Source: Salinimicrobium tongyeongense
GTDB taxonomy: Bacteria > Bacteroidota > Bacteroidia > Flavobacteriales > Flavobacteriaceae
Direction of reading: 5' to 3'
NCBI RefSeq assembly: GCF_026109735.1
Contig: NZ_CP069620.1
Span: forward strand, 2,356,001 to 2,420,000
Length of the DNA: 64,000 bases
Part shown: one piece after another, positions 1 to 64,000 of the stretch
How the letters are laid out: every line of letters starts with the position of its first letter
Numbering within the stretch: position 1 is the stretch's first letter
Position numbers and translations under genes: made by a program
Notes under the pieces: model-generated
The model's database searches: none
What the model saw: only the letters and a program-made list of their open reading frames with translations
What the model was told of the DNA's origin: nothing

Positions 1-107
1 CAGGAGAGAAACTGGTCAACGAAGCTCATGAGATTTGTCCTTACTCAAGAGCTACGCGAGATAATATTGATGTTACCCTCAACCTCATGCTTGATGAGGA
101 TGAATAG
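1..107 (+). CDS. Ohr/OsmC-family peroxiredoxin, C-terminal fragment
   Basis: Only the last 34 codons are inside the window, in the frame that starts at base 3; the stop is TAG at 105-107. The visible tail contains [16 protein letters not shown], which matches the end of organic hydroperoxide resistance proteins, where the Cys of the CPYSxATR segment is the second reactive cysteine of the thiol pair. The family detoxifies organic hydroperoxides in the cytoplasm using lipoyl or dithiol reductants. The N-terminal half, with the first cysteine, lies outside, so Ohr and other OsmC members cannot be separated with certainty. Confidence 0.72.
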
Positions 108-127
108 ACCATCATCCTAAACATTCA

Positions 128-155
128 AAAAGGGCATTTTTAATGCTCTTTTTTT
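128..155 (+). terminator. Rho-independent terminator after the Ohr-like gene
   Basis: Arms AAAGGGCAT and ATGCTCTTT (one G-U pair) flank a short AT loop and run into seven T. It lies between two convergent genes and fits the end of the Ohr-like transcript. Confidence 0.7.
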
Positions 156-176
156 ATGCCCTAAAGTGAGTAAACA

Positions 177-1673
177 CTATAAATTGTTGTCGTCTTCTGT
201 ATCGGGGTTATAGGCCAGGTGCAGGCTGTTGTAAACGGCCTCAATATTGCGTTGGTTTTCCATGAGCACAATCAGGGTGTCGTCTTCCTCAATTTGAGTG
301 GCCCCGTTGGGCGTGAGGAATTTTCCGTCACGGGAAATCATTGCAATAATGGCATTTCGAGGGAAATGAAGGTCTACAATTCTTTTTCCTACTGAAAAAT
401 TTTCTGAAGGGATGGTGATCTCTCTTATTAGAGATTTAGTTCCGTCTGCAAGAAAAGCATCAACAGGAGAGATCCTTTTTGCCTTTTTTGGAAGGGCAAC
501 ATGTAGCCAGTGGGCCACTTTTGAAAGGGTGGTTCCCTGTACCAAGACTGAAGTGAGGGAAACGAAGAACACAATGTTAAAGATCATGTGCGCTTTTTCA
601 ATTCCGGCCAGAAGCGGGTAGGTGGCAAAAACAATTGGTACCGCTCCCCGTAGCCCAACCCACGAAATGTACCAGCGGCGGCGCATCTTCATCTTAAAAG
701 GTGCAAGGCTAAGCATTACTCCTATGGGGCGCGCAATAAAAATGAGAAATACCGAAACCAGGATTCCCAGGCCAATAATGGGCACTATGTCACTTGGATA
801 TACAAGCAGCCCCAGGGTAAGGAAAAGCACAATCTGCATAAGCCAGGCTACCCCGTCAAAAAAACGCATAATGGTGCGCTTGTGGATGAGATCCTGGTTC
901 CCCAGGTAAACCCCGGCCAGGTATACGGCAAGAAATCCGTTCCCGCCCAGCCTGTCTGTAGCCGAAAACACCAGGAACATGAGTGCCACGGCCAGTACAG
1001 GATAAAGGCCTTCAAAATCTAGCGTGATTTTATTGATGATGATTTTACTGAGCTTTCCGAAGAGAAAACCAAGCGCGGCACCTATTAAAATTTGCTGAAG
1101 GAAAAGTGGAATTATGGAAAGCAGACTTTGGTCCTGGTTCACTACCAGGCCTAAAAAGGCGATGGTGAGAAAATAGGCCATTGGGTCGTTACTACCGCTC
1201 TCCAGCTCCAATGTGGGTCTAAGGTTGGCTTTTAAAGCCATATTTTTTGACCTGAGGATAGAGAAAACGGCTGCCGCATCTGTAGAAGATACAATGGCCC
1301 CCAATAACAGGCCTTCATAAATAGTGAAATCTGTAATGGCCCACACAAAGGTGCCAAGGGAGAGGGCAGTGAATAAAACGCCCAGTGTAGAAAGGGAGAT
1401 CCCGTGCCAGAGAATAGGCTTAATACTGCGCCAGTTGGTGTCCAGCCCCCCCGAAAAAAGGATGAAATTGAGGGAAACTATACCAATAAACTGGGCGAGT
1501 TGAGGATCATCAAATTCAATTTTCCCGATTCCTTCTGAACCTGCCAATATACCCACCGAAAGGAAAAGTATAAGCGTGGGCACCCCAAATTTATAGGAAG
1601 TCTTTCCCGCCAGTATGCTTATGAGAAGTAAAAGTGAACCAATTAAAAGTACATTCTCTGTGGTAATATCCAT
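177..1673 (-). CDS. K+/H+ (cation/proton) antiporter, NhaP2/CvrA type
   Basis: 498 residues. The first ~390 are almost entirely hydrophobic with about 12 membrane segments and a GSNDPMAYFLT segment, the acidic core motif of CPA1 antiporters; SSTDAAAVFS is the other conserved acidic segment. Residues ~400-490 form a soluble TrkA-C (RCK-C) domain, with the segments VGKRIVDLHFPRNAIIAMI and EEDDTLIVLM. This antiporter-plus-RCK-C order is that of CvrA/NhaP2, which exports K+ or Na+ against protons in the inner membrane and helps control cell volume. The ATG at 1673 gives a start directly before the first membrane segment. It stands alone, convergent with the Ohr-like gene. Confidence 0.87.
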   Translation of the reverse strand: MDITTENVLLIGSLLLLISILAGKTSYKFGVPTLILFLSVGILAGSEGIGKIEFDDPQLAQFIGIVSLNFILFSGGLDTNWRSIKPILWHGISLSTLGVLFTALSLGTFVWAITDFTIYEGLLLGAIVSSTDAAAVFSILRSKNMALKANLRPTLELESGSNDPMAYFLTIAFLGLVVNQDQSLLSIIPLFLQQILIGAALGFLFGKLSKIIINKITLDFEGLYPVLAVALMFLVFSATDRLGGNGFLAVYLAGVYLGNQDLIHKRTIMRFFDGVAWLMQIVLFLTLGLLVYPSDIVPIIGLGILVSVFLIFIARPIGVMLSLAPFKMKMRRRWYISWVGLRGAVPIVFATYPLLAGIEKAHMIFNIVFFVSLTSVLVQGTTLSKVAHWLHVALPKKAKRISPVDAFLADGTKSLIREITIPSENFSVGKRIVDLHFPRNAIIAMISRDGKFLTPNGATQIEEDDTLIVLMENQRNIEAVYNSLHLAYNPDTEDDNNL

Positions 1674-1731
1674 TTATAGCAGGCTTGTTCCGTTGGTATA
1701 AAGAAAAGCAAAAATAAACTTTTTTGAAGTT

Positions 1732-2391
1732 TTATTCGGATTGGTTCTCCTTTAGTAACTCCGGAAATTTTGCTTTGAACCTGTTCATGCGGGGCACAGA
1801 AACCTGCCGGATATATGGATCGTTGGGATGCTGTTTTTTATAATCCTGGTGGTAATCTTCAGCCTTCCAGAACTTTTGAAAAGGCAGTACCTCTACGGCA
1901 ATGGCTTTTTCATACTGCCCGGCCAGGGCTTTTATCTTTTGTTCAATGATCTTTTTTTGTTCCTGGTTCTGGTAAAAAATTATGGAGCGGTACTGCGAAC
2001 CAATATCCGGGCCCTGCCCGTTCTTCTGAGTGGGGTCCATAGAGCCAAAATACACATCGGTAAGGGTTTTAAAATTGATCACTTCAGGATCGTAGATCAC
2101 TTCAACGGCTTCGGCATGCCCTGTTCTGCCGGTATTGCTCTCTTCATAAGTCGGGTTTCTGGTGTGACCACCCGAATATCCCGAAATGGCTTCTTTAACC
2201 CCTGTCACGCTTTCAAAAACAGCTTCCACACACCAGAAACATCCACTTGCAAAATAGGCTTTTTTGAGGCCGTTCTGGACAGGAACTTCCACCGGCTCGG
2301 CATTGGCAATTTCAGGCAAGGTCACTGTGTCACCCGAAGAGTTTTTACAGGCAGTAAGGCTAATAATCAGGGATAGCAGTAAATATTTCAT
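1732..2391 (-). CDS. msrA: peptide-methionine (S)-S-oxide reductase, lipoprotein
   Basis: 219 residues. The MsrA signature GCFWCVE is at residues 50-56 with catalytic Cys51; the family pattern continues with GYSGGHTRNPTYEE. It reduces methionine-S-oxide in oxidised proteins. The N-terminus is a lipoprotein signal ending LTAC (Cys15), so this copy should be membrane-anchored outside the cytoplasm and repair envelope proteins. Its start codon lies one base after the stop of the upstream lipoprotein gene, so the two are almost certainly co-transcribed. A C-terminal MsrB domain is absent. Confidence 0.95.
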   Translation of the reverse strand: MKYLLLSLIISLTACKNSSGDTVTLPEIANAEPVEVPVQNGLKKAYFASGCFWCVEAVFESVTGVKEAISGYSGGHTRNPTYEESNTGRTGHAEAVEVIYDPEVINFKTLTDVYFGSMDPTQKNGQGPDIGSQYRSIIFYQNQEQKKIIEQKIKALAGQYEKAIAVEVLPFQKFWKAEDYHQDYKKQHPNDPYIRQVSVPRMNRFKAKFPELLKENQSE

Positions 2392-2392
2392 T

Positions 2393-2968
2393 TTATTCTT
2401 TTTTGTATGTTCCTTCTAAAGATTTTTTCCCGTACAGGGCGTAATCGGTCATTACTTCCCCATTCTTTGAAAACCCGAGCCAGTCAATTTCGGCATCGCC
2501 GTTGGGCTGGAAAGTAACAGTAGCAACAGGAGTGTTGGTGTCAAATTCGCCCCAGGGCAGGGAGCGGTTGGGGGAATTTTCTCTTGATACCGAAACAAAG
2601 TAAATATCAGCAGTACTCTCGCTGGTTTTTTTACTTTGGGCATTGATGTAGATTTTATCTTTATCTATGCACCATTCCGTAGGCCGATCGTAAGATATTT
2701 CGATGCAGTTGCAATTACAGTCGGTCGCATTTTCAGCTTCTGTTTTTCTGTATTTTCCTGAATGATCGGCTACAGGGGCGTTAGAGGTGTTACCACGTTC
2801 TTTTGCTGTTTGCAGCGCATTTCTTTCATCCTGAAGGTTTCCCGGCGGCAGCGTGTCGGCAGCAATAGTTTGAGTATCTATTTTTTCTGAAGTTTCTGAA
2901 TTGGCGTTGTTTCCGTCTTTACAGGAAAAAATAAACACCGCAATGAGCATGAAAAGCAGCTTTTTCAT
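2393..2968 (-). CDS. hypothetical lipoprotein with CNCNC cluster, upstream of msrA
   Basis: 191 residues from ATG at 2968. I prefer this start over a longer reading to 3046 because it begins exactly with a lipoprotein signal (MKKLLFMLIAVFIFSC, lipidated Cys16). A low-complexity linker follows, then a C-terminal domain of about 110 residues containing DCNCNCIEISYDRPTEWCID, with four cysteines in a short span plus a fifth. I do not recognise a family. The one-base gap to msrA suggests a shared role in the envelope, perhaps redox-related, but that is inference. A TATCTTTA box lies at 2987-2994. Confidence 0.72.
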   Translation of the reverse strand: MKKLLFMLIAVFIFSCKDGNNANSETSEKIDTQTIAADTLPPGNLQDERNALQTAKERGNTSNAPVADHSGKYRKTEAENATDCNCNCIEISYDRPTEWCIDKDKIYINAQSKKTSESTADIYFVSVSRENSPNRSLPWGEFDTNTPVATVTFQPNGDAEIDWLGFSKNGEVMTDYALYGKKSLEGTYKKE

Positions 2969-3096
2969 AGTTGTAGGTTTAATTTTTAAAGATAAGCCAT
3001 CCAGAATAGATTTCTGTGAAACAGATGTTAACGGAAAAAGAAACAAGATTGCTGCGCTTCAGGAAACAAGAACCAGGACGCAAGTTTTTCTGATAA

Positions 3097-3163
3097 TAAT
3101 CTCAATCCTCAAAAAATCTCACCTCTCAAATCTCACATCTCCTATCTCAAATCTCAAATCTAT
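3097..3163. repeat. degenerate TCTCAAATC tandem tract
   Basis: The spacer 2969-3221 carries a run of imperfect nine-base units related to ATCTCAAATC (about seven units). It sits between the lipoprotein start and the terminator of the coiled-coil gene, and no gene is visible in it. Confidence 0.6.
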
Positions 3164-3169
3164 ACCAAC

Positions 3170-3198
3170 AAAAAACCCCTCACTTGCGCGAAGGGTTC
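3170..3198 (-). terminator. terminator of the Nif3/coiled-coil operon
   Basis: On the minus strand AACCCTTCGCGCAAGTGAGG-type arms (AACCCTTC / GAGGGGTT) end in a T-rich run. It lies 24 bases after the stop of the coiled-coil gene. Confidence 0.75.
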
Positions 3199-3221
3199 TG
3201 TTAATACTATCAGATGAAAAA

Positions 3222-4001
3222 TTAGAAGCTCTGGAAAAGCTCGTTCATCTTTTGCCTTTCTTCCTGTGCCAGTTCTTCATCTACAAGGATACGGCCACTG
3301 TGCTCATCGGTGATGATCTTTCTGCGTCCGGCAATTTCCATGATCACCTGCGGCGGAATGGTAAAGAAAGAACCTCCAGATGCCCCTCTTTCAACAGGAA
3401 CCACTGCCAGGCCGTTCTTCACGCTGCTGCGGATTCTCTTGTAAGCATTTACCAGGCGGTCTTCAATTTGCTCTTCAAATTCTTTCGATTTGTCAATAAG
3501 AGCTCGCTCTTCCTTCTCGGTTTCAGCAAGAATCTCATCCAGCTCCCCTTTTTTGTGGTCAAGGTGTTTCTGGCGCTCAGCCAAACGCTCTTTGGTTTGC
3601 TCAATAACTTCTTTCTTCTGGTCTATTTGAGCACGAAATTCTTTGATTTGCTTCTCGGCAAGTTCTATTTCCAGTTCTTGAAATTCAATTTCTTTAGACA
3701 GGGCGTTGAACTCACGGTTATTGCGTACATTCTTTTGCTGTTCAATATATTTTTTGATCAATGCCCGCGCATCTTCTATCAAAACTTTTTTGGTATTGAT
3801 CCCCTGATCGATCACTTCAAGGTCGGCATCCATTTTTTCCAAACGGGTATTAAGGCCTGCTACTTCATCTTCTAAATCTTCTACCTCAAGCGGAAGTTCA
3901 CCTCGTACATTTCTTATTTCATCCACCCTGGAATCTATAAGTTGAAGATCGTACAACGCTCTTAACTTCTCTTCTACAGTAACATCGGTTTTTTTTGCCA
4001 T
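3222..4001 (-). CDS. coiled-coil protein of the zf-RING_7 (DUF164) type without zinc ligands
   Basis: 259 residues. About residues 30-190 form a long charged heptad-rich coiled coil. The C-terminus keeps the outline of the C4 zinc-ribbon domain of this family, with GGSFFTIPPQ and EHSGRIL, but every position where the usual ribbon has a cysteine (CgGC and CxxCGRIL) is Ala, Ser or Asp, and the protein contains no cysteine at all. It therefore cannot bind zinc in the usual way. Family members are linked to nucleic-acid or ribosome-associated roles, unproven. It starts two bases after the Nif3-like gene, a pairing that is common in bacteria. Confidence 0.82.
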   Translation of the reverse strand: MAKKTDVTVEEKLRALYDLQLIDSRVDEIRNVRGELPLEVEDLEDEVAGLNTRLEKMDADLEVIDQGINTKKVLIEDARALIKKYIEQQKNVRNNREFNALSKEIEFQELEIELAEKQIKEFRAQIDQKKEVIEQTKERLAERQKHLDHKKGELDEILAETEKEERALIDKSKEFEEQIEDRLVNAYKRIRSSVKNGLAVVPVERGASGGSFFTIPPQVIMEIAGRRKIITDEHSGRILVDEELAQEERQKMNELFQSF

Positions 4002-4003
4002 AG

Positions 4004-5098
4004 TTAAAAATACTTGATAGGATTGGTTTCTGTGTTTGATAAAACGACTGCAAAATTAGCAAATTTTTTCTTAAGATAAGTAGTAAGAAGGGTTTTTGTG
4101 AACTGTTCGCTCTCGTAGTGCCCAACATCGGCCAGTACCAGTCTTTGCTCAGCTTTGAAGAAGTCGTGGTACTTGAGATCTGCAGTGATAAAAATATCGG
4201 CCCCGGCTGCAATGGCGTTATTAATGGCAAAGCTGCCGCTGCCTCCCAGTACCGCAACTTTTTTGATGGGTTTGCCCCTTAAAGCCGAATGCCGTATGCA
4301 CCCGCAGCCAAAAGTTTTCTTTACCTGCTCCAAAAATGCCGTTTCTTCCATTTCTTCCGGTAACAATCCCGTCATCCCAATGCCAATGTGCTGGTTGCTA
4401 TTCTCAAGGCTGGTAAGCTCGTAGGCAACTTCTTCATAAGGGTGGCTGTCAAAAAGGGCATTTAAGATGTTCTTTTCTGAATGCTTCGGAAAACTTACGC
4501 CCACCTGTATCTCTTCCTCGTAATGCGTTTCTCCCCTTCGGCCTATCACCGGATTTGATGCTGCGTTTCCGCGGAAGGAGCCGCTGCCAATTACATTAAA
4601 GCTGCAGTGGTCATAATTCCCTATAGAGCCCGCTCCGGCTGAAAATAAAGCTTCCCGCACTTCGGCTGCGTCTTTCTTGGGAACAAAAGTGACCAGTTTT
4701 TTAATGGTTCCCGGCTGCGGAATGAGAATCTTCCTGTCTGTTAGCCCCAGTTGTTCACACATCATGTGGTTCACGCCCTCAAAGCTGTTGTCGAGTGCAG
4801 TGTGAATGGCGTAGATGGCGATATCGTTCTTAATGGCCTTTAGAATGGCCCGCTCTACATAACTGCTGCCGGTAAGCTTTTTAAGCCCTGAAAAAATTAT
4901 GGGATGAAAAGTGACAATGAGGTTGCAGTTGTTCTCCATGGCTTCATCTACCACACTTTCGAGGGTGTCCAGGGTTACCAGGATTCCTGAGACCTGGCTG
5001 GTGGGGGAGCCGGTGAGCAGGCCAACATTGTCAAAATCTTCGGCGTACGCGCTAGGAGCAAGTTTTTCCAGCTCCTGAATTATTTCCTTAACTAACAT
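4004..5098 (-). CDS. Nif3-like dinuclear metal centre hexameric protein
   Basis: 364 residues from ATG at 5098, where the sequence begins MLVKEIIQELEKLAPSAYAE as in the family; an in-frame ATG at 5155 would add 19 unrelated residues. Typical blocks are FDNVGLLTGSP, TFHPIIFSGLKKLTG and, near the end, TADLKYHDFFKAEQRLVLAD with GHYESE, which supply the two-metal ligands. The ~130-residue insertion between the halves (PII/CutA-like) is present, giving the long bacteroidetal form. The family is annotated as GTP cyclohydrolase I type 2 homologue but the true substrate is uncertain. Co-transcribed with the coiled-coil gene (two-base gap). Confidence 0.9.
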   Translation of the reverse strand: MLVKEIIQELEKLAPSAYAEDFDNVGLLTGSPTSQVSGILVTLDTLESVVDEAMENNCNLIVTFHPIIFSGLKKLTGSSYVERAILKAIKNDIAIYAIHTALDNSFEGVNHMMCEQLGLTDRKILIPQPGTIKKLVTFVPKKDAAEVREALFSAGAGSIGNYDHCSFNVIGSGSFRGNAASNPVIGRRGETHYEEEIQVGVSFPKHSEKNILNALFDSHPYEEVAYELTSLENSNQHIGIGMTGLLPEEMEETAFLEQVKKTFGCGCIRHSALRGKPIKKVAVLGGSGSFAINNAIAAGADIFITADLKYHDFFKAEQRLVLADVGHYESEQFTKTLLTTYLKKKFANFAVVLSNTETNPIKYF

Positions 5099-5273
5099 CT
5101 TTGCTTTTTTGCTGAGTTTGTCAAAGATAAAAATTATCCGGGCAGGCTGCCGCATTCAGTTATCCTCTTCAGCATAAATTTATTCCTTCCGAAGAAAGAT
5201 AGTCTGCTGTGCAGAGGTGTCAAAAAGGGCAAATTTTAACTATCTTTTTTCCGGGAGTGGCTTAAAATGATGG

Positions 5274-5302
5274 TTTGCGTTTCAGGAAAAAAATTACCTT
5301 CG
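5274..5302 (+). promoter_or_regulatory. Bacteroidetes-type promoter for lpxK
   Basis: TTTG at 5274-5277, a 17-base spacer, then TACCTTCG at 5295-5302 (one mismatch to TAnnTTTG). The chosen ATG is at 5308, so the leader would be very short or absent. Confidence 0.6.
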
Positions 5303-5307
5303 CACTC

Positions 5308-6324
5308 ATGTCGGCAAGAAAAATTCTTTATCCTTTTTCCATTCTTTACGGTGGTGTAATGCGCGTGCGAAACCAGCTTTATGACCGCCATATTTTCCCT
5401 GTGCACAGTTTTGAGCTGCCGGTTATTGCCGTAGGCAACCTGAGTATGGGGGGTACGGGAAAATCTCCCATGGTAGAATATCTCACCCGGCTGCTCAAAA
5501 CCCGCTACAGGGTGGCCACGCTTAGCCGCGGGTACAGAAGGAAGACCAGCGGGTATATTTTGTTGACTGGTACCGAAACTGCTGCTGAAGTAGGGGATGA
5601 GCCGCTGCAGTTTAAATTTAAGTTTCCTGAAGTTACTGTGGCCGTAGATGAAAAGCGCAGCCATGGGATAGAGGAACTTCTAAAGCTCAAGCCAAGGCCC
5701 GAAGTGCTGCTGCTTGATGATGCTTTTCAACACCGAAGTGTAAAGGCAGGTTTTAATATTTTACTCACTTCCTACTCAAAGACCTATAAAAACGACCTGG
5801 TGCTGCCGGCAGGTGACCTTAGGGAGCCGGCATCGGGTGCAAAAAGGGCCAGCGTGATTGTGGTCACCAAATGCCCTGCAGATCTTTCTGTGGAAGCGCA
5901 AATGGAGATTATTAAGCAGCTAAAACCCACAGCAGGGCAGGAAGTTTTCTTTAGCAGCATTGCTTACAGTGAAAAGGTGATGGGCAGAAACAGGTCTTAT
6001 TTTTTAAAAGACCTTCAAAAAACGCCTTTTACACTGGTAACGGGTATTGCCAACCCGCAGCCCATGGTGCAGCACCTTGAAGAATTAGGTCTAAAGTTTG
6101 AACATAAAGCCTATAAAGATCATCATCATTTTACAGAAGCTGAACTGCGGGAACTGCAACACGAGGAATTTATCATCACTACCGAAAAAGACTATATGCG
6201 CCTCAAAAATGAGATTTCAAGGGAGAAAATTTTCTACCTGCCTATACAAAACCATTTTCTTCACAGGAAAGAAGACTTTGATGAACTGGTTTTAAAGTAT
6301 GTACAAAAAAATGAGACCCGTTAA
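5308..6324 (+). CDS. lpxK: tetraacyldisaccharide 4'-kinase
   Basis: 338 residues. It phosphorylates the lipid A disaccharide precursor at the inner membrane, the sixth step of the Raetz pathway. A hydrophobic N-terminus is followed by VGNLSMGGTGKSP (about residues 42-54), the unusual P-loop of LpxK, then TLSRGYRRKTSGY, VGDEPLQFK and LLLDDAFQHR, all family hallmarks. I chose ATG 5308 (MSARKILYPFS) over ATG 5275, because the promoter box lies between the two. The stop codon sits in the loop of the terminator. The gene is divergent from the Nif3-like gene. Confidence 0.94.
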   Translation: MSARKILYPFSILYGGVMRVRNQLYDRHIFPVHSFELPVIAVGNLSMGGTGKSPMVEYLTRLLKTRYRVATLSRGYRRKTSGYILLTGTETAAEVGDEPLQFKFKFPEVTVAVDEKRSHGIEELLKLKPRPEVLLLDDAFQHRSVKAGFNILLTSYSKTYKNDLVLPAGDLREPASGAKRASVIVVTKCPADLSVEAQMEIIKQLKPTAGQEVFFSSIAYSEKVMGRNRSYFLKDLQKTPFTLVTGIANPQPMVQHLEELGLKFEHKAYKDHHHFTEAELRELQHEEFIITTEKDYMRLKNEISREKIFYLPIQNHFLHRKEDFDELVLKYVQKNETR

Positions 6325-6337
6325 GGTCTCATTTTTA
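6310..6337 (+). terminator. terminator of lpxK
   Basis: Arms AATGAGACC (6310-6318) and GGTCTCATT (6324-6332) with a T-run; the lpxK stop codon (6322-6324) is in the loop. Confidence 0.8.
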
Positions 6338-6407
6338 TATTTTGGCTAATTCAAACTATCTTCACAATAACCTGAGTTCACCTATACTCAAACCTTGTGC
6401 CACATTT

Positions 6408-8633
6408 TTAAATTGTGGCTTTCTGCTGACTTAAATATTTGTTTATTTTTTGGAAGAATTCTTCTGTCTTATACGGCTTGGGGATGATATCATTAAAACC
6501 ATTGAGGTAGAATTCATCAAGGCTTTCTTCCAGGGTTACCGCGGTGAGCGCAATGATGGGAATAGTTTCATTGAACTTGCGTATTTCCCGGGTGGCTTCA
6601 ATTCCGCTTATGCCCGGCATGTGAATATCCATCAGGATAAGGTCAAAATCATTGTCTTTAACCTTGGTGATCGCGGTGGTACCATTGTCGGCCACGTCAC
6701 AAATCACCTGGTTCTTCTCCAGGATCTTACGGGTGATCATCTGGTTGATCTTGTTGTCTTCCACGATAAGTATCCTCTTACCGTGCATAATATCGTTTGA
6801 CAGCGGTTCGGGGATCTCGTTGTCTTTTTGACCCTGTGGGCTGGCCGGTTCCATCGCTTCAAATTTCAGTTCAAAATGGAAAAGGGAGCCTTCGCCCAGT
6901 TCACTTTCCAGGTGAATTTCGCTGTCCATTAAATTGAGCAGGTTCTTCACAATAGAAAGCCCCAGCCCTGTTCCCCCAAATTTTCGGTTGATCTGGAGAG
7001 AACCCTGTGTAAAGTTCTCAAAAATGGCTTTTTGCTTTTCCTTGCTTATTCCCTCGCCCGTATCCTGAACTTCAAATCTCAACAGCACCCTGTTGTCTTT
7101 TTGGCTCAGGCGTTTTACCCGCACCCAGATGTCGCCGTCTTCGGTAAACTTAATGGAGTTGCCAATGAGGTTGATGAGGATTTGCGAGATCTTAAGCGGA
7201 TCTCCTTTCAGTTTCTTCGGAATTTCGGGATCAAAGTCCAGGTGGAGTTGGGTCTTCTTGTCTTCAGCTGAATTTTTTAGGGCAATCAAAACATCTGTGA
7301 TCCTCTTTTTCAGGTTAAATGAACTTTCAAGCATTTCAACTTTCTTAGCTTCCAGCTTGTTGAGGTCGAGGATGTTATTGATGAGGGAAAGTAAATATTC
7401 TCCCGAAAACTTTAGCGAATTAAGGTGTTCCTTTTGATTTTCAGTAGGGCTTTCTTCCAGCAGCAGGTGGGTGAGCCCGGTAACGGCATAAAGCGGGGTG
7501 CGCAGTTCATGGGTGATGGTAGAAAGGAACTGGGCTTTGGCCAGGGAAGCTTTTTCGGCGTTTTCTTTGGCTGTGATCAATTCTGAATTTTTCTTCTGAA
7601 GTAGATCGTTGGCTCGCGCCCTTAAGTTGTTGTTCTTATACAGCGACAGGGTTAGCAGTGACAAAATGGTGATCAAAGCCACACTTAAAATGGTGGTGAG
7701 CTTGTTCACTTTTAGCGTGCGTTCTGCCTCTTCTTTTTTACGGGTGAGCTCGTTCATGGTGCTCTTCATGGAATCTACCCCGTAACGGGCGCTGGCGTCT
7801 ACGGCCAAAGCTTCGGCATTTAGATTGTATAAAGAATCCTGGATTTGGTTATTCTCCCGAAGTAAGGCCAAGGCTTCCTCGTAGTTTCCCATTTGCTCCT
7901 GTAGCTCGCTCTGTACCTTCTTGGTATGCTGAATCATACCTGCAAAATTGTTGCGCTGGGCAGCTTTTAAGGCTTTCTCAGATTCGGCCATTGCTTCAGG
8001 CAGTTGTCCTGAAGCCTGGTACGCGCGGGCTTTGTAATAGTGAACCCGGCTGCGCTCGTACTCATTATTGTGGATGCGCAGTTTTTTTTCCGCAGAATTT
8101 AAAAGGCTAATGGCGGCGTGTGGCCTCTCGGCGGTGTTGAGGTAAAGTATGCCGCGGTTTAGCTCTACAGAGCCAACTCCTTCAGTATCCCCCTGTTTTT
8201 TATAAAGCGCTTCCGAAAGATCGAAATATTCTGTGGCGCGATCAAAAATTTTCTTGGCAGTGAAGATCTTTCCGAAGTTAAGATAGCTGTATGCAAGGCC
8301 TTCTTCGTCTTCTATTTCCCGTTGGATGGAAATGGCCCGTTGTAGCTCTGTAGCGGCTTTGTCGTGCTCGTGGCGCACGTAGTAGAGCTGGGCCAGGATG
8401 CTGCTGGAAAGTGCAATTAGCCTGGGGTGGTCTATAGATCTTGAGAGCTCCAGTGCTGTGTTAAGTTCGCGTAGAGCCTGATCAAAATGTATACTGTTAA
8501 TTGACTCTTCTGCGTTTTCCAACAGTTGTTCAATAGTGACATTTATTTCATCTACTTCCTGTAGGCTTTTTCCCTGGGAATAGGAAAAGGAAAAGTAAAG
8601 AAACGCCACCATTAAAAGAGTAAAGTTCTTCAT
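6408..8633 (-). CDS. hybrid sensor histidine kinase with TPR sensor and receiver domain
   Basis: 741 residues. Signal peptide ~1-20; TPR-like helical repeats ~40-270, likely periplasmic; a membrane segment ~312-332; a short coiled coil; HisKA with FLSTITHELRTP (phosphorylated His375); a HATPase domain with the N-box IGNSIKFTEDG and GGTGLGLSIVKNLL; and a C-terminal receiver domain with the phospho-acceptor Asp669 in DLILMDIHMPG and Lys in PKPY. No DNA-binding domain is attached, so the output partner is elsewhere. Single gene with no response regulator beside it. The ligand sensed by the TPR part cannot be read from the sequence. Confidence 0.92.
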   Translation of the reverse strand: MKNFTLLMVAFLYFSFSYSQGKSLQEVDEINVTIEQLLENAEESINSIHFDQALRELNTALELSRSIDHPRLIALSSSILAQLYYVRHEHDKAATELQRAISIQREIEDEEGLAYSYLNFGKIFTAKKIFDRATEYFDLSEALYKKQGDTEGVGSVELNRGILYLNTAERPHAAISLLNSAEKKLRIHNNEYERSRVHYYKARAYQASGQLPEAMAESEKALKAAQRNNFAGMIQHTKKVQSELQEQMGNYEEALALLRENNQIQDSLYNLNAEALAVDASARYGVDSMKSTMNELTRKKEEAERTLKVNKLTTILSVALITILSLLTLSLYKNNNLRARANDLLQKKNSELITAKENAEKASLAKAQFLSTITHELRTPLYAVTGLTHLLLEESPTENQKEHLNSLKFSGEYLLSLINNILDLNKLEAKKVEMLESSFNLKKRITDVLIALKNSAEDKKTQLHLDFDPEIPKKLKGDPLKISQILINLIGNSIKFTEDGDIWVRVKRLSQKDNRVLLRFEVQDTGEGISKEKQKAIFENFTQGSLQINRKFGGTGLGLSIVKNLLNLMDSEIHLESELGEGSLFHFELKFEAMEPASPQGQKDNEIPEPLSNDIMHGKRILIVEDNKINQMITRKILEKNQVICDVADNGTTAITKVKDNDFDLILMDIHMPGISGIEATREIRKFNETIPIIALTAVTLEESLDEFYLNGFNDIIPKPYKTEEFFQKINKYLSQQKATI

Positions 8634-8662
8634 TGGGACAAAATAACTGTGGATAAATATAA

Positions 8663-9697
8663 CTATTTAATTGATACATGGGAAATTAAATCAATGAGGC
8701 GGCTCGAATAGCCTATCTCGTTGTCATACCATCCTATGATCTTCACAAAGGTATCTCCCACTACCGAAGTCATTTGCGCATCAAAGATACAGGAGTGGGA
8801 ATTGCCTTTAATATCTATAGAAACTATAGGATCTTCGGTATATTTCAGGATATGCTTGAGGCTTCCTGCAGCGGCTTTTTTAAAGGCCGCGTTAACTTCT
8901 TCTATGCTCGTGCGCTTTTCAACATGAAGGGTCATATCGGTAAGGCTGCCGTTGGCCACGGGTACCCTTATTCCGCAGCCGCCAATCACATCGCTTAGCT
9001 TCGGGAAAATTCTTGTAAGTGCTTTTGCCGCGCCGGTGGTGGTGGGTACAATAGATTGCCCGGCGGCCCTGGCACGTCGCAGGTCTTTGTGTGGCTGGTC
9101 GTGCAGGCTTTGATCTGTGGTGTAAGAATGTACCGTGGTAATATAGGCTTTTTTGACCCCGGCCAGTTCATTCACGATCTTTAGCATTGGGGCGGCATTG
9201 TTTGTGGTACACGAGGCGTTAGAAATAATATCCTCTGTGCCGTCCAGAATATGCTCGTTCACTCCCAGGACCACCATCTTAATGGAGTCATCTTCGGGAG
9301 GCACGCTTAAAATGACCTTTTTGACACCTTCCTGAAGGTGGGCTTCAAGCTCAGGTCTTTTCTTGAACTTTCCGGTGCTTTCTACCACCACGTCTACATG
9401 GTGAAGGCTCCAGTTAATGTGGGCGGTACGGGCGTGATTGGAAACGGGTACTTCTTTCCCGTCTATTACTACGGAAGCTTCTCTGGAAGAAACCTCTTTT
9501 TTGAGCACCCCGTGTATGCTGTCGTACTTGAGAAGGTGGGCCAGGGTGGCGGCGGGGGCGAGGTCGTTAATGGCCACCACCTCAATATCTTCACGATCTA
9601 AGAGCAGCCTGAACAAATTTCGGCCTATGCGACCAAAGCCGTTGATCCCAACCCTGATCTTTTCTTTTGATACTGCTGAAGGTCTTGCGCCCTCCAT
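8663..9697 (-). CDS. gap: glyceraldehyde-3-phosphate dehydrogenase, type I
   Basis: 344 residues. Oxidises glyceraldehyde-3-phosphate to 1,3-bisphosphoglycerate with NAD(P)+. The Rossmann start VGINGFGRIGR is at residues 16-26 and the catalytic Cys163 is in SNASCTTNNAAP; the C-terminal SIDIKGNSHS and WYDNEIGYSSR blocks are present. A 14-residue N-terminal extension ([14 protein letters not shown]) is not usual, but the start is supported because ATG 9697 overlaps the lipA stop codon as TAATG, implying translational coupling. The linkage to lipA rather than to glycolytic genes is uncommon, and another gap gene may exist elsewhere. Confidence 0.93.
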   Translation of the reverse strand: MEGARPSAVSKEKIRVGINGFGRIGRNLFRLLLDREDIEVVAINDLAPAATLAHLLKYDSIHGVLKKEVSSREASVVIDGKEVPVSNHARTAHINWSLHHVDVVVESTGKFKKRPELEAHLQEGVKKVILSVPPEDDSIKMVVLGVNEHILDGTEDIISNASCTTNNAAPMLKIVNELAGVKKAYITTVHSYTTDQSLHDQPHKDLRRARAAGQSIVPTTTGAAKALTRIFPKLSDVIGGCGIRVPVANGSLTDMTLHVEKRTSIEEVNAAFKKAAAGSLKHILKYTEDPIVSIDIKGNSHSCIFDAQMTSVVGDTFVKIIGWYDNEIGYSSRLIDLISHVSIK

Positions 9698-10566
9698 TAT
9701 GTTAAGTGTTTTTGTGCTTTATACGAAGATCTTACCAGGGCACCGCTTTCCACATGCCTAAAGCCCATTTCAAGTCCGATGGTCTCATATTTCTTGAACT
9801 GTTCTGGAGTCACAAATTCGTGTACCGGAAGGTGCTGTTTTGTAGGTTGCAGGTACTGGCCTATGGTTACAATATCAAGATTTACTGCCCGCAGGTCTTC
9901 CAGCGTTTGTATCACTTCATCTTCTTTCTCGCCCAATCCAAGCATGATGCCCGACTTGGTTCTGTTCACTCCCTGCTCTTTCAGGTATTTCAACACCTGA
10001 AGGCTGCGCTCATATTTCGCCTGGATTCTTACTTCGCGGGTAAGCCTTTTTACGGTTTCCATGTTGTGGGAAACAATTTCAGGATTTACTTTGATGATGC
10101 GGTCAATGTTCCTTTCCACTCCCTGAAAATCAGGGATGAGGGTTTCGAGGGTGGTATCGGGGTTCATGCGGCGAATGGCGCTCACGGTCTCTGCCCACAT
10201 GATAGAACCCATGTCTTTAAGGTCGTCACGGTCTACACTGGTGATTACAGCATGTTTTATCTTCATCAGTTTGATAGAGCGGGCCACTTTTTCGGGCTCA
10301 TCCCAGTCCAGCGTTTCGGGTCTTCCGGTTTTTACGCCGCAAAATCCGCAGGAACGGGTACAGATATTTCCGAGGATCATAAAAGTGGCAGTGCCCTCAC
10401 CCCAGCATTCTCCCATGTTTGGACAACTTCCGGAGGTGCAGATTGTATGAAGATTGTATTTATCTACTACACCTCTTAGCTCGGTGTACTTTTTTCCGGT
10501 AGGTAGTTTTACCCTTAACCACTTAGGTTTGGGCGCTCTTTGTGTAGGGATTTGCTGTGTTTCCAT
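9697..10566 (-). CDS. lipA: lipoyl synthase
   Basis: 289 residues from ATG 10566. A radical-SAM enzyme that inserts two sulfurs into octanoyl groups on lipoyl carrier proteins. The auxiliary cluster cysteines are Cys43, Cys48 and Cys54 ([14 protein letters not shown]) and the radical-SAM cysteines are Cys69, Cys73 and Cys76 (CTRSCGFC); the C-terminal RSSYKA segment carries the conserved Ser. A longer ORF start at 10584 would lie inside the promoter, so the METQQIP start is favoured. First gene of a two-gene operon with gap. Confidence 0.95.
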
Positions 10567-10573
10567 AGGTGGG

Positions 10574-10604
10574 CAAAGGTACAACTAGAATGCCTAAAAA
10601 CAAA
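10574..10604 (-). promoter_or_regulatory. promoter of lipA-gap
   Basis: On the minus strand TTTG (10601-10604), a 19-base spacer, then TACCTTTG (10574-10581), a perfect TAnnTTTG. The lipA ATG follows after seven bases. Confidence 0.7.
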
Positions 10605-10694
10605 CGTTAAATGCAGGCGGTGTTTTTCCCTTTTCAGCATAAAAACTTCCGAAGAAAATGACCTTTTTGAATGCTGAAGTCTCAAAAATGGCAT

Positions 10695-11264
10695 TTAGGA
10701 AGTCCTTTTTTCGATGACTTCGGCCAGGAGTTTTTTTGCCCTTAAGATCTTTACCTTTACGTTGTTGATGGGCTCCTGAAGCTGGGCTGCGATTTCTTTG
10801 TAGCTCTTTTCCTGAAAATACCGCAGGTGGATCACTTCCTGGTAGTGCGGTTTCAGTTTTTTGATGTCTATGAGCAGCTGGGCCAGGTTTTGTTCGGTGA
10901 TCAAAGTGTCTTCTATACTGGGCGTTTCATCGGGAATGCGGTGTACGCGCTCATCTTCTTCATCGGTGGTGCGGGCGCGTATCGAAGCGTTCTTCTTTCT
11001 TACCAGGTCTACGTGAATATTCTTGGAAATGGTAATGATCCAGGTTTTGAAGGTGTATTTGGGGTCAAAAGTGTCAATTTTATCGAAGGCTCTCGAAAAT
11101 GCCTGGATCGTGATGTCTTCGGCATCATATTCGTTTTGGGTGCGTTTAAGCTGAAAGCCGTAAACATCATTCCAAAACCGGTCCAGAAGATAATTAAAGG
11201 CTGTTTGTTTCCCTTTTTTGGCCTTTTCAATTTGTTGCTGAAGCAGGTCTGGCTCTATTTCCAA
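10695..11264 (-). CDS. ECF-type RNA polymerase sigma factor
   Basis: 189 residues. Region 2 is about residues 20-95 (AFNYLLDRFW, YDAEDITIQAFSRAFDKID, FKTWIITISKNIHVDLVRKK) and region 4 about 128-185 (LKPHYQEVIHLRYFQEKSYKEIAAQL, with a helix-turn-helix). A charged linker of ~35 residues joins them. No anti-sigma gene is adjacent. Its start lies inside the last codons of the upstream glycosyltransferase (10-base overlap), so translation is coupled. The 3' end is followed by a copy of the CAAAAATGnCATTT palindrome. Target regulon unknown. Confidence 0.9.
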   Translation of the reverse strand: MEIEPDLLQQQIEKAKKGKQTAFNYLLDRFWNDVYGFQLKRTQNEYDAEDITIQAFSRAFDKIDTFDPKYTFKTWIITISKNIHVDLVRKKNASIRARTTDEEDERVHRIPDETPSIEDTLITEQNLAQLLIDIKKLKPHYQEVIHLRYFQEKSYKEIAAQLQEPINNVKVKILRAKKLLAEVIEKRTS

Positions 11265-12355
11265 TTAGTGGGTTTTGAAAAAATATTAGAGATAAATATA
11301 ACCAATTGCGCCGAAACCAGGAACAATTCTAGAAAGGGAAAAATCCAGAAAAGATCGGTTTCCCCAAACTTTTTCCCCGAGTTGTAAAAAACCACGCCCT
11401 GTACAATCCATCTTAGTGCAAGTAAGAATAAAGCTACCTGCCAAAAAGGGCTTTTTAAGAGGATAAAAAAGAAGATCCAGAACAGGAGCTGGGAAGTGTA
11501 AAAAAGCCCCAGCATTAACCGGTGTTCTTTTTTGTAATGGGAAGCGGCCGAAACATGCCTTCTCTTTTGCCTGAACCAGGCCTTAAGGCTTGTTTTGGGA
11601 ATGCTGCGTGTAATGCCCACGGGAGAGTAACACAGGGCCGTATTGTGGCTGTTCGCTGCACCGTTTACAAAAAGGTCATCATCGCCAGATTTGATGTGCA
11701 AATGCGTGGCAAACCCATTTTGGGCAAAAAATTCTTCGGAAGTATAGGCGAGGTTCCGGCCCACGCCCATGTAGGGTTTCCCCCAGCTGGCATAAGAAAA
11801 GTACTGAATTGCCGTAAAAAGCGTCTCGAACCTGATAAGTTTGTTGAGCAGGGAGCGGGTTTCAATGAAGTACCCGCCGTAGCCAAGCACTATGCTCTTC
11901 TGGTCTTCAAAGTGGGCGCTCATCTCCCTAAGCCACTGGCCGGTCTCGGGTCGGCAGTCGGCATCAGTAAATAAGAGGTAAGGCTTTTTGGCCTTTTTGA
12001 TGCCCAGGGTAATTGCGTATTTTTTGTTGGCCCAAAAGGCTTCGTTGTTTTGAACATCTACTATTTTCACCCGGTCGTCGCGCAGCTGAAAATCTTCAAG
12101 CACCTCGAGTGTCTCGTCTACAGAGGCATCGTTGATCACTACCACCTCAAAATCGGGGTGGTCTTGTGACAGGATTGCAGGAAGGAAATTCCGGAGGTTT
12201 ACGGCTTCGTTCTTGGCGCAAATAATTACCGAAACCGGGAGGTCCTTATATGCCGGCTGATTTTCATTTTTGGCCAGGGCAAACCTGAAGAAGCCCAGGT
12301 AGTAACACAGGTTGATTAGGCCAATGAGAACAAAGGCAATAAGGATGCTTAGCAT
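11255..12355 (-). CDS. membrane-bound family 2 glycosyltransferase
   Basis: 366 residues. One N-terminal membrane segment (~1-20), a GT-A domain with VSVIICAKNEAVNLRNFLPA, the VVINDASVDET segment, TDADCRPETG (the DXD metal site) and later the QKRRH(V) motif of processive-type family 2 enzymes, then two or three C-terminal membrane segments (~285-360). It should transfer a sugar from a nucleotide donor at the inner membrane face; acceptor and sugar are unknown. Overlaps the sigma factor gene downstream. Confidence 0.85.
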   Translation of the reverse strand: MLSILIAFVLIGLINLCYYLGFFRFALAKNENQPAYKDLPVSVIICAKNEAVNLRNFLPAILSQDHPDFEVVVINDASVDETLEVLEDFQLRDDRVKIVDVQNNEAFWANKKYAITLGIKKAKKPYLLFTDADCRPETGQWLREMSAHFEDQKSIVLGYGGYFIETRSLLNKLIRFETLFTAIQYFSYASWGKPYMGVGRNLAYTSEEFFAQNGFATHLHIKSGDDDLFVNGAANSHNTALCYSPVGITRSIPKTSLKAWFRQKRRHVSAASHYKKEHRLMLGLFYTSQLLFWIFFFILLKSPFWQVALFLLALRWIVQGVVFYNSGKKFGETDLFWIFPFLELFLVSAQLVIFISNIFSKPTNWK

Positions 12356-12369
12356 TTAAGTGGCAGGAA

Positions 12370-12576
12370 TTATTTTACCGGTTGTGGTTCATTGCAGTCT
12401 CTGGCTTCATCGGGAAGCTTTCCGCAGTAACTGCAGGCTTCTCCTTCCTTGTTGAGAAAAGGGCTTTGACTGGCACAGGTTCCGCTAAATTTTCCATCTT
12501 TCTTTCCCCAAATCTTAATGGCGATCCCGGCAACTGCAAGTCCTAAAAGTGCTATGGTGATTAATATGAGTTCCAT
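12370..12576 (-). CDS. small single-span membrane protein with C-terminal cysteine cluster
   Basis: 68 residues: one membrane segment (~3-22), then a soluble tail with cysteines in GTCASQSP, EACSYCGKLP and RDCNEP. The layout, an N-terminal anchor and four clustered cysteines, resembles NqrM (DUF539), the small membrane factor that delivers iron to Na+-NQR, but the spacing differs and no nqr genes are near. The short gap (14 bases) to the glycosyltransferase downstream suggests co-transcription. Function not established. Confidence 0.7.
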   Translation of the reverse strand: MELILITIALLGLAVAGIAIKIWGKKDGKFSGTCASQSPFLNKEGEACSYCGKLPDEARDCNEPQPVK

Positions 12577-12742
12577 AATTTAATTTTGGTGCAAAAATAA
12601 CGAATAATGAGCACTATAAGAAGGGAATGAGATTTTTTTCTTAATGCTTCATTTACACAACTTTAACTAAAATTTATTGCTGTGCGGGAGGGATTGGTTT
12701 TTTAGGATAGTAAATTGCATATAATGCTAAAAAATACCCGAT

Positions 12743-13354
12743 ATGATATACAAATTACCTAAAATCCTGATCATATTTCTCTTTGCCGGATTAATATCCT
12801 GTCAAAATAACGAAAACAAGAGTGATTCAGAGACAGATATTCTTCCTGCGGAAGAAAAAAAAGATGAATTAAACAGTCCCGACAGGCCGATGCCGAGAAG
12901 TTATATGCTCGCCAGAATGCGCGAAGATGACGAGCTGACTGCCTTTACTGAAGAATTTGAGAGATCTGGCCTTGAAGAAGAATTTAAAGGAAAGGAAGGG
13001 ATCTATACCATTTTTGCCCCTTCAAACGCCGCGTATGACCGCATCCCGGCCAGGCAAATGAATCCCGATAATGACAGTCTCAGGTCTAACGCCAACCTTA
13101 TGCGTTACTACATGGTAGAAGGTGAAATGACCGTAGATTATCTTCGGGAAAGGATCAGGGCTTCAGAAAATGACAGGTACGAGTTTAGAACTGCTCTGGG
13201 CGAGAAACTCTGGGCCAGCCTTGAAGGAGACAAAATTGTACTTACCGATGTGCTGGGGAATAAAGCTTCAATTGTGACTTCAAATATGGACGAGTACTAC
13301 GGAGTTTACCATATTATTGATAATGTTTTGCAACCCGGTGAAAATGGGGAGTAG
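12743..13354 (+). CDS. fasciclin (FAS1) domain lipoprotein
   Basis: 203 residues. Lipoprotein signal ending LISC (Cys20), an acidic linker, and one FAS1 domain at ~65-200 with TIFAPSNAAYDRIPA and, at the end, YGVYHIIDNVLQP, the H1 and H2 conserved blocks. FAS1 domains mediate adhesion or protein binding on the cell surface. A paralogue follows 122 bases later on the same strand, with the same architecture, so this looks like a tandem duplication. Confidence 0.88.
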   Translation: MIYKLPKILIIFLFAGLISCQNNENKSDSETDILPAEEKKDELNSPDRPMPRSYMLARMREDDELTAFTEEFERSGLEEEFKGKEGIYTIFAPSNAAYDRIPARQMNPDNDSLRSNANLMRYYMVEGEMTVDYLRERIRASENDRYEFRTALGEKLWASLEGDKIVLTDVLGNKASIVTSNMDEYYGVYHIIDNVLQPGENGE

Positions 13355-13476
13355 TTGCGAGAATTTCATTGATCTTTTATACTGAAGGTTAAGAATTTTC
13401 CTTCAGAAGAAAATATAATTAACGTAGGATTATAATTTATGGCTCGGTTCTCCCTTACTTTTTTAGTAGATTAAAT

Positions 13477-14115
13477 ATGAACCCGAAAAATAATATTATT
13501 ATGAAAATGAGGAATATAATGATGTTGAGCGGATTTCTGATTATGCTGCTTGGCGCCTGTAAAAACAACGAAACTAATAATGCCGACACCCAATCTCCTG
13601 AGGTGCAGGAAGAAAATTTTGATGAGCGTGTTAAAGAGCTGCGCCAGCGCAACGCTACAGTAGACGCAATTGAAGGAAACCCTGAGCTAAGTACCTTTGC
13701 CACCGGCCTCAACACCTGGAATGTGGAAGATACTTTAGACAGCGTAAACGGGCCTTACATGGTATTTGCGCCAAGTAACAGGGCTTACAGTAGGGTTTAC
13801 AGGCAGCAGGGCTATGACATTTTAGAAACCAGCCCAGAATCTGTGATCCCATACCACATGGTAAAAGCTGATTTTACACAGGAAGAGCTAAAACAGGAAA
13901 TTCAAAATGCTAAGGGTTCTCTTGTGCTGCCTACTTTTGAAGGTGAAAATATCACATTTAGCCTGGAGGGCGATAAAATTGTGCTTACCGGCGCAACTGG
14001 TGAAAAAGCCAACATCTCCGAAAGTTTTGAAATTGAAAACGGCACCGGTTTTATCATAGATAAAGTCCTGCTTCCTGAAGGGATTAACAGGCTGACCATC
14101 ACTGCCGAGCAGTAG
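13477..14115 (+). CDS. fasciclin (FAS1) domain lipoprotein, second copy
   Basis: 212 residues. The lipoprotein signal ends LLGAC; two in-frame ATG codons (13477 and 13501, the latter giving MKMRNIMMLSGF) are both possible starts. One FAS1 domain at ~75-205 has YMVFAPSNRAYSRV and GTGFIIDKVLLPEG. Diverged from the first copy but aligned along its length, for example FSLEGDKIVLTGATGEKA against ASLEGDKIVLTDVLGNKA. Ends at a strong two-way terminator. Confidence 0.88.
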   Translation: MNPKNNIIMKMRNIMMLSGFLIMLLGACKNNETNNADTQSPEVQEENFDERVKELRQRNATVDAIEGNPELSTFATGLNTWNVEDTLDSVNGPYMVFAPSNRAYSRVYRQQGYDILETSPESVIPYHMVKADFTQEELKQEIQNAKGSLVLPTFEGENITFSLEGDKIVLTGATGEKANISESFEIENGTGFIIDKVLLPEGINRLTITAEQ

Positions 14116-14139
14116 TGAAATTTGGCAATGAAAAAGAAA

Positions 14140-14177
14140 AAGGCTTTCAAAAATGACATTTTTGAAAGCCTTTTTTA
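14140..14177. terminator. two-way terminator built on the CAAAAATG palindrome
   Basis: A perfect inverted repeat (AAGGCTTTCAAAAATG and its complement around one A) with A-rich and T-rich flanks, between the convergent second fasciclin gene and murB. It is the most extended copy of the palindrome that recurs across the window. Confidence 0.85.
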
Positions 14178-14190
14178 ATGTTTGCTGCTC

Positions 14191-15204
14191 TTAGATAATA
14201 TTGACTTCGGGAGAAATCTCGATCCCGAACATATCCCAGATTTTCTGCTGGATCTTTTCGGCGAGCTTGAGTATATCCTGGCCGGTGGCATTTCCGTAGT
14301 TTACGAGCACCAGCGCCTGTTTTGTGTGTACCCCGGCGTCTCCTTCGCGATAGCCTTTTAAACCGGCGCGATCAATGAGCCAGCCGGCAGGGATTTTGAC
14401 CTGCTGCTCGTCAATTACATAAAAAGGGGCTTCAGGGAATTCCTTATGCAGCTTCTCTAACTTCTCTTTGGAAACCACAGGGTTTTTAAAAAAGCTTCCG
14501 CTGTTGCCCAATTCTTTGGGGTCTGGAAGTTTAGACTGTCTTATGCTTATAACAGCTTCAGAAACACTGGCTATTGTAGGCGTTTTTATACCTTTTTCTT
14601 CCAAAAACTGGTCTATGGAGCCATAGGAAGTATTCAGCCTATGATTTTTCTTGCTAAGCCTGAAATTAACGCTTGTAATAATGTACCTGCCCTTAGCTTC
14701 ATTTTTAAAAACAGAATCCCTGTAGCCAAACCTGCATTCTTCACGGGTAAAAGTTCTTAACTGCAGCGTCTGAACATCTAGCGTGGTGCAGCTTTCAAAA
14801 CTATCTTTAAGCTCTACGCCATAAGCGCCAATATTCTGAATTGGAGCCGTGCCCACTTTTCCCGGAATGAGCGATAGGTTTTCGAGGCCGCCAAAAGAAT
14901 GATCAATGCAGTACAAGACAAACTCATGCCAGTTTTCACCGGCCATGGCCTTTACCAGTACGTCATTCTCCCGCTCTTCAAGGATTTCAATTCCCTTTAG
15001 ATTGATATATACCACGGTCTTTTGAACATCTTTTGTGAGCAGCATATTACTGCCGCCACCAAGAATAAATAATTCGGAAGCGTAGCTGTTCTTTAAAACC
15101 TCCCGCAGCTCGTCTAAAGAAGTTACTTCTGCAAAATGACGGGCCTTAACATCTATCCCGAACGTGTTATAGGGCTTCAGGGAAATGTTGGACAGTATTT
15201 TCAT
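14191..15204 (-). CDS. murB: UDP-N-acetylenolpyruvoylglucosamine reductase
   Basis: 337 residues. The flavoenzyme that reduces enolpyruvyl-UDP-GlcNAc to UDP-MurNAc in peptidoglycan synthesis. FAD-binding segments LGGGSNMLL and IPGKVGTAPIQNIGAYG are present; ELGNSGSFFKNP holds the catalytic Ser; a C-terminal EISPEVNII carries the final Glu. The start ATG overlaps the aminotransferase stop as TAATG, so translation is coupled. Confidence 0.95.
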   Translation of the reverse strand: MKILSNISLKPYNTFGIDVKARHFAEVTSLDELREVLKNSYASELFILGGGSNMLLTKDVQKTVVYINLKGIEILEERENDVLVKAMAGENWHEFVLYCIDHSFGGLENLSLIPGKVGTAPIQNIGAYGVELKDSFESCTTLDVQTLQLRTFTREECRFGYRDSVFKNEAKGRYIITSVNFRLSKKNHRLNTSYGSIDQFLEEKGIKTPTIASVSEAVISIRQSKLPDPKELGNSGSFFKNPVVSKEKLEKLHKEFPEAPFYVIDEQQVKIPAGWLIDRAGLKGYREGDAGVHTKQALVLVNYGNATGQDILKLAEKIQQKIWDMFGIEISPEVNII

Positions 15205-16394
15205 TAGCCTTTGTACTGCTTAAGAGCTTCTTTTAAGATTTCTATGGCTCTTACAAGATTTTCCTTTTTAAGAACATAGGCGATTCTTACCTGGTTTGTC
15301 CCGGTGTTTGGGGTGGAGTAGAAACCTGCAGCCGGTGCTATCATTACCGTTTCGTTATCCATCTCAAAACTCTCTAGCAGCCATTTGGCAAAATCTTCGG
15401 CATCTGCAACGGGTAGTTCGGCAATACAGTAAAAAGCGCCTTTTGGGTTGGCCACTCTAACGCCTTCAATCTGCTCAAGACCTTTAACCAGCGTATTTCT
15501 TCGCGAAGTGTATTCCTCAATGACCTCGTCAAAATATTCCTGTTCTGTATCGAGGGCGGCTTCACTGGCAATTTGTGCAAAAGTAGGCGGGCTTAGGCGG
15601 GCCTGGGCAAACTTCATGGCCGTAGCCATAAAATCGGCATTTTTGGAAACCACGCATCCAATTCGTGCTCCACACATGCTGTAGCGCTTTGAAACAGAGT
15701 CTATCATAATCGCGTTCTGCTCCAGGCCTGGCACGCTCATAATAGAATGGTGTTTTGCACCGTCGTAGGCAAATTCGCGGTAAACTTCATCGGCTACAAT
15801 AAAGAGGTCGTGCTTTTTAACGATCTCGGCCAGTTGATCAATCTCCTCTTTTGTATAGAGGTAACCGGTGGGGTTGCCCGGGTTGCAAATTAAAATTGCC
15901 TTGGTCTTTGGTGTGATGAGCTTTTCAAATTCAGAAATTGGAGGCAGCGCAAAACTGTCTTCAATTTTTGACTTTACGGGTACTACAGTAACGCCCGATG
16001 CTGTGGCAAAACCGTTGTAATTGGCGTAAAATGGCTCGGGGATGATTACTTCATCGCCCGCGTCACAAATACTGCCCATGGTAAAAAGCAGGGCTTCAGA
16101 CCCGCCTGTGGTGATGATAAGTTCGTTAGCCGAAATTTCGATGTTGTGGTTCCGGTAGTAGCTGGCCAGCTTGTTGCGGTAGCTTTCAAAACCTGCAGAA
16201 TGGCTGTAAGAAAGCACTTCAATATCGGTATTTTTGACGGCTGCAAGTGCTTTTGCAGGAGTTTTAATGTCGGGTTGACCAATGTTTAGCTGGTAAATGG
16301 TTCGGCCTTTTTTGATCGCTGCTTCGGCGTAAGGAACCAATTTTCTTATAGGAGATTCGGGCATAGCCTGCCCTTTACGGGAAATATGTGGCAT
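15204..16394 (-). CDS. class I/II pyridoxal-phosphate aminotransferase
   Basis: 396 residues. Fold-type I: NIGQPDIKTP near the start, NPGNPTG at ~171-177, ADEVYREF, the Schiff-base Lys236 in IDSVSKRYSMCGARIG, and Arg in NQVRIAYV for the substrate carboxylate. Closest in wording to the aspartate/methionine-type aminotransferases of Bacteroidota. The exact amino donor cannot be told from the sequence. Start MPHISRKGQAMPESP is the standard one. Forms an operon with murB. Confidence 0.9.
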   Translation of the reverse strand: MPHISRKGQAMPESPIRKLVPYAEAAIKKGRTIYQLNIGQPDIKTPAKALAAVKNTDIEVLSYSHSAGFESYRNKLASYYRNHNIEISANELIITTGGSEALLFTMGSICDAGDEVIIPEPFYANYNGFATASGVTVVPVKSKIEDSFALPPISEFEKLITPKTKAILICNPGNPTGYLYTKEEIDQLAEIVKKHDLFIVADEVYREFAYDGAKHHSIMSVPGLEQNAIMIDSVSKRYSMCGARIGCVVSKNADFMATAMKFAQARLSPPTFAQIASEAALDTEQEYFDEVIEEYTSRRNTLVKGLEQIEGVRVANPKGAFYCIAELPVADAEDFAKWLLESFEMDNETVMIAPAAGFYSTPNTGTNQVRIAYVLKKENLVRAIEILKEALKQYKG

Positions 16395-16920
16395 ATCTAA
16401 AATTTTGGCCTACAAAGTTGCAAAATTTTAAATTGAGAATAATATTTTTCGAGATTTTTATCCTTTCTGAAGGATATTCCACTTAAAGCATCAGGAGTTG
16501 CCGATGAATTGTGATGAAGATTAAATTTCTTAGTGATATTGGTGTTTGAAAAGCTGAAAATTTCAGGTTAAAGCTGAAATTATGAGGTGCTTCTGAAATA
16601 CTTCAGCAAAACTGGCGAAAAGAGAATATGAAAGAGCTTAACCTTTCAAAAAAAATATTTTGAAGCTGCCTTTTTTTACTTCCGAAGTAGAGAAATTGAA
16701 ACTTTTTCAGAAAAACTTATGAGGAGGAGAAGGGTAGAGCTTCAGATCCTTCAAAAATGGCAATTTGTGCTTGTAAAACTGCTGAAAATAAAAAAGAGGC
16801 TGCTTTAAAAGCCCGTTTCCGTCAACCTGCTTTTTGTTGCAGGTGCTTCTGAAATTCATCAGAAAAACGGAGTGGCAGCTTTTAAAACAACCTCTTCAAA
16901 AATGTCATTTCTGGAAAGTT
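16395..16920. other. 526-base gene-free spacer with repeats
   Basis: No ORF here is convincing. It holds the upstream region of the aminotransferase, a direct repeat GGTGCTTCTGAAAT (16586-16599 and 16842-16855), a TTCCGAAG octamer near 16680, partial and full copies of the CAAAAATG palindrome (16754-16765, 16897-16910) and the large hairpin that ends the DUF1573 transcript. Confidence 0.6.
16787..16896 (-). terminator. large hairpin terminator of the DUF1573 gene
   Basis: Arms at 16794-16812 and 16878-16896 (GCTTTTAAA cores inside AAGAGG/CCTCTT ends) with a 65-base loop that has its own CCTGC/GCAGG hairpin. On the minus strand it is followed by a T-rich run. Confidence 0.6.
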
Positions 16921-17292
16921 TTATTCCAGAACTTTTCCTTTGATCTTTATTGATTTGGCAGGAACATCGGCATTAGAATAAACGGTAATGGTCTTTCTAA
17001 TTGGGCCTACCCTTTTAGTGTCGTATTTCACTTTGATCTCCCCTTTTTCTCCTGGGGCGATAGGATCTTTAGGTTTTTCGGGGATGGTACACCCACAGCT
17101 TGAAGTAACGTCTGTAATTACGAGGGGCACACTTCCAGTATTTGTAAATTCAAACACGCGAACGCCATCACTGCCTTTTTCTATTTCGCCGTAGTCTATT
17201 ACTTCAGACTTAAATTCAATTTTTGCCGTTTCCTGTGCCTGTACAGCAAAGCCTGCAAAAACAAAAATGGCAATTGCAATTAATTTTTTCAT
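16921..17292 (-). CDS. DUF1573 exported protein
   Basis: 123 residues from ATG 17292, where a classic signal peptide begins (MKKLIAIAIFVFAGFAVQAQ); upstream in-frame codons to 17430 look like non-coding leader. The mature part is a single immunoglobulin-like DUF1573 domain with DYGEIEKGSDGVRVFEFTNT, the conserved SSCGCTIP and a repeated beta-strand pattern ending IKIKGKVLE. Very common in Bacteroidota as a secreted or periplasmic protein of unknown role. Divergent from valS. Confidence 0.9.
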   Translation of the reverse strand: MKKLIAIAIFVFAGFAVQAQETAKIEFKSEVIDYGEIEKGSDGVRVFEFTNTGSVPLVITDVTSSCGCTIPEKPKDPIAPGEKGEIKVKYDTKRVGPIRKTITVYSNADVPAKSIKIKGKVLE

Positions 17293-17396
17293 GGTTTTTA
17301 GTTTTTTCAGAATTGTAAATATACTACTAATCTGTTTATTATAGCAAATAAAAAGGCAATCGGCTGCATCGCCTTTTATAATCCTGAAGTTATAAT

Positions 17397-17404
17397 TACT
17401 TTTG
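17397..17404 (+). promoter_or_regulatory. -7 box of valS
   Basis: TACTTTTG, a perfect TAnnTTTG match, 29 bases before the valS ATG. No clear -33 TTG was found at the usual distance. Confidence 0.5.
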
Positions 17405-17433
17405 CCCAGATATTCCAAAAACCGCACCAAAGT

Positions 17434-20064
17434 ATGTCTGTAGCATCAAATTACGTAGCCCGCGAAGTTGAAACCAAGTGGTATGACTACTGGATGAAGA
17501 ACAATTATTTTCATTCGGAAGTGGATGAAAGAGAGCCTTATACTATCGTAATTCCGCCGCCCAATGTTACCGGCGTGCTGCACATGGGGCACATGCTCAA
17601 TAACACCATTCAGGATGTTTTGATTCGCCGCGCACGGCTGCAGGGTTACAACGCCTGCTGGGTGCCGGGGACAGATCACGCCTCAATTGCTACGGAAGCC
17701 AAGGTTGTGGCCAAATTAAAGGCTGAGGGGATTGACAAAAATGCCCTTTCAAGGGAAGAATTCCTGGAACACGCCTGGGAATGGACGCACAAACATGGCG
17801 GGATTATTTTGGAACAGCTCAAAAAACTTGGGGCTTCCTGTGACTGGGACCGCACGAAATTCACGATGGACGATGATATGTCGGCTTCGGTAATAAAGGT
17901 CTTTGTTGACCTTTACCGCAAAGGGCACATTTACCGCGGGTATCGCATGGTAAACTGGGACCCGCAGGCGAGAACCACCCTTTCTGATGAAGAAGTGATC
18001 TACCAGGAGCAGCAGGGGCAGTTGTACTACCTTCAGTATAAAATTGAGGGTACAAATGATACGCTCACTATTGCTACTACCCGGCCCGAAACTATTTTGG
18101 GAGATACTGCTGTGTGTATTAACCCTAATGATGAAAGGTTTAGTCATTTAAAAGGTAAAAAGGCCATTGTGCCGCTTTGTGAGCGGGTGATCCCCATTAT
18201 CGAAGATGAATATGTTGATATTGAGTTTGGAACGGGATGCTTAAAAGTAACCCCGGCGCACGATGAAAATGACAAGATGTTGGGAGATAAGCACAACCTG
18301 GAGGTGATCGATATCTTTCACGATGATGCTACGCTAAATTCCTACGGAATGCATTATGAAGGAATGGACCGTTTCGAGGCACGAAAAAAGATCGTTAAAG
18401 AACTTGAGGAAAAAGGAATTTTGGTGAAAACTGAAACCCACCTCAATAAAGTAGGCACCAGTGAGCGCACAGGAGCGGTGATCGAGCCAAAACTAAGCGA
18501 CCAGTGGTTCTTAAAAATGAAAGAACTGGCCCGGCCTGCACTTGATGCCGTGCTGGAGAAAGAGGTGAGCCTGGTACCCGAAAAATTTGTAAATACTTAC
18601 CGTCACTGGATGGAGAATGTTCGCGACTGGAACATTAGCCGGCAGTTGGTGTGGGGGCAGCAAATTCCCGCATATTACTACGGAAGCGGGAAAGAAGATT
18701 TCGTTGTGGCCGAGACTATTGAAGAGGCTGTGGCATTGGCTAAGAAACAAACCGGGAACGAAAACTTAACAGCTGCCAATTTGAGGCAGGATCAGGACGC
18801 TCTTGATACCTGGTTCTCATCATGGCTTTGGCCAATTAGCGTCTTTAACGGGATTCTTGAGCCCGACAATAAGGAGATTAACTACTATTACCCAACAAAT
18901 GACCTGGTAACGGCACCTGAAATCCTGTTTTTCTGGGTGGCACGTATGATCATTGCGGGGTATGAATACAGAGATCAAAAGCCTTTCAACAATGTTTACC
19001 TAACGGGAATTGTTCGCGACAAACAGCGTCGAAAAATGTCAAAATCCCTGGGTAATTCGCCAGATCCTCTCGGGCTTATAGACGCTTATGGTGCCGACGG
19101 GGTAAGGGTAGGAATGCTGTTGAGCTCTCCTGCCGGAAATGACCTTATGTTTGATGAAGATTTGTGCAAGCAGGGAGCGGCATTTGTAAATAAAATATGG
19201 AATTCGTTTAAGCTGGTGAGTTCCTGGGAAGTTTCAGAAACAGCAAAAAAACCCGAAGCTGCAAAGATTGCGGTGGAATGGTACAGGGCGAAATTCCAAA
19301 AGAGCCTGCACGAGATCGAAGACAACTACAGGAAATACCGCATAAGTGATGCTTTAATGGCGACTTATAAACTGGTTTGGGACGATTACTGTTCCTGGTT
19401 CCTGGAAATGGTGAAACCGGCTTACGGGCAGCCTGTGGATCAAGCCACTTTTGATGCCGTGACCGAGATCCTGGAGAACAACCTTAAGATACTTCACCCG
19501 TTCGTGCCTTTCGTTTCAGAAGAAATATGGCAATCAATGAAGCAGCGAGATGAAAAAGAAGCCCTGATTATTTCCTCATGGCCCAAAAATGAGGAATTTG
19601 ATGCTTCTCTTATAGATGAGTTTGTGGTGGCTTCAGAAGTGGTATCGGGGATAAGGAGTATCAGGAAAGAAAAGAATATTTCTTACAAAGATCAAATTGA
19701 GCTGCAGGTACTCAACAATGAAAAGCTGAGCAGTAGTTTTGATCCTGTTATCGAAAAAATGGGGAATATCTCATCGTTGGGCTATACTCAGGAACAAGTG
19801 AAAGGAGCACTTTCGTTCAGGGTGAAATCTAATGAATATTTTATTCCGGTGACCGGTGCAGTTGATGTTGAAGCCGAAAAGGCCAAACTTGAAGAGGAAC
19901 TGAATTACACCCGCGGATTCTTAAAATCGGTAGAGAAAAAGCTTTCTAACGAGAAGTTTGTAAATGGGGCACCCGCAAAAGTTGTGGATAACGAAAAGCA
20001 GAAAAAAGCCGATGCCGAGGCGAAAATCGAAGCTATACTCGCAAGTTTAAATGCTCTTTCTTAG
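17434..20064 (+). CDS. valS: valyl-tRNA synthetase
   Basis: 876 residues, the normal size. Class I synthetase: HMGH at residues 50-53 in GVLHMGHML and KMSKS at 534-538. The editing domain is in between (~190-330), an anticodon-binding domain follows (~600-750), and residues ~810-875 form the C-terminal coiled coil typical of ValRS. Charges tRNA-Val in the cytoplasm. Monocistronic, with a terminator directly after. Confidence 0.97.
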
Positions 20065-20095
20065 AGAGCGCAATATAATTTCAGAGATAAAGAAA

Positions 20096-20133
20096 AAAAA
20101 GCTCGCAGATTTGAAGAATCTGCGAGCTTTCTT
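20096..20133 (+). terminator. terminator of valS
   Basis: Strong stem AAAGCTCGCAGATT / AATCTGCGAGCTTT with a five-base loop and flanking A and T runs, 32 bases after the stop. Confidence 0.88.
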
Positions 20134-20197
20134 GTTTTATGAAAACCAGGTTACTGCCTGAAATAGTCTGGAATTTAAGCGGTACAGCAAGGTTGTG

Positions 20198-20464
20198 TTA
20201 ATCTTCAATGTTTTCCCTCACCAGTTCAATATAGGCCTCTTTGGCTTCCCTGGGGCTCATTCCTTTAACCTGGAGCAGGGCGTTTAATTTGAAAGCGTTT
20301 TTAATATCGCTGTTGCCCGAAGGCATATATGCCTGTGAGTGTTTAGTAGCCTGTTTATAGTAGGCGTACAGCTTAAGCATAAGATCTGGGGGGAGCTTCC
20401 GGGAAGTCCTGCTGGCTTTTTCATAAGCTCTTAAAAATTCCCTGTCAACTTCTTCAGGAGTCAT
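20198..20464 (-). CDS. acyl-CoA-binding protein
   Basis: 88 residues from ATG 20464. ACBP fold: FLRAYEKAS, then KLPPDLMLKLYAYYKQAT (the acyl-CoA contact helix) and QVKGMSPREAKEAYIELV. ACBPs bind long-chain acyl-CoA esters in the cytoplasm. I prefer 20464, ten bases after the psd stop, to an in-frame ATG at 20506 that would overlap psd by 32 bases. It closes the lipid operon, which suggests it serves phospholipid acyl traffic. ACBP is best known in eukaryotes but is regular in Flavobacteriaceae. Confidence 0.87.
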   Translation of the reverse strand: MTPEEVDREFLRAYEKASRTSRKLPPDLMLKLYAYYKQATKHSQAYMPSGNSDIKNAFKLNALLQVKGMSPREAKEAYIELVRENIED

Positions 20465-20474
20465 GGCTACAAGG

Positions 20475-21128
20475 TTAGGAAACTTTTGCAATGAGACTAA
20501 TGCCACCTTTTACTTTTTGATTCAGTTTAACTTCAAGCGTGGTGCCCAGAGGAAGAAAAACGTCAACGCGTGATCCAAATTTAATGAATCCGCTATCGCT
20601 TCCCTGTACTACTTCTTCGCCTTCTTTAGCGTAATTCACAATTCGTTTGGCCAGGGCACCTGCAATTTGCCTGTAGAGGATCTCGCCGGTACTGTCATTT
20701 TCAACCACCACGGTAGTGCGTTCATTCTCTTCACTTGCTTTGGGATGCCAGGCAACCAGGTATTTTCCCGGATGGTACTTGCTGTATTTTACAATACCGC
20801 CAACAGGATGCCGGGTTACATGTACATTGATGGGAGACATGAACACAGAAACCATAAGACGCTTGTCTTTAAAATATTCTTTTTCATAGACTTCTTCAAT
20901 CACCACCACCTTGCCGTCAACGGGTGCGATCACGTGTTTGGTATTGAGTTCGGTTGTTCTTTTAGGGTTTCTGAAGAACTGAAGGACCAAAAAGAAAAGT
21001 ACGATAGACCCAACAAGGATCACCACTCTAATCCAATAGGTGAAAATAAAAGCCTGCGCCAGTAGGTTTACAATGATGAGCAGGATCATTGCAGTTCCCA
21101 TTATTTTATATCCTTCTTTATGAAACAT
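20475..21128 (-). CDS. psd: phosphatidylserine decarboxylase family protein
   Basis: 217 residues, the short form. Two hydrophobic segments (~10-50), then FRNPKR, APVDGKVVVIEEV, SVFMSPINVHVTRHPVGG and near the end FIKFGSRVDVFLP, where the GS dipeptide is the expected self-cleavage site that creates the pyruvoyl group. Converts phosphatidylserine to phosphatidylethanolamine at the inner membrane. Overlaps the cdsA gene by 11 bases. Confidence 0.92.
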   Translation of the reverse strand: MFHKEGYKIMGTAMILLIIVNLLAQAFIFTYWIRVVILVGSIVLFFLVLQFFRNPKRTTELNTKHVIAPVDGKVVVIEEVYEKEYFKDKRLMVSVFMSPINVHVTRHPVGGIVKYSKYHPGKYLVAWHPKASEENERTTVVVENDSTGEILYRQIAGALAKRIVNYAKEGEEVVQGSDSGFIKFGSRVDVFLPLGTTLEVKLNQKVKGGISLIAKVS

Positions 21129-21921
21129 AGTTAATTAGTTGTAAATAGGCATAAACAAAAGGGCTTGAAAAAATAATACTATCAAGCCTGTCAAACAATC
21201 CTCCGTGACCCGGCATAAGTCTGCCGCTGTCTTTCACTCCTGCCTGTCTTTTAAACTTTGACTGGATGAGGTCTCCAAGGGTGCCAAAAATGCTTAAAAT
21301 CACTGCCAGTCCTATCCACACCTGTATAGTGAGGAGACCGGTAAAGAAGTAAACCAGGTAAGCTGCAACCGCACTAAAGACCAAGCCTCCCATGAATCCT
21401 TCAACCGTTTTTTTGGGGGAGATCCTTTCAAAGAGCTTTTTCTTTCCAAAATTCTTACCTACAAGATAGGCAAAAGTATCGTTTATCCAAATAAGCGAAA
21501 AGATCCCTACTACCAGTTCGGGAGTAAAATCTCCGGTGTAACTGGGAATGAGCGTGAGAAAAATAAGGGATGCAATGAGGTAAAAAATGATGATCACATA
21601 TTTTTTCTTCTCAAAAAGGGGAATTTTATTCACCAGCATAAGGTCTTTTACTAGAAACAGATTCACAAATATGGTGATGAGTAAGAGGAGGGACGTGCCA
21701 TAAGGGCTCCAGCGCATATAGCTGAAAATATAGAACAACCCAATAAGGAGAAAATACCCGAGGTAGCTTTTTAAATGTAATAACCTTTGTAGTTCCCTGA
21801 GGCAAATAAGGCCAAACAACAGGAAAAGTGTGGTGAAGGCAAATTCAGATGCAAATATGGAGACCACGAGAATGGATATATACATGACCCCCGATAAACC
21901 CCGAATAATATTTTCCTTCAT
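21118..21921 (-). CDS. cdsA: phosphatidate cytidylyltransferase
   Basis: 267 residues with about seven membrane segments. The CDP-DAG synthase signature is at the C-terminal side: SKFKRQAGVKDSGRLMPGHG followed by GLFDRLDS. Makes CDP-diacylglycerol from phosphatidate and CTP, the branch point of phospholipid synthesis. It starts one base after the LUD gene stop and overlaps psd, so the chain cdsA-psd-ACBP is one transcript. Confidence 0.95.
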   Translation of the reverse strand: MKENIIRGLSGVMYISILVVSIFASEFAFTTLFLLFGLICLRELQRLLHLKSYLGYFLLIGLFYIFSYMRWSPYGTSLLLLITIFVNLFLVKDLMLVNKIPLFEKKKYVIIIFYLIASLIFLTLIPSYTGDFTPELVVGIFSLIWINDTFAYLVGKNFGKKKLFERISPKKTVEGFMGGLVFSAVAAYLVYFFTGLLTIQVWIGLAVILSIFGTLGDLIQSKFKRQAGVKDSGRLMPGHGGLFDRLDSIIFSSPFVYAYLQLINYVS

Positions 21922-21922
21922 G

Positions 21923-22534
21923 TTACAGATCTTCCAGAAGCAGCAAATATAGGTTTTTTGTACTACTTCCGTAGCTCATGAAATCCCCTTCTTTGTTGTT
22001 CTCAAAATTCTTGATGGTGGTAATATTTGAAGGAATACGGTCTTTATTTTTAAACTTAATGCCTCTTAAGCCCTCTCCAATAGCGTCAACAAGCTTACTG
22101 GTAGAGGCAAGGATAACAAAATTATAGGGTAATTCTTTAAGCTTTTTTTCCTTTATTTGGTTGGAAGAAATAAGAATAGACCCGTCATTGGCGATAAGGT
22201 ATTCGCAGGTGCTAAGAAAAAAGGCTGCTTCGCCCGAATTGGTGAATATTAAATTCTGGTCGGAAAATTTATCCCTTAGATTCTGATCAAAACAACAAGT
22301 TTCTTTTTCATACCAATCATTCTCTAACATGATGTTTTCGAATGTTTCTATCAACTCCTCGTTACTCTCGCAATAAAGAAATTTGCCGCCGTTATTTTTA
22401 AAGTTGAGCATAAAACGCTCATCGGTAGGGAGTTTAACATCTGGCATATACTTGCTACGGTCAGAATTTTCTACTTTATCCTGACCTTTGTCTGATTTAG
22501 ATTTAGGGTTCAAAAAATTTCTAAATAGACTCAT
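21923..22534 (-). CDS. LUD (LutC/YkgG-like) domain protein
   Basis: 203 residues. The first ~40 are polar, then a LUD domain with FTNSGEAAFFLSTCEYLIANDGS-type core, ILISSNQIKEKKL and a C-terminal YGSSTKNLYLLLLEDL. LUD proteins of the LutC type act in lactate oxidation, but no lutA or lutB is near, and in Bacteroidota this gene regularly sits beside ftsH and cdsA. Its job here is unknown. Confidence 0.82.
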   Translation of the reverse strand: MSLFRNFLNPKSKSDKGQDKVENSDRSKYMPDVKLPTDERFMLNFKNNGGKFLYCESNEELIETFENIMLENDWYEKETCCFDQNLRDKFSDQNLIFTNSGEAAFFLSTCEYLIANDGSILISSNQIKEKKLKELPYNFVILASTSKLVDAIGEGLRGIKFKNKDRIPSNITTIKNFENNKEGDFMSYGSSTKNLYLLLLEDL

Positions 22535-22573
22535 ATAGGTTTGTGATTACTCAAGGTAGCATTTCACCCAAAG

Positions 22574-22618
22574 GTAAAAAATCTTAACTTACAGATTGGG
22601 GTAAGTTAAGATTTTTTA
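22574..22618 (-). terminator. hairpin between ftsH and the LUD gene
   Basis: Perfect 16-base arms (AAAAAATCTTAACTTA and complement) around a ten-base loop, with a T-run on the minus strand. It may end or attenuate the rsfS-ftsH transcript before the lipid genes. Confidence 0.8.
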
Positions 22619-22634
22619 CTGCTAAAAGTGTATA

Positions 22635-24686
22635 TTATTTTCCTTCGGAAGTCGAAGCGTCCTGAGCTTCTGAACCTGGTGTGCTGCCGGGAATGGTTTT
22701 TTCCGTAACTGTTTCTTCCTGTACGGGCACTTTTTTCTCCTGGCTGTTGCCGTTCATGATCTCGTCACGGCTCTTATAAGGCCTCTTTCCGAAGATCTCT
22801 TCCAGGTTGTCTTTAAAGATAACCTCTTTTTCCAGAAGGATCTCTGCCAGCCTTGTAAGCTTGTCTTTATTCTCTTCCAGAAGCCTTATCGCTCTTTGGT
22901 ACTGCTCTTCAATAAGGTTGGAGATCTCTTTGTCTATTAATTCTGAAGTCTTCTCACTGTAGGGCTTGGTAAAATTGTATTCACTCTGGCCTGAAGAATC
23001 GTGATAGGTGAGGTTCCCTACCTTTTCATTCAATCCATACACGGTTACCATGGCACGGGCCTGTTTGGTCACTTTTTCCAGGTCACTTAGTGCCCCGGTA
23101 GAAATTTTATTGAAAATCACCTTTTCGGCAGCCCGTCCCCCCAGTGCGGCACACATTTCGTCAAGCATCTGCTCTGGCCTCACAATAAGCCTTTCCTCAG
23201 GCAGGTACCAGGCAGCTCCAAGCGATTGCCCGCGAGGTACAATGGTCACTTTTACAAGTGGAGCGGCATGTTCCAGAATCCAGCTAACGGTTGCATGTCC
23301 TGCTTCGTGAAATGCAATGGCTTGTTTCTCTTCGGGAGTGATGATCTTGTTCTTTTTCTCAAGCCCCCCTACAATGCGGTCTACAGCATCTAAAAAGTCC
23401 TGTTTTCCAACCGCAGTTTTGCTGTTACGGGCAGCAATTAATGCAGCCTCGTTACACACGTTGGCAATGTCGGCCCCAGAGAAACCAGGGGTTTGCTTTG
23501 CCATAAATTCTGTGTCCAGCTCGTCGGCCACTTTTTTAAGCGGACGAAGGTGTACTTCAAAGATTTCTTTTCTTTCCCTAACATCAGGGAGGTCTACATA
23601 GATCTGTCTGTCAAACCTTCCGGCGCGCATGAGTGCCTTGTCAAGTACATCGGCACGGTTAGTAGCCGCAAGTACAATTACATTGGTGTTTGTTCCAAAA
23701 CCGTCCATTTCTGTAAGCAGCTGGTTCAGGGTGTTCTCACGCTCGTCGTTAGATCCCGAAAAATTACTTTTTCCACGGGCACGTCCTATAGCGTCAATCT
23801 CGTCAATAAAGATAATGGCGGGAGATTTTTCTTTTGCCTGTTTAAAGAGGTCGCGTACTCTCGAAGCACCAACCCCCACAAACATTTCCACAAAATCGGA
23901 TCCTGAAAGGGAGAAGAACGGAACTTTTGCTTCTCCTGCAACTGCTTTGGCGAGTAAGGTTTTACCGGTTCCCGGAGGCCCAACAAGCAGTGCCCCTTTT
24001 GGGATTTTACCTCCCAGGGAGGTATATTTATCCGGAGTTTTTAAGAAATCTACAATCTCCTGTACTTCTTCTTTGGCCCCTTCAAGGCCGGCCACATCTT
24101 TAAAAGAAACTTTTACATCGGTATTTTGATCAAAAAGCTTGGCTTTGGATTTTCCGATGTTAAAAATTTGTCCGCCTGCGCCACCGCCGGCTCCACCGCT
24201 CATTCGGCGCATAATGAAGATCCAGATTCCAATAATCAGAATAAATGGTAACAGGGTAAGCAGGATATCCCCCCAAACATTTTGATGGGTTTCGAAGACC
24301 ACCGGGGTGTCAACATTGTTTTCAGCTTTTACCTCTCTTATATCATCTTCAAGGTTTTGCAGGTCTCCAAACTCAAAGGTGTAGGCCGGGGAGTCCCCTC
24401 CTGGGAACAACTCATCCTGTACAGCCTGCTGGTGTATATCTTTTGATTTAGCCTCTTCGGTGAGAAAAACTTTAGCCTGGTTGCGGTTAACGATCACCAC
24501 CTTCTTCACATCTCCCTGTTCCAGGTAGGTGAGGAATTCAGCAGGGTTGGTCTTGGCAGGTTCATTAAACCCGCTGTCACTAAAGAAATTTATTCCCAAA
24601 AAAACCAGGATAATAGCAGCATAAATCCAGTATGCACTAAATTTAGGTTTCTTTGGCTCTTTATTTTTAGGTTGCTCTTTGGCCAT
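22635..24686 (-). CDS. ftsH: ATP-dependent zinc metalloprotease FtsH
   Basis: 683 residues. Membrane segments ~18-36 and ~141-160, a periplasmic domain between them, AAA+ domain with Walker A GPPGTGKT at 236-243, Walker B IIFIDEID at 291-298 and SRH around 344-360, then the M41 protease with HEAGH at 460-464. Degrades membrane and short-lived cytoplasmic proteins as a hexamer. The C-terminal ~40 residues are low-complexity (Glu, Ser, Thr, Pro). Seventeen bases separate it from rsfS upstream. Confidence 0.97.
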
Positions 24687-24703
24687 GCGTTCTTTCTTAA
24701 CTC

Positions 24704-25075
24704 TTAATAATTTGTTTCAATTGAAGTGGATTTTGCATCCCCCCAAAGACTCTCAATATCGTAATACTCTCTAATATGCTTCTGAAAAACGTGCACTACC
24801 ACGCTCACGTAATCCATTAACACCCACTCGGCATTATCTGAACCCTCAACATGCCAGGGTTTGTCTTTGAGTGCTTTACTAACGGTTTTTTGAATGGAAT
24901 TCACAATGGCGTTCACCTGGGTGTTTGAGGTTCCATTGCAAATGATGAAGTAGTCACAAACAGTATTTTCTATCTCTCTAAGGTCAAGAATGTCAATGTC
25001 ATTTCCTTTAACTTCTTCGATTCCTTTGATTATGTGTGCTATAAGTATATCGTTGTTAGCTTCTTTTTTTATCAT
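24704..25075 (-). CDS. rsfS: ribosomal silencing factor RsfS
   Basis: 123 residues, full length. Family blocks ILDLREIENTVCDYFIICNG, TSNTQVNAI, PWHVEGSDNAEWVLMDY and VVVHVFQKHIREYYDIESLWGD-type end are all present. Binds uL14 on the large subunit and blocks subunit joining in starvation. First gene of the run rsfS-ftsH-LUD-cdsA-psd-ACBP. Confidence 0.95.
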   Translation of the reverse strand: MIKKEANNDILIAHIIKGIEEVKGNDIDILDLREIENTVCDYFIICNGTSNTQVNAIVNSIQKTVSKALKDKPWHVEGSDNAEWVLMDYVSVVVHVFQKHIREYYDIESLWGDAKSTSIETNY

Positions 25076-25094
25076 TAAATTTATTTTCTTTGCG

Positions 25095-25102
25095 CAAAGT
25101 TA
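25095..25102 (-). promoter_or_regulatory. -7 box of rsfS-ftsH
   Basis: TAACTTTG on the minus strand, a perfect TAnnTTTG, 19 bases before the rsfS ATG. The -33 element is not evident. Confidence 0.5.
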
Positions 25103-25168
25103 TTACTTTTTAAGGTTTTTGAACCTTGGTTTTCATAACATTTAACGCCTGCATTATCTATCCTTCGT

Positions 25169-25903
25169 ATGCACCTTATCAAAGTTAGTGCCATCAACTC
25201 CACAAATTCATTTGCGCGGGAGCTTTTAAAAGAAAATCCTCACCTGCCACTCACCTGTATAGTTGCAAAAAAACAAACACAGGGCCGGGGGCAGCGGGGT
25301 ACTACCTGGAGTGCCGAAGGTGGAAAAAACCTCACTTTTTCAGTGTTTTTGCCCCGGCCAAATATCAGTCCGGTGCAACAGTTTGTACTTAGTGCCACCA
25401 TTGCGACTTCTGTGATTTCGGCCCTTGAAAAATTTGAACTGCCACGTTTAAAAGTAAAATGGCCTAACGACATCTTGTCAGCTAATCAAAAGCTGGCGGG
25501 AATACTTATAGAAAACATTATTTCTGAAGGAAAAGTAACGGGATCTATAATTGGGGTTGGGCTAAACGTGAACCAGGAAGAATTTGGCGGTTTGCCCCAG
25601 GCGGGATCAATGAAGACTGTCACAGGCAAAGAGTTCAGGCTTGAGGAGGTGCTTGATGTGGTGCTTAGGGAGCTTGAAAAAGGATTTTCGGAGCTTTCCG
25701 AAGAAAACTCCGAAGAAATTTTAAACACCTATAAAAATGCCCTTTTTCGCAGGTTAGTGCCTTCTACTTTTCGAGATGCCCAAGGCAGCCTGTTCACAGG
25801 AATGATCCTGGATGTTAGCCCTTCGGGAAAACTGCGGGTGCAAAGGGAAGAAAAGGAAGAGGTCACTGAGTTTGACCTGAAAGAGGTGAGTCTTTGTTAC
25901 TAG
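25169..25903 (+). CDS. birA: biotin-[acetyl-CoA-carboxylase] ligase
   Basis: 244 residues. The catalytic domain has STNSFARELL, the biotinyl-AMP loop QTQGRGQRGTTWSA (residues ~37-48) and KVKWPNDIL with the key Lys; a small C-terminal SH3-like domain follows. The N-terminal winged helix of E. coli BirA is absent, so this is an enzyme only and not a repressor. It biotinylates the pyruvate carboxylase encoded at 36115-39564 and other biotin carriers. Its stop TAG shares the bases CTAG with the stop of the convergent gene. Confidence 0.94.
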   Translation: MHLIKVSAINSTNSFARELLKENPHLPLTCIVAKKQTQGRGQRGTTWSAEGGKNLTFSVFLPRPNISPVQQFVLSATIATSVISALEKFELPRLKVKWPNDILSANQKLAGILIENIISEGKVTGSIIGVGLNVNQEEFGGLPQAGSMKTVTGKEFRLEEVLDVVLRELEKGFSELSEENSEEILNTYKNALFRRLVPSTFRDAQGSLFTGMILDVSPSGKLRVQREEKEEVTEFDLKEVSLCY

Positions 25904-26292
25904 ATCCTGGCCAGGTTCTCTGAAAGGTTAGTGATGAATTTTTTTAGTGGTCCCTTTACCATCATGGCCATCATGGTGTTGAATTTTCCGTGGAAAAACA
26001 ACTGTGCCTCACTCTGGTTTTCTCCCAAAGGCTGAATTTCAACATCAAGGGAGAAATCAAATTTTTCTGAAGTTGAGCCCAGCTTAATGTATTCGGGTTC
26101 GCGGGTTTCCTTTATCTGTAAAGCAATTTCTGGCATTCCTTTAAGGGCAAAGGCAAAAGTATCCTGATTTTTAACCTCAAATTTCTCTTTGCTTTCAGGC
26201 ATAATTTGCTCGTAATTGCTCACATCGGTGAGGAATGTGAACAATTCCTGCTGATTCTTCTGTACTGTTACTTTGTCACTCTGTAGTTCCAT
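25900..26292 (-). CDS. SRPBCC-family protein
   Basis: 130 residues. The helix-grip outline is visible: a first strand and helix (KVTVQKNQQELFTFLTDVSNYEQIMPES), strands through FAFALKGMPEIALQI and FHGKFNTMMAMMVKGPLKKF leading into a long C-terminal helix. START-like proteins bind hydrophobic ligands; the ligand here is unknown. Three bases after pyrE, so co-transcribed with it. Its stop overlaps the birA stop by four bases. Confidence 0.8.
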   Translation of the reverse strand: MELQSDKVTVQKNQQELFTFLTDVSNYEQIMPESKEKFEVKNQDTFAFALKGMPEIALQIKETREPEYIKLGSTSEKFDFSLDVEIQPLGENQSEAQLFFHGKFNTMMAMMVKGPLKKFITNLSENLARI

Positions 26293-26295
26293 CTT

Positions 26296-26937
26296 TTATT
26301 TTTTCCAGTTCGCCGGGTCGTTTCTCCAACTTTTTAAGAGTTCGCTTTCGGCTTGGTTTATATAATTTGTTTTTAGGGCTACCTCCAGCAAATACTCGTA
26401 GTTGCTAAGGGTGTGCAGCTCAATGTTCGCATCTTTAAAATTCTGTTCTGCGGTATCAAAGCCATAAGAAAAGATAGCTAGCATGCCTTTTATCTGAAGC
26501 TTGGCATCCTGCAACGCCTTTACGGCATTTAAACTGCTGTTCCCTGTACTAATGAGGTCTTCAATGACCACCACGGTTTGGCCTTCCTCAATTTTTCCTT
26601 CTATCTGGTTTTTGCGGCCGTGAGACTTTGCCTCGGGGCGCACGTACGCAAATGGCAGGCTTAAATATTCGGCCACCAGCATTCCTATCCCTATGGCTCC
26701 TGTGGCTACACCGGCTATAACATCGGCTTTTCCGTAGAGTTGTTCTACCTGGCGCGCCATGTGTTCCCGTACAAAATTGCGGATTGGAGGATAAGATAAG
26801 ATGATGCGGTTGTCACAGTAAATAGGAGAGTTCCACCCGCTGGCCCATTTAAAGCCTTGTTGTGCATCTAATTTTATTGCCTTAATTTGCAATAATAACT
26901 CAGCAGTTTTGCGAGCCGTTTCCTTGTCTAAAATCAT
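26296..26937 (-). CDS. pyrE: orotate phosphoribosyltransferase
   Basis: 213 residues from ATG 26937 (MILDKETARKTAELLLQIKA, the normal family start). The PRPP loop VVVIEDLISTGNSSLNAV is at ~125-142, and SGWNSPIYCDNR and RPEAKSHGRKNQIEG are the usual flexible-loop blocks. Makes orotidine-5'-phosphate in pyrimidine synthesis. An ORF to 27069 runs through the divergent Nudix gene and its promoter and is not credible. First gene of a two-gene unit with the SRPBCC protein. Confidence 0.95.
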   Translation of the reverse strand: MILDKETARKTAELLLQIKAIKLDAQQGFKWASGWNSPIYCDNRIILSYPPIRNFVREHMARQVEQLYGKADVIAGVATGAIGIGMLVAEYLSLPFAYVRPEAKSHGRKNQIEGKIEEGQTVVVIEDLISTGNSSLNAVKALQDAKLQIKGMLAIFSYGFDTAEQNFKDANIELHTLSNYEYLLEVALKTNYINQAESELLKSWRNDPANWKK

Positions 26938-26941
26938 ACTG

Positions 26942-26949
26942 CAAATGTA
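26942..26949 (-). promoter_or_regulatory. pyrE -7 box inside the Nudix gene start
   Basis: TACATTTG on the minus strand, a perfect TAnnTTTG, overlaps the ATG of the divergent Nudix gene (26945-26947). The pyrE ATG follows after four bases. Confidence 0.55.
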
Positions 26950-27574
26950 TAAAGTTTTTGTAAATGATATTCCTATTATTCTCTCAACAGAAAAGGATTT
27001 GGGGGAGAAGTATGTATCTATTCCGTTAAAAGAAGTTAAATTAAAAAGAGTGATCAAAAAGATCAACAAGGGAAAATGGCTCTACGTTAATCTTTACCAC
27101 CAAAAAAAAGAGAAGCTGCTAAAACACCTTTTTAAGAAGTTACCTGTGGTTACTGCCGGGGGCGGCTTTGTTCTAAACCCTAAAGATGAGGTGCTTTTTA
27201 TTTATCGCAACGGCCGCTGGGACCTGCCTAAAGGAAAGGTTGAAAAGAAAGAGAGCATAGAAACCGGTGCTATTCGCGAAGTTGAGGAGGAGACCGGGGT
27301 GAAAAACCTCGAGATCTCAAAATTCCTGCAAACCACCTACCACGTGTTCCAGAGAAAAGGCCGTTACCGGCTAAAGGTCACTTACTGGTACGAAATGAGA
27401 ACCGATTATGACGGCGAGCTCATCCCCGAAGAAAGTGAGGGTATTGAAAAAGTGAAATGGAAAAGCATGGAAAAGGCGCAAAAAGCCCTTCAAAAATCTT
27501 ATGCCAACATCAAACTTTTGTTCCCTGAAGAAATTTTACCGGCTCACTCTAAAGACGGGATATCGCAAATGTGA
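26945..27574 (+). CDS. Nudix hydrolase
   Basis: 209 residues from ATG 26945. The Nudix box spans about residues 97-119, GKVEKKESIETGAIREVEEE plus TGV, matching GX5EX7REUXEEXGU. The first ~65 residues are a separate basic N-terminal segment ahead of AGGGFVLNPKDEVL. Hydrolyses a nucleoside diphosphate linked to some group; the substrate is not readable. The start codon is only seven bases from the divergent pyrE start, and the 3' end overlaps the convergent M14 gene by 39 bases. Confidence 0.88.
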   Translation: MYKVFVNDIPIILSTEKDLGEKYVSIPLKEVKLKRVIKKINKGKWLYVNLYHQKKEKLLKHLFKKLPVVTAGGGFVLNPKDEVLFIYRNGRWDLPKGKVEKKESIETGAIREVEEETGVKNLEISKFLQTTYHVFQRKGRYRLKVTYWYEMRTDYDGELIPEESEGIEKVKWKSMEKAQKALQKSYANIKLLFPEEILPAHSKDGISQM

Positions 27575-29287
27575 TTTTTCGTAGTGCTCGCTCTGCTTGT
27601 GAATCCAGTCCAGCTGCGCATACCAGCTGGAAGCAAACTCTGGCTCGTTCTTCTTTTTAGCTAAGAACTCATTTTCAATTTCAGGATAATCATCCAGGAA
27701 TTCCCGTGCGATTTCTTCAAATACATACGGGGAAAAACCTTCTTTTTGCTGCAAAATGCTGTCAAAAAAGTTCCAGTTGAAGAAAGAGTCGGGGGCCTGG
27801 GGTTCGATTGTGGCCATGAGGTATTTTCCGGCTTTTTGTTTTATGGGGATAAAAACATCGCCCTGCCTTATGCTCACTTTTTCCCTGCTGCTTTCCACTT
27901 CTACATTAGCATGTGGGTAATGCCCTTCATAAGCCGTTGATCTGGTCTCGTAGTTCTTGATGGTGTAGACTTCAACCACCATGCTGGTGTCTTTTTCAAA
28001 CGGCACCATTTCCACATTATTGAGTTCAAGTAGCTCTAAGACCGGCCACCATGCCTGCGGAACTATATAACCCTGTGGTATTTTTACTTTTTTGGAAGCG
28101 GCAAAATTGTCATAATAATCCACCGGCTTAATAAAAGGCCGGGTGGTGTCATATTTCAGCCTTTCAAAACCGGTGACCTCACTGGCTATCCTTTCTGCTT
28201 CATATCCTTTGAACTGAAGCTCAGAAACCTTACTGCTGTCTACTTTAAAATCAAATGCATAATTATTCTTTGCCTCAAAGGCTTTAAGGTCCTGCGCTCT
28301 AAGTTTTTTTAGGAGTTCGGCGTCTTCATCGGCAATTGCTATCATAGAACGAAGAAAATCATAGGTGCCGTGAACCCTTTTGTCATACGGCTTTAGCATG
28401 TGGGTCTCAAGCATCACCCCGGGCGTGTGCCATAGGGCGGCATAACCCGTAGAATATCGAGGGGTATCCAAAAACTGGGTAAAACCTTTTTCGGGAACCT
28501 CATTAAAAACATTCACGTAAGGAGTTATCTCCCAATCCTTGTTTTTCAAGGCTGCTTCAAGTGCAGGTTTGAGGTTTTTGTTGACATAATTTCCCAGGGC
28601 GCCGCCCATCTGGTCGTGCTGTGTGAAAAGGTGGGTAAGGGTGTACTGGTAATCGGCCCCGTTACTTACGTGGGTGTCTATAAAAAGATCGGGGTCTACT
28701 TTATGGAAGATCTCGTAAAAACTGCGGGTGTTGCGGGTATCGGCTTTAATGAAATCGCGGTTAAGGTCATAATTCTGCGCATTTCCGCGGAAGCCGTAAG
28801 CTTTTGGGCCATTCTGGTTGGTACGGGTGAAGGAGTTGCGGTTTAGCGCCCCGCCCACATTGTAGACCGGGATGGCCGCAATTACCGTATTTTCGGGAAG
28901 AGCGATAGAATCCTGGGCCAAATCCCTAAACAGCATCATGGTGGCGTCAATCCCGTCGCTCTCGCCCGGGTGAATGCCGTTGTTGATCATCACAACAGCA
29001 TGATCTTCGCGCAGGCTCTCAAAATCGAAAGATTTACTGCGGCTGTAGGTTACCAGGTGCAGCGGTTCGCCACTGTCAGTCTCGCCAATCTGCTCCAGTT
29101 TAATGCTGGGGTAAACGGCGGCCAGGTCTTCATAAAAATCTATGATCTGGGGGTAGGTTGCAGTCTCTGTTCCTCCCGATTCTTCAAAAACAGTGGTGAA
29201 ATCGTAATCCTGCTCCAGGATGTAGTTCGAAAAATCGCAGGAGCCAAGGCCCATGGCAATAAATGCCAAAACCAGTATTCTTTTCAT
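27536..29287 (-). CDS. M14-family zinc carboxypeptidase, lipoprotein
   Basis: 583 residues from ATG 29287. Lipoprotein signal ending GLGSC. The M14 fold has GIHPGESDG (zinc His and Glu), NRDF, DTHVSNGADYQYT (third zinc His) and a likely catalytic Glu in MLETHMLKPYDKR. A C-terminal ~200-residue region has no clear family wording. It should trim C-terminal residues from peptides at the cell surface or in the periplasm. It stands alone between the Nudix gene (39-base overlap of the 3' ends) and a divergent TonB receptor. Confidence 0.88.
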   Translation of the reverse strand: MKRILVLAFIAMGLGSCDFSNYILEQDYDFTTVFEESGGTETATYPQIIDFYEDLAAVYPSIKLEQIGETDSGEPLHLVTYSRSKSFDFESLREDHAVVMINNGIHPGESDGIDATMMLFRDLAQDSIALPENTVIAAIPVYNVGGALNRNSFTRTNQNGPKAYGFRGNAQNYDLNRDFIKADTRNTRSFYEIFHKVDPDLFIDTHVSNGADYQYTLTHLFTQHDQMGGALGNYVNKNLKPALEAALKNKDWEITPYVNVFNEVPEKGFTQFLDTPRYSTGYAALWHTPGVMLETHMLKPYDKRVHGTYDFLRSMIAIADEDAELLKKLRAQDLKAFEAKNNYAFDFKVDSSKVSELQFKGYEAERIASEVTGFERLKYDTTRPFIKPVDYYDNFAASKKVKIPQGYIVPQAWWPVLELLELNNVEMVPFEKDTSMVVEVYTIKNYETRSTAYEGHYPHANVEVESSREKVSIRQGDVFIPIKQKAGKYLMATIEPQAPDSFFNWNFFDSILQQKEGFSPYVFEEIAREFLDDYPEIENEFLAKKKNEPEFASSWYAQLDWIHKQSEHYEKSHLRYPVFRVSR

Positions 29288-29474
29288 GCAGGGAATTTTA
29301 ACCGGGGTAAACTTAAAGAAAAACTTCAAAAACATAAAGTAATGCTAAGAATAAACAGGGTTTTCCATAACATGAGAAAAAGCTTAAATTCGTAAACGCC
29401 TTTTCTTCGGAAGTAAAAGCGGTCAAAAATGCCCTTTTTGGCAGCCTGTTCCGGTCACTAAATAAGTTAATATC

Positions 29475-31784
29475 TTGAAAAAACATTTACTCCTTGTATT
29501 CGCCATTTTTTTCTTCGGAAAGCTTTCTGCACAACAGATAAGCGGAAAAGTGGCTGATGCCTTCAGCAATAAACCCCTCAAAAATGTCAAAATTACTTCG
29601 GAAGATTTTTCTGAAACTGTTTTTACAGATGCTTCAGGTGCGTTCTCACTTTTGGTGAAAGGCCTGCCTGTAAACCTCATTTTTGAAGCCCCGGGTTATG
29701 GCCGGATGAGCCTGCAGGTCGATGCTGCTTCCGAAGAAATTTTCGTAGTCCTTGCTCCTTCCGAAGGTTCCCTGTCTGAAGTTGTGCTGCGAAGTACCAT
29801 TATTCCGCAGGAATTACTGGAAACCCCCGCCTCGGTTGCAGTATTGAGCGAAGAGGAGCTGCAAAGGTTTGACGAAACCAATGTGATGCAGAATATTAGT
29901 ACGCTGCCCGGGCTTAACGTGCACCAGGGGGCTTTAAACACCAATAAAATGAGCATTCGCGGGGTGGGCGCCCGCTCGCAGTACAGTACCAACCGGGTGA
30001 AGGCGTATTTTATGGAAATTCCCATCACCAGTGCCGAAGGGGAAACCACGCTCGATGATCTCGATCCTGCCGCGCTTGAGCGAATAGAAATTATTAAGGG
30101 CCCTACTTCTAGTATTTACGGGGCCGGGCTTGGAGGAGTGGTCACCCTTTTTCCTGCCCGTGCCATGGAGCAGGGAACAAGGGCCAGGGTAAAAAGCACT
30201 TTTGGCGATTACGGACTTTTTCGTGCTACGGCCCGCGCATCCCACGCCTCCAAATCGGCTAAGCTTACAGCCACCTATAACCACGTGGAAACCGATGGCT
30301 GGCGGGATAATTCGGCTTATGACAGGGATTCTTTCAACCTTTTTGGACAGGTGCTGGCAGGAAAACGCGGAGAATTGTCGGTCCTCGGGAACTTTGTGCG
30401 TTTAAAAGCCTTTATTCCGAGTTCTTTGAACCGCGAAACCCTGCGCACAGAGCCTTCTTCGGCGGCTTTTAACTGGGCTGCGGCCCAAGGTTATGAGTCT
30501 TACGACAAAGCTTTGCTCGGCTTTTCCTATCAATATCGTTTTTCTGAAGTTTTTTCCAATGTTACCAGCGTTTACGGAAGCTTCAGGGATGCCTATGAGC
30601 CAAGGCCGTTTGACATCCTCAATGAAGGGCAGTCGGCCCTTGGGGCCAGGACAAAATTCGGTCTTGAAAAGGACATTTTTGGAGCCCCCGCGCAGGTGAG
30701 TTTTGGCGTTGAATTCTACAACGAGTGGTATGATACTGCCACTTTTGAAAACCTGTACGAGCAGTTTGAAGACCGGGGCAGTGTGCCCGGCGAATACCTG
30801 AGCCATAACGAGCAGGACAGGCGTTATTACAATATTTTTCTTCAATGGAACCAGGAGGTGACTTCAAGGCTTAAACTGGAAGCAGGATTAAATTTGAACG
30901 CCACTTCATACGAGCTGAGCGATCTTTATGAGGCTGACGAGGTAGACCAGACGGGAGATTACAGTTTTGAGGAAGTCTTTTCCCCCAGGATTGGTGCCGT
31001 TTACACAGTGGCGCCGGGCAAAAATTTATACGCTTCGGTAAGTCATGGTTTTTCTACCCCCACCGTGGCAGAAACCCTTACTCCTGAAGGTTTGATTAAC
31101 ACCAATCTCAAGCCCGAGACCGGGATTAATTACGAATTGGGCTTCAAAGGCAACTTTTTGAACAACCGACTCTATGCTGAAGTTGCCGCATTTTCGATCC
31201 AGGTGGAAAACCTGCTGGTAGCCGAGCGTGTTGCCGAAGACCAGTACATTGGCCGCAACGCCGGAAAGACCGATCATAACGGAATAGAATTTCTGCTGAA
31301 CTACAATTTCCCGATTTCAACAACTGTGCGGGCGCGAACATTTGTCAATGCGGCTTATAATTCTTTTGAATTCGATGAGTTTGTAGATGAAGAGGAAGAT
31401 TTTTCGGGTAATGAGCTGCCGGCAGTGCCGGGGGAAACCGTTAATGCGGGGCTGGATATTGTTACTTCTTTCGGGTTAACCTTGCGCAGCACCTATCAAT
31501 TTGAGGGGGAAATGCCTTTGAATGATGCAAATACCGAATTTAGAAAACAATATGATCTCCTGCATTTCAAACTGGCCCTGGAACCGCTGGAAATGTTCAA
31601 TACATTAACAAATCAGCACTGGGATCTGGAAATTTTTGGGGGTGTGAACAATGCGCTTGATGAAAATTATGCAGCTTCGGTCATCCCAAATGCTGTAGGT
31701 TTTGGCGGTAATGCCCCCCGCTACTTCTATCCAGGAATGCCACGGAATTTTTATGGAGGCTTGGCAGTTGGATATAAGTTTTAG
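29475..31784 (+). CDS. TonB-dependent outer-membrane receptor
   Basis: 769 residues, TTG start. Signal peptide ~1-19, a carboxypeptidase-like regulatory domain ~20-95 (QQISGKVADAFSNKPLKNV), a plug domain ~105-225 with LNVHQGALNTNKMSIRGVGA, PTSSIYGAGLGGV, and a long beta barrel ending in the terminal aromatic VGYKF. Single-barrel form without a SusD partner and without siderophore genes, so the cargo is unknown; FecA/CirA-like iron-complex uptake is the likeliest class. Convergent with coaD. Confidence 0.92.
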   Translation: MKKHLLLVFAIFFFGKLSAQQISGKVADAFSNKPLKNVKITSEDFSETVFTDASGAFSLLVKGLPVNLIFEAPGYGRMSLQVDAASEEIFVVLAPSEGSLSEVVLRSTIIPQELLETPASVAVLSEEELQRFDETNVMQNISTLPGLNVHQGALNTNKMSIRGVGARSQYSTNRVKAYFMEIPITSAEGETTLDDLDPAALERIEIIKGPTSSIYGAGLGGVVTLFPARAMEQGTRARVKSTFGDYGLFRATARASHASKSAKLTATYNHVETDGWRDNSAYDRDSFNLFGQVLAGKRGELSVLGNFVRLKAFIPSSLNRETLRTEPSSAAFNWAAAQGYESYDKALLGFSYQYRFSEVFSNVTSVYGSFRDAYEPRPFDILNEGQSALGARTKFGLEKDIFGAPAQVSFGVEFYNEWYDTATFENLYEQFEDRGSVPGEYLSHNEQDRRYYNIFLQWNQEVTSRLKLEAGLNLNATSYELSDLYEADEVDQTGDYSFEEVFSPRIGAVYTVAPGKNLYASVSHGFSTPTVAETLTPEGLINTNLKPETGINYELGFKGNFLNNRLYAEVAAFSIQVENLLVAERVAEDQYIGRNAGKTDHNGIEFLLNYNFPISTTVRARTFVNAAYNSFEFDEFVDEEEDFSGNELPAVPGETVNAGLDIVTSFGLTLRSTYQFEGEMPLNDANTEFRKQYDLLHFKLALEPLEMFNTLTNQHWDLEIFGGVNNALDENYAASVIPNAVGFGGNAPRYFYPGMPRNFYGGLAVGYKF

Positions 31785-31795
31785 GTCAACTAAAC

Positions 31796-31830
31796 AATAT
31801 TGAATATTCAATATTCAATATGAAATATTC
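31796..31830. repeat. AATATTCAATATT palindrome cluster between convergent genes
   Basis: A perfect 20-base palindrome (31796-31815, core GAATATTC) and a partial further unit to 31830, between the TonB receptor stop and the coaD stop. It could serve as a weak two-way terminator. Confidence 0.6.
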
Positions 31831-31831
31831 C

Positions 31832-32293
31832 TTAATCCTTATTCCTTGATACCACATCGGGCACCATAAAGTGATAGTCTCCGCCGTTGCGAATTACGTC
31901 GCGAACAACGGTTGAAGAAATATGGCTTTTTCCGGAGGAAGTAATAAAGAAAAGGGTTTCTACTCCGCTCATTTTAAAGTTGGTCTGGCCAATGCTCTTT
32001 TCAAATTCGAGGTCAATGGCATTGCGCAGGCCTCTAAGAATGAATCCGGCGTTTTGTTCCCTGCAAAAATCCACTGTCATGCCTTTGTAAGTCATCACTT
32101 TGATCTTTGGCTCGTCTTTAAAGGTCTCTTCCAGAAACCCCAGCCTGTCTTCAAGCGAGAACATGTATTTTTTATCGGAGTTGATGCCAATTGCCAGGAT
32201 AATCTCATCGAATAAAGGTAATCCGCGGTTAATGATGTCAACATGTCCCAAAGTAATGGGGTCAAATGAACCGGGAAAAACTGCTGTCTTCAT
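31832..32293 (-). CDS. coaD: phosphopantetheine adenylyltransferase
   Basis: 153 residues. Nucleotidyltransferase fold: FPGSFDPITLGHVDII (T/HxGH) at residues ~5-20 and SHISSTVVRDVI (ISSTxxR) near 124-135. Transfers AMP to 4'-phosphopantetheine, the penultimate step to coenzyme A. It follows ddl with a 39-base gap that contains a copy of the recurring palindrome half-site. Confidence 0.95.
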   Translation of the reverse strand: MKTAVFPGSFDPITLGHVDIINRGLPLFDEIILAIGINSDKKYMFSLEDRLGFLEETFKDEPKIKVMTYKGMTVDFCREQNAGFILRGLRNAIDLEFEKSIGQTNFKMSGVETLFFITSSGKSHISSTVVRDVIRNGGDYHFMVPDVVSRNKD

Positions 32294-32332
32294 GCTGAAA
32301 AAATTTAGTCTAAAATAGGCATTTTTGGATAC

Positions 32333-33310
32333 CTAGACTTTTAAGGCAGCTTCAATAGCACTGCCAAACAGCTCTTTTAAGGAAATTCCCGCTGCCTGTG
32401 CCTGCTGCGGAAGTATACTCGCTTCACTTAAGCCCGGGTTGGTGTTCATTTCAATAAAATGTGGCTCGTTGTTGTGGAAAATGAATTCTGATCTTGAAAA
32501 ACCTTTCATCTTCAGCTTTCGATAGATCAATTTGGCGATCTCCTGAACTTTTTTCGTTTGTTCTTCTGAAATTCGGGCAGGGGTGATCTCCTGGGATTTT
32601 CCGAGGTACTTGGCTTCATAGTCAAAAAACTCATTTTCAGAAACAATTTCGGTGACCGGCAGCGCGAGGATCTCGTCGTTGTGAGTGATCACTCCAACCG
32701 AAACTTCGGTGCCATCAAGAAAAGATTCGATGATGATCTCATTATCTTCCTTAAAGGCAAATTTGGTGGCGGGAATGATTTGATCCCGTGATTTCACTTT
32801 GGTGATCCCAAAGCTGCTTCCGGCTTTATTGGCTTTCACAAAGCAGGGCAAACCAACTTTTGCAATTATTTCATCGGGATCAACCTCATCTCCTTTATCG
32901 ACAAAGTAATTTTCAGCAGTTTTAATTCCGAAGGGTTTGAGCACGCTAATAAGGTCCCTTTTATTAAAAGTGAGTGCCGACTGGTAGAAATCGCAGGAAG
33001 TCTGCGGGATGTCAAGCAGCTCGAGATAGGCCTGTAAAAGTCCATTTTCGCCCGGAGTTCCGTGAATGGTGTTAAAAACACAGTCGAAAGTGATTAACTG
33101 CCCATCTATGGTAACCGTGAAATTGCTGCGGTTAATGGGGTAAGGCGTGTCATTTTCCCCAATCACAAACCATTCTTTTTGCAGGATATGCACCCGGTAA
33201 GGGTTGTATTTGCTGCGATCGAGGTTCTTGTAAACTATATTCCCGCTGTTTATTGAAATACGGTATTCGCTGGAGAAGCCGCCCATGGCTATGGCTACAT
33301 TTTTCTTCAT
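32333..33310 (-). CDS. ddl: D-alanine--D-alanine ligase
   Basis: 325 residues from ATG 33310 (MKKNVAIAMGGFSSEYRISI); an ORF to 33343 would cross the promoter box. ATP-grasp enzyme: CFVKANKAGSSFGITKV, IIESFLDGTEVSVGVI, and FIEMNTNPGLSEASILPQQA with metal-binding Glu and Asn. Makes the D-Ala-D-Ala end of the peptidoglycan stem. Transcribed with coaD downstream; divergent from the PASTA gene. Confidence 0.95.
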   Translation of the reverse strand: MKKNVAIAMGGFSSEYRISINSGNIVYKNLDRSKYNPYRVHILQKEWFVIGENDTPYPINRSNFTVTIDGQLITFDCVFNTIHGTPGENGLLQAYLELLDIPQTSCDFYQSALTFNKRDLISVLKPFGIKTAENYFVDKGDEVDPDEIIAKVGLPCFVKANKAGSSFGITKVKSRDQIIPATKFAFKEDNEIIIESFLDGTEVSVGVITHNDEILALPVTEIVSENEFFDYEAKYLGKSQEITPARISEEQTKKVQEIAKLIYRKLKMKGFSRSEFIFHNNEPHFIEMNTNPGLSEASILPQQAQAAGISLKELFGSAIEAALKV

Positions 33311-33340
33311 AATTAAATATCGCCCTAATATTTGCGTTAG

Positions 33341-33348
33341 CAAAAGTA
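33341..33348 (-). promoter_or_regulatory. -7 box of ddl-coaD
   Basis: TACTTTTG on the minus strand, a perfect TAnnTTTG, 30 bases before the ddl ATG. Confidence 0.5.
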
Positions 33349-33388
33349 GCGACTAATAAATGAATGTCTGCAAAACCACCTGATTTTA

Positions 33389-33396
33389 TATCTTTG
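33389..33396 (+). promoter_or_regulatory. -7 box of the PASTA-rluD operon
   Basis: TATCTTTG, a perfect TAnnTTTG, 16 bases before the PASTA gene ATG at 33413. Confidence 0.55.
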
Positions 33397-33412
33397 CCTT
33401 TTAAAATAAACT

Positions 33413-34051
33413 ATGAGTTTCTTCCGATTTCTATTTAGCAAAACCTTTCTGATTCATTTGGTTTTGGCTGTATTTGCGGTAGTTTTGATCGCCTTTATTA
33501 TACTTCAATGGCTTGATTTTTCTACAAATCAGGATCAAAGGATCACCGTGCCCAACCTGGAACGCCTATCTTTAGACCGGGTTGATGAACAACTTTCGGA
33601 ACTCGACCTGCGCCGGGAAATCCTTGATTCGGCCAATTACAACCCCGATTTTCCGCCGTACTCTGTGATAGATCAGGTGCCGCTTCCGGGGAAAGAAGTA
33701 AAGGAGAACCGAAAAATATATCTCACCTTGAACCCTTCAGGATTTACAAAAGTTGAAATTCCTGAAAATTTAATCCGAAGAACCCGCAGGCAGGTGGAGC
33801 CAACCCTGCGTTCGCTGGGGTTTGAAATAGGAACCATTACCTATAAACCCGATGTTGCCAAAGATGTGGTGCTCGAAATGCGCCATCGTGGCCAGCTGCT
33901 CGAACCAGGAATGAAACTGATGAAGACTTCTAAGATTGACCTTGTGCTTGCCGATGGCTCCAGGAGGTATGGAATGGAAGAAGAGGATAGTACCGCAACC
34001 GCACAAGACCCAATTTTGAACGACCTGGAAGACGAAGAATATGATTTCTGA
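33413..34051 (+). CDS. membrane-anchored PASTA domain protein
   Basis: 212 residues. One N-terminal membrane segment (~9-33) then two or three PASTA repeats of ~65 residues, visible as ITVPNLERLSLDRVDEQL, VIDQVPLPGKEVKENRKIYLTL and a second unit at VEIPENLIRRTRRQVEPTL. No kinase domain is attached, unlike PASTA kinases of Gram-positives. PASTA domains bind peptidoglycan or muropeptides; divergence from ddl fits a wall-related role. Overlaps rluD by 11 bases. Confidence 0.88.
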   Translation: MSFFRFLFSKTFLIHLVLAVFAVVLIAFIILQWLDFSTNQDQRITVPNLERLSLDRVDEQLSELDLRREILDSANYNPDFPPYSVIDQVPLPGKEVKENRKIYLTLNPSGFTKVEIPENLIRRTRRQVEPTLRSLGFEIGTITYKPDVAKDVVLEMRHRGQLLEPGMKLMKTSKIDLVLADGSRRYGMEEEDSTATAQDPILNDLEDEEYDF

Positions 34052-35096
34052 AAATAATAATCCCGAGCCCGAAGACAATGATGACGACCTGTATGAACAT
34101 CACAGGTTTGTAGCCGATAAAGGCCAGCAGCCCCTGCGAGTGGACAAGTTCCTGATGAATTACATCGAAAAAGCCACTCGTAATAAAATTCAGACGGCAG
34201 CTAAAGAGGGAAATATACACGTTAACGAGGTTCCGGTAAAATCAAATTACAAAGTGAAGCCGGGGGATGTGGTGCAGGTGTTGTTTGAGCATCCGCCTTA
34301 TGAATTCCTGCTCACGCCAGAGGATATTCCGCTGGACATTGTTTATGAAGACGATGCACTTCTCATTGTGAATAAACCTGCCGGAATGGTGGTACATCCC
34401 GGTCATGGCAACTACAGCGGTACACTTATTAACGCGCTGGTATACCATTTCGAAAACTTGCCGCAAAACAGCGATGAACGCCCGGGGCTTGTACACAGGA
34501 TAGATAAAGACACCAGCGGCCTGCTGGTTATTGCAAAGACCGAAAAAGCCATGACCAAACTGGCAAAGCAGTTCTTTGACAAAAGCAGCGAGCGCGAGTA
34601 TATAGCTCTTGTTTGGGGGAATGTGGAAGAGGATGTAGGTACGGTGGAAGGCAATATTGGACGTCACCCCAAAAACAGGCTACAAAACACGGTATACCTT
34701 GGTGAAGATGAAGATAAGGGAAAACCTGCGGTAACACATTTTAAAGTGCTTGAAAGGCTGGGTTATGTCACCCTTGTTTCCTGCCAGCTTGAAACCGGCC
34801 GTACCCATCAAATCAGGGTGCATATGAAACACATTGGCCACACGCTCTTTAACGACGAGCGTTACGGCGGTGACAAGATTTTGAAAGGAACAACCTTCAC
34901 CAAATACAAACAGTTTGTAGACAACTGCTTTAAGGTGCTGCCAAGGCAGGCGCTGCACGCCAAAACCCTTGGCTTTAAACATCCCGAAACTGGTGAGTGG
35001 ATGAGGTTTGATTCTCCCATCCCACAGGATATGCAGGACTGTATAGAGCGCTGGCGAAACTATGCCAAAAATCAAAAGGAATTCATCGACGAATAA
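34041..35096 (+). CDS. rluD: RluD-type pseudouridine synthase
   Basis: 351 residues. An S4 domain is at ~32-85 (RVDKFLMNYIEKATRNKIQT) and the RluA-family catalytic core has GLVHRIDKDTSGLLVIAKT with the catalytic Asp155. Residues 1-25 are acidic and disordered. It isomerises uridines in 23S rRNA. The start overlaps the PASTA gene, so both are translated together, a conserved pairing in Bacteroidota. Confidence 0.92.
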   Translation: MISENNNPEPEDNDDDLYEHHRFVADKGQQPLRVDKFLMNYIEKATRNKIQTAAKEGNIHVNEVPVKSNYKVKPGDVVQVLFEHPPYEFLLTPEDIPLDIVYEDDALLIVNKPAGMVVHPGHGNYSGTLINALVYHFENLPQNSDERPGLVHRIDKDTSGLLVIAKTEKAMTKLAKQFFDKSSEREYIALVWGNVEEDVGTVEGNIGRHPKNRLQNTVYLGEDEDKGKPAVTHFKVLERLGYVTLVSCQLETGRTHQIRVHMKHIGHTLFNDERYGGDKILKGTTFTKYKQFVDNCFKVLPRQALHAKTLGFKHPETGEWMRFDSPIPQDMQDCIERWRNYAKNQKEFIDE

Positions 35097-35130
35097 GCTT
35101 TTTTGATACACCTATCAAAAGGAATAAACG

Positions 35131-35165
35131 ATCCCGGCAGGAAATCTTGTCGGGATTTGATATTT
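35131..35165 (+). terminator. terminator of PASTA-rluD
   Basis: An 11-pair stem (ATCCCGGCAGG / CTTGTCGGGAT, two G-U pairs) with loop AAAT, then TTGATATTTTT, 34 bases after the stop. Confidence 0.65.
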
Positions 35166-35200
35166 TTGAGGAGTAATAAAAATTTCTCAAGAGAATTTCC

Positions 35201-35962
35201 ATGAAAATAGTTGTATCGCCCGCCAAAACACTCGACTACGAATCTAAATTACCCACAACCAGAGGAACCCAGCCCTCATTTCTCGAAACCACAGCCGGCA
35301 TTAACCGGAAGCTTTCGCGCATGTCAAAAAAAGAGATCGGCGAACTCATGAGTATCAGCGATAAACTGGCCGATCTTAATTACAGTCGTTACCAGCAATT
35401 TTCTGAAGAACATACCAAACAAAATTCCCGGCCTGCGGTCTATGCTTTTGCCGGAGATGTTTATACAGGTCTTGATGCCTACACCATTCCTTCTGAAAAG
35501 ATCGATTTTATGCAGGATTCTTTGCGGATCCTTTCAGGTTACTACGGAATTTTAAGGCCGCTGGACCTTATTCAGCCGTACCGCCTCGAGATGGGAACAT
35601 CCTTGCTGGTAGGCCGTAAGAAAAACCTCTATGAAATCTGGCAGGAGAAGGTGACAGCTTATTTGAACGAAGAGCTTAAAGAAGATGAACTTTTTGTAAA
35701 CCTGGCGAGCCAGGAGTATTTCAAGGCCATAGATACTTCACACCTGAAAGTGCCGGTAATTTCTCCGGTGTTTAAAGATTACAAGAACGGCAAGCTGAAG
35801 ATCATCAGTTTTTTTGCAAAAAAAGCACGGGGTTCTATGGCCAGATTTCTTATTGAGTCTGAAGCCCAGACACTTGAGCAGCTCAAAGCCTTTGATGTGG
35901 ATGGCTACAGATTTTCGGCTGAAGAAACCTCTAATGAGAACGAGCCGGTTTTTACGAGATAG
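35201..35962 (+). CDS. yaaA: peroxide stress protein YaaA family
   Basis: 253 residues, full length for DUF328/YaaA. Signature blocks [49 protein letters not shown] and [13 protein letters not shown] are present. In E. coli YaaA lowers intracellular free iron under hydrogen peroxide stress and binds DNA; the biochemistry here is inferred. Single gene flanked by terminators. Confidence 0.93.
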
Positions 35963-35991
35963 CTTCAGCAGCAGGAAGTGTTAAAGTATTT

Positions 35992-36020
35992 AAAAAAGCG
36001 GTGAGACACCGCTTTTTTCT
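35992..36020 (+). terminator. terminator of yaaA
   Basis: Stem AAAAAAGCGGTG / CACCGCTTTTTT with a three-base loop, about 30 bases after the stop. Confidence 0.88.
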
Positions 36021-36114
36021 TTTTAATTTCTGAAATTAGGAGAGGTTTCAAAAATGTCATTTTTTGGGCCCCTTCAGAAGCGAAACATAATCACCAAAAA
36101 AGCAACTTCAGAAA

Positions 36115-39100
36115 ATGAAAATTAAAAAGGTTTTAGTAGCGAACAGAGGAGAAATAGCCATCAGGATATTTAGAGCCTGTACCGAGATTGGGTTAAGAAC
36201 CGTGGGTATTTATACCTACGAAGACCGCTATTCCCTGCACCGTTACAAGGCCGATGAATCTTACCAGATAGGGGCCGATAAAGATCCTCTAAAGCCTTAT
36301 TTAGACATTAAGGCCATTATCAAAGTGGCTAAGGAAAACGCTGTGGATGCAATCCATCCCGGTTACGGTTTTCTTTCTGAAAATGCCGAATTTGCCAGGC
36401 AATGTGAAGAGAACGGGATCATTTTTATAGGCCCAAAGGTTTCTGTGCTTCAGTCCTTGGGGGATAAAGTAAAAGCCAAGGAAGTTGCGGTGGCAAATGA
36501 TATTCCGGTAATCCGCAGTAACGAAAAAGATCTCACCACGGTTGAAGTGGCACTCGAGGAAGCCGAAAAAATAGGTTATCCGGTAATGCTGAAGGCTGCA
36601 TCGGGAGGCGGCGGCCGCGGAATGCGGGTAATACGTTCGGAAGATGATTTAAAAAGCGGTTTTAACGAATCTCGAAGAGAGGCTAAAAATGCTTTTGGTG
36701 ACGATACTGTCTTCCTTGAAAAATTCGTGGAAGATCCCAAACATATCGAAATTCAAATCGTGGGAGACCATCACGGGAACCTGGTGCACCTTTTCGAGAG
36801 AGATTGTTCTGTACAGCGCAGGTATCAAAAAGTGATAGAATTTGCTCCCTCCATGGGGCTTGATGAAAAGGTGAAACAGGACCTGTACATTTACGCGGTT
36901 AAACTTTGTAAGGCCGTGGATTATAACAATATAGGGACTGTAGAATTTCTTGTAGACCGCACCGGGGAGATCTTTTTTATTGAAGTGAACCCACGCATAC
37001 AGGTGGAACACACGGTTACCGAGATCATTACCAATATTGATCTTGTAAAAGCCCAGATTTTTATCGCCGGCGGTTATAAGCTGAGTGATAAACAAATTAA
37101 GATTGAAAGTCAGGATTCTATACAAACGAATGGTTTTGCCCTGCAGTGCCGCATCACTACCGAAGATCCTACAAATAATTTTAAACCAGATTACGGTACG
37201 ATCACAACCTATAGAAGTGCTTCAGGTTTCGGAATTAGACTGGATGCCGGTAGTATTTATCAGGGTGTAAAAGTGTCACCTTTCTTTGATTCTATGCTGG
37301 TAAAGGTTTCCGCCAGTAGCCGTACTCTCGACGGGGCATGTCGCAAAATGCGAAGGGCGCTGGCAGAGTTCAGGATAAGGGGGGTGATGACCAATATTGG
37401 TTTTCTCGACAACATACTTTCCCATCCTACTTTCCGGCAGGGTGATGTTACGGTGAATTTCATTAAAGAACACCCTGAACTTTTCCAGATTAAAAAGACA
37501 CGAAACCGGGCCACAAAAATGGTGAAATTCCTTGGTGATGTGATCATCAACGGAAATGAGGACGTAAAAAAACCTGAAAAGAGGAAGTTTATTAAGCCAG
37601 TCGTTCCGTCATTTAAAGATGATAATGCCTACCCTAAAGGCACCAAAGACCTGCTTTCGGAATACGGACCGGAAAAATTTTCCCGCTGGCTGTTGCACGA
37701 AGGGAAAGTACATTTCACTGACACTACCATGCGCGATGCCCACCAGAGTCTGCTGGCAACACGTATGCGTACTTATGATATGGAGAAGGTGGCTGAAGGC
37801 TTTGCCCGCAACCATCCCGAAGTTTTTAGTATGGAAGTATGGGGCGGTGCGACCTTCGATGTTTGCATGCGGTTCTTAAAAGAAGATCCGTGGGAAAGGT
37901 TGAGAAGGTTACGCGCGGCTATGCCCAATGTATTGCTTCAAATGCTGCTGCGGGGCTCCAATGGGGTGGGTTACACCGCCTATCCCGATAACCTGATTGA
38001 AAAATTTGTAGAACAGGCCTGGGAAAACGGGGTGGATGTTTTCAGGATCTTTGACAGTCTCAACTGGATGGAATCTATCGCTCCCTGTATTGAGCATGTG
38101 AGGAATAAAACTAACGGCCTGGCCGAAGGAACCATCTGCTATACGGGAGACCTTATGAACCCGAAAGAGACTAAATATAACCTCGACTACTACGTACAGC
38201 TTGGTAAAGATATAGAGAACGCAGGGGCCCATATCATCGGGATTAAAGATATGGCAGGGATCCTGAAGCCCGATGCGGCTTTTGAACTGGTGTCGGCCCT
38301 TAAATCCCGCATCAATGTTCCTATTCACCTGCATACTCATGACACCTCTTCCATACAGGCGGCCACTTATCTCAAGGCCATAGAGGCGGGGGTAGATGTG
38401 GTTGATGTTGCCCTTGGTGGCCTTTCCGGACTTACCTCGCAGCCCAACTTCAATTCTATAGTGGAAATGCTGAAGTTCCACGATCGCGGCAGAGCTTTTA
38501 ACACCGATAAATTAAATGAATATTCCCAGTACTGGGAAGCCGTAAGGCGCTACTACTATCCTTTTGAATCGGGCTTAAAAGCTGGTTCAGGAGAAGTCTA
38601 TAAACACGAGATTCCGGGAGGACAGTATTCCAACCTCAAGCCGCAGGCCGAGAGCCTTGGCCTGGCCGATCGCTTTCACGAGATCACCGAAATGTACAGC
38701 AAAGTGAATGAGCTTTTTGGCGACATCATTAAAGTTACACCCAGCTCAAAAGTGGTGGGAGACATGGCGCAGTACCTGGTAAGTAACAACCTTTCTATTG
38801 AAGATGTGCTTGAAAAAGGAGAGGATATTTCTTTTCCGCAGTCGGTGAAAAGTTTTTTTAGAGGAGATCTTGGTCAGCCATATGGCGGATTTCCTGAAAA
38901 AATTCAGAAGATCGTCCTCAAGGATGAAAAACCTTATACCGAAAGACCTAACGCATACCTGGAACCTATAGATTTTGAAAAGGAATTTGCCAAATTTGAA
39001 AAGACCTTCGGCGAAGGTATGGGCAGGGATGTAGAGATCACCGATTTTCTTTCCTATAAATTGTACCCCAAAGTATTCACCGATTTCTACAACCACCACT

Positions 39101-39564
39101 TAGAATTTGGAGGGGTGATGAATGTGCCTACAAAGAATTTCTTCTACGGGATGGAACCGGGAGAAGAGATCATTGTAGACCTTGATCGTGGGAAAACCCT
39201 GCTTATCGAATTCCTTTCTATAGGAGAGACCGATGAAGACGGAATGGCTAAAGTTTTCTTTAAAGTGAACGGGCAAACCAGGGCTGTTGAGGTTAAGGAT
39301 AAATCTGTGAAGGTGGAGAAAGTAGTACATCAAAAGGTTGATAAAGACGACAAAAAGCAGGTGGGCGCACCACTGCAGGGAGCTTTGTCAAACATCCAGG
39401 TTGAGCCGGGGCAAAAAGTGGAAAATAACCAGCCGCTGTTCGTGATCGAAGCCATGAAAATGGAAACTACCATCACCGCCAATACAGCCGGAGAAGTAGA
39501 TAAGATCGTGCTCAAAGAAGGCGACATGGTCTATGCAGATGATCTGGTAATTGTGCTGAAGTAG
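36115..39564 (+). CDS. pyc: pyruvate carboxylase
   Basis: 1149 residues, the normal single-chain size. Biotin carboxylase ~1-460 (LVANRGEIAIRIFRA, ASGGGGRGMRV, EVNPRIQVEH), carboxyltransferase ~530-810 (FTDTTMRDAHQSLLATRMRT, LHTHDTSS), the PYC/OADA domain, and a C-terminal biotinyl domain with Lys1115 in EAMKMETT. Makes oxaloacetate from pyruvate to refill the citric acid cycle. BirA encoded at 25169-25903 would attach the biotin. Monocistronic; a recurring palindrome copy lies 53 bases upstream. Confidence 0.97.
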   Translation: MKIKKVLVANRGEIAIRIFRACTEIGLRTVGIYTYEDRYSLHRYKADESYQIGADKDPLKPYLDIKAIIKVAKENAVDAIHPGYGFLSENAEFARQCEENGIIFIGPKVSVLQSLGDKVKAKEVAVANDIPVIRSNEKDLTTVEVALEEAEKIGYPVMLKAASGGGGRGMRVIRSEDDLKSGFNESRREAKNAFGDDTVFLEKFVEDPKHIEIQIVGDHHGNLVHLFERDCSVQRRYQKVIEFAPSMGLDEKVKQDLYIYAVKLCKAVDYNNIGTVEFLVDRTGEIFFIEVNPRIQVEHTVTEIITNIDLVKAQIFIAGGYKLSDKQIKIESQDSIQTNGFALQCRITTEDPTNNFKPDYGTITTYRSASGFGIRLDAGSIYQGVKVSPFFDSMLVKVSASSRTLDGACRKMRRALAEFRIRGVMTNIGFLDNILSHPTFRQGDVTVNFIKEHPELFQIKKTRNRATKMVKFLGDVIINGNEDVKKPEKRKFIKPVVPSFKDDNAYPKGTKDLLSEYGPEKFSRWLLHEGKVHFTDTTMRDAHQSLLATRMRTYDMEKVAEGFARNHPEVFSMEVWGGATFDVCMRFLKEDPWERLRRLRAAMPNVLLQMLLRGSNGVGYTAYPDNLIEKFVEQAWENGVDVFRIFDSLNWMESIAPCIEHVRNKTNGLAEGTICYTGDLMNPKETKYNLDYYVQLGKDIENAGAHIIGIKDMAGILKPDAAFELVSALKSRINVPIHLHTHDTSSIQAATYLKAIEAGVDVVDVALGGLSGLTSQPNFNSIVEMLKFHDRGRAFNTDKLNEYSQYWEAVRRYYYPFESGLKAGSGEVYKHEIPGGQYSNLKPQAESLGLADRFHEITEMYSKVNELFGDIIKVTPSSKVVGDMAQYLVSNNLSIEDVLEKGEDISFPQSVKSFFRGDLGQPYGGFPEKIQKIVLKDEKPYTERPNAYLEPIDFEKEFAKFEKTFGEGMGRDVEITDFLSYKLYPKVFTDFYNHHLEFGGVMNVPTKNFFYGMEPGEEIIVDLDRGKTLLIEFLSIGETDEDGMAKVFFKVNGQTRAVEVKDKSVKVEKVVHQKVDKDDKKQVGAPLQGALSNIQVEPGQKVENNQPLFVIEAMKMETTITANTAGEVDKIVLKEGDMVYADDLVIVLK

Positions 39565-39601
39565 TATAGAGAAGTTAGTATATGAATTGAGATTAAAGCA
39601 G

Positions 39602-39780
39602 CAAACTTCAAGCACCAGATTCCAAATCTAACTTAAAGATTGCGCGTATTGCAATCCTGTCGCGCCTGAGGCCAATAAAATTATCTTTTTTTAGAAAAAG
39701 GTCATCTATTGATTGGAATTTGGTGCTTTGGTGCCTGGAATTTTGTTGAATCTTAAATCCTGAACCTTGAATCCTGAATT
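39602..39780. repeat. inverted intergenic element with CAAGCACCA/TGGTGC arms
   Basis: Imperfect arms at 39602-39628 (CTTCAAGCACCAGATTCCA) and 39711-39738 (TTGGAATTTGGTGCTTTGG) enclose ~80 bases with no gene. The right arm runs on into a tandem of AATCCTGAA units that contains the start of the next gene. This wording resembles interspersed repeats I know from other Flavobacteriaceae. Confidence 0.6.
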
Positions 39781-40438
39781 ATTTCACCATACCCATCCTT
39801 ACAAACCATTTATTCCCGAAAATGCCACCAAACTCATTGTTGGTACCTTGCCGCCGCCCAGGTTCACTACCAGGCAATTAAAAGAAGATGATGTAGATTT
39901 CTGTTATGGCAGCAGGGACGGGATGTTATGGCAAATTATTGACAGGATCTTCAATCTGGATCTCAAATTTGAAAACACACCCGAAGCCGTAAAACAGCGA
40001 AAAGATTTCCTGGCAAAAAAGGGCATAGGGATTTGTGATACCGTGGAAAGCTGCAGGCGCGAAAAAATAGATGCTTCAGATCTGGGGATGCTGCATGTGG
40101 AATTGCGGGACCTGATTGGCATTTTGCGCAGACATGAAAAAATTGACACCCTACTTTTCACCGGAGGCAACAGCAAGAATGGCCCCGAATATTTCTTCCG
40201 AAGAATATTAAAAGAAGAAAAGATTAAAATTAAAGTGATCTCTAACGATGTGCCGCGGGTCCACCAGTTTTTGCTTGACGGCAGGCCCATTAACACGGTA
40301 TCGCTCACTGCGCCTTCAGGTTCGGCCAACAGGGCTATTGGCAGTATGGAGCTGTACAAACACCTAAAAAAACAAGACCCTGAATTCAATACTATTGATT
40401 TCAGGGTCTTGCAATACCGTCAGTTCTTAAAAGACTAA
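39767..40438 (+). CDS. uracil-DNA glycosylase-family protein
   Basis: 223 residues. LIVGTLPPPRF near the N-terminus matches the motif A region of the UDG superfamily (GxxPxP-like) and FCYGSRDGMLWQIID the following helix; TVSLTAPSGSANRAIG holds the likely motif B. It may excise uracil or other damaged bases. The start must be a non-ATG codon: TTG at 39767 is the first candidate, since TGA lies in frame at 39761-39763. That TTG is inside the AATCCTGAA repeat. The stop overlaps the convergent small gene by four bases. Confidence 0.78.
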   Translation: MNPELFHHTHPYKPFIPENATKLIVGTLPPPRFTTRQLKEDDVDFCYGSRDGMLWQIIDRIFNLDLKFENTPEAVKQRKDFLAKKGIGICDTVESCRREKIDASDLGMLHVELRDLIGILRRHEKIDTLLFTGGNSKNGPEYFFRRILKEEKIKIKVISNDVPRVHQFLLDGRPINTVSLTAPSGSANRAIGSMELYKHLKKQDPEFNTIDFRVLQYRQFLKD

Positions 40439-40569
40439 ACGGATTCTTTTTCTAGCGGATCTTTTATTTGCTGCGGTTTCGTGGTAAATTTTCCTCGTTT
40501 AGGCCGCAGTTTTCCGAAGGTATTCAGCGGAGTTTTACCGGTTTTGGTCTCTTTTTTCCGCCTGCTCAT
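40435..40569 (-). CDS. tiny basic protein, bTHX-like
   Basis: 44 residues, below usual gene-calling length: MSRRKKETKTGKTPLNTFGK then LRPKRGK and a polar tail. The Lys/Arg-rich start with TGK...FGKLRPKRGK resembles the small ribosomal protein bTHX (GD..KT.RGKI..GS.GK.RP), which stabilises the 30S head, but the tail is longer and the match is by eye. Its ATG overlaps the upstream TAA as TAATG, strong evidence that it is translated. Confidence 0.6.
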   Translation of the reverse strand: MSRRKKETKTGKTPLNTFGKLRPKRGKFTTKPQQIKDPLEKESV

Positions 40570-40715
40570 TATTTTTTGTTTTTTTGATCCTTTATGGTCT
40601 TTTCATCAATGTCAAAATCATTAGTTTCAATATCCCTGTTTCCAATTTCCCCGCTTAAAGGGTCATTATCACTGCGTCTCTTTCTGCTATCGTGTTTATC
40701 CTGAATCTTTCCCAT
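40569..40715 (-). CDS. small hydrophilic protein of unknown function
   Basis: 48 residues: MGKIQDKHDSRKRRSDNDPL, then an acidic segment around GNRDIETNDFDIDEKT and a Lys-rich end. No hydrophobic core, so it is likely unstructured. Stop and next start are fused (TAATG), which makes this and the bTHX-like gene a two-gene unit. I do not recognise a family. Confidence 0.55.
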   Translation of the reverse strand: MGKIQDKHDSRKRRSDNDPLSGEIGNRDIETNDFDIDEKTIKDQKNKK

Positions 40716-40795
40716 AACTATCAATTTTAAATTCAATTCAAGATACAAAATCTCATGGTTTTTTGCTATTAAAGCCTTGTTAATAAAGGCATTGC

Positions 40796-41563
40796 TTATC
40801 TTATGGAACTTATAAAATCCCCGATGCCGCCGGTGCCTTTTTCGCTAAGCTGTTTAATAAATGCGCTGCCAATAATGGCACCTTTGGTGTGAGAAGTCGC
40901 CGTGCTAAAGGTCTCGTGATCCTTAATTCCAAAGCCCACAATAAGAGGGTTCTTTAATGCCATTTTTGACACCCTGGTAAAATACTCCTTTTGCGTGTCT
41001 CCAAAACCTCCTGTTCCGCCTGTAACCGCCGCCGTGCTCACCATATAAATAAAACCTTCGGAAGCCTCATCGATCTTTCTGATTCTTTCTTCGGAAGTTT
41101 GGGGAGTGATAAGAAACACCGGAAGCAGGTCATACTGCTGAAAAATTCTCTTGTAGTGCAACTCGTATTCAGTTAGCGGAAGATCGGGAATAATAAGTCC
41201 GTCAATGCCTGTTTCACTGCACTTGCGGCAGAATTTCTCCACTCCATACTGAAGTATCGGGTTAAAATAGCCCATGATCAACAACGGAATATCAACCGTT
41301 TCCCTGATGTTTTCCAACTGATCAAAAAGTTTGGTGGTGGTCATGCCGTTTTCCAGCGCAATTTCCGAACTCCTTTGTATCACCGGGCCATCGGCTAATG
41401 GATCGCTAAATGGCAATCCAATTTCTACCATGGCCACTCCATTCTTCTGAAGTTCCTTGAGTATAGTCACCGTATCTCCGGGTTGAGGATATCCGGCTGT
41501 AAAGTAGATGGAAAGCAGCTTTTTTGAAGGCTCCTCCTGAAGTTTTTGTTTGATTCTGTTCAT
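40796..41563 (-). CDS. trpA: tryptophan synthase alpha chain
   Basis: 255 residues. TIM barrel: VEIGLPFSDPLADGPVIQRS (catalytic Glu and Asp), GLIIPDLPLTEYE and VGFGIKDHETF. Splits indole-3-glycerol phosphate to indole for TrpB. Last gene of the trp operon, but 129 bases after trpB, with a strong hairpin in between. Confidence 0.96.
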   Translation of the reverse strand: MNRIKQKLQEEPSKKLLSIYFTAGYPQPGDTVTILKELQKNGVAMVEIGLPFSDPLADGPVIQRSSEIALENGMTTTKLFDQLENIRETVDIPLLIMGYFNPILQYGVEKFCRKCSETGIDGLIIPDLPLTEYELHYKRIFQQYDLLPVFLITPQTSEERIRKIDEASEGFIYMVSTAAVTGGTGGFGDTQKEYFTRVSKMALKNPLIVGFGIKDHETFSTATSHTKGAIIGSAFIKQLSEKGTGGIGDFISSIR

Positions 41564-41574
41564 TTATTCTGATT

Positions 41575-41609
41575 TAAACCTAACAGGTTTTCAAAACCTG
41601 TTAGGTTTG
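41575..41609. repeat. perfect AACCTAACAGGTT hairpin between trpB and trpA
   Basis: Arms AAACCTAACAGGTTTT and its complement around a single C. Further short hairpins follow (TCCCGA/TCGGGA at 41630-41645; CCTGAA/TTCAGG at 41667-41683). This may pause transcription or stabilise the trpB end; there is no T-run of terminator quality. Confidence 0.75.
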
Positions 41610-41692
41610 ATTTATATCTACGTTAAGCTGTCCCGAACCATCGGGAATTTCAACTTCCATTAGATCCTGAAACCAGTTCAGGATGACGAAGC

Positions 41693-42874
41693 TTACAAGT
41701 TAAAATGTTCAATATAAGTGTTGAGGTCTTTATCCCCGCGCCCCGAAAGGTTCACCACAACCACTTCATCCTTTTCAAATTTCCTCTTGTCAAAAATGGC
41801 TAAAGCATGGGCTGTTTCAATGGCGGGAATGATCCCTTCCAGCTTGCATAACTGCAACCCTGCAGCCATGGCTTCTTCATCGGTAACCGAAATAAATTTC
41901 CCGCGACCGGTCCTAAACAGGTTGGCATGCAAAGGCCCAACCCCCGGATAATCCAGTCCGGCAGAGATGGAATAAGGTTCTGTGATCTGCCCGTCATCGG
42001 TTTGCATGAGCAGGGTTTTACTGCCGTGAATAATCCCTTCGCGGCCAAGAGCCGAAGTTGCAGCACTTTTTCCGGTAAGTATGCCTTCCCCGGCGGCCTC
42101 AACAGCAATGATATTTACTTTCTCATCGTCGAGGTAGTGATAGTAAATTCCGGCGGCATTACTGCCTCCGCCCACACAGGCTACCACATGATCTGGTGCT
42201 TCACGGCCTTCCTTTTCCTGAAGCTGCTTTTTCACCTCTTCAGAAATTACACTTTGGAAACGGGCTACCATATCGGGGTAGGGATGAGGCCCCACCACCG
42301 AACCAATGATGTAATGCGTGTCTACCGGATTGTTGATCCAGTCGCGGATGGCTTCATTGGTGGCGTCTTTCAATGTTCGGCTGCCCGATTTTGCCGGCAC
42401 CACCGTAGCGCCCAGCATCTTCATCCGGGCCACGTTTGGCGCCTGCCTCTTAATGTCAATCTCGCCCATATACACCACGCACTCAATGCCCATTAAAGCA
42501 CAAACCGTCGCAGTGGCAACGCCGTGCTGGCCTGCCCCGGTTTCAGCAATGATACGGTTTTTGCCCAGGCGTTTTGCCATCAGGATCTGCCCAATGGTGT
42601 TATTTACTTTATGCGCCCCGGTATGGCAAAGGTCTTCGCGTTTTAAATAGACTTTGGCACCGAATTTCTCGCTGAACCTTTCAGCAAAATACAGCGGAGT
42701 GGGCCGCCCTACATAATCCTTCAGCAGCTGGCGGAATTCTTTCTGAAAACCCTCTTCCTGCATGATGTTCAGATAGCCGGAACGCAGTTCTTCCACATTT
42801 GGGTATAGCATTTCAGGGATAAAGGCGCCGCCAAAATCCCCGTAATATCCTTTTTCGTTTACTTGATAACTCAT
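41693..42874 (-). CDS. trpB: tryptophan synthase beta chain
   Basis: 393 residues. PLP-binding Lys89 in [13 protein letters not shown], the phosphate loop GGGSNAAG, and GLDYPGVGP near the C-terminus. Joins indole to serine. TrpB1 type, the form that pairs with TrpA. Five bases after trpF. Confidence 0.97.
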
Positions 42875-42879
42875 AATTT

Positions 42880-43527
42880 CTAATTGTATAGCCGTTCCCT
42901 GAAGGTCTTCAAAGCTTCGGCGTCTTTTACTGCCGGGGCAGTTTCAAATTTACTGTTCACGTCAATGCCATAAAAGACCTCCTCTTTTTGCCTTTTTTGG
43001 AAGGTATGGTAAAGTTCTTTTACTGCGGCTGCATCACCGGGCCCAATCCCGCCACTTAAAAAGAAGGGCGTGTTTGAAGAATAATTTTCCAGGATTTCCC
43101 AGTTGAAGCTAATGCCGTTGCCGCCCCGGTTCTTTCCGCGGGTGTCAAAAAGGAAATAATCCACTATAGCTTCATACGGCTGTAACTTCTCAAAATCAAA
43201 GTCTTCTTTGATGCCGAATACCTTGATGAGCTCAATTTCTTCGGAAATCTGCTGCTTCAGGCTGCGAATAAACTCCGGACTTTCATCTCCGTGTAACTGA
43301 AGTGCCGAAAGTTGGTATTTTTTGATCTTTTCCAGGATATTCTCTTCGGAAGCATTCACAAAAACCCCTGTTTTCCTGATGTTTTGGTCTACCTGAAATA
43401 TTTCTCCAACAACATTGCGCGGAGAACCGTCAAAAAAGATGAGCCCCAGGTAATCGGGTTTTAAAGCCGCGATCCTGCTCATATTTTCGGGCTCCCGCAT
43501 GCCGCAGATCTTCAGTTTCAGGTTCAT
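42880..43527 (-). CDS. trpF: phosphoribosylanthranilate isomerase
   Basis: 215 residues. [11 protein letters not shown] (catalytic Cys7-type start), [27 protein letters not shown] and [11 protein letters not shown] are all standard. Converts PRA to CdRP. The start ATG overlaps the trpC stop (TGATG). Confidence 0.95.
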
Positions 43528-44318
43528 CAGGCTTCGGTTTTTAATTTCTGAATAAATTCTGAAGCGCTTTTTCCGGGATCTTGGGTCTTCATGAAATTTC
43601 CACCGATAAGAAATCCTTTAAATCCGCTTTTTTGAAGCTCTGTAATTGCCGAAGTTTCACTAATCCCACTTTCAGAGATCTTAATGAAACTATCAGGGAT
43701 CTCTTCAGCTAAATCTTTGCTGGTTTGCAGGTCCACCTCGAAGGTTTTGAGGTTTCGGTTATTAACGCCTATCATATCTACGCTGTCAAAAATGGCATTT
43801 TTGAGCTCCTCTTCATTGTGCACTTCCAGCAGTACTTCAAGCCCCAGGTCTTTTGCCTTTTTTGAAAGTTTTTTGATCTCTTCAGGCTTCAGGATGGCTG
43901 CGATCAACAGGATCACATCGGCGCCCATGGCTTTTGCTTCAATAACCTGGTATTCATCGATCATAAAATCCTTCCGAAGCAAAGGAAGTTTAACTGTTTC
44001 GCGCGCTATGGCAAGATCGTCGAGGTTGCCGCCAAAGAATTCTTCATCTGTAAGCACCGAAATGCCCGAGGCCCCGGCAGCTTCATAGCCTGCGGTCACT
44101 GTGGCCACATCGGCTTTCAAATTAATTTCAGGATGGGAAGGGGAACGGCGTTTAAATTCTGCTATGATCCCGGTGGAGGAATTCTTCAGGTTTTCCTTTA
44201 AAGAAATGCACTTTCGGCTAAAATGGGGCAGGAGTTGAAGGGATTCTGCAGGCACTTCTTCCTTTAAAAATGCTACCTCTTCTCTTTTTCTTGCTGCTAT
44301 TTTGTCAAGTATGTTCAT
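43527..44318 (-). CDS. trpC: indole-3-glycerol phosphate synthase
   Basis: 263 residues. Full TIM barrel with IAEFKRRSPSHPEI, LPLLRKDFMIDEYQV, MIGVNNRNLKTFEVDL and ISESGISE. Closes the indole ring from CdRP. Separate from TrpF here, not fused as in enterobacteria. The gene contains an exact copy of the recurring palindrome (43787-43800) within its coding sequence. Confidence 0.96.
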   Translation of the reverse strand: MNILDKIAARKREEVAFLKEEVPAESLQLLPHFSRKCISLKENLKNSSTGIIAEFKRRSPSHPEINLKADVATVTAGYEAAGASGISVLTDEEFFGGNLDDLAIARETVKLPLLRKDFMIDEYQVIEAKAMGADVILLIAAILKPEEIKKLSKKAKDLGLEVLLEVHNEEELKNAIFDSVDMIGVNNRNLKTFEVDLQTSKDLAEEIPDSFIKISESGISETSAITELQKSGFKGFLIGGNFMKTQDPGKSASEFIQKLKTEA

Positions 44319-44326
44319 GCTAAGCT

Positions 44327-45316
44327 TTAATTTAATTGCTGAAGTTTTTCAAGGGCTGAAAGGGCGCGACCTGACCGCAGACTTTCTTTGGCCTCTAAAA
44401 AGGCATTTTGCAGGCCTGTGTTTTTTGCGGTGTTTATGGCCACTGCGGCATTGGCGCAAACCACATTCTCCTGGGCGGCCGTACCTTGATTTTTAAGCAC
44501 GTTCATAAAGATCTCTGCGGCCGATTCTACCGTGTTCCCTCCCGAAATTTCGTAAGCCGCAATGGTATTGAGCTGGAGATCGGCGGGTTTTAGGATTGAT
44601 TCGGTAGTATTGGTGATCATTTTGGTATTTCCGGTAAGGGAGATCTCGTCGTAGCCGTCAAGAGCGTGTAAAATAGTAAAATTCTTATCGGTTTTCTGGT
44701 AGAGGTAAGCGTACATCCTGGCCAGTTCAAGGCTGAACACGCCCACCACCTGGTTCTTGGGAAATGCCGGATTCACCATGGGCCCCAGCATATTGAAAAA
44801 GGTTTTTACTGCCAGTTCTTTACGGATTGGGGCAACATTTTTCATGGCCGGGTGAAAAAGGGCAGCGTGAAGGAAACAAATTCCGGCTTCGTCCATACTG
44901 CGCTTTAGAAAATCCTGTTCATTACTGAATTTTATCCCTAAATGCTCCATCACATTCGAGCTGCCGCAGCCCGAAGAAACGCCGTAATTCCCGTGTTTTG
45001 CCACTTTTACACCTGCTCCTGCCGTCACAAAGGACGCCAAAGTTGAAATATTAAAGGTGTCCTTGCCATCGCCGCCTGTTCCGCAGAGATCAATTGGATC
45101 ATACTGCGCAAGATCTGTAGAAAGGCACATTTCGAGCAGGGCGTCCCTAAAACCTTCCAGTTCTTCGAGCGTGATGCTGCGCATCATGTAAACGGTGAGG
45201 AAAGCGGCAATCTGGCTGTGGTTGTATTTTCCGGCAGAAATGTTGATGAGCACGTTCCTGGCTTCTTCTTTTGAAATAGTTTCGTGGTTGATCAACCTGT
45301 TTAAAATTTCTTTCAT
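44327..45316 (-). CDS. trpD: anthranilate phosphoribosyltransferase
   Basis: 329 residues from ATG 45316 (MKEILNRLINHETISKEEA), four bases after trpG; an ATG at 45346 would overlap trpG. CGTGGDGKDTFNIST is the PRPP-binding loop and KHGNYGVSSGCGSSNVME the anthranilate site. Transfers phosphoribose to anthranilate. Confidence 0.96.
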   Translation of the reverse strand: MKEILNRLINHETISKEEARNVLINISAGKYNHSQIAAFLTVYMMRSITLEELEGFRDALLEMCLSTDLAQYDPIDLCGTGGDGKDTFNISTLASFVTAGAGVKVAKHGNYGVSSGCGSSNVMEHLGIKFSNEQDFLKRSMDEAGICFLHAALFHPAMKNVAPIRKELAVKTFFNMLGPMVNPAFPKNQVVGVFSLELARMYAYLYQKTDKNFTILHALDGYDEISLTGNTKMITNTTESILKPADLQLNTIAAYEISGGNTVESAAEIFMNVLKNQGTAAQENVVCANAAVAINTAKNTGLQNAFLEAKESLRSGRALSALEKLQQLN

Positions 45317-45320
45317 GCTT

Positions 45321-46016
45321 TTAAATGGTTTCAGATTGCTGCTCATTTTTTCCTTCCGCAGATCTCTTTACCGGACTGTTGATCCAGTTGGCAATCATTT
45401 TCTTGCCTTCGGGCGTTAAAACCGATTCCGGGTGGAATTGTACGCCGCGCACATCAAAATCGCGGTGGCGCAGGGACATTACCTCTCCGTTCTCGTCGTA
45501 TGAAGTAGCCTCTAAACAGTCGGGCAGCTCGCGGTCTACTACCCAGGAGTGGTAGCGGCCAACCTCCAGTTCGTTGTTGAGCTGGTCGTAAAGAGGTTCA
45601 TTGGTCACGCACAATTTTATTTTGGAAGCAACCCCGTGATGCACCTGCTTTAGATTGATGAGTTTTCCTCCAAAGACTTCGCCAATGGCCTGCTGCCCCA
45701 AACACACCCCAAAAATGCTCTTTTTGGAAGCGTAGGTGGAGATGACCTCTTTTAAAAGTCCGGCTTCGTCGGGAATCCCCGGCCCGGGAGAGAGGAGGAT
45801 CTTGTCGTATTGTTCGATTTCTTCAAGGTTGATTTCATCATTTCTTCGCACAGTGACTTTACAATCAAGTTCCTCAAGGTAATGCACGAGGTTGTACACA
45901 AAGGAATCGTAATTGTCGATCACGAGGACAGATGGTGCCCCTCCCTGGCCTTCCATAATTGGGAGGGAGTTTTTTGTTATATCAAGATTATTTTTCATCT
46001 TTTTATTTCTTTTCAT
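45321..46016 (-). CDS. trpG: anthranilate synthase component II (glutamine amidotransferase)
   Basis: 231 residues as drawn from ATG 46016. Class I amidotransferase: LLSPGPGIPDEAG, the Cys nucleophile in GVCLGQQAIG, and VQFHPESVLT with the His-Glu pair. Supplies ammonia to TrpE. The start is uncertain: family members begin two to five residues before VIDNYDSF, but here the frame runs ~30 residues further up through repeat DNA. Candidates are ATG 46016, ATG 45998, ATG 45956 (inside a repeat) or a GTG directly at VIDNYDSF. The C-terminal ~20 residues are an unusual polar tail. Confidence 0.92.
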   Translation of the reverse strand: MKRNKKMKNNLDITKNSLPIMEGQGGAPSVLVIDNYDSFVYNLVHYLEELDCKVTVRRNDEINLEEIEQYDKILLSPGPGIPDEAGLLKEVISTYASKKSIFGVCLGQQAIGEVFGGKLINLKQVHHGVASKIKLCVTNEPLYDQLNNELEVGRYHSWVVDRELPDCLEATSYDENGEVMSLRHRDFDVRGVQFHPESVLTPEGKKMIANWINSPVKRSAEGKNEQQSETI

Positions 46017-46059
46017 TCCCCTCCTTTCCAGGAAGGGGTGCCCAACGGGCGGGGTGGTT
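45934..46059. repeat. two GGGGTGCCC repeat copies between trpE and trpG
   Basis: Copy A (46018-46059) has CCCCTCCTTTCCAGGAAGGG followed by GTGCCCAACGGGCGGGGTGG and abuts the trpE stop codon. Copy B (45934-45970) has GGTGCCCCTCCCTGGCC and GGGAGGGAGT and lies over the trpG N-terminus. They look like inverted relatives of a common flavobacterial interspersed element. Confidence 0.65.
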
Positions 46060-47454
46060 TTAGATTTCTTCAGCCAGCTCCAAAGCTTTTTTTAAGGCTC
46101 CTATTTTGTTATATACTTCCTGTAATTCACCTTCGGGAGTTGAGCCGGAGACTATCCCGGCGCCGGCTTGGTAATAAAGTCGGTGGTTTTTGCTCAGAAA
46201 AGACCTGATGATGATTGCATGGTTAAAATTTCCGTTGAAGTCCATAAAGCCAATGGCACCGCCATAAAAGTCGCGGTTTACATTCTCATATTTTTCAATG
46301 AGCTGCATGGCCTTGTGTTTTGGAGCCCCGCTTAGCGTACCAGCCGGGAAAGTATCGGCTACCAGTTGCATGGTGCTTACATCGGAGTTTTTCACACCAG
46401 TAACTTTGCTGACCAAATGGATTACGTGGGAAAAATACTGGATCTCCTTATAATTTTCAACTTTGACCTGTTTGCTGCTTCGGCTTAGGTCATTGCGGGC
46501 GAGGTCTACCAGCATCACATGTTCGGCGTTTTCTTTTTCATCTGAGGCCAGATCTTTTGCTCTCACGGCATCCTGTTCATCATTTCCGGTGCGTTTAAAG
46601 GTGCCGGCAATGGGATGAATTTCGGCATTTCCGTCTTTGACCACCAGCTGGGCTTCGGGCGAACTTCCGAAGATCTTAAAGCTTCCGTAGTCAAAATAGA
46701 AGAGATAGGGCGAGGGGTTTACATTCCGTAAGGCCCGGTAAACGTTGAACTCGTCGCCTTTAAATCCCTGGGAAAACCTTCGGGAGAGCACCAGTTGAAA
46801 AACATCCCCGCGGCGGCAATGTTCCTTGGCTTTTAAAACCATTTGGCGGTAACCTTCATCGGTCTCGTTTGAATCAGGCTCCCCTTCCGCAGAAAAAGAA
46901 TAAGAAGAGAAATTCTTCACTTTTAGCAGCTGCTCAATTTGCTCGAGGTTGCTCTTTTCTGAATAGCTGTGATCAAAAATGTAAGCCTCGTTATTGAAAT
47001 GGTTTATGGCGATAATATTTTGATAGACCGCGTAATGGATTTCGGGAATCTCAAGGTCATCCTTCTTTTTTGAAAGATCCAGCTTTTCGAAATACTGCAC
47101 CCCGTCATACGCGATGTAACCAAACAGGCCTTCGTTTATGAAGTTAAAATGAGGGGCATTGGTTTTGAACTTTTGGGAGAACCCGTGTATGGCAGCAGGC
47201 ACATCAAATTTGGGAGTTATTTGAGTTTCCCTAGAGGTGCCATCAGGAAATGATTCAATAAAATGCCCTTTTTCGAGTTTTACGCTGGCTATAGGGTTGC
47301 AGCAAATGTAGGAAAAACTGTTCTCGTTCCCGTGGTAATCGCTACTCTCCAAGAGGAGGCTGTTGGGGAAAATATCCCTTAACCTGAGGTATACACTTAC
47401 GGGCGTAAAAGTATCGGCGAGAAGCTTTTTATAGGTGGTGTTGAGTTGGTACAT
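46060..47454 (-). CDS. trpE: anthranilate synthase component I
   Basis: 464 residues. Chorismate-binding domain in the C-terminal ~270 residues with DVFQLVLSRRFSQGF, HPIAGTFKRTG, LVDLARNDLSR, TFPAGTLSGAPKHKAMQLI and YYQAGAGIVSGSTPEGE. The N-terminal domain carries the Trp feedback region (LLLESSDYHG). Makes anthranilate from chorismate with TrpG. First structural gene of the operon, behind the attenuator at 47487-47600. Confidence 0.97.
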   Translation of the reverse strand: MYQLNTTYKKLLADTFTPVSVYLRLRDIFPNSLLLESSDYHGNENSFSYICCNPIASVKLEKGHFIESFPDGTSRETQITPKFDVPAAIHGFSQKFKTNAPHFNFINEGLFGYIAYDGVQYFEKLDLSKKKDDLEIPEIHYAVYQNIIAINHFNNEAYIFDHSYSEKSNLEQIEQLLKVKNFSSYSFSAEGEPDSNETDEGYRQMVLKAKEHCRRGDVFQLVLSRRFSQGFKGDEFNVYRALRNVNPSPYLFYFDYGSFKIFGSSPEAQLVVKDGNAEIHPIAGTFKRTGNDEQDAVRAKDLASDEKENAEHVMLVDLARNDLSRSSKQVKVENYKEIQYFSHVIHLVSKVTGVKNSDVSTMQLVADTFPAGTLSGAPKHKAMQLIEKYENVNRDFYGGAIGFMDFNGNFNHAIIIRSFLSKNHRLYYQAGAGIVSGSTPEGELQEVYNKIGALKKALELAEEI

Positions 47455-47486
47455 GTGTTTCTTTTGATTTTACTGAAATTTGGCCA

Positions 47487-47519
47487 TAAAAAAAGGCTTG
47501 TCGTGATTGACAAGCCTTT
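47487..47519 (-). terminator. attenuator terminator before trpE
   Basis: On the minus strand AAAGGCTTGTC and GACAAGCCTTT pair around AATCAC and are followed by eight T. It lies between the leader peptide stop and trpE (33 bases before the trpE ATG). The segment TCACGAC, in loop and 3' arm (47500-47506), can instead pair with GTCGTGA at 47544-47550, which would break the terminator. Confidence 0.85.
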
Positions 47520-47543
47520 GTATATGATTACAGGAGGTGTTGC

Positions 47544-47600
47544 TCACGACGAATGACGTAAGTGCTTCCACCACCAGTTATTTTTATTGATCAGGTTCAT
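47544..47600 (-). CDS. trpL: trp leader peptide
   Basis: 18 codons encoding MNLINKNNWWWKHLRHSS, with three consecutive Trp codons at residues 9-11 (47568-47576) and a TGA stop that overlaps the antiterminator segment GTCGTGA. Ribosomes stalled at the Trp codons under Trp shortage would leave that segment free to pair with the terminator and let trpE be transcribed; ribosomes that finish would cover it and allow termination. Too short for normal gene calling, but the Trp run, position and terminator together make it convincing. A TATATTTG box is nine bases upstream. Confidence 0.88.
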   Translation of the reverse strand: MNLINKNNWWWKHLRHSS

Positions 47601-47608
47601 TTGAATAG

Positions 47609-47616
47609 CAAATATA
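47609..47616 (-). promoter_or_regulatory. -7 box of the trp operon
   Basis: TATATTTG on the minus strand, a perfect TAnnTTTG, eight bases before the leader peptide ATG. The transcript would start almost at the leader codon. Confidence 0.6.
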
Positions 47617-47749
47617 TAAGGGAAATTTTTCTAAAAAAATATTTTTTGAAAAATTTTTCTAGTTTAAGAGGAAATCTAGGCTGTAAAAAGAGCTGAAAAA
47701 GTGCCGGTGATCCTTATATTTGTGAATACAACTTAAAGAAGAAATAAGC

Positions 47750-48061
47750 ATGAAAGAATTAAATCAGGAAGAGTGGAGAGAAAAAGCAGCCCAGGACGAG
47801 GATGCTGTGATCCTGGATGTGAGAACTGACCAGGAAGTGGAAGAAGGTTATATTCCCGGGGCAAAAATTATTGATATTCACAAAGCCCAGGAATTTCTTA
47901 ATGAGCTGGACAAGCTTGATAAAGACAAGAATTACTATGTCTATTGCCGAAGTGGTAACAGAAGCGGGCAGGCCTGCGCTATAATGGATCAAAGAGGTTT
48001 TAAAAATACCTACAACCTCATTGGCGGATTTTCGCAATGGGAAGGCGAAAGAACAGAATAA
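47750..48061 (+). CDS. single-domain rhodanese
   Basis: 103 residues. One rhodanese domain: ILDVRTDQEVEEGYIPGA and the active-site loop YCRSGNRSGQA with catalytic Cys. Likely moves sulfane sulfur in the cytoplasm (no signal peptide); substrate unknown. Single gene, terminated at 48162-48188. Confidence 0.92.
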   Translation: MKELNQEEWREKAAQDEDAVILDVRTDQEVEEGYIPGAKIIDIHKAQEFLNELDKLDKDKNYYVYCRSGNRSGQACAIMDQRGFKNTYNLIGGFSQWEGERTE

Positions 48062-48161
48062 ATATTCCTGAAAACTGGATGAAGAAACAATTTGATCGGG
48101 CCTATATATTTCAGGTAAATTCGTAAGCCTGTTTGGCTCAAAAATGGTTTCGAAATAGCAG

Positions 48162-48188
48162 AAAGCGTCCTTCGGGATGCTTTTTTTT
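48162..48188 (+). terminator. terminator of the rhodanese gene
   Basis: Stem AAAGCGTCC / GGATGCTTT (one G-U) with loop TTCG and eight T. Confidence 0.85.
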
Positions 48189-48210
48189 CTTTTAATGACT
48201 TTGGTCACCC

Positions 48211-48238
48211 TTGCCCGGGAAGCATATAATTACCTTTA
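48211..48238 (+). promoter_or_regulatory. promoter of the racemase gene
   Basis: TTG at 48211-48213, 17-base spacer, TACCTTTA at 48231-48238; the chosen ATG 48255 is 16 bases on. Confidence 0.55.
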
Positions 48239-48254
48239 TAAAAACTTTCCATTC

Positions 48255-48953
48255 ATGCGTACTTTAGGATTAATTGGCGGCACCTCCTGGCATTCAACCA
48301 TAGTGTATTACCGGCTCATCAACGAAATGGCCGGGAAACGAACCGGAACCCATTCAAACCCTCCCCTTATTTTATACAGCCTTAATGTAGAATTGATGAG
48401 GGAACATGATGTAGATAAAATTAAGACCACTTATTTGCATATAGCCCGTAAACTGGAAATTGCCGGTGCCCGGGCCATAGTGATATGTGCCAACACACCA
48501 CATCTTGTCTACGAATATGTGCACAATAAAATCTCTATTCCTATTTTGCATATTGCAGATGCTGTTGGGCTGGAGGCAAGCAGCAAGGGCTATAAAAAGC
48601 TCGGCTTGCTTGGAACGCGCCCTACTATGAAGGGCGATTTTTTACATAAGCGGCTTAAAGAAAAGTTCGGGATTGAGGTTATTGTGCCAGAAGAAGATTT
48701 CATGGACGAGATACACCAGTATATTTCTCATGAACTCACCCGCGGGAAATTTACGGAGTCGGCAAAATCATTTTTTCTTGACCACATTCAGCTCCTAAAG
48801 GAAAGAGGGGCGCAGGCAGTGATCATGGGATGTACAGAACTGCCCATTTTAGTTAACGAAGAAGACACCGATCTTCCTTTGTTACAAAGTACAAATTTGC
48901 ACGCGAAAATGGCGGTGAATTATATCTTTCAAAAAGACCAGCCAGATATATAA
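48255..48953 (+). CDS. aspartate/glutamate racemase family protein
   Basis: 232 residues from ATG 48255 (MRTLGLIGGTSWHSTIVYYR); an ORF from 48177 would include the preceding terminator and promoter. Two cysteines on opposing lobes are present, VICANTPHL and MGCTELP, which act as the two catalytic bases of PLP-independent racemases. Closest to the aspartate racemase (RacX/YgeA) group. Not linked to wall genes, so a role in D-amino-acid turnover is inferred only. Confidence 0.92.
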   Translation: MRTLGLIGGTSWHSTIVYYRLINEMAGKRTGTHSNPPLILYSLNVELMREHDVDKIKTTYLHIARKLEIAGARAIVICANTPHLVYEYVHNKISIPILHIADAVGLEASSKGYKKLGLLGTRPTMKGDFLHKRLKEKFGIEVIVPEEDFMDEIHQYISHELTRGKFTESAKSFFLDHIQLLKERGAQAVIMGCTELPILVNEEDTDLPLLQSTNLHAKMAVNYIFQKDQPDI

Positions 48954-48986
48954 AAAGAAGAGAGATCCCCCAATCTCTCTTCTTTA
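48952..48986 (+). terminator. terminator of the racemase gene
   Basis: Stem AAAGAAGAGAGAT / ATCTCTCTTCTTT with a six-base loop overlapping the stop codon region. Confidence 0.82.
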
Positions 48987-49093
48987 CTCTAAAAATTTAC
49001 AAAAGCCTTTAATAAATTACTTATCTATTAATTGGCAGGGTAAAAATACTACTATAGGTTCCTCTTTTCATATAGGTGAAATCCCCCATTTTT

Positions 49094-49897
49094 TTAGGCA
49101 TGAAATCTTCTGTATTTAGCCATTAGGAACATGTAAACTGCATAGGCAACAAGGCCTGCTGCCACCACTCCCATTAACCAGGGGCCATAAGAAGAATCCT
49201 GAAGAAAGGAAAAAGCTTCCTGCGTGGTCTTGATATTTGAAGGATTGGAATTAAGAGCGGCTTTAACAGCAAAGAACCCTATAATCACCAGGATCACACC
49301 TCTTGCGCTAAGGCCGAATTCTGCAGTTTTCTTTATACTTTCCCTCTTTTTTTGCTCGCCCAGAGCGGCCAGCCCCAATTTTTTGTAGTAATCATTCTTA
49401 TAGGCCTTGACAAACTGAAAAATCCCGGCAATTATTATACCTGCGCCAACTATTCCAATAATCCAGAGGCCGGTTTCACTGGCCAGAAAGGAAGACTGTT
49501 GTACAGAGCCCGAAGAACCGGAACCTCCGCCACTGCCACGACCCATACCAAAAGCCTTGAGGGTGGCGAGTACGCCTAACCCCAGGTACAGGAGCCCGCT
49601 ACAAAAGAAACCTATCCTTTTTGCAGTTCCTTTTTTATCGTCTCCAATATTTTCGGGATCTTTTATTGCCTGCACAAACCTCCAGGCAGCATAACAGGCC
49701 AAACCAAGGCCCATGAGCACAAGCAGGATATTCCCAAATGTCTGTTTTTCGAGAAACTCCAGCACCTGTAGTTGACCGGCTTTTTGGCCGCCCATATCAA
49801 TGGCGGCTTTAAAGGTTAATATTCCAATTATTCCATACACCACTCCCTTGGCTACAAAGCCGGTTCGGGCCATGGTTTTTATCTTTTTATCTATCAT
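49094..49897 (-). CDS. DUF1206 integral membrane protein
   Basis: 267 residues with six membrane segments in three related pairs, each with a start like ARTGFVAKGVVYGIIGIL (first copy), KRIGFFCSGLLYLGLGVL (second) and AEFGLSARGVILVIIGFF (third). That threefold repeat defines DUF1206. A Gly/Ser-rich loop (RGSGGGSGSSG) lies between pairs two and their partner. Function unknown. Single gene. Confidence 0.9.
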   Translation of the reverse strand: MIDKKIKTMARTGFVAKGVVYGIIGILTFKAAIDMGGQKAGQLQVLEFLEKQTFGNILLVLMGLGLACYAAWRFVQAIKDPENIGDDKKGTAKRIGFFCSGLLYLGLGVLATLKAFGMGRGSGGGSGSSGSVQQSSFLASETGLWIIGIVGAGIIIAGIFQFVKAYKNDYYKKLGLAALGEQKKRESIKKTAEFGLSARGVILVIIGFFAVKAALNSNPSNIKTTQEAFSFLQDSSYGPWLMGVVAAGLVAYAVYMFLMAKYRRFHA

Positions 49898-50028
49898 AAT
49901 TTGTGTTGGTTTCCTTCTAAATTAGAAGAAAAGCTTTTTAAAACCAACGAATTATGTAAATTTTAAGGGAATAATTTTACGAAAAATGAAAGAACAGGCG
50001 TATTATCTGGTTTTTTTCATGCTGAGGC

Positions 50029-50490
50029 TTATTCTTTAAGAATTGCCATCAACTCCTTATTCTCTTTCTGCTGTGCATAGGCATAAGCTGAATTACCCTG
50101 TGCATCCCTCATAGTTTTATCGGCTCCATTTTCGAGTAGTAAACGAATAATTTCCAGTTGTTCAAACATGGCAGCAAAGATAAGAGGGGTAGTGCCCCCC
50201 GAATTTCGTGCGTTTACATCGGCTCCCTTTTCAATCAGCATTTTGGTGATGTCTATATTGCCTTTAAAGCACACTCCCATAAGGGCGGTGTTGCCGGCGG
50301 CATCCCTGCCGTCTACCTCGGCACCTTTTTCAAGCAAAAGCCTGGCTACTGCAGGCTGGTCAAAATATGTAGCGAGTATAATGGGAGGGAAGCCTTTAGC
50401 GTCTCTCAGGTTCACTAAAGCCGGATCGGCTTCGATTTGTTGCTGCAGTTCTTCGGTTTTTCCTAATCTTATATTGTCCTGAAAACTCAT
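50029..50490 (-). CDS. ankyrin-repeat protein
   Basis: 153 residues from ATG 50490. Four ankyrin repeats of ~33 residues, for example GFPPIILATYFDQPAVARLL, GNTALMGVCFKGNIDITKML and GTTPLIFAAMFEQLEIIRLL. No signal peptide. In many bacteria such a protein pairs with catalase (AnkB type), but no catalase gene is near. Binds an unknown partner. A recurring palindrome lies 22 bases before the start. Confidence 0.88.
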   Translation of the reverse strand: MSFQDNIRLGKTEELQQQIEADPALVNLRDAKGFPPIILATYFDQPAVARLLLEKGAEVDGRDAAGNTALMGVCFKGNIDITKMLIEKGADVNARNSGGTTPLIFAAMFEQLEIIRLLLENGADKTMRDAQGNSAYAYAQQKENKELMAILKE

Positions 50491-50631
50491 GGTGAAATTT
50501 TTTTTACCTCCCAAAAATGGCATTTGGAAGGCTTGTTATTTAACGTGAATGTATAAAAAGAGGGGCAGCTAATTGCCGGTAAGGCCATTCTCTTTATTAA
50601 TTAACTTATAAAATCAGTTGATGATGAAGTT

Positions 50632-52422
50632 TTAGTCCATTTCTGTAAGGTCGTTACTGGAATGGGACCCGGAACTTAATGTTTTCACCAGTCTTATAAA
50701 TTCGGCTCTATAGCCCTCGCGATCCTGGCCTCTTCCTGCGTTGGCAAGAGAGATCACCAGGCTTTGAGGAGCCTTATTGGTAAATTCCGATTCGCGTAAC
50801 TGCATCCCGAACAGGGCCACTGCCGAAGCAAATTTGAAATCGGCATCCATAGGCTCTACAGTAGCTTCAAGAGGTTTGCTAATCAAAATACTTTTGGAAC
50901 CTTCAGGTTTTTGATACCTGAATTTAACAGTGAGCAATTCTTCCGAAGAAGATTTTGAGCTTCTCTTGCTGTACTTCAGGTCATCAATATCTTTTAAGTA
51001 GTTGCTGTGCACGCCCGCCGGGATGATCTCGTATAGAGCTGTTACCGTATGGCCGCTGCCCAGCTCTCCCGCGTCCTTTTTGTCGTCGTTAAAATCCTCA
51101 TCATTCAGCAGCCTGTTTTCATAGCCTATTAATCTATAAGCCTGTACTTTTGCAGGATTGAACTCCACCTGTATCTTTACGTCTTTGGCGATGGTGTAAA
51201 TACTGCCGCCAAACTCTGTTCCCAGTACTCTTTTTGCTTCCTGCATGCTGTCTATATAGGCATGGTTACCATTGCCTTTTTGAGCCAGGGTTTCGAGCTT
51301 TGAATCCTGATAATTGCCCATTCCAAAGCCCAGCGCGGTAAGGAAAATTCCCGTATCCCTCTGTTTTTTGATGAGGTCTTCCATGGCACGGTCACTGCTT
51401 GCCCCCACGTTAAAATCGCCATCGGTAGCCAGGATTACGCGGTTGTTTCCATTTTTAATGAAATTCTCCTGTGCGATCTTATAGGCGAGTTCTATGCCTT
51501 CGCCACCGGCCGTTGAACCTCCGGCATTTAGTTTATCTATGGCCTCAAAAATGGCTTTTTTGTCACTTCCTTTGGTTGCGGGCAGTACCACGCCGGCTGC
51601 CCCGGCATAAACCACTATAGCTACTTTATCTTCTTCCCTGAGTTGTGAAGTTAAGAGCTTAAATGCCGATTTTAAAAGCGGAAGTTTATTGGGAGAATTC
51701 ATAGAACCCGAAACATCTAAAAGAAATACCAGGTTTGATGCAGGTACATCATTTAGGGCTACGGTCTTGCCCTGTAAAGCAATTTTCACCAGTCGGGTTT
51801 CATGGTTCCAGGGCGTTTCGGCCACTTTGGTGTGTATGGCAAAGGGGTGTTCATCCACGGGTTCGGCATAATCGTAATCAAAGTAATTTACCATCTCTTC
51901 AATTTTAACCGCATCTTTGGGAATTTTCTGCCCGTTATTGATCATTCTACGCAGGTTGCTGTAAGCAGCTTTATCTACATCTATAGAAAAGGTGGAAAGC
52001 GGGGAAGTATTTACGCTTTTAAAGGTGTTTTCTTCTATTCGGTTATAAGATTCGCGCTGTGGCGGCAGAGAAGACATCCCGCGAATTCTCAGCTGTGAAT
52101 TATTTACGCCCGATACTATGATGCTCTCTTCCAGTGCCGAAGTATCAGGTTTAAGAGATACATTAACCACTTTATTTTTTCCCAGCTTAATTTTGGCTGT
52201 TTTGTAGCCTAAATAGCTAAACACAAGGCGATCCCCTTCTTCAGCCTCTATGGAATATTTCCCTTCAAAATTGGTTTGAGTGGCGGTTTTACTGCCTTCT
52301 ATCACTACATTGACCCCCGGAAGAGGCGTGTTGTTTTCATCTGTAACTGTGCCCGAAACGATTTGGGCTTCCATAGAAATATTTAAAAAAGAGGAGACGA
52401 GGAGGAGTAGAATGATATTCAT
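50632..52422 (-). CDS. VWA domain protein with carboxypeptidase-like N-terminal domain
   Basis: 596 residues from ATG 52422 (signal peptide MNIILLLLVSSFLNISMEAQ). Order: CarboxypepD_reg-like domain ~22-100 (VSGTVTDENNTPLPGVNVVI), a YfbK-type N-terminal segment (STFSIDVDKAAYSNLRRMI), a von Willebrand A domain ~235-410 with the MIDAS motif DVSGSMNS, then a DUF3520 C-terminal part. Probably exported, with a surface or periplasmic metal-dependent binding role. Unknown partner. Confidence 0.9.
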   Translation of the reverse strand: MNIILLLLVSSFLNISMEAQIVSGTVTDENNTPLPGVNVVIEGSKTATQTNFEGKYSIEAEEGDRLVFSYLGYKTAKIKLGKNKVVNVSLKPDTSALEESIIVSGVNNSQLRIRGMSSLPPQRESYNRIEENTFKSVNTSPLSTFSIDVDKAAYSNLRRMINNGQKIPKDAVKIEEMVNYFDYDYAEPVDEHPFAIHTKVAETPWNHETRLVKIALQGKTVALNDVPASNLVFLLDVSGSMNSPNKLPLLKSAFKLLTSQLREEDKVAIVVYAGAAGVVLPATKGSDKKAIFEAIDKLNAGGSTAGGEGIELAYKIAQENFIKNGNNRVILATDGDFNVGASSDRAMEDLIKKQRDTGIFLTALGFGMGNYQDSKLETLAQKGNGNHAYIDSMQEAKRVLGTEFGGSIYTIAKDVKIQVEFNPAKVQAYRLIGYENRLLNDEDFNDDKKDAGELGSGHTVTALYEIIPAGVHSNYLKDIDDLKYSKRSSKSSSEELLTVKFRYQKPEGSKSILISKPLEATVEPMDADFKFASAVALFGMQLRESEFTNKAPQSLVISLANAGRGQDREGYRAEFIRLVKTLSSGSHSSNDLTEMD

Positions 52423-52478
52423 TTGGTTAAAATTTAGGTGGATACTGTAAAGTATTATAAATTTTAACAAATATCAGG

Positions 52479-52514
52479 CCACTGCTGCACAATCTAAAAT
52501 TAATGCAGCAGTGG
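52479..52514 (-). terminator. hairpin between the MscS and VWA genes
   Basis: Perfect 11-base arms CCACTGCTGCA / TGCAGCAGTGG with a 14-base AT loop, 32 bases after the MscS stop. No T-run follows, so it may protect the transcript end rather than terminate. Confidence 0.55.
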
Positions 52515-52545
52515 TGTATATATTTCTGAAAAAACTCCGCTGAAT

Positions 52546-54369
52546 CTACAGTCCCGGAATGGTACCCGTGCCTTTGTTCTTCTGTTCGGCCGAGCCTTCG
52601 GGAGGATATGGAATTTTGTCTTCGATCTCCTTGATGTGTTCAGGATCGAATTTGGGCAGCTGCAAACTGCCTTTTTCTTTCCACTGGCGCACCTTTTCTT
52701 CGGCCGACTTCGATTTTTCCTTTGAAAGGCCGGTGTCTTTTCCGAAGTAAATAGTTTGCGATGGGAAAGCAAATCCGGTTCCGCTTTCGTTTACCACATC
52801 CATGATTCGCAACAAAAGATCTTCCTTGACTTCCAGAAATTCGTCAAAGGTGCTCACCTTTACATAGGTAAAAATTTCGAGGTTGATCGAGTCTGCACCC
52901 AGGTCTGTAAAACGTACCCGGGCAGGATCGGAAGTCACCATGGGGTGTGCGTACAAAATGGCCCTGAGCTCAACGAGCAGGTAGCGAATTTGATCGGGGG
53001 TAGTTTCGTACCGCAGGGCAATGGTAGGATGGAACCAAAACCTGTCTCTGTGGGCATAATTTTCTATTTTACTGGAAGAGAATTCGCCGTTTGGGATCGT
53101 GATCAGGGTACGGTCAAGTGTCCTGATCCTGGTAGATCGCATCCCAATCTTCTCAACGGTCCCCACAGTTTCGCCCACCTTACAAAAATCTCCCACGCGT
53201 ATAGGTTGGTCTGTAATAAGGGTCACACTGCCCACAAAATTTTCGATAGTCTTTTGCGCCCCCAGGGCAAGGGCCAAACCACCTATTCCCAATGCGGCCA
53301 GGCCTGTAGTGATATCAAAGCCTATTGCCCCTAAAATGGCAATAATACCAAAGATTACTATCGCAATTTTAGCTGCTCTTTTCAGAAAAAGAGCAACCGA
53401 TACTCCCGAGAGGTTTCCACGGGAGCTCATTTTATTTGTGCTGAAAGTTCCGAGGAATTCGGCAAGACGCCATAAAAGAATAAGAAATGCCAGCAGCCCA
53501 ACCACAATGGTGAGTCCGCTAAACCTTTGCCGCAGAATGATTGAAATTCCAATCTCGTTTGAAGTCATTACAAACAACCAAACGGCCAGGTACAATTTTA
53601 CAGGAAGGGCAAATGCCTGGAGCACTCCCGAGGTAGGTTCGGTACGCGCCCTCTTCCACACCAGCGGGATGATGTATAAAAAAAACTGAATTATAAGCCA
53701 GGCCAGAGCATAACATAGCGCAGCAAGAAGGAGAATGGCCAGCCACTGGCCCACGCTTGCCCCCCACAATTCATTTCGCTCCAAAATATCGGGCATGATG
53801 CGGTTTAGGAGCAAGACGTTGTCTTCAAGTGAAGAGAGTTCTTCAATATATTGAATGGTTTGATCTGAAAACAACCAAAGCGGGCCACCTTCGGGGCCTT
53901 CAACTTTTTCGAGCAGCACGTCAAAACTTTCTTCGGAAGTATGAATGGTCCCCACGCGCTCGAGGTGATTGGGCAAATCATCATCTAGCCTCCCTTCAGT
54001 ATTCCTGCTAAGCCAGGAGTACGGCATGATTTGCCCTCGCTGGTTGAGCAGAATTTCCAGCTGTTGGGCCAGTTTGGCGCTGCGGGCATCTTCAGCTTCA
54101 CCTTCGGGAACTTTAAAATATTCCCCTGCTTTTTCGTAATTTTTTTCTGCCACGGCCGAAATAAAGCCGGCAATACTGCTGCGGGGCGTGCGTCTCTCAA
54201 GGGCATCATCGGGCCACTGCGGCTCTGCCGGTTCTTCTGTTTCAGACTGAACTCCGGGAATTTGGGCCTGCAGTGTCATAGCCGGCCAAAGCTGAAGCCC
54301 CAGCATTAAGCTGAAGAAAATGAAATAGTTCCTGTTAAAAATGAGGTTTTTGAAGTGTGATCTTGTCAT
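52546..54369 (-). CDS. mechanosensitive ion channel, MscS family
   Basis: 607 residues. Signal peptide ~1-36 and a periplasmic domain (~37-195), then four or five membrane segments and the MscS core with GLAALGIGGLALALGAQKTIEN (pore helix TM3) at ~355-377 and the beta domain FCKVGETVGTVEKIGMRST. Opens under osmotic stress to release solutes. The C-terminal ~60 residues are a charged tail. Related to large MscS-like channels with a periplasmic extension. Confidence 0.9.
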   Translation of the reverse strand: MTRSHFKNLIFNRNYFIFFSLMLGLQLWPAMTLQAQIPGVQSETEEPAEPQWPDDALERRTPRSSIAGFISAVAEKNYEKAGEYFKVPEGEAEDARSAKLAQQLEILLNQRGQIMPYSWLSRNTEGRLDDDLPNHLERVGTIHTSEESFDVLLEKVEGPEGGPLWLFSDQTIQYIEELSSLEDNVLLLNRIMPDILERNELWGASVGQWLAILLLAALCYALAWLIIQFFLYIIPLVWKRARTEPTSGVLQAFALPVKLYLAVWLFVMTSNEIGISIILRQRFSGLTIVVGLLAFLILLWRLAEFLGTFSTNKMSSRGNLSGVSVALFLKRAAKIAIVIFGIIAILGAIGFDITTGLAALGIGGLALALGAQKTIENFVGSVTLITDQPIRVGDFCKVGETVGTVEKIGMRSTRIRTLDRTLITIPNGEFSSSKIENYAHRDRFWFHPTIALRYETTPDQIRYLLVELRAILYAHPMVTSDPARVRFTDLGADSINLEIFTYVKVSTFDEFLEVKEDLLLRIMDVVNESGTGFAFPSQTIYFGKDTGLSKEKSKSAEEKVRQWKEKGSLQLPKFDPEHIKEIEDKIPYPPEGSAEQKNKGTGTIPGL

Positions 54370-54402
54370 TGTTCTTGGCTGAAGGTTCTGCTGTATTAGG
54401 TG

Positions 54403-54421
54403 CCAAAAATGGCATTTTTGG
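54403..54421. repeat. palindrome CCAAAAATGGCATTTTTGG
   Basis: Perfect inverted repeat around one G, in the spacer between the RND gene stop and the MscS gene start. One of nine exact copies of CAAAAATGnCATTT in the window. Confidence 0.8.
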
Positions 54422-54517
54422 AAACTTTTCTTTCTTCTCTACAGTGTAGACCTAAAGATAAGAAAATTCAAGAAGCGGTTAAGGCTGTTAAGGAAGCTTT
54501 TAGAAATGGCAGGCAAT

Positions 54518-57500
54518 TCAGGCATTTTCCGAAGAAATTTTGCGCTTCACGGTTTGTTTGTGTTTTAAATAAAGTTTTGCGTCTTCTAAAATGAGATAGA
54601 GGCAGGGCACGATCAAAAGGATGATAGAAGTGGCAAAAATGATCCCAAAACCTAAAGAAATGGCCATGGGGATGAGGTAATATGCCTGGCTCGAGGTTTC
54701 CAGGATTATTGGTGTTAACCCACCAAAGGTAGTGAGCGTAGTAAGGATAATTGGCCTGAAACGACGGAGCCCGGCTTCGTGAATAGCCTCATAAACTGAA
54801 CAATCTTTTCGTTTTTTGTTGGCGTAATCTATCATGATCAAACTGTCATTCACCACCACTCCGGTCAAAGCAATTACCCCCATCAAGCTTACGAGCGAAA
54901 GGTCATAACCCAGCAGGATATGGCCAATCACGGCACCCACTATACCAAATGGGATGGCAGCCATCACTATAAGGGGCTGCACATAACTGTTGAAAGCGAT
55001 GGCCAGAAGTACATAAATGATGAGCATGGCCATGGCAAAGCTGCTCCACAGGGAATCTGTAGATTCACGCATATCGGCCTGGCTCCCTTCAAAAGTCCAG
55101 GTGAGCCCGGGGAAATCTGCCCTTAACTGGGGCAATATTTCATTCTGGATTGCTGCCAGCACCTGGCCCACTGTATTGGCCGGTTCAACGTCCATCCCCA
55201 CGTTCACAACCCGCCGGCCATCGCGCCTGTTAATGCTGCTGAAAGCTTCATCCTGTTCTATTCTCACCACATCAAGCAGGGGTACTTCTATGCCCTGGGG
55301 CGTTCTAATGAGAAAATTTTCCAGGTTTTGAATATCCCGCCTTTCTTCCAAAGGCAATTTTACCCGTACTTCTATCTCGTTGGTAGTTCGCATCTGCCGC
55401 ATGGCCAGGGCTCCATAAAAAGCATCTCTTACCTGCCGGCCTACTTCATTGGAGGTTAGCCCCAGGTTCCTGCCTTCGGGAAGAAGCTTAAAATCAAATT
55501 GCTGCTTACCTTTGTTATAATTGTCATTAATATCACGGGTGTTCTCAAAGGCTTCAAGTCTTTCAGAAAAAGCTGTACTGGCTTTTTCAAGCACCTCAAT
55601 GTTGTTATGGCTAAGATCTACGCTTATGGCCTGCTGGTACCCCCCGGGGCCACGTTCGGCTTCAAAAGTGATTTGATCTACACCTTCAATTTCTCCAATA
55701 TTATCCCGCCAGAGGGCGATTACCTCTTTTGCGGTGGTCTCCCGTTCATCGGGTGGTTTCATCACAATTTCTACATCAATAAAGTTCTGGCCCCTCACGT
55801 TTGTCTTTACACCTTCGGCAACTTCAAAAAGGTCGTATTGGTCAAACATTTCAAAGGTAGAGTTGGTGATCTCTTCGGCTACTTTGGCAGCCTGTAAGGT
55901 TGTGGTGCCTTCGGGCAAGCGCACTCCGGCTTCAATTTCATCGGCGGCTACCTCGGGCATCATGATCATTCCCATGTGGTCACTGTAGCCATACCCGCCC
56001 ACAATGATCAAAAGAGCAATGGCCGCGGTAAGCGTGATGTAACGATATTTTAAAGACTTGTCGAGAAGAGGGCGGTAGTATTTATCTACAAACCTGTTGA
56101 AAGCATCAGCAAATTTTTGTTGCAGGTTTTCCAGTCTCAGGGCCCAGCCTTTTGGTCTTTTCTCCTTGAGATGCCCCAGGTGCGAGGGCAGAATAAACAG
56201 GGCCTCAAACAGGGATACTACCAGGATCACGATCACCACCACCGGGAGCGGCCACCAGAATTTCCCTGTTTCTCCCGGCATGAGCAGTAATGGTACAAAG
56301 GCAATAATAGTGGTAGCGATACTAAATACCACAGGCCGAGAAACATCTTTGGTGCCGGCAATGGCAGCTTTCATGGGGCTTAGGCCTTTTTTGCGGTATT
56401 CATACACATTTTCACCCACAACAATGGCGTCATCTACCACAATTCCGAGTACCACCAGAAATCCGAACATCGAGATCATGTTAATGCTCACCCCTACCAG
56501 CGGAAGAAAAATAATTCCGCCAATAAAAGATATTGACATACCCATCATCACCCAGAATGCCAGCCTGTATTCCAGGAAAAGAGTTAAGATGATGAGTACA
56601 ATGCCCACCGCCATAAGTCCGTTTTCGGTGAGCAGTGAGAGGCGTTCGTTATAATCTTCTGCACGATTACTGTCTATGCGGTATTTTACCCCGGGAGGGA
56701 GGCGGTATTCTTCGAGAATTCTGTAAACCTCGTCGGCAATATCGAGGGGAGATTGATTTCCCACCCTGTATATGCTCAAACTCACAGCCGGTTCTCGATT
56801 AAACTGCCCGTGAAATCCGGTTTCTTCGAAGCCGTCGGTTACTTTGGCGATCTCGCCAAGAGTCACTTTTGCCCCGGAACCTGAATTAATGATCGCAATC
56901 TTCCTGAATTCTTCTGCCCACTGTTTTCTTTCTTTCATTCTTAGCAGGATCTCGCCCGATGCTGTTTCTACGGCTCCTGCAGGAACATCTTCGCTCGATT
57001 CGGCTACAATTTGTGCCACCTGGTTCAGGGTAAGATTGTACTTGCGGAGGTTGTTCCGCGGAATTTCGATGTGGGTAAAGTAATCGGGTACGTTTCCCAG
57101 TTCCACCTGGGTGATGCTGGGGTTGCTCAACAGGATGTTGCGCAGCTGTTCTCCCAATTGGCGCAGTGTCCAGATATCAACCTGGCCGTACAGGCTTATT
57201 TCCATTACATCCTGCTGTTGCAGCTGCAGGCTTACCTCGGGCTGTTCAATATCGTCGGGGAAGGTGCGTATGCGGCTCACGGCCTGATCAATGTCCTGGA
57301 AAACCTTCATGCGGTTGGAGCCGGCAATGAGTTCTATCACCACCTCACCCGATCCTTCCCTGGCTGTGGAGACAATTTCTTTAATGCCCTGAATTCCGCG
57401 GATGGCTTCTTCAACCGGTAATAGTATTCCCTGTTCTACTTCGGCTGGGGCGGCACCCGGGTACTGTACATTCACATTCACATAATCTAACTGAAACTGC

Positions 57501-57643
57501 GGAAAAACCTCTTTCTGAATCTGCATCATCGTCCATATACCTCCTGCTATAAGCAGAACCATCATTAAATTGGCAGCAATAGAATTGCGGGCCATATAGG
57601 CGATGATTCCTTCTTTGCGGGTATGGGTTTTCTTTTCGGCCAT
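54518..57643 (-). CDS. RND efflux pump, inner-membrane permease
   Basis: 1041 residues with the 12-segment, two-large-loop RND layout: TM1 ~28-45, TM2-6 ~330-490, TM7 ~535, TM8-12 ~860-1030. [20 protein letters not shown] carries the TM4 acidic pair for proton coupling. HAE-1 or acriflavine-like group. Start ATG overlaps the adaptor stop as TAATG. Exports drugs or lipophilic compounds; substrate not readable. Confidence 0.95.
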
Positions 57644-58848
57644 TAATGTATACTGTCTCTATGTATAGGTGTACTGCCCCTCGTGCTATCCATTTCGGTG
57701 CGCACGGCCACTCCCTCTGCTACAGTGCTAAGGTTGGTGGTAATAATTTTCTCGCCTGCTTTCAAACCTTGTTGTATGTATGCGTATTGAGTATCTGTCA
57801 GTAGCACTTCGACATCTCTTATATTAAGTGTCCCGTTCTGCATCACCCAAACCTGATTGTTCTCCCGCAAATGATCGCGATTTATCCGTACCACATCTGG
57901 AATCTCATTGCCTTCTATCAAACATTCCACAAAAGTGCCAATGATAAGTTCGGGCTTGCCTTTAGCCGAATCCTGCGCCAGGGGATCGGGGACTTCTACC
58001 AGTATCCGGGCCAAACGCGTTTGATTGTCCAGCGCTCCTACCTGACTGTTAAGGTATCCCGTTCGGTAAGAGCCGGCTGGCCAGGCAGCAGTGTTTCTTA
58101 TCTTTACAGGGGAACCTTTTTCCTGTTGGGAATTGGGAAACTGCAGCCACCTTAAGCGGGAAACCGGCAGGCTCAATATCACCCTATAAGCTTCTGTGCC
58201 TACCAAACGGCCTAGATCTTCACCGGGGGCAACCTGGGAGCCGGTGGTCACATTTTGAGTGATGATGTGCGCATCAAACGGAGCACGAACCCTACTGCGG
58301 GCAAGATCCAGTTTAGCCTGATCTACCGCTGCACGGGCGGCTTTGATCCTGGCTTTTACAGCGTTTAACTGGGGTTGTCGCAGCACCAATGACTGCTCCT
58401 GTGGGCTAAGGCTTTGGCCGCCTATAAGCTCCAGGTCCTGCTGGGCTACTTGTTGCCGGCCCATTTCCACATCGAGTTCGGTTTGGGCCTGCAATAATTC
58501 ACTCTGGCGCAGCTCCAGGTTGTTCCGGTAATCGGCAGGATCGATCTGGAGTAAAACATCTCCTTTTTTTACCGATCCGCCAGGTACAAAAGCTTCAGAC
58601 CGTTTCACGACTTCACCGCCCACCCGGGCACTCACAATAACATCTTCCACGGGTTCTACCGTGCCGGTTGCTACCAGCAGAGGTGAGAAATTACCGGCCT
58701 CGGCTTCGGTAACGCTAACCAGCATGGCCATTTCGCGGGTGGCACCTTCTTTTTGAGCCGTGGGTTCGCTCATGAATATAAAGGCAGTCACTGCTATGGC
58801 GATTACAATGATGCCTGCGCAGATAAGAACGATCTTTTTGGTGCTCAT
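57643..58848 (-). CDS. RND efflux periplasmic adaptor
   Basis: 401 residues. Membrane or signal segment ~7-27, lipoyl/barrel-sandwich halves ([20 protein letters not shown] and [20 protein letters not shown]) either side of a ~90-residue alpha-hairpin, then beta-barrel. Joins the permease to the outer-membrane channel. Nine bases after the channel gene, and coupled to the permease gene. Confidence 0.94.
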
Positions 58849-58857
58849 ACGTTGAAT

Positions 58858-60282
58858 TTATAATGAGGTTTCTTCCGGGGTTTCAAAAGATCCGGCCAAA
58901 GCCCTGTACAGCCCTACGCGTATTTCGAGCAGCTCCTGCCGCGCTGCCAGCATCTCCCTTTCTAACTGCTGTTGCTTATCAAGTGCCAGCAGCACATCAA
59001 GATAAGGACTTAATCCGTTTAAAAACTCTATTCTCAATTGTTCCGAAGTTTTTTCTGATAGTTCGAGCCTCCTTTCCAGCAGCTCCAGTCTTTCCTTTTG
59101 TTTCATTTCCTGAAGAAGTGCGTTTTCAACTTCTTCAAAAGCAATAAGCACAGCCTGGCCATATTCATACAGCCGCTGATGCTTAACTGCTGCTGCGCGA
59201 TCAACTTCAGCCGATAATCTTCCGCCGTAAATGAGGGGAGCCACCAGGTTGCCTGCAAGGCTGTAGGTCCAGTTTTCAAAGAGGTTGCCGGCATCTTCAG
59301 CCCGAAAACTGCCACGGGCATCAAGCGAGATCACCGGGAATTTGCTCCTCACTGCAAAAGCCATCTCCCTGTCGGCGGCCAGCACCAGGTTGTAAGCCTG
59401 CTGTAGATCGGGCCGGCGCCGAATGAGCTCCAGGGGCAAGCCTGTTTGGGGCAGTGGGGGCAGGTTTGGAATTTGACCTTCCGTAAAATCTTCAATATTC
59501 TGAGGCGGGCGGCCCAGTAAAACAGCCAGGCGATTTTCCAGTAGCTCGAGATTGGTTTCATAGAATATCTTTTGATTTCGGGTACTTTCCAACAGCTGTT
59601 CCTGCCGCAGAATATCTACAGCGCGAATTTGCCCGCCTGCAAACCGTGCCCTAATTAGTCTTACAATATTTTCATTGGTTCTTATTTGTTCCTGCACCAG
59701 CTGTAGTTGCCGGCGGGCGGTTAGCAGCTGGTACCAGGTATTGGCGATCTCGGCCGAAATGCTCATTGCGGCAGCCCGGTAATCGTAAAGAAAAGCTTCC
59801 ACAGTATATTTTTCGGCCTGTATACCGGCACGAATCCTGCCCCAGAGGTCGAGTTCATAAGACGCGGCAAGCCCGGTTTGTAACTGCACCTCTTCAGAAA
59901 ATGTGTTTTCAAATCCATTTTTGGAAGCTTCAGCAAAAGCGTCGATCTGCGGAAAAAGAAAGGATTTTTCCCTTTTTACAATAGCCAGGGAAGCTCTGTA
60001 CTGCTGCCAGTTTCCTGCCAGAGCCAGGTTTTCTTGCAAAGCTTTGAGCACAAGGGAGTCCAGTACAGGATCCTGAAAGCTCGTCCACCATTCGTTGGGG
60101 AGCTCAATCTCTCCCGAAGCACTAAATGCCTCAGGTTTGGGGATAGGGGCTTCTTCGGGGCTGAGCTTTGGAGTACAGGCGGCAAAGAGCCAGAGAATAA
60201 AAAAAATAGCAGGCCACAGCCGGCGGGCAGCGTGGCTTTTTAAACCGGCAGGGGAGCTATATTTTAATAAATATGGTTTCAG
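58858..60282 (-). CDS. outer-membrane efflux lipoprotein (TolC/NodT type), non-standard start
   Basis: About 474 residues if begun at CTG 60282. The coding frame holds two OEP repeats (first around IRRDPDLQQ-type RRRPDLQQAYNLVLA, second with FEEVENALLQEMKQKERLEL). A GTG at 60051 (MLKALQENLALAG) would cut off a clear N-terminus that continues in frame: a basic stretch SHAARRLW, hydrophobic PAIFFILWLFAAC with lipobox Cys, then SPEEAPIPKPEAF and ELPNEWWTSFQDPVLDSLV, as in NodT lipoproteins. Between the in-frame TAA and this signal there is no ATG, GTG or TTG; CTG at 60282 or 60219 are the candidates. First gene of the efflux operon. Confidence 0.86.
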   Translation of the reverse strand: MKPYLLKYSSPAGLKSHAARRLWPAIFFILWLFAACTPKLSPEEAPIPKPEAFSASGEIELPNEWWTSFQDPVLDSLVLKALQENLALAGNWQQYRASLAIVKREKSFLFPQIDAFAEASKNGFENTFSEEVQLQTGLAASYELDLWGRIRAGIQAEKYTVEAFLYDYRAAAMSISAEIANTWYQLLTARRQLQLVQEQIRTNENIVRLIRARFAGGQIRAVDILRQEQLLESTRNQKIFYETNLELLENRLAVLLGRPPQNIEDFTEGQIPNLPPLPQTGLPLELIRRRPDLQQAYNLVLAADREMAFAVRSKFPVISLDARGSFRAEDAGNLFENWTYSLAGNLVAPLIYGGRLSAEVDRAAAVKHQRLYEYGQAVLIAFEEVENALLQEMKQKERLELLERRLELSEKTSEQLRIEFLNGLSPYLDVLLALDKQQQLEREMLAARQELLEIRVGLYRALAGSFETPEETSL

Positions 60283-60396
60283 ACAGGCTATTTTTAAGTT
60301 TGGTTTTCGCGCTTAAAACTGTGTTTCAAAGTTTTAAACTTGAAGATTTCTAAAGTTACAGTTTTTTTATTTGCAGGCAACAGCTGCAAGAGGTGT

Positions 60397-60410
60397 CAAA
60401 AATGTCATTT
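60397..60410. repeat. CAAAAATGTCATTT copy between efflux operon and patatin gene
   Basis: Exact half-palindrome in the divergent spacer 60283-60541, preceded by GAGGTGT as in the copy near 5215. No other feature was seen in this spacer apart from a TATCTTGC box at about 60495-60502 for the patatin gene. Confidence 0.65.
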
Positions 60411-60541
60411 CCGGGAGGTCTTTTAAAGTAAGTTTTCGGCAATAAATTCTATTGTGCAGCTTTATTATTCTTAAATAACCACCTGCAAAAATGTTATCTT
60501 GCAGGCTGTTGATCGACTACTAAACCCTAAATCAATAGCAC

Positions 60542-61368
60542 TTGAACCTATCGGAGATCTTTCCCTTCAGAAAAAAATACGAGTACAAAGTGGGGATAAG
60601 CCTAAGCGGCGGCAGTGCCCGCGGTTACGCCCACGTGGGGGTGCTGCAGGCACTTCACGAACATGGTATTGAGCCGCAAATCATTTCGGGTACCAGCATG
60701 GGGGCGGTTGTGGGCGTGCTTTATGCCGCAGGGTATTCGCCCGAAAAGATCAAAAATATCCTTACTGAAGAAACCTTCTCTAAAATGACCAATTTTTCGT
60801 GGAGGCGCACCGGACTTTACAAGCTGGAAAAAATGAAGGTGGCCCTGCAAAAATATATAGCTGAAGATGACTTTTCAAACCTGAAAAAGCCATTTTACCT
60901 GGCACTTTCCAATCTTAACAAGGCCTGTGGCGAAACCCGAAGCACGGGCGCCCTTTTTGACTATGTGATTGCCAGTTGCTCGGTGCCGGGGGTTTTTGCG
61001 CCCATTGTGCTCGAGGAAGGAAACTATGTTGACGGCGGTCTCCTGTGCAACCTTCCGGCTTCGGCCATTAGGGAAAAATGCAGGTACCTTATAGGGTCTC
61101 ACGTGAATTTTGCCGGGCAAAAGACAGTTTTCCTGGGCCGCGAAGTATCATGGAACGGGCTATTAATCTCGGGATTACCCAAAATTCAAAACCAGAAATG
61201 GCGCTGTGCGATTTTTTGATAGACCCGCCTAAGATGCAGAATTATACGCTGCTCGATTTCAGCAAGATCGAAGAGATCATAAAAGTGGGGTACGAGCACA
61301 CTAATAAAATGATAGAATCTGGCGAGTTGCCGGTAAAAAAACTACAAACCGGCCCGGGAAATGCTTAG
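60542..61368 (+). pseudogene. patatin-like phospholipase, disrupted by a one-base deletion
   Basis: Reads as two frames: 60542-61219 (TTG start) and the tail of an overlapping frame ending 61368. The first carries the patatin oxyanion loop SGGSARG, nucleophile GTSMG and dyad VDGG; the second carries DSFPGPRSIMERAINLGITQ and MQNYTLLDFSKIEEIIKVGY, which are the normal continuation. The break is at about 61118, where GCCGGGCAAAAGAC should read GCCGGGCCAAAAGAC (Ala-Gly-Pro-Lys-Asp); one C is missing. Restored, the protein is ~275 residues. The catalytic part is intact but the last ~90 residues are lost. Either a recent pseudogene or a sequencing error. Confidence 0.82.
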
Positions 61369-61514
61369 GCGGTTGCTTCGGAAATTTGTTTTCTTACCAA
61401 ATTTTAAATTCAATAAAACTGATTTAAAATACCTTTTTTGACAGCCTGAAGTTTCAGGGTTTTGATTTTACAAAAAAGGGTTTTCAAGGAAAAAAATATC
61501 TAGAATTAGAAAGC

Positions 61515-62606
61515 CTACTCCTGGTTGAAAACCTGCAGTACCGGAAGTGCCTTGTGGTCAAAATTGAACAGCGCCTGATTTTCCCAGGGGGAACCTGCCG
61601 TAGATTCGGGGCCATTCCAGGCCACAAGTTCGCCGCCCCAGTAAGAAAATCCGATGCCGGCGTCAGAGGTTTCCATAATATCAGAAATTTCCTGCAAAAA
61701 GGCTTTTTGCCCTTCTGCTGAAGCGGGATATCCTGGCACTAACTGCTCCTCGAGGCCCACTATATTGTTGGTCCAGTCGTTATAACCTAAGCTAAAAGGA
61801 TAGGCAGTTTCAGCAATCACCAGCTTGCGTTGATACTTTGAAGCCAGAGAATTTGCCGTGTTTTCAAGGAGGTCAAGATTTTTGCCGTGCCAGACTGGGT
61901 AATAAGAAAGCCCGATAATGTCGTAATCTACACCGGCGACCTGGCCAAAAAACCAGTCGGCATTCTCGAGTCCGGCAAAGTGGATGATGACTTGTGAAGC
62001 AGGGTTTGCTTCGCGAACCGCACTTGTGCCTGCCTGCAGTAGTTCCTTGAACTGATCGGGATTTTCAGAAATATTTCCTTCCGGAAAAAGGAACCCGGAA
62101 TTTATCTCGTTTCCCACCTGGATGTATTCGGGCTTGATCTCTTCAACAACCCTAAAAGTATAGTTGTAAACCTGATTTTTGAGAGCTTCAAAAGAAAGCT
62201 GCTGCCAGCTTTCAGGCCTGGCCTGATTTCCCGGATCGGCCCAGGCGTCCGAATAGTGCAGGCTTAGCCAGATGTCAAAACCCCGGGCTTTGAGGTTTTT
62301 GGAGAAATTCTTCACTTCCTCAAAACCAGAGTGCCCCCGGGCAGGATCTACCCACAACCTTAGCCGCAGCGTATTCACCCCGGCTTGCTTTAAAATGTCA
62401 AGAAAATCCTCTTTCTGGCTCTTGGCGTTGTAAAAAATGGTTCCGGCGGCATCAATTTCCGGGAAAGCCGAAATATCTACTGCTCTCACCGGCAGCCCCT
62501 CTTCTGAAACAGGAGGAGTGGGTTCAGGTTCTTTTTGGGCATCATCATCTGTGCTGCAGGAAGCAAAAAAGGCGAAAAAAAAAAAGAGGCAAAATAGTTT
62601 TTTCAT
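61515..62606 (-). CDS. arabinogalactan endo-beta-1,4-galactanase, GH53 lipoprotein
   Basis: 363 residues. Lipoprotein signal MKKLFCLFFFFAFFASC, an acidic linker, then a (beta/alpha)8 GH53 domain: DISAFPEIDAAGTIFY, TLRLRLWVDPARG, the acid/base Glu in YIQVGNEINSGFLFPEGN and the nucleophile Glu in LVIAETAYPFSLGY. Cleaves beta-1,4-galactan side chains of pectin, probably at the cell surface. No SusC/SusD pair is next to it, so it is an orphan and not a typical polysaccharide locus. Confidence 0.93.
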   Translation of the reverse strand: MKKLFCLFFFFAFFASCSTDDDAQKEPEPTPPVSEEGLPVRAVDISAFPEIDAAGTIFYNAKSQKEDFLDILKQAGVNTLRLRLWVDPARGHSGFEEVKNFSKNLKARGFDIWLSLHYSDAWADPGNQARPESWQQLSFEALKNQVYNYTFRVVEEIKPEYIQVGNEINSGFLFPEGNISENPDQFKELLQAGTSAVREANPASQVIIHFAGLENADWFFGQVAGVDYDIIGLSYYPVWHGKNLDLLENTANSLASKYQRKLVIAETAYPFSLGYNDWTNNIVGLEEQLVPGYPASAEGQKAFLQEISDIMETSDAGIGFSYWGGELVAWNGPESTAGSPWENQALFNFDHKALPVLQVFNQE

Positions 62607-63030
62607 GCGGATAACTTCAGGAGCATAAAGTTAGCAATTTTAGTGGCTTGCAGGCTGTTCAGGGGCATTAGAATTAGCAGGAAACCGGATTTTTCCGCAG
62701 AAAGAAAGCTTGGAAAAATACATTTTTAAAGATTCAGCCCAGGAAATTGATCTTGCTTCAGACTCTTTAGAGAATTACAGGGAGAAACGGGCTTCAGGAA
62801 TTCTTGAATTTCAGGCAGATGGGCGATCTAAGGGATATTTTAGTGGATGAAATGATTGCTGAAGATGATTATCTTCTGAATAATTTCCGCAGAAAAAGAG
62901 GCTTTGAAAATGCCATTTTTGAAAGGTATTTTTCCGAAGAGCTTTTAAAACAGCTCTTAAAAGGCATGATTCAGAATTTGAGGGCAGTTTTTTTAATCTG
63001 CTTACAGTGGCGTAAATTAGAAGAATTAAA
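62607..63030. other. 424-base spacer without a clear gene
   Basis: Holds a copy of the recurring palindrome (62908-62921), a TTCCGAAG octamer near 62931 and a short ORF (62804-63034, TTG start) that I do not accept. Possibly a decayed gene plus the promoter of the next gene. Confidence 0.5.
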
Positions 63031-63795
63031 ATGAGAAAAATGAAAAAGATGTATTTAAGCCTTGGGCTGGTGTTTTTGATGATCATGCCGGTGCTACAGG
63101 CGCAGGAAACCGATGTTGTGGTAAGGGTTAGATCTAAAGACGCCAAATTTATTGGCAGTTCGATTGGAGGGGCAAAGATCCTCATTAAAAACGCTGAAAC
63201 CGGAGAACTACTGGCCAGCGGGATGACCACCGGAAGCACCGGAGATACACAGCTTATCATGCAAGAGCCCCACAGCCGTAACCAGCGGCTCACCGATAAG
63301 CAAACCGCAGGCTTTCTTGCAACTTTAGATTTGGAGGAGCCGGTTTTTGTGAGCGTTGAAGCTATTGCGCCCTATAACAAGAAGCAGGCGCGGGTTGTGA
63401 GCAGTACCCAGTTGTGGCTGTTGCCGGGAAAAGACATTAGCGGCGAGGGACTTGTGCTTGAGGTTCCGGGATTTGTGGTAGATATACTCTCTCCCCAAAC
63501 CCATGAGCGAACAGGGAGCGAAAGTACAATTGACATTAAGGCCAATGTGGTGATGATGTGCGGCTGCCCTGTTACTCCCGGAGGAATCTGGGATGCCAAT
63601 CAATATGAGGTTACTGCGGTGCTGAAAAGGGATGGCAAACAGGTACAGGAACTGCAACTTGAGGCCGGGGAGAAGCCCAGTACTTTTTCTGCGGAAACTA
63701 CACTGGAACCCGGATTGTACGAGCTGCTGGTATATGCTTATGATCCTGTTCACGGGAACACCGGGCTGGACAGGACGAATTTTATCGTGAACTAA
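63031..63795 (+). CDS. exported protein of unknown function
   Basis: 254 residues. Signal peptide MKKMYLSLGLVFLMIMPVLQ (start 63031 or 63040), cleaved after AQA-like LQAQ. The rest looks all-beta: an N-terminal domain (VVVRVRSKDAKFIGSSIGGA, ILIKNAETGELLASG) and a C-terminal immunoglobulin-like part (IDIKANVVMMCGCPVTPGGI, LEPGLYELLVYAYDPVHGN). The MCGCPVTPGG segment is distinctive. No family recognised; secreted or periplasmic. Confidence 0.75.
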   Translation: MRKMKKMYLSLGLVFLMIMPVLQAQETDVVVRVRSKDAKFIGSSIGGAKILIKNAETGELLASGMTTGSTGDTQLIMQEPHSRNQRLTDKQTAGFLATLDLEEPVFVSVEAIAPYNKKQARVVSSTQLWLLPGKDISGEGLVLEVPGFVVDILSPQTHERTGSESTIDIKANVVMMCGCPVTPGGIWDANQYEVTAVLKRDGKQVQELQLEAGEKPSTFSAETTLEPGLYELLVYAYDPVHGNTGLDRTNFIVN

Positions 63796-63913
63796 AAAGT
63801 GGGGGTTAGTGGTCGTGTGCCAGTTATTGTTGCCAACAACTTCCACCCTGATGCAGGAAGGGTCGCATATGAGTGAGGGTGTTGGAGTGGCGAACGGGAC
63901 GGCACTTTGTGAT

Positions 63914-63978
63914 GAGATTCCTCCTTCGTCGGAATGACAAACGGGGAGTGGATTCCTGCCGTTGTTGGAATGACAAAA
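63914..63978. repeat. two GGAATGACAAA repeat units at the window end
   Basis: GATTCCTCCTTCGTCGGAAT with GACAAA (63914-63941) and GATTCCTGCCGTTGTTGGAA with TGACAAAA (63951-63978). The wording matches an interspersed intergenic element common in Bacteroidota; a related piece (TTCAGGATGACGAAG) occurs at 41677-41691 before trpA. Confidence 0.6.
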
Positions 63979-64000
63979 CAATCCGCCATTGTTTGTCTAC

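Follow-up and report, generated by a model that had tools for sequence, protein, structure and literature searches.

The trpEGDCFBA operon of Salinimicrobium tongyeongense is preceded by a short reading frame with consecutive Trp codons and by a transcription terminator. This arrangement raises the question whether the genes are controlled by ribosome-mediated attenuation and, if so, which RNA segments would keep the terminator from forming. The region was analysed within a stretch of 64,000 nucleotides, here called the window, and was compared with its counterparts in related genomes. We read it as a transcription attenuator that works through the ribosome and belongs to RF01692 (Bacteroid-trp), with a probability of about 0.85. 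Attenuation had already been proposed in an earlier note on this DNA, and the proposal is supported by the family membership, by a Trp-run leader at all trpE loci compared and by compensatory changes in the antiterminator helix. The switch is of an ordinary kind and belongs to a known family; the comparison makes a clear case for the antiterminator helix and corrects the earlier account of the helices.

Parts of the leader region and its RNA family

The features of the locus are collected in Table 1. On the minus strand, the order is the TATATTTG box, 8 nt, the ATG, the leader reading frame with its TGA, the terminator, the T-run and trpE. The T-run ends at 47488, which leaves 33 nt before the trpE ATG at 47454, so that the attenuator stands directly before a tryptophan biosynthesis gene. 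The box, the 18-codon leader with WWW and the T-run terminator had all been described by the earlier note and were found again at the same positions. The sequence likewise confirms that GTCGTGA (47550-47544, segment B) is the exact complement of TCACGAC (47506-47500, segment C). When the 48 nt following the Trp codons of the window were matched against the loop region, a Watson-Crick helix of at least 7 bp was obtained in 0.54% of 5000 mononucleotide shuffles. The fold of positions 47485-47610, including the terminator, has a z of -4.54.

Table 1. Features of the trp leader region and operon, in window positions
Feature	Position	Strand	Basis
Bacteroidetes sigma-A -7 box, TATATTTG	47609..47616	(-)	sequence; box position from the available text of PMC9723704
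Leader peptide ORF, 18 codons, MNLINKNNWWWKHLRHSS + TGA	47544..47600	(-)	sequence
Three consecutive Trp codons, presumed ribosome stall site	47568..47576	(-)	WWW in leader
Segment A, CTTACG, partner of B in the predicted protecting helix "1:2"	47557..47562	(-)	minimum-energy fold
Segment B, GTCGTGA, 5' strand of the antiterminator closing helix, overlapping the leader stop	47544..47550	(-)	
Segment C, TCACGAC, 3' strand of the antiterminator closing helix (terminator loop and top of 3' arm)	47500..47506	(-)	
Terminator hairpin, 11-bp stem, 6-nt loop	47492-47519 (with T-run 47488..47519)	(-)	
Terminator 5' arm, AAAGGCTTGTC	47519-47509	(-)	
Terminator loop, AATCAC, between AAAGGCTTGTC and GACAAGCCTTT		(-)	
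Terminator 3' arm, GACAAGCCTTT	47502-47492	(-)	
Terminator T-run	47494-47488	(-)	
RF01692 Bacteroid-trp match, 52.9 bits (gathering 49)	47509..47620	(-)	covariance model
trpE, first gene of trpEGDCFBA	46060..47454	(-)	Pfam PF00425/PF04715, ORF
trpEGDCFBA operon	40796-47454	(-)	Pfam domains per gene

The covariance model of RF01692 scored the region at 52.9 bits, above the gathering cut-off of 49, and the element is an instance of this family. Its kind is therefore already known, since besides the match there are earlier reports: the Bacteroid-trp leader is listed in Table 1 of PMC2864571, with consensus drawings in an additional file, and, in the text available of each source, the RNA is described as conserved upstream of the Flavobacterium psychrophilum trp operon (PMC6414381), and strong clues for leader-peptide attenuation are given before amino-acid operons of the same species (PMC9723704). 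The F. psychrophilum reports concern the same phylum and the same kind of regulation; they differ in that the parts available of PMC9723704 and PMC6414381 describe no pairing scheme. In the available portions of the literature searched, no tested mechanism for a Bacteroidetes trp leader was found, and the RNA appears there as a catalogued one.

Apart from its score, the region resembles the family in its position before trp genes and in the consensus hairpin, which covers the Trp codons and the stretch after the leader stop codon. It differs in its extent, because the model ends at the terminator 5' arm (GGCUUGUC) without the loop and the 3' arm, so that the pairing between segments B and C lies beyond it. 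At the other end, model positions 1-20 correspond to window positions 47620-47601, before the leader ATG and over the promoter -7 box. With the promoter box, the 5' end of RF01692 thus takes in DNA that is probably untranscribed, and most of the terminator falls outside the model.

RF01692 matches were identified in 275 of 397 genomes of the window's family (f1), which we take to be the Flavobacteriaceae from the names of the best 80 TrpE relatives. A search of 198 genomes of the phylum under stricter filters gave 18 matching genomes, all of them in this same family. Two batches of 40 genomes, hand-picked from other families and searched with E up to 0.1, contained 1 and 3 matching genomes; 2 of these 80 genomes share the window's order. 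In two further families, f88 and f68, matches were present in 53 of 78 and 17 of 41 genomes, respectively. Our guess that both belong to the Bacteroidales is based on Bacteroides ihuae, a named control that is also positive for RF01692. By eye, the next gene is trpB-like in L132 (f88) and in L133 (f68). The genomes of the two batches had been picked with the help of a permissive pattern search in 295 genomes from the class, the only use made of it: its matches (122 genomes) were set aside as mostly chance, as a backward control pattern matched about as freely.

For the trpE loci, the best 80 of 591 TrpE matches were retained, the closest among them being from Salinimicrobium (92% identity). 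Once the window is added, a Trp-run leader lies no more than about 420 nt from trpE in 75 of the 81 loci. The remaining six, which at first appeared to lack a leader, carry the attenuator further upstream, beyond an inserted stretch, and with them the count is 81 of 81. Comparison with the relatives, which the earlier note had suggested as a check, thus shows the Trp-run leader to be conserved; among the 118 leaders with the motif TCGTRR in the window's family, 117 encode WWW. In the six loci (L004, L007, L016, L033, L050 and L052), a GIY-YIG-like stretch lies between the terminator and trpE, and the attenuator is intact. Open frames of 94-98 amino acids are present in this stretch in L004, L007, L016 and L033, and the L004 copy matches Pfam PF01541; in L050 and L052, the similarity of the insertion was seen by eye only.

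Probable pairing of the stop-codon region with the terminator loop

To the loci found through TrpE were added the 30 best-scoring RF01692 loci of the window's family (275 genomes matched) and 14 new ones from the phylum search (18 genomes matched), which gave 125 loci. Of these, 118 were used; L069 was masked, and L005, L031, L054, L056, L124 and L125 are without TCGTRR. From f88, the 30 best RF01692 matches were taken (53 genomes matched; 1 was already in the batch set), with 26 used and L146, L153, L161 and L162 unparsed, and from f68 all 17, with 14 used and L167, L168 and L179 unparsed. L131 and L134 stand outside the count because they are without TCGTRR. The resulting 158 loci, with 154 distinct leaders, are near TrpE relatives or best RF01692 scores and not a random sample, and they are relatives rather than independent events, compared without a tree. 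Choice by RF01692 score biases the set toward the Rfam model, although segment C is absent from that model. Segment B was picked by its motif and C by best pairing, a mild bias towards pairing that the shuffled and slid controls share.

In all 154 distinct leaders, five adjacent B:C positions are paired. At the stop-codon base that varies between TGA and TAA, the pair is G-C in 116, A-T in 34 and G-T in 4 of the distinct leaders, with no mismatch, and the two leaders with a TAG stop have G-C at the next position. A Watson-Crick helix of at least 6 bp with the loop zone was found in 77% of the leaders and in 3% of the shuffles. Of all B:C cells, 0.951 were paired, compared to 0.926 when C was dealt anew among the loci (maximum 0.930 of 500) and 0.07-0.57 when the partner was slid; the value after dealing stays close to the observed one because the letters are the same in most loci and because many C segments taken from other loci can still pair with B through wobble.

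GUCGUGA or UCGUGA with UCACGAC is the usual combination in the window's family, and in f88 it is GUCGUAAG with CUUGCGGC or CUUGCGAC. In the Dokdonia locus L018, a member of the window's family, both sides have changed together (UCGUAA with UUACGA), and G-U pairs are retained in L039 and L053 of that family. A compensated variant, UUGUGAA with UUCACAG, is present in L131 from a further family, and in L134 no B:C pairing was found. Among the loci without the motif, L005, L031, L054 and L056 retain a 5-bp CGTGA:TCACG helix, and in L124 and L125 inspection by eye shows no more than a short GTGAG match. Among the seven loci left unparsed, an 8-bp helix is present in five and a 6-bp one in L168; for L146, the search by script was empty, and GTCGTAAG with CTTGCGAC is visible by eye. 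Compensatory changes in the 7-base pairing, which the earlier note had asked of the relatives, are thus present, the stop base being paired in 154 of 154 distinct leaders. Across the window's family and two more families of the class, the relatives support a B:C pairing that has been maintained with compensatory changes.

Two other measures of pairing were set aside. A count in which the loop could take any partner upstream chose the Trp codons over B in many loci and was replaced. Pairing of the terminator 5' arm within the antiterminator amounted to 8.3 nt in f88 (control 6.2 nt) and 8.8 nt in f68 (control 6.3 nt), and was dropped as a conserved element for the window's family, where the control was nearly equal (6.5 versus 5.7 nt). 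No description of an antiterminator with the terminator loop, or of this pairing scheme, was found in the available parts of the literature on Bacteroidetes, flavobacterial or Bacteroides attenuation or on RF01692; the drawings in the additional file of PMC2864571 may show it.

The position of C also bears on whether B replaces the terminator or only weakens it. Four of the seven C bases lie in the loop in the window and its family, as would suit a pseudoknot in which B pairs with the loop alone on an intact terminator. In the commonest form of f88 and f68, however, five of eight C bases belong to the 3' arm (CUU|GCGAC), so that the top of the stem must open, and the pseudoknot appears unlikely. 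A further reading is that the terminated RNA, or the peptide, has a function in trans beside attenuation in cis, as reported in the accessible text of PMC7298713 for rnTrpL and peTrpL of Sinorhizobium meliloti, with which the locus shares the order of short transcript, Trp peptide and terminator. Such a function is quite unlikely here, as nothing in the present data points to it and pairing in cis explains the conserved loop.

The predicted protecting helix and the proposed switch

The E. coli trp attenuator comprises segments 1 to 4, of which segment 2 is the partner of the terminator 5' arm. The present locus shares with it the Trp-run leader, a predicted protecting 1:2 helix, a predicted antiterminator and a terminator followed by T. 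It differs in the closing helix of the antiterminator, which here joins the leader stop region to the terminator loop and the top of the 3' arm, in place of segment 2 and the 5' arm.

The earlier note had held that two competing helices suffice and that four segments are not needed, and this part of its account is not supported by the predicted folds. Before the terminator has been made, B is predicted to be bound upstream in 117 of 118 loci of the window's family, 26 of 26 of f88 and 14 of 14 of f68 (157/158), compared to 54%, 10% and 36%, respectively, after shuffling of the stretch before B. B so bound makes a third helix, as in classical attenuators, and in the predicted folds their 1:2, 2:3 and 3:4 logic is present. 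In the minimum-energy fold of the window, the upstream partner of B is CUUACG (segment A); this exact partner was read in the window alone. The Trp codons in turn have a predicted partner beyond B in 109 of 118, 18 of 26 and 12 of 14 loci, a raw count.

For the other states, the RNA presumed to be covered by the ribosome was removed before folding, with an assumed footprint of 15 nt counted from the first base of the A-site codon; on the downstream side of a stop codon, as much as 12 nt is reported in the part of PMC4833913 available. When the ribosome was placed at the last Trp codon and the RNA was ended at C, B:C was predicted in 118 of 118, 24 of 26 and 14 of 14 loci of f1, f88 and f68. 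For the stop-codon state, in which everything up to 9 nt beyond the stop was deleted, the terminator folds in 158 of 158, a weak test since B is cut by construction. In the predicted folds, the terminator and B:C are mutually exclusive, and B:C is the helix that carries the compensatory changes. Once finished, the terminator beats B:C even with a stalled ribosome in 115 of 118, 26 of 26 and 14 of 14 loci at predicted equilibrium; antitermination must therefore be kinetic, a matter of timing.

It has to be considered whether B:C competes with the terminator alone, as a minimal switch without a protecting hairpin. When the RNA ends at C and carries no ribosome, B:C is the preferred fold in 30 of 118 loci of the window's family, 2 of 26 of f88 and 0 of 14 of f68, and the window is among those 30 (B:C 0.95, A:B 0.04), so that its ribosome-free state depends on A:B forming first. 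Nevertheless, the upstream binding of B exceeds the shuffled controls in each family, and the Rfam consensus hairpin spans the same stretch, which makes the minimal switch very unlikely.

For the attenuator with a protecting helix, we infer the start site, the stalling, the ribosome cover and the actual termination or antitermination from the observed parts, their conservation, the compensatory changes and the predicted structures. RNA polymerase would start a few nucleotides before the leader ATG, with the ribosome trailing behind. When tryptophan is scarce, a ribosome stalled on WWW would cover segment A and leave B (GUCGUGA) free; as the terminator loop emerges, B:C pairing would take the loop and the top of the 3' arm (UCACGAC), the terminator would not be nucleated and trpE would be transcribed. 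When tryptophan is plentiful, a ribosome at the stop codon would cover B, so that the terminator would fold and transcription would end. In the absence of a ribosome, the A:B hairpin, extended by pairing of the Trp codons downstream, would hold B, and the terminator would again fold.

Consistent spacing was found between the presumed stall site and B. Counted from the first Trp codon, TCGTRR begins at 27 nt in 96 of the 118 leaders of the window's family, at 28 nt in 19, at 26 nt in 2 and at 25 nt in 1, so that 117 of the 118 fall within 27±1 nt; common ancestry of the coding stretch accounts for part of this constancy. B and the terminator are 23 to 43 nt apart, and in 28 of the 118 the stop codon is located elsewhere than at B. 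From these spacings, the position of B seems to be held by its distance from the stall site and not by its being the stop codon. That GTCGTGA and TCACGAC form a DNA inverted repeat bound by a repressor is hardly credible and was rejected, because, near-invariant as their letters are within the window's family, the spacing is variable and the letters change with compensation, G-U pairs included.

In L141, L152, L155, L159 and L175 (f88 and f68), the leader reading frame extends 25-28 nt beyond B and the usual stop, with segment B itself intact. In these loci, B could stay uncovered when a ribosome has reached the stop codon; frame changes or an alternative covering of B are possible.

Start of the leader transcript and comparison with known systems

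The box is placed at -12 to -5 relative to the transcription start in the text available of PMC9723704. Since it stands 8 nt from the ATG in the window, the 5' UTR would be about 4 nt, with a start near 47604. Among 118 parsed leaders of the window's family, the spacing is 4-8 nt (UTR of 0-4 nt) in 66, 11-20 nt in 48 and 30 nt in 1, with no box in 3; this set differs from the 118 of the pairing count, as the six insertion loci are out and the six without TCGTRR are in. In the 40 parsed loci of f88 and f68, it is 19-33 nt in 35 and longer in 5. The earlier note had called the mRNA nearly leaderless. This is consistent with the published box position for the window, and judged by box spacing such a start is plausible for about half of the family's leaders; however, it holds neither for the whole family nor for f88 and f68, and the short-UTR form appears lineage-specific. 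It would be unusual, given that leaderless mRNAs make up 5.5% in F. psychrophilum (PMC9723704) and 5' UTRs under 10 nt about 3.7% in Bacteroides thetaiotaomicron (PMC7366714), as far as the available parts of both sources state.

An attenuator RNA that starts at the ATG of its leader is described in the accessible text of PMC7298713 for S. meliloti trpL. The Trp leader peptide is common to both systems, and here too its mRNA would start close to the ATG. They differ in that the start is exactly at the ATG in S. meliloti, while here it would be 4 nt before and further upstream in 48 of 118 leaders of the window's family. Shine-Dalgarno sequences are generally absent in the phylum (PMC3155529, from the part available), and the leader may be a natural regulatory peptide translated there from a nearly leaderless mRNA.

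Trp attenuation in a Bacteroidota form would have the leader stop-codon region as antiterminator strand and the terminator loop with the upper 3' arm as its partner, the loop letters tracking TGA, TAA or TAG. About half of the leaders in the window's family would have 0-4 nt before the ATG, and the reach of the ribosome would be set by a fixed distance of about 27 nt between the first Trp codon and the antiterminator strand. We lean towards this description, with reservations. The comparison supplies named bases for a mutational test.

Within the operon, a separate observation was made at the trpE/trpG junction (window 45901-46075, minus strand), where there are G+C-rich palindromes, CACCCCTTCCTGGAAAGGAGGGG and a similar one within the trpG frame. 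One guessed core pattern of the palindrome gave no match within the window; by eye, they look like a dispersed repeat.
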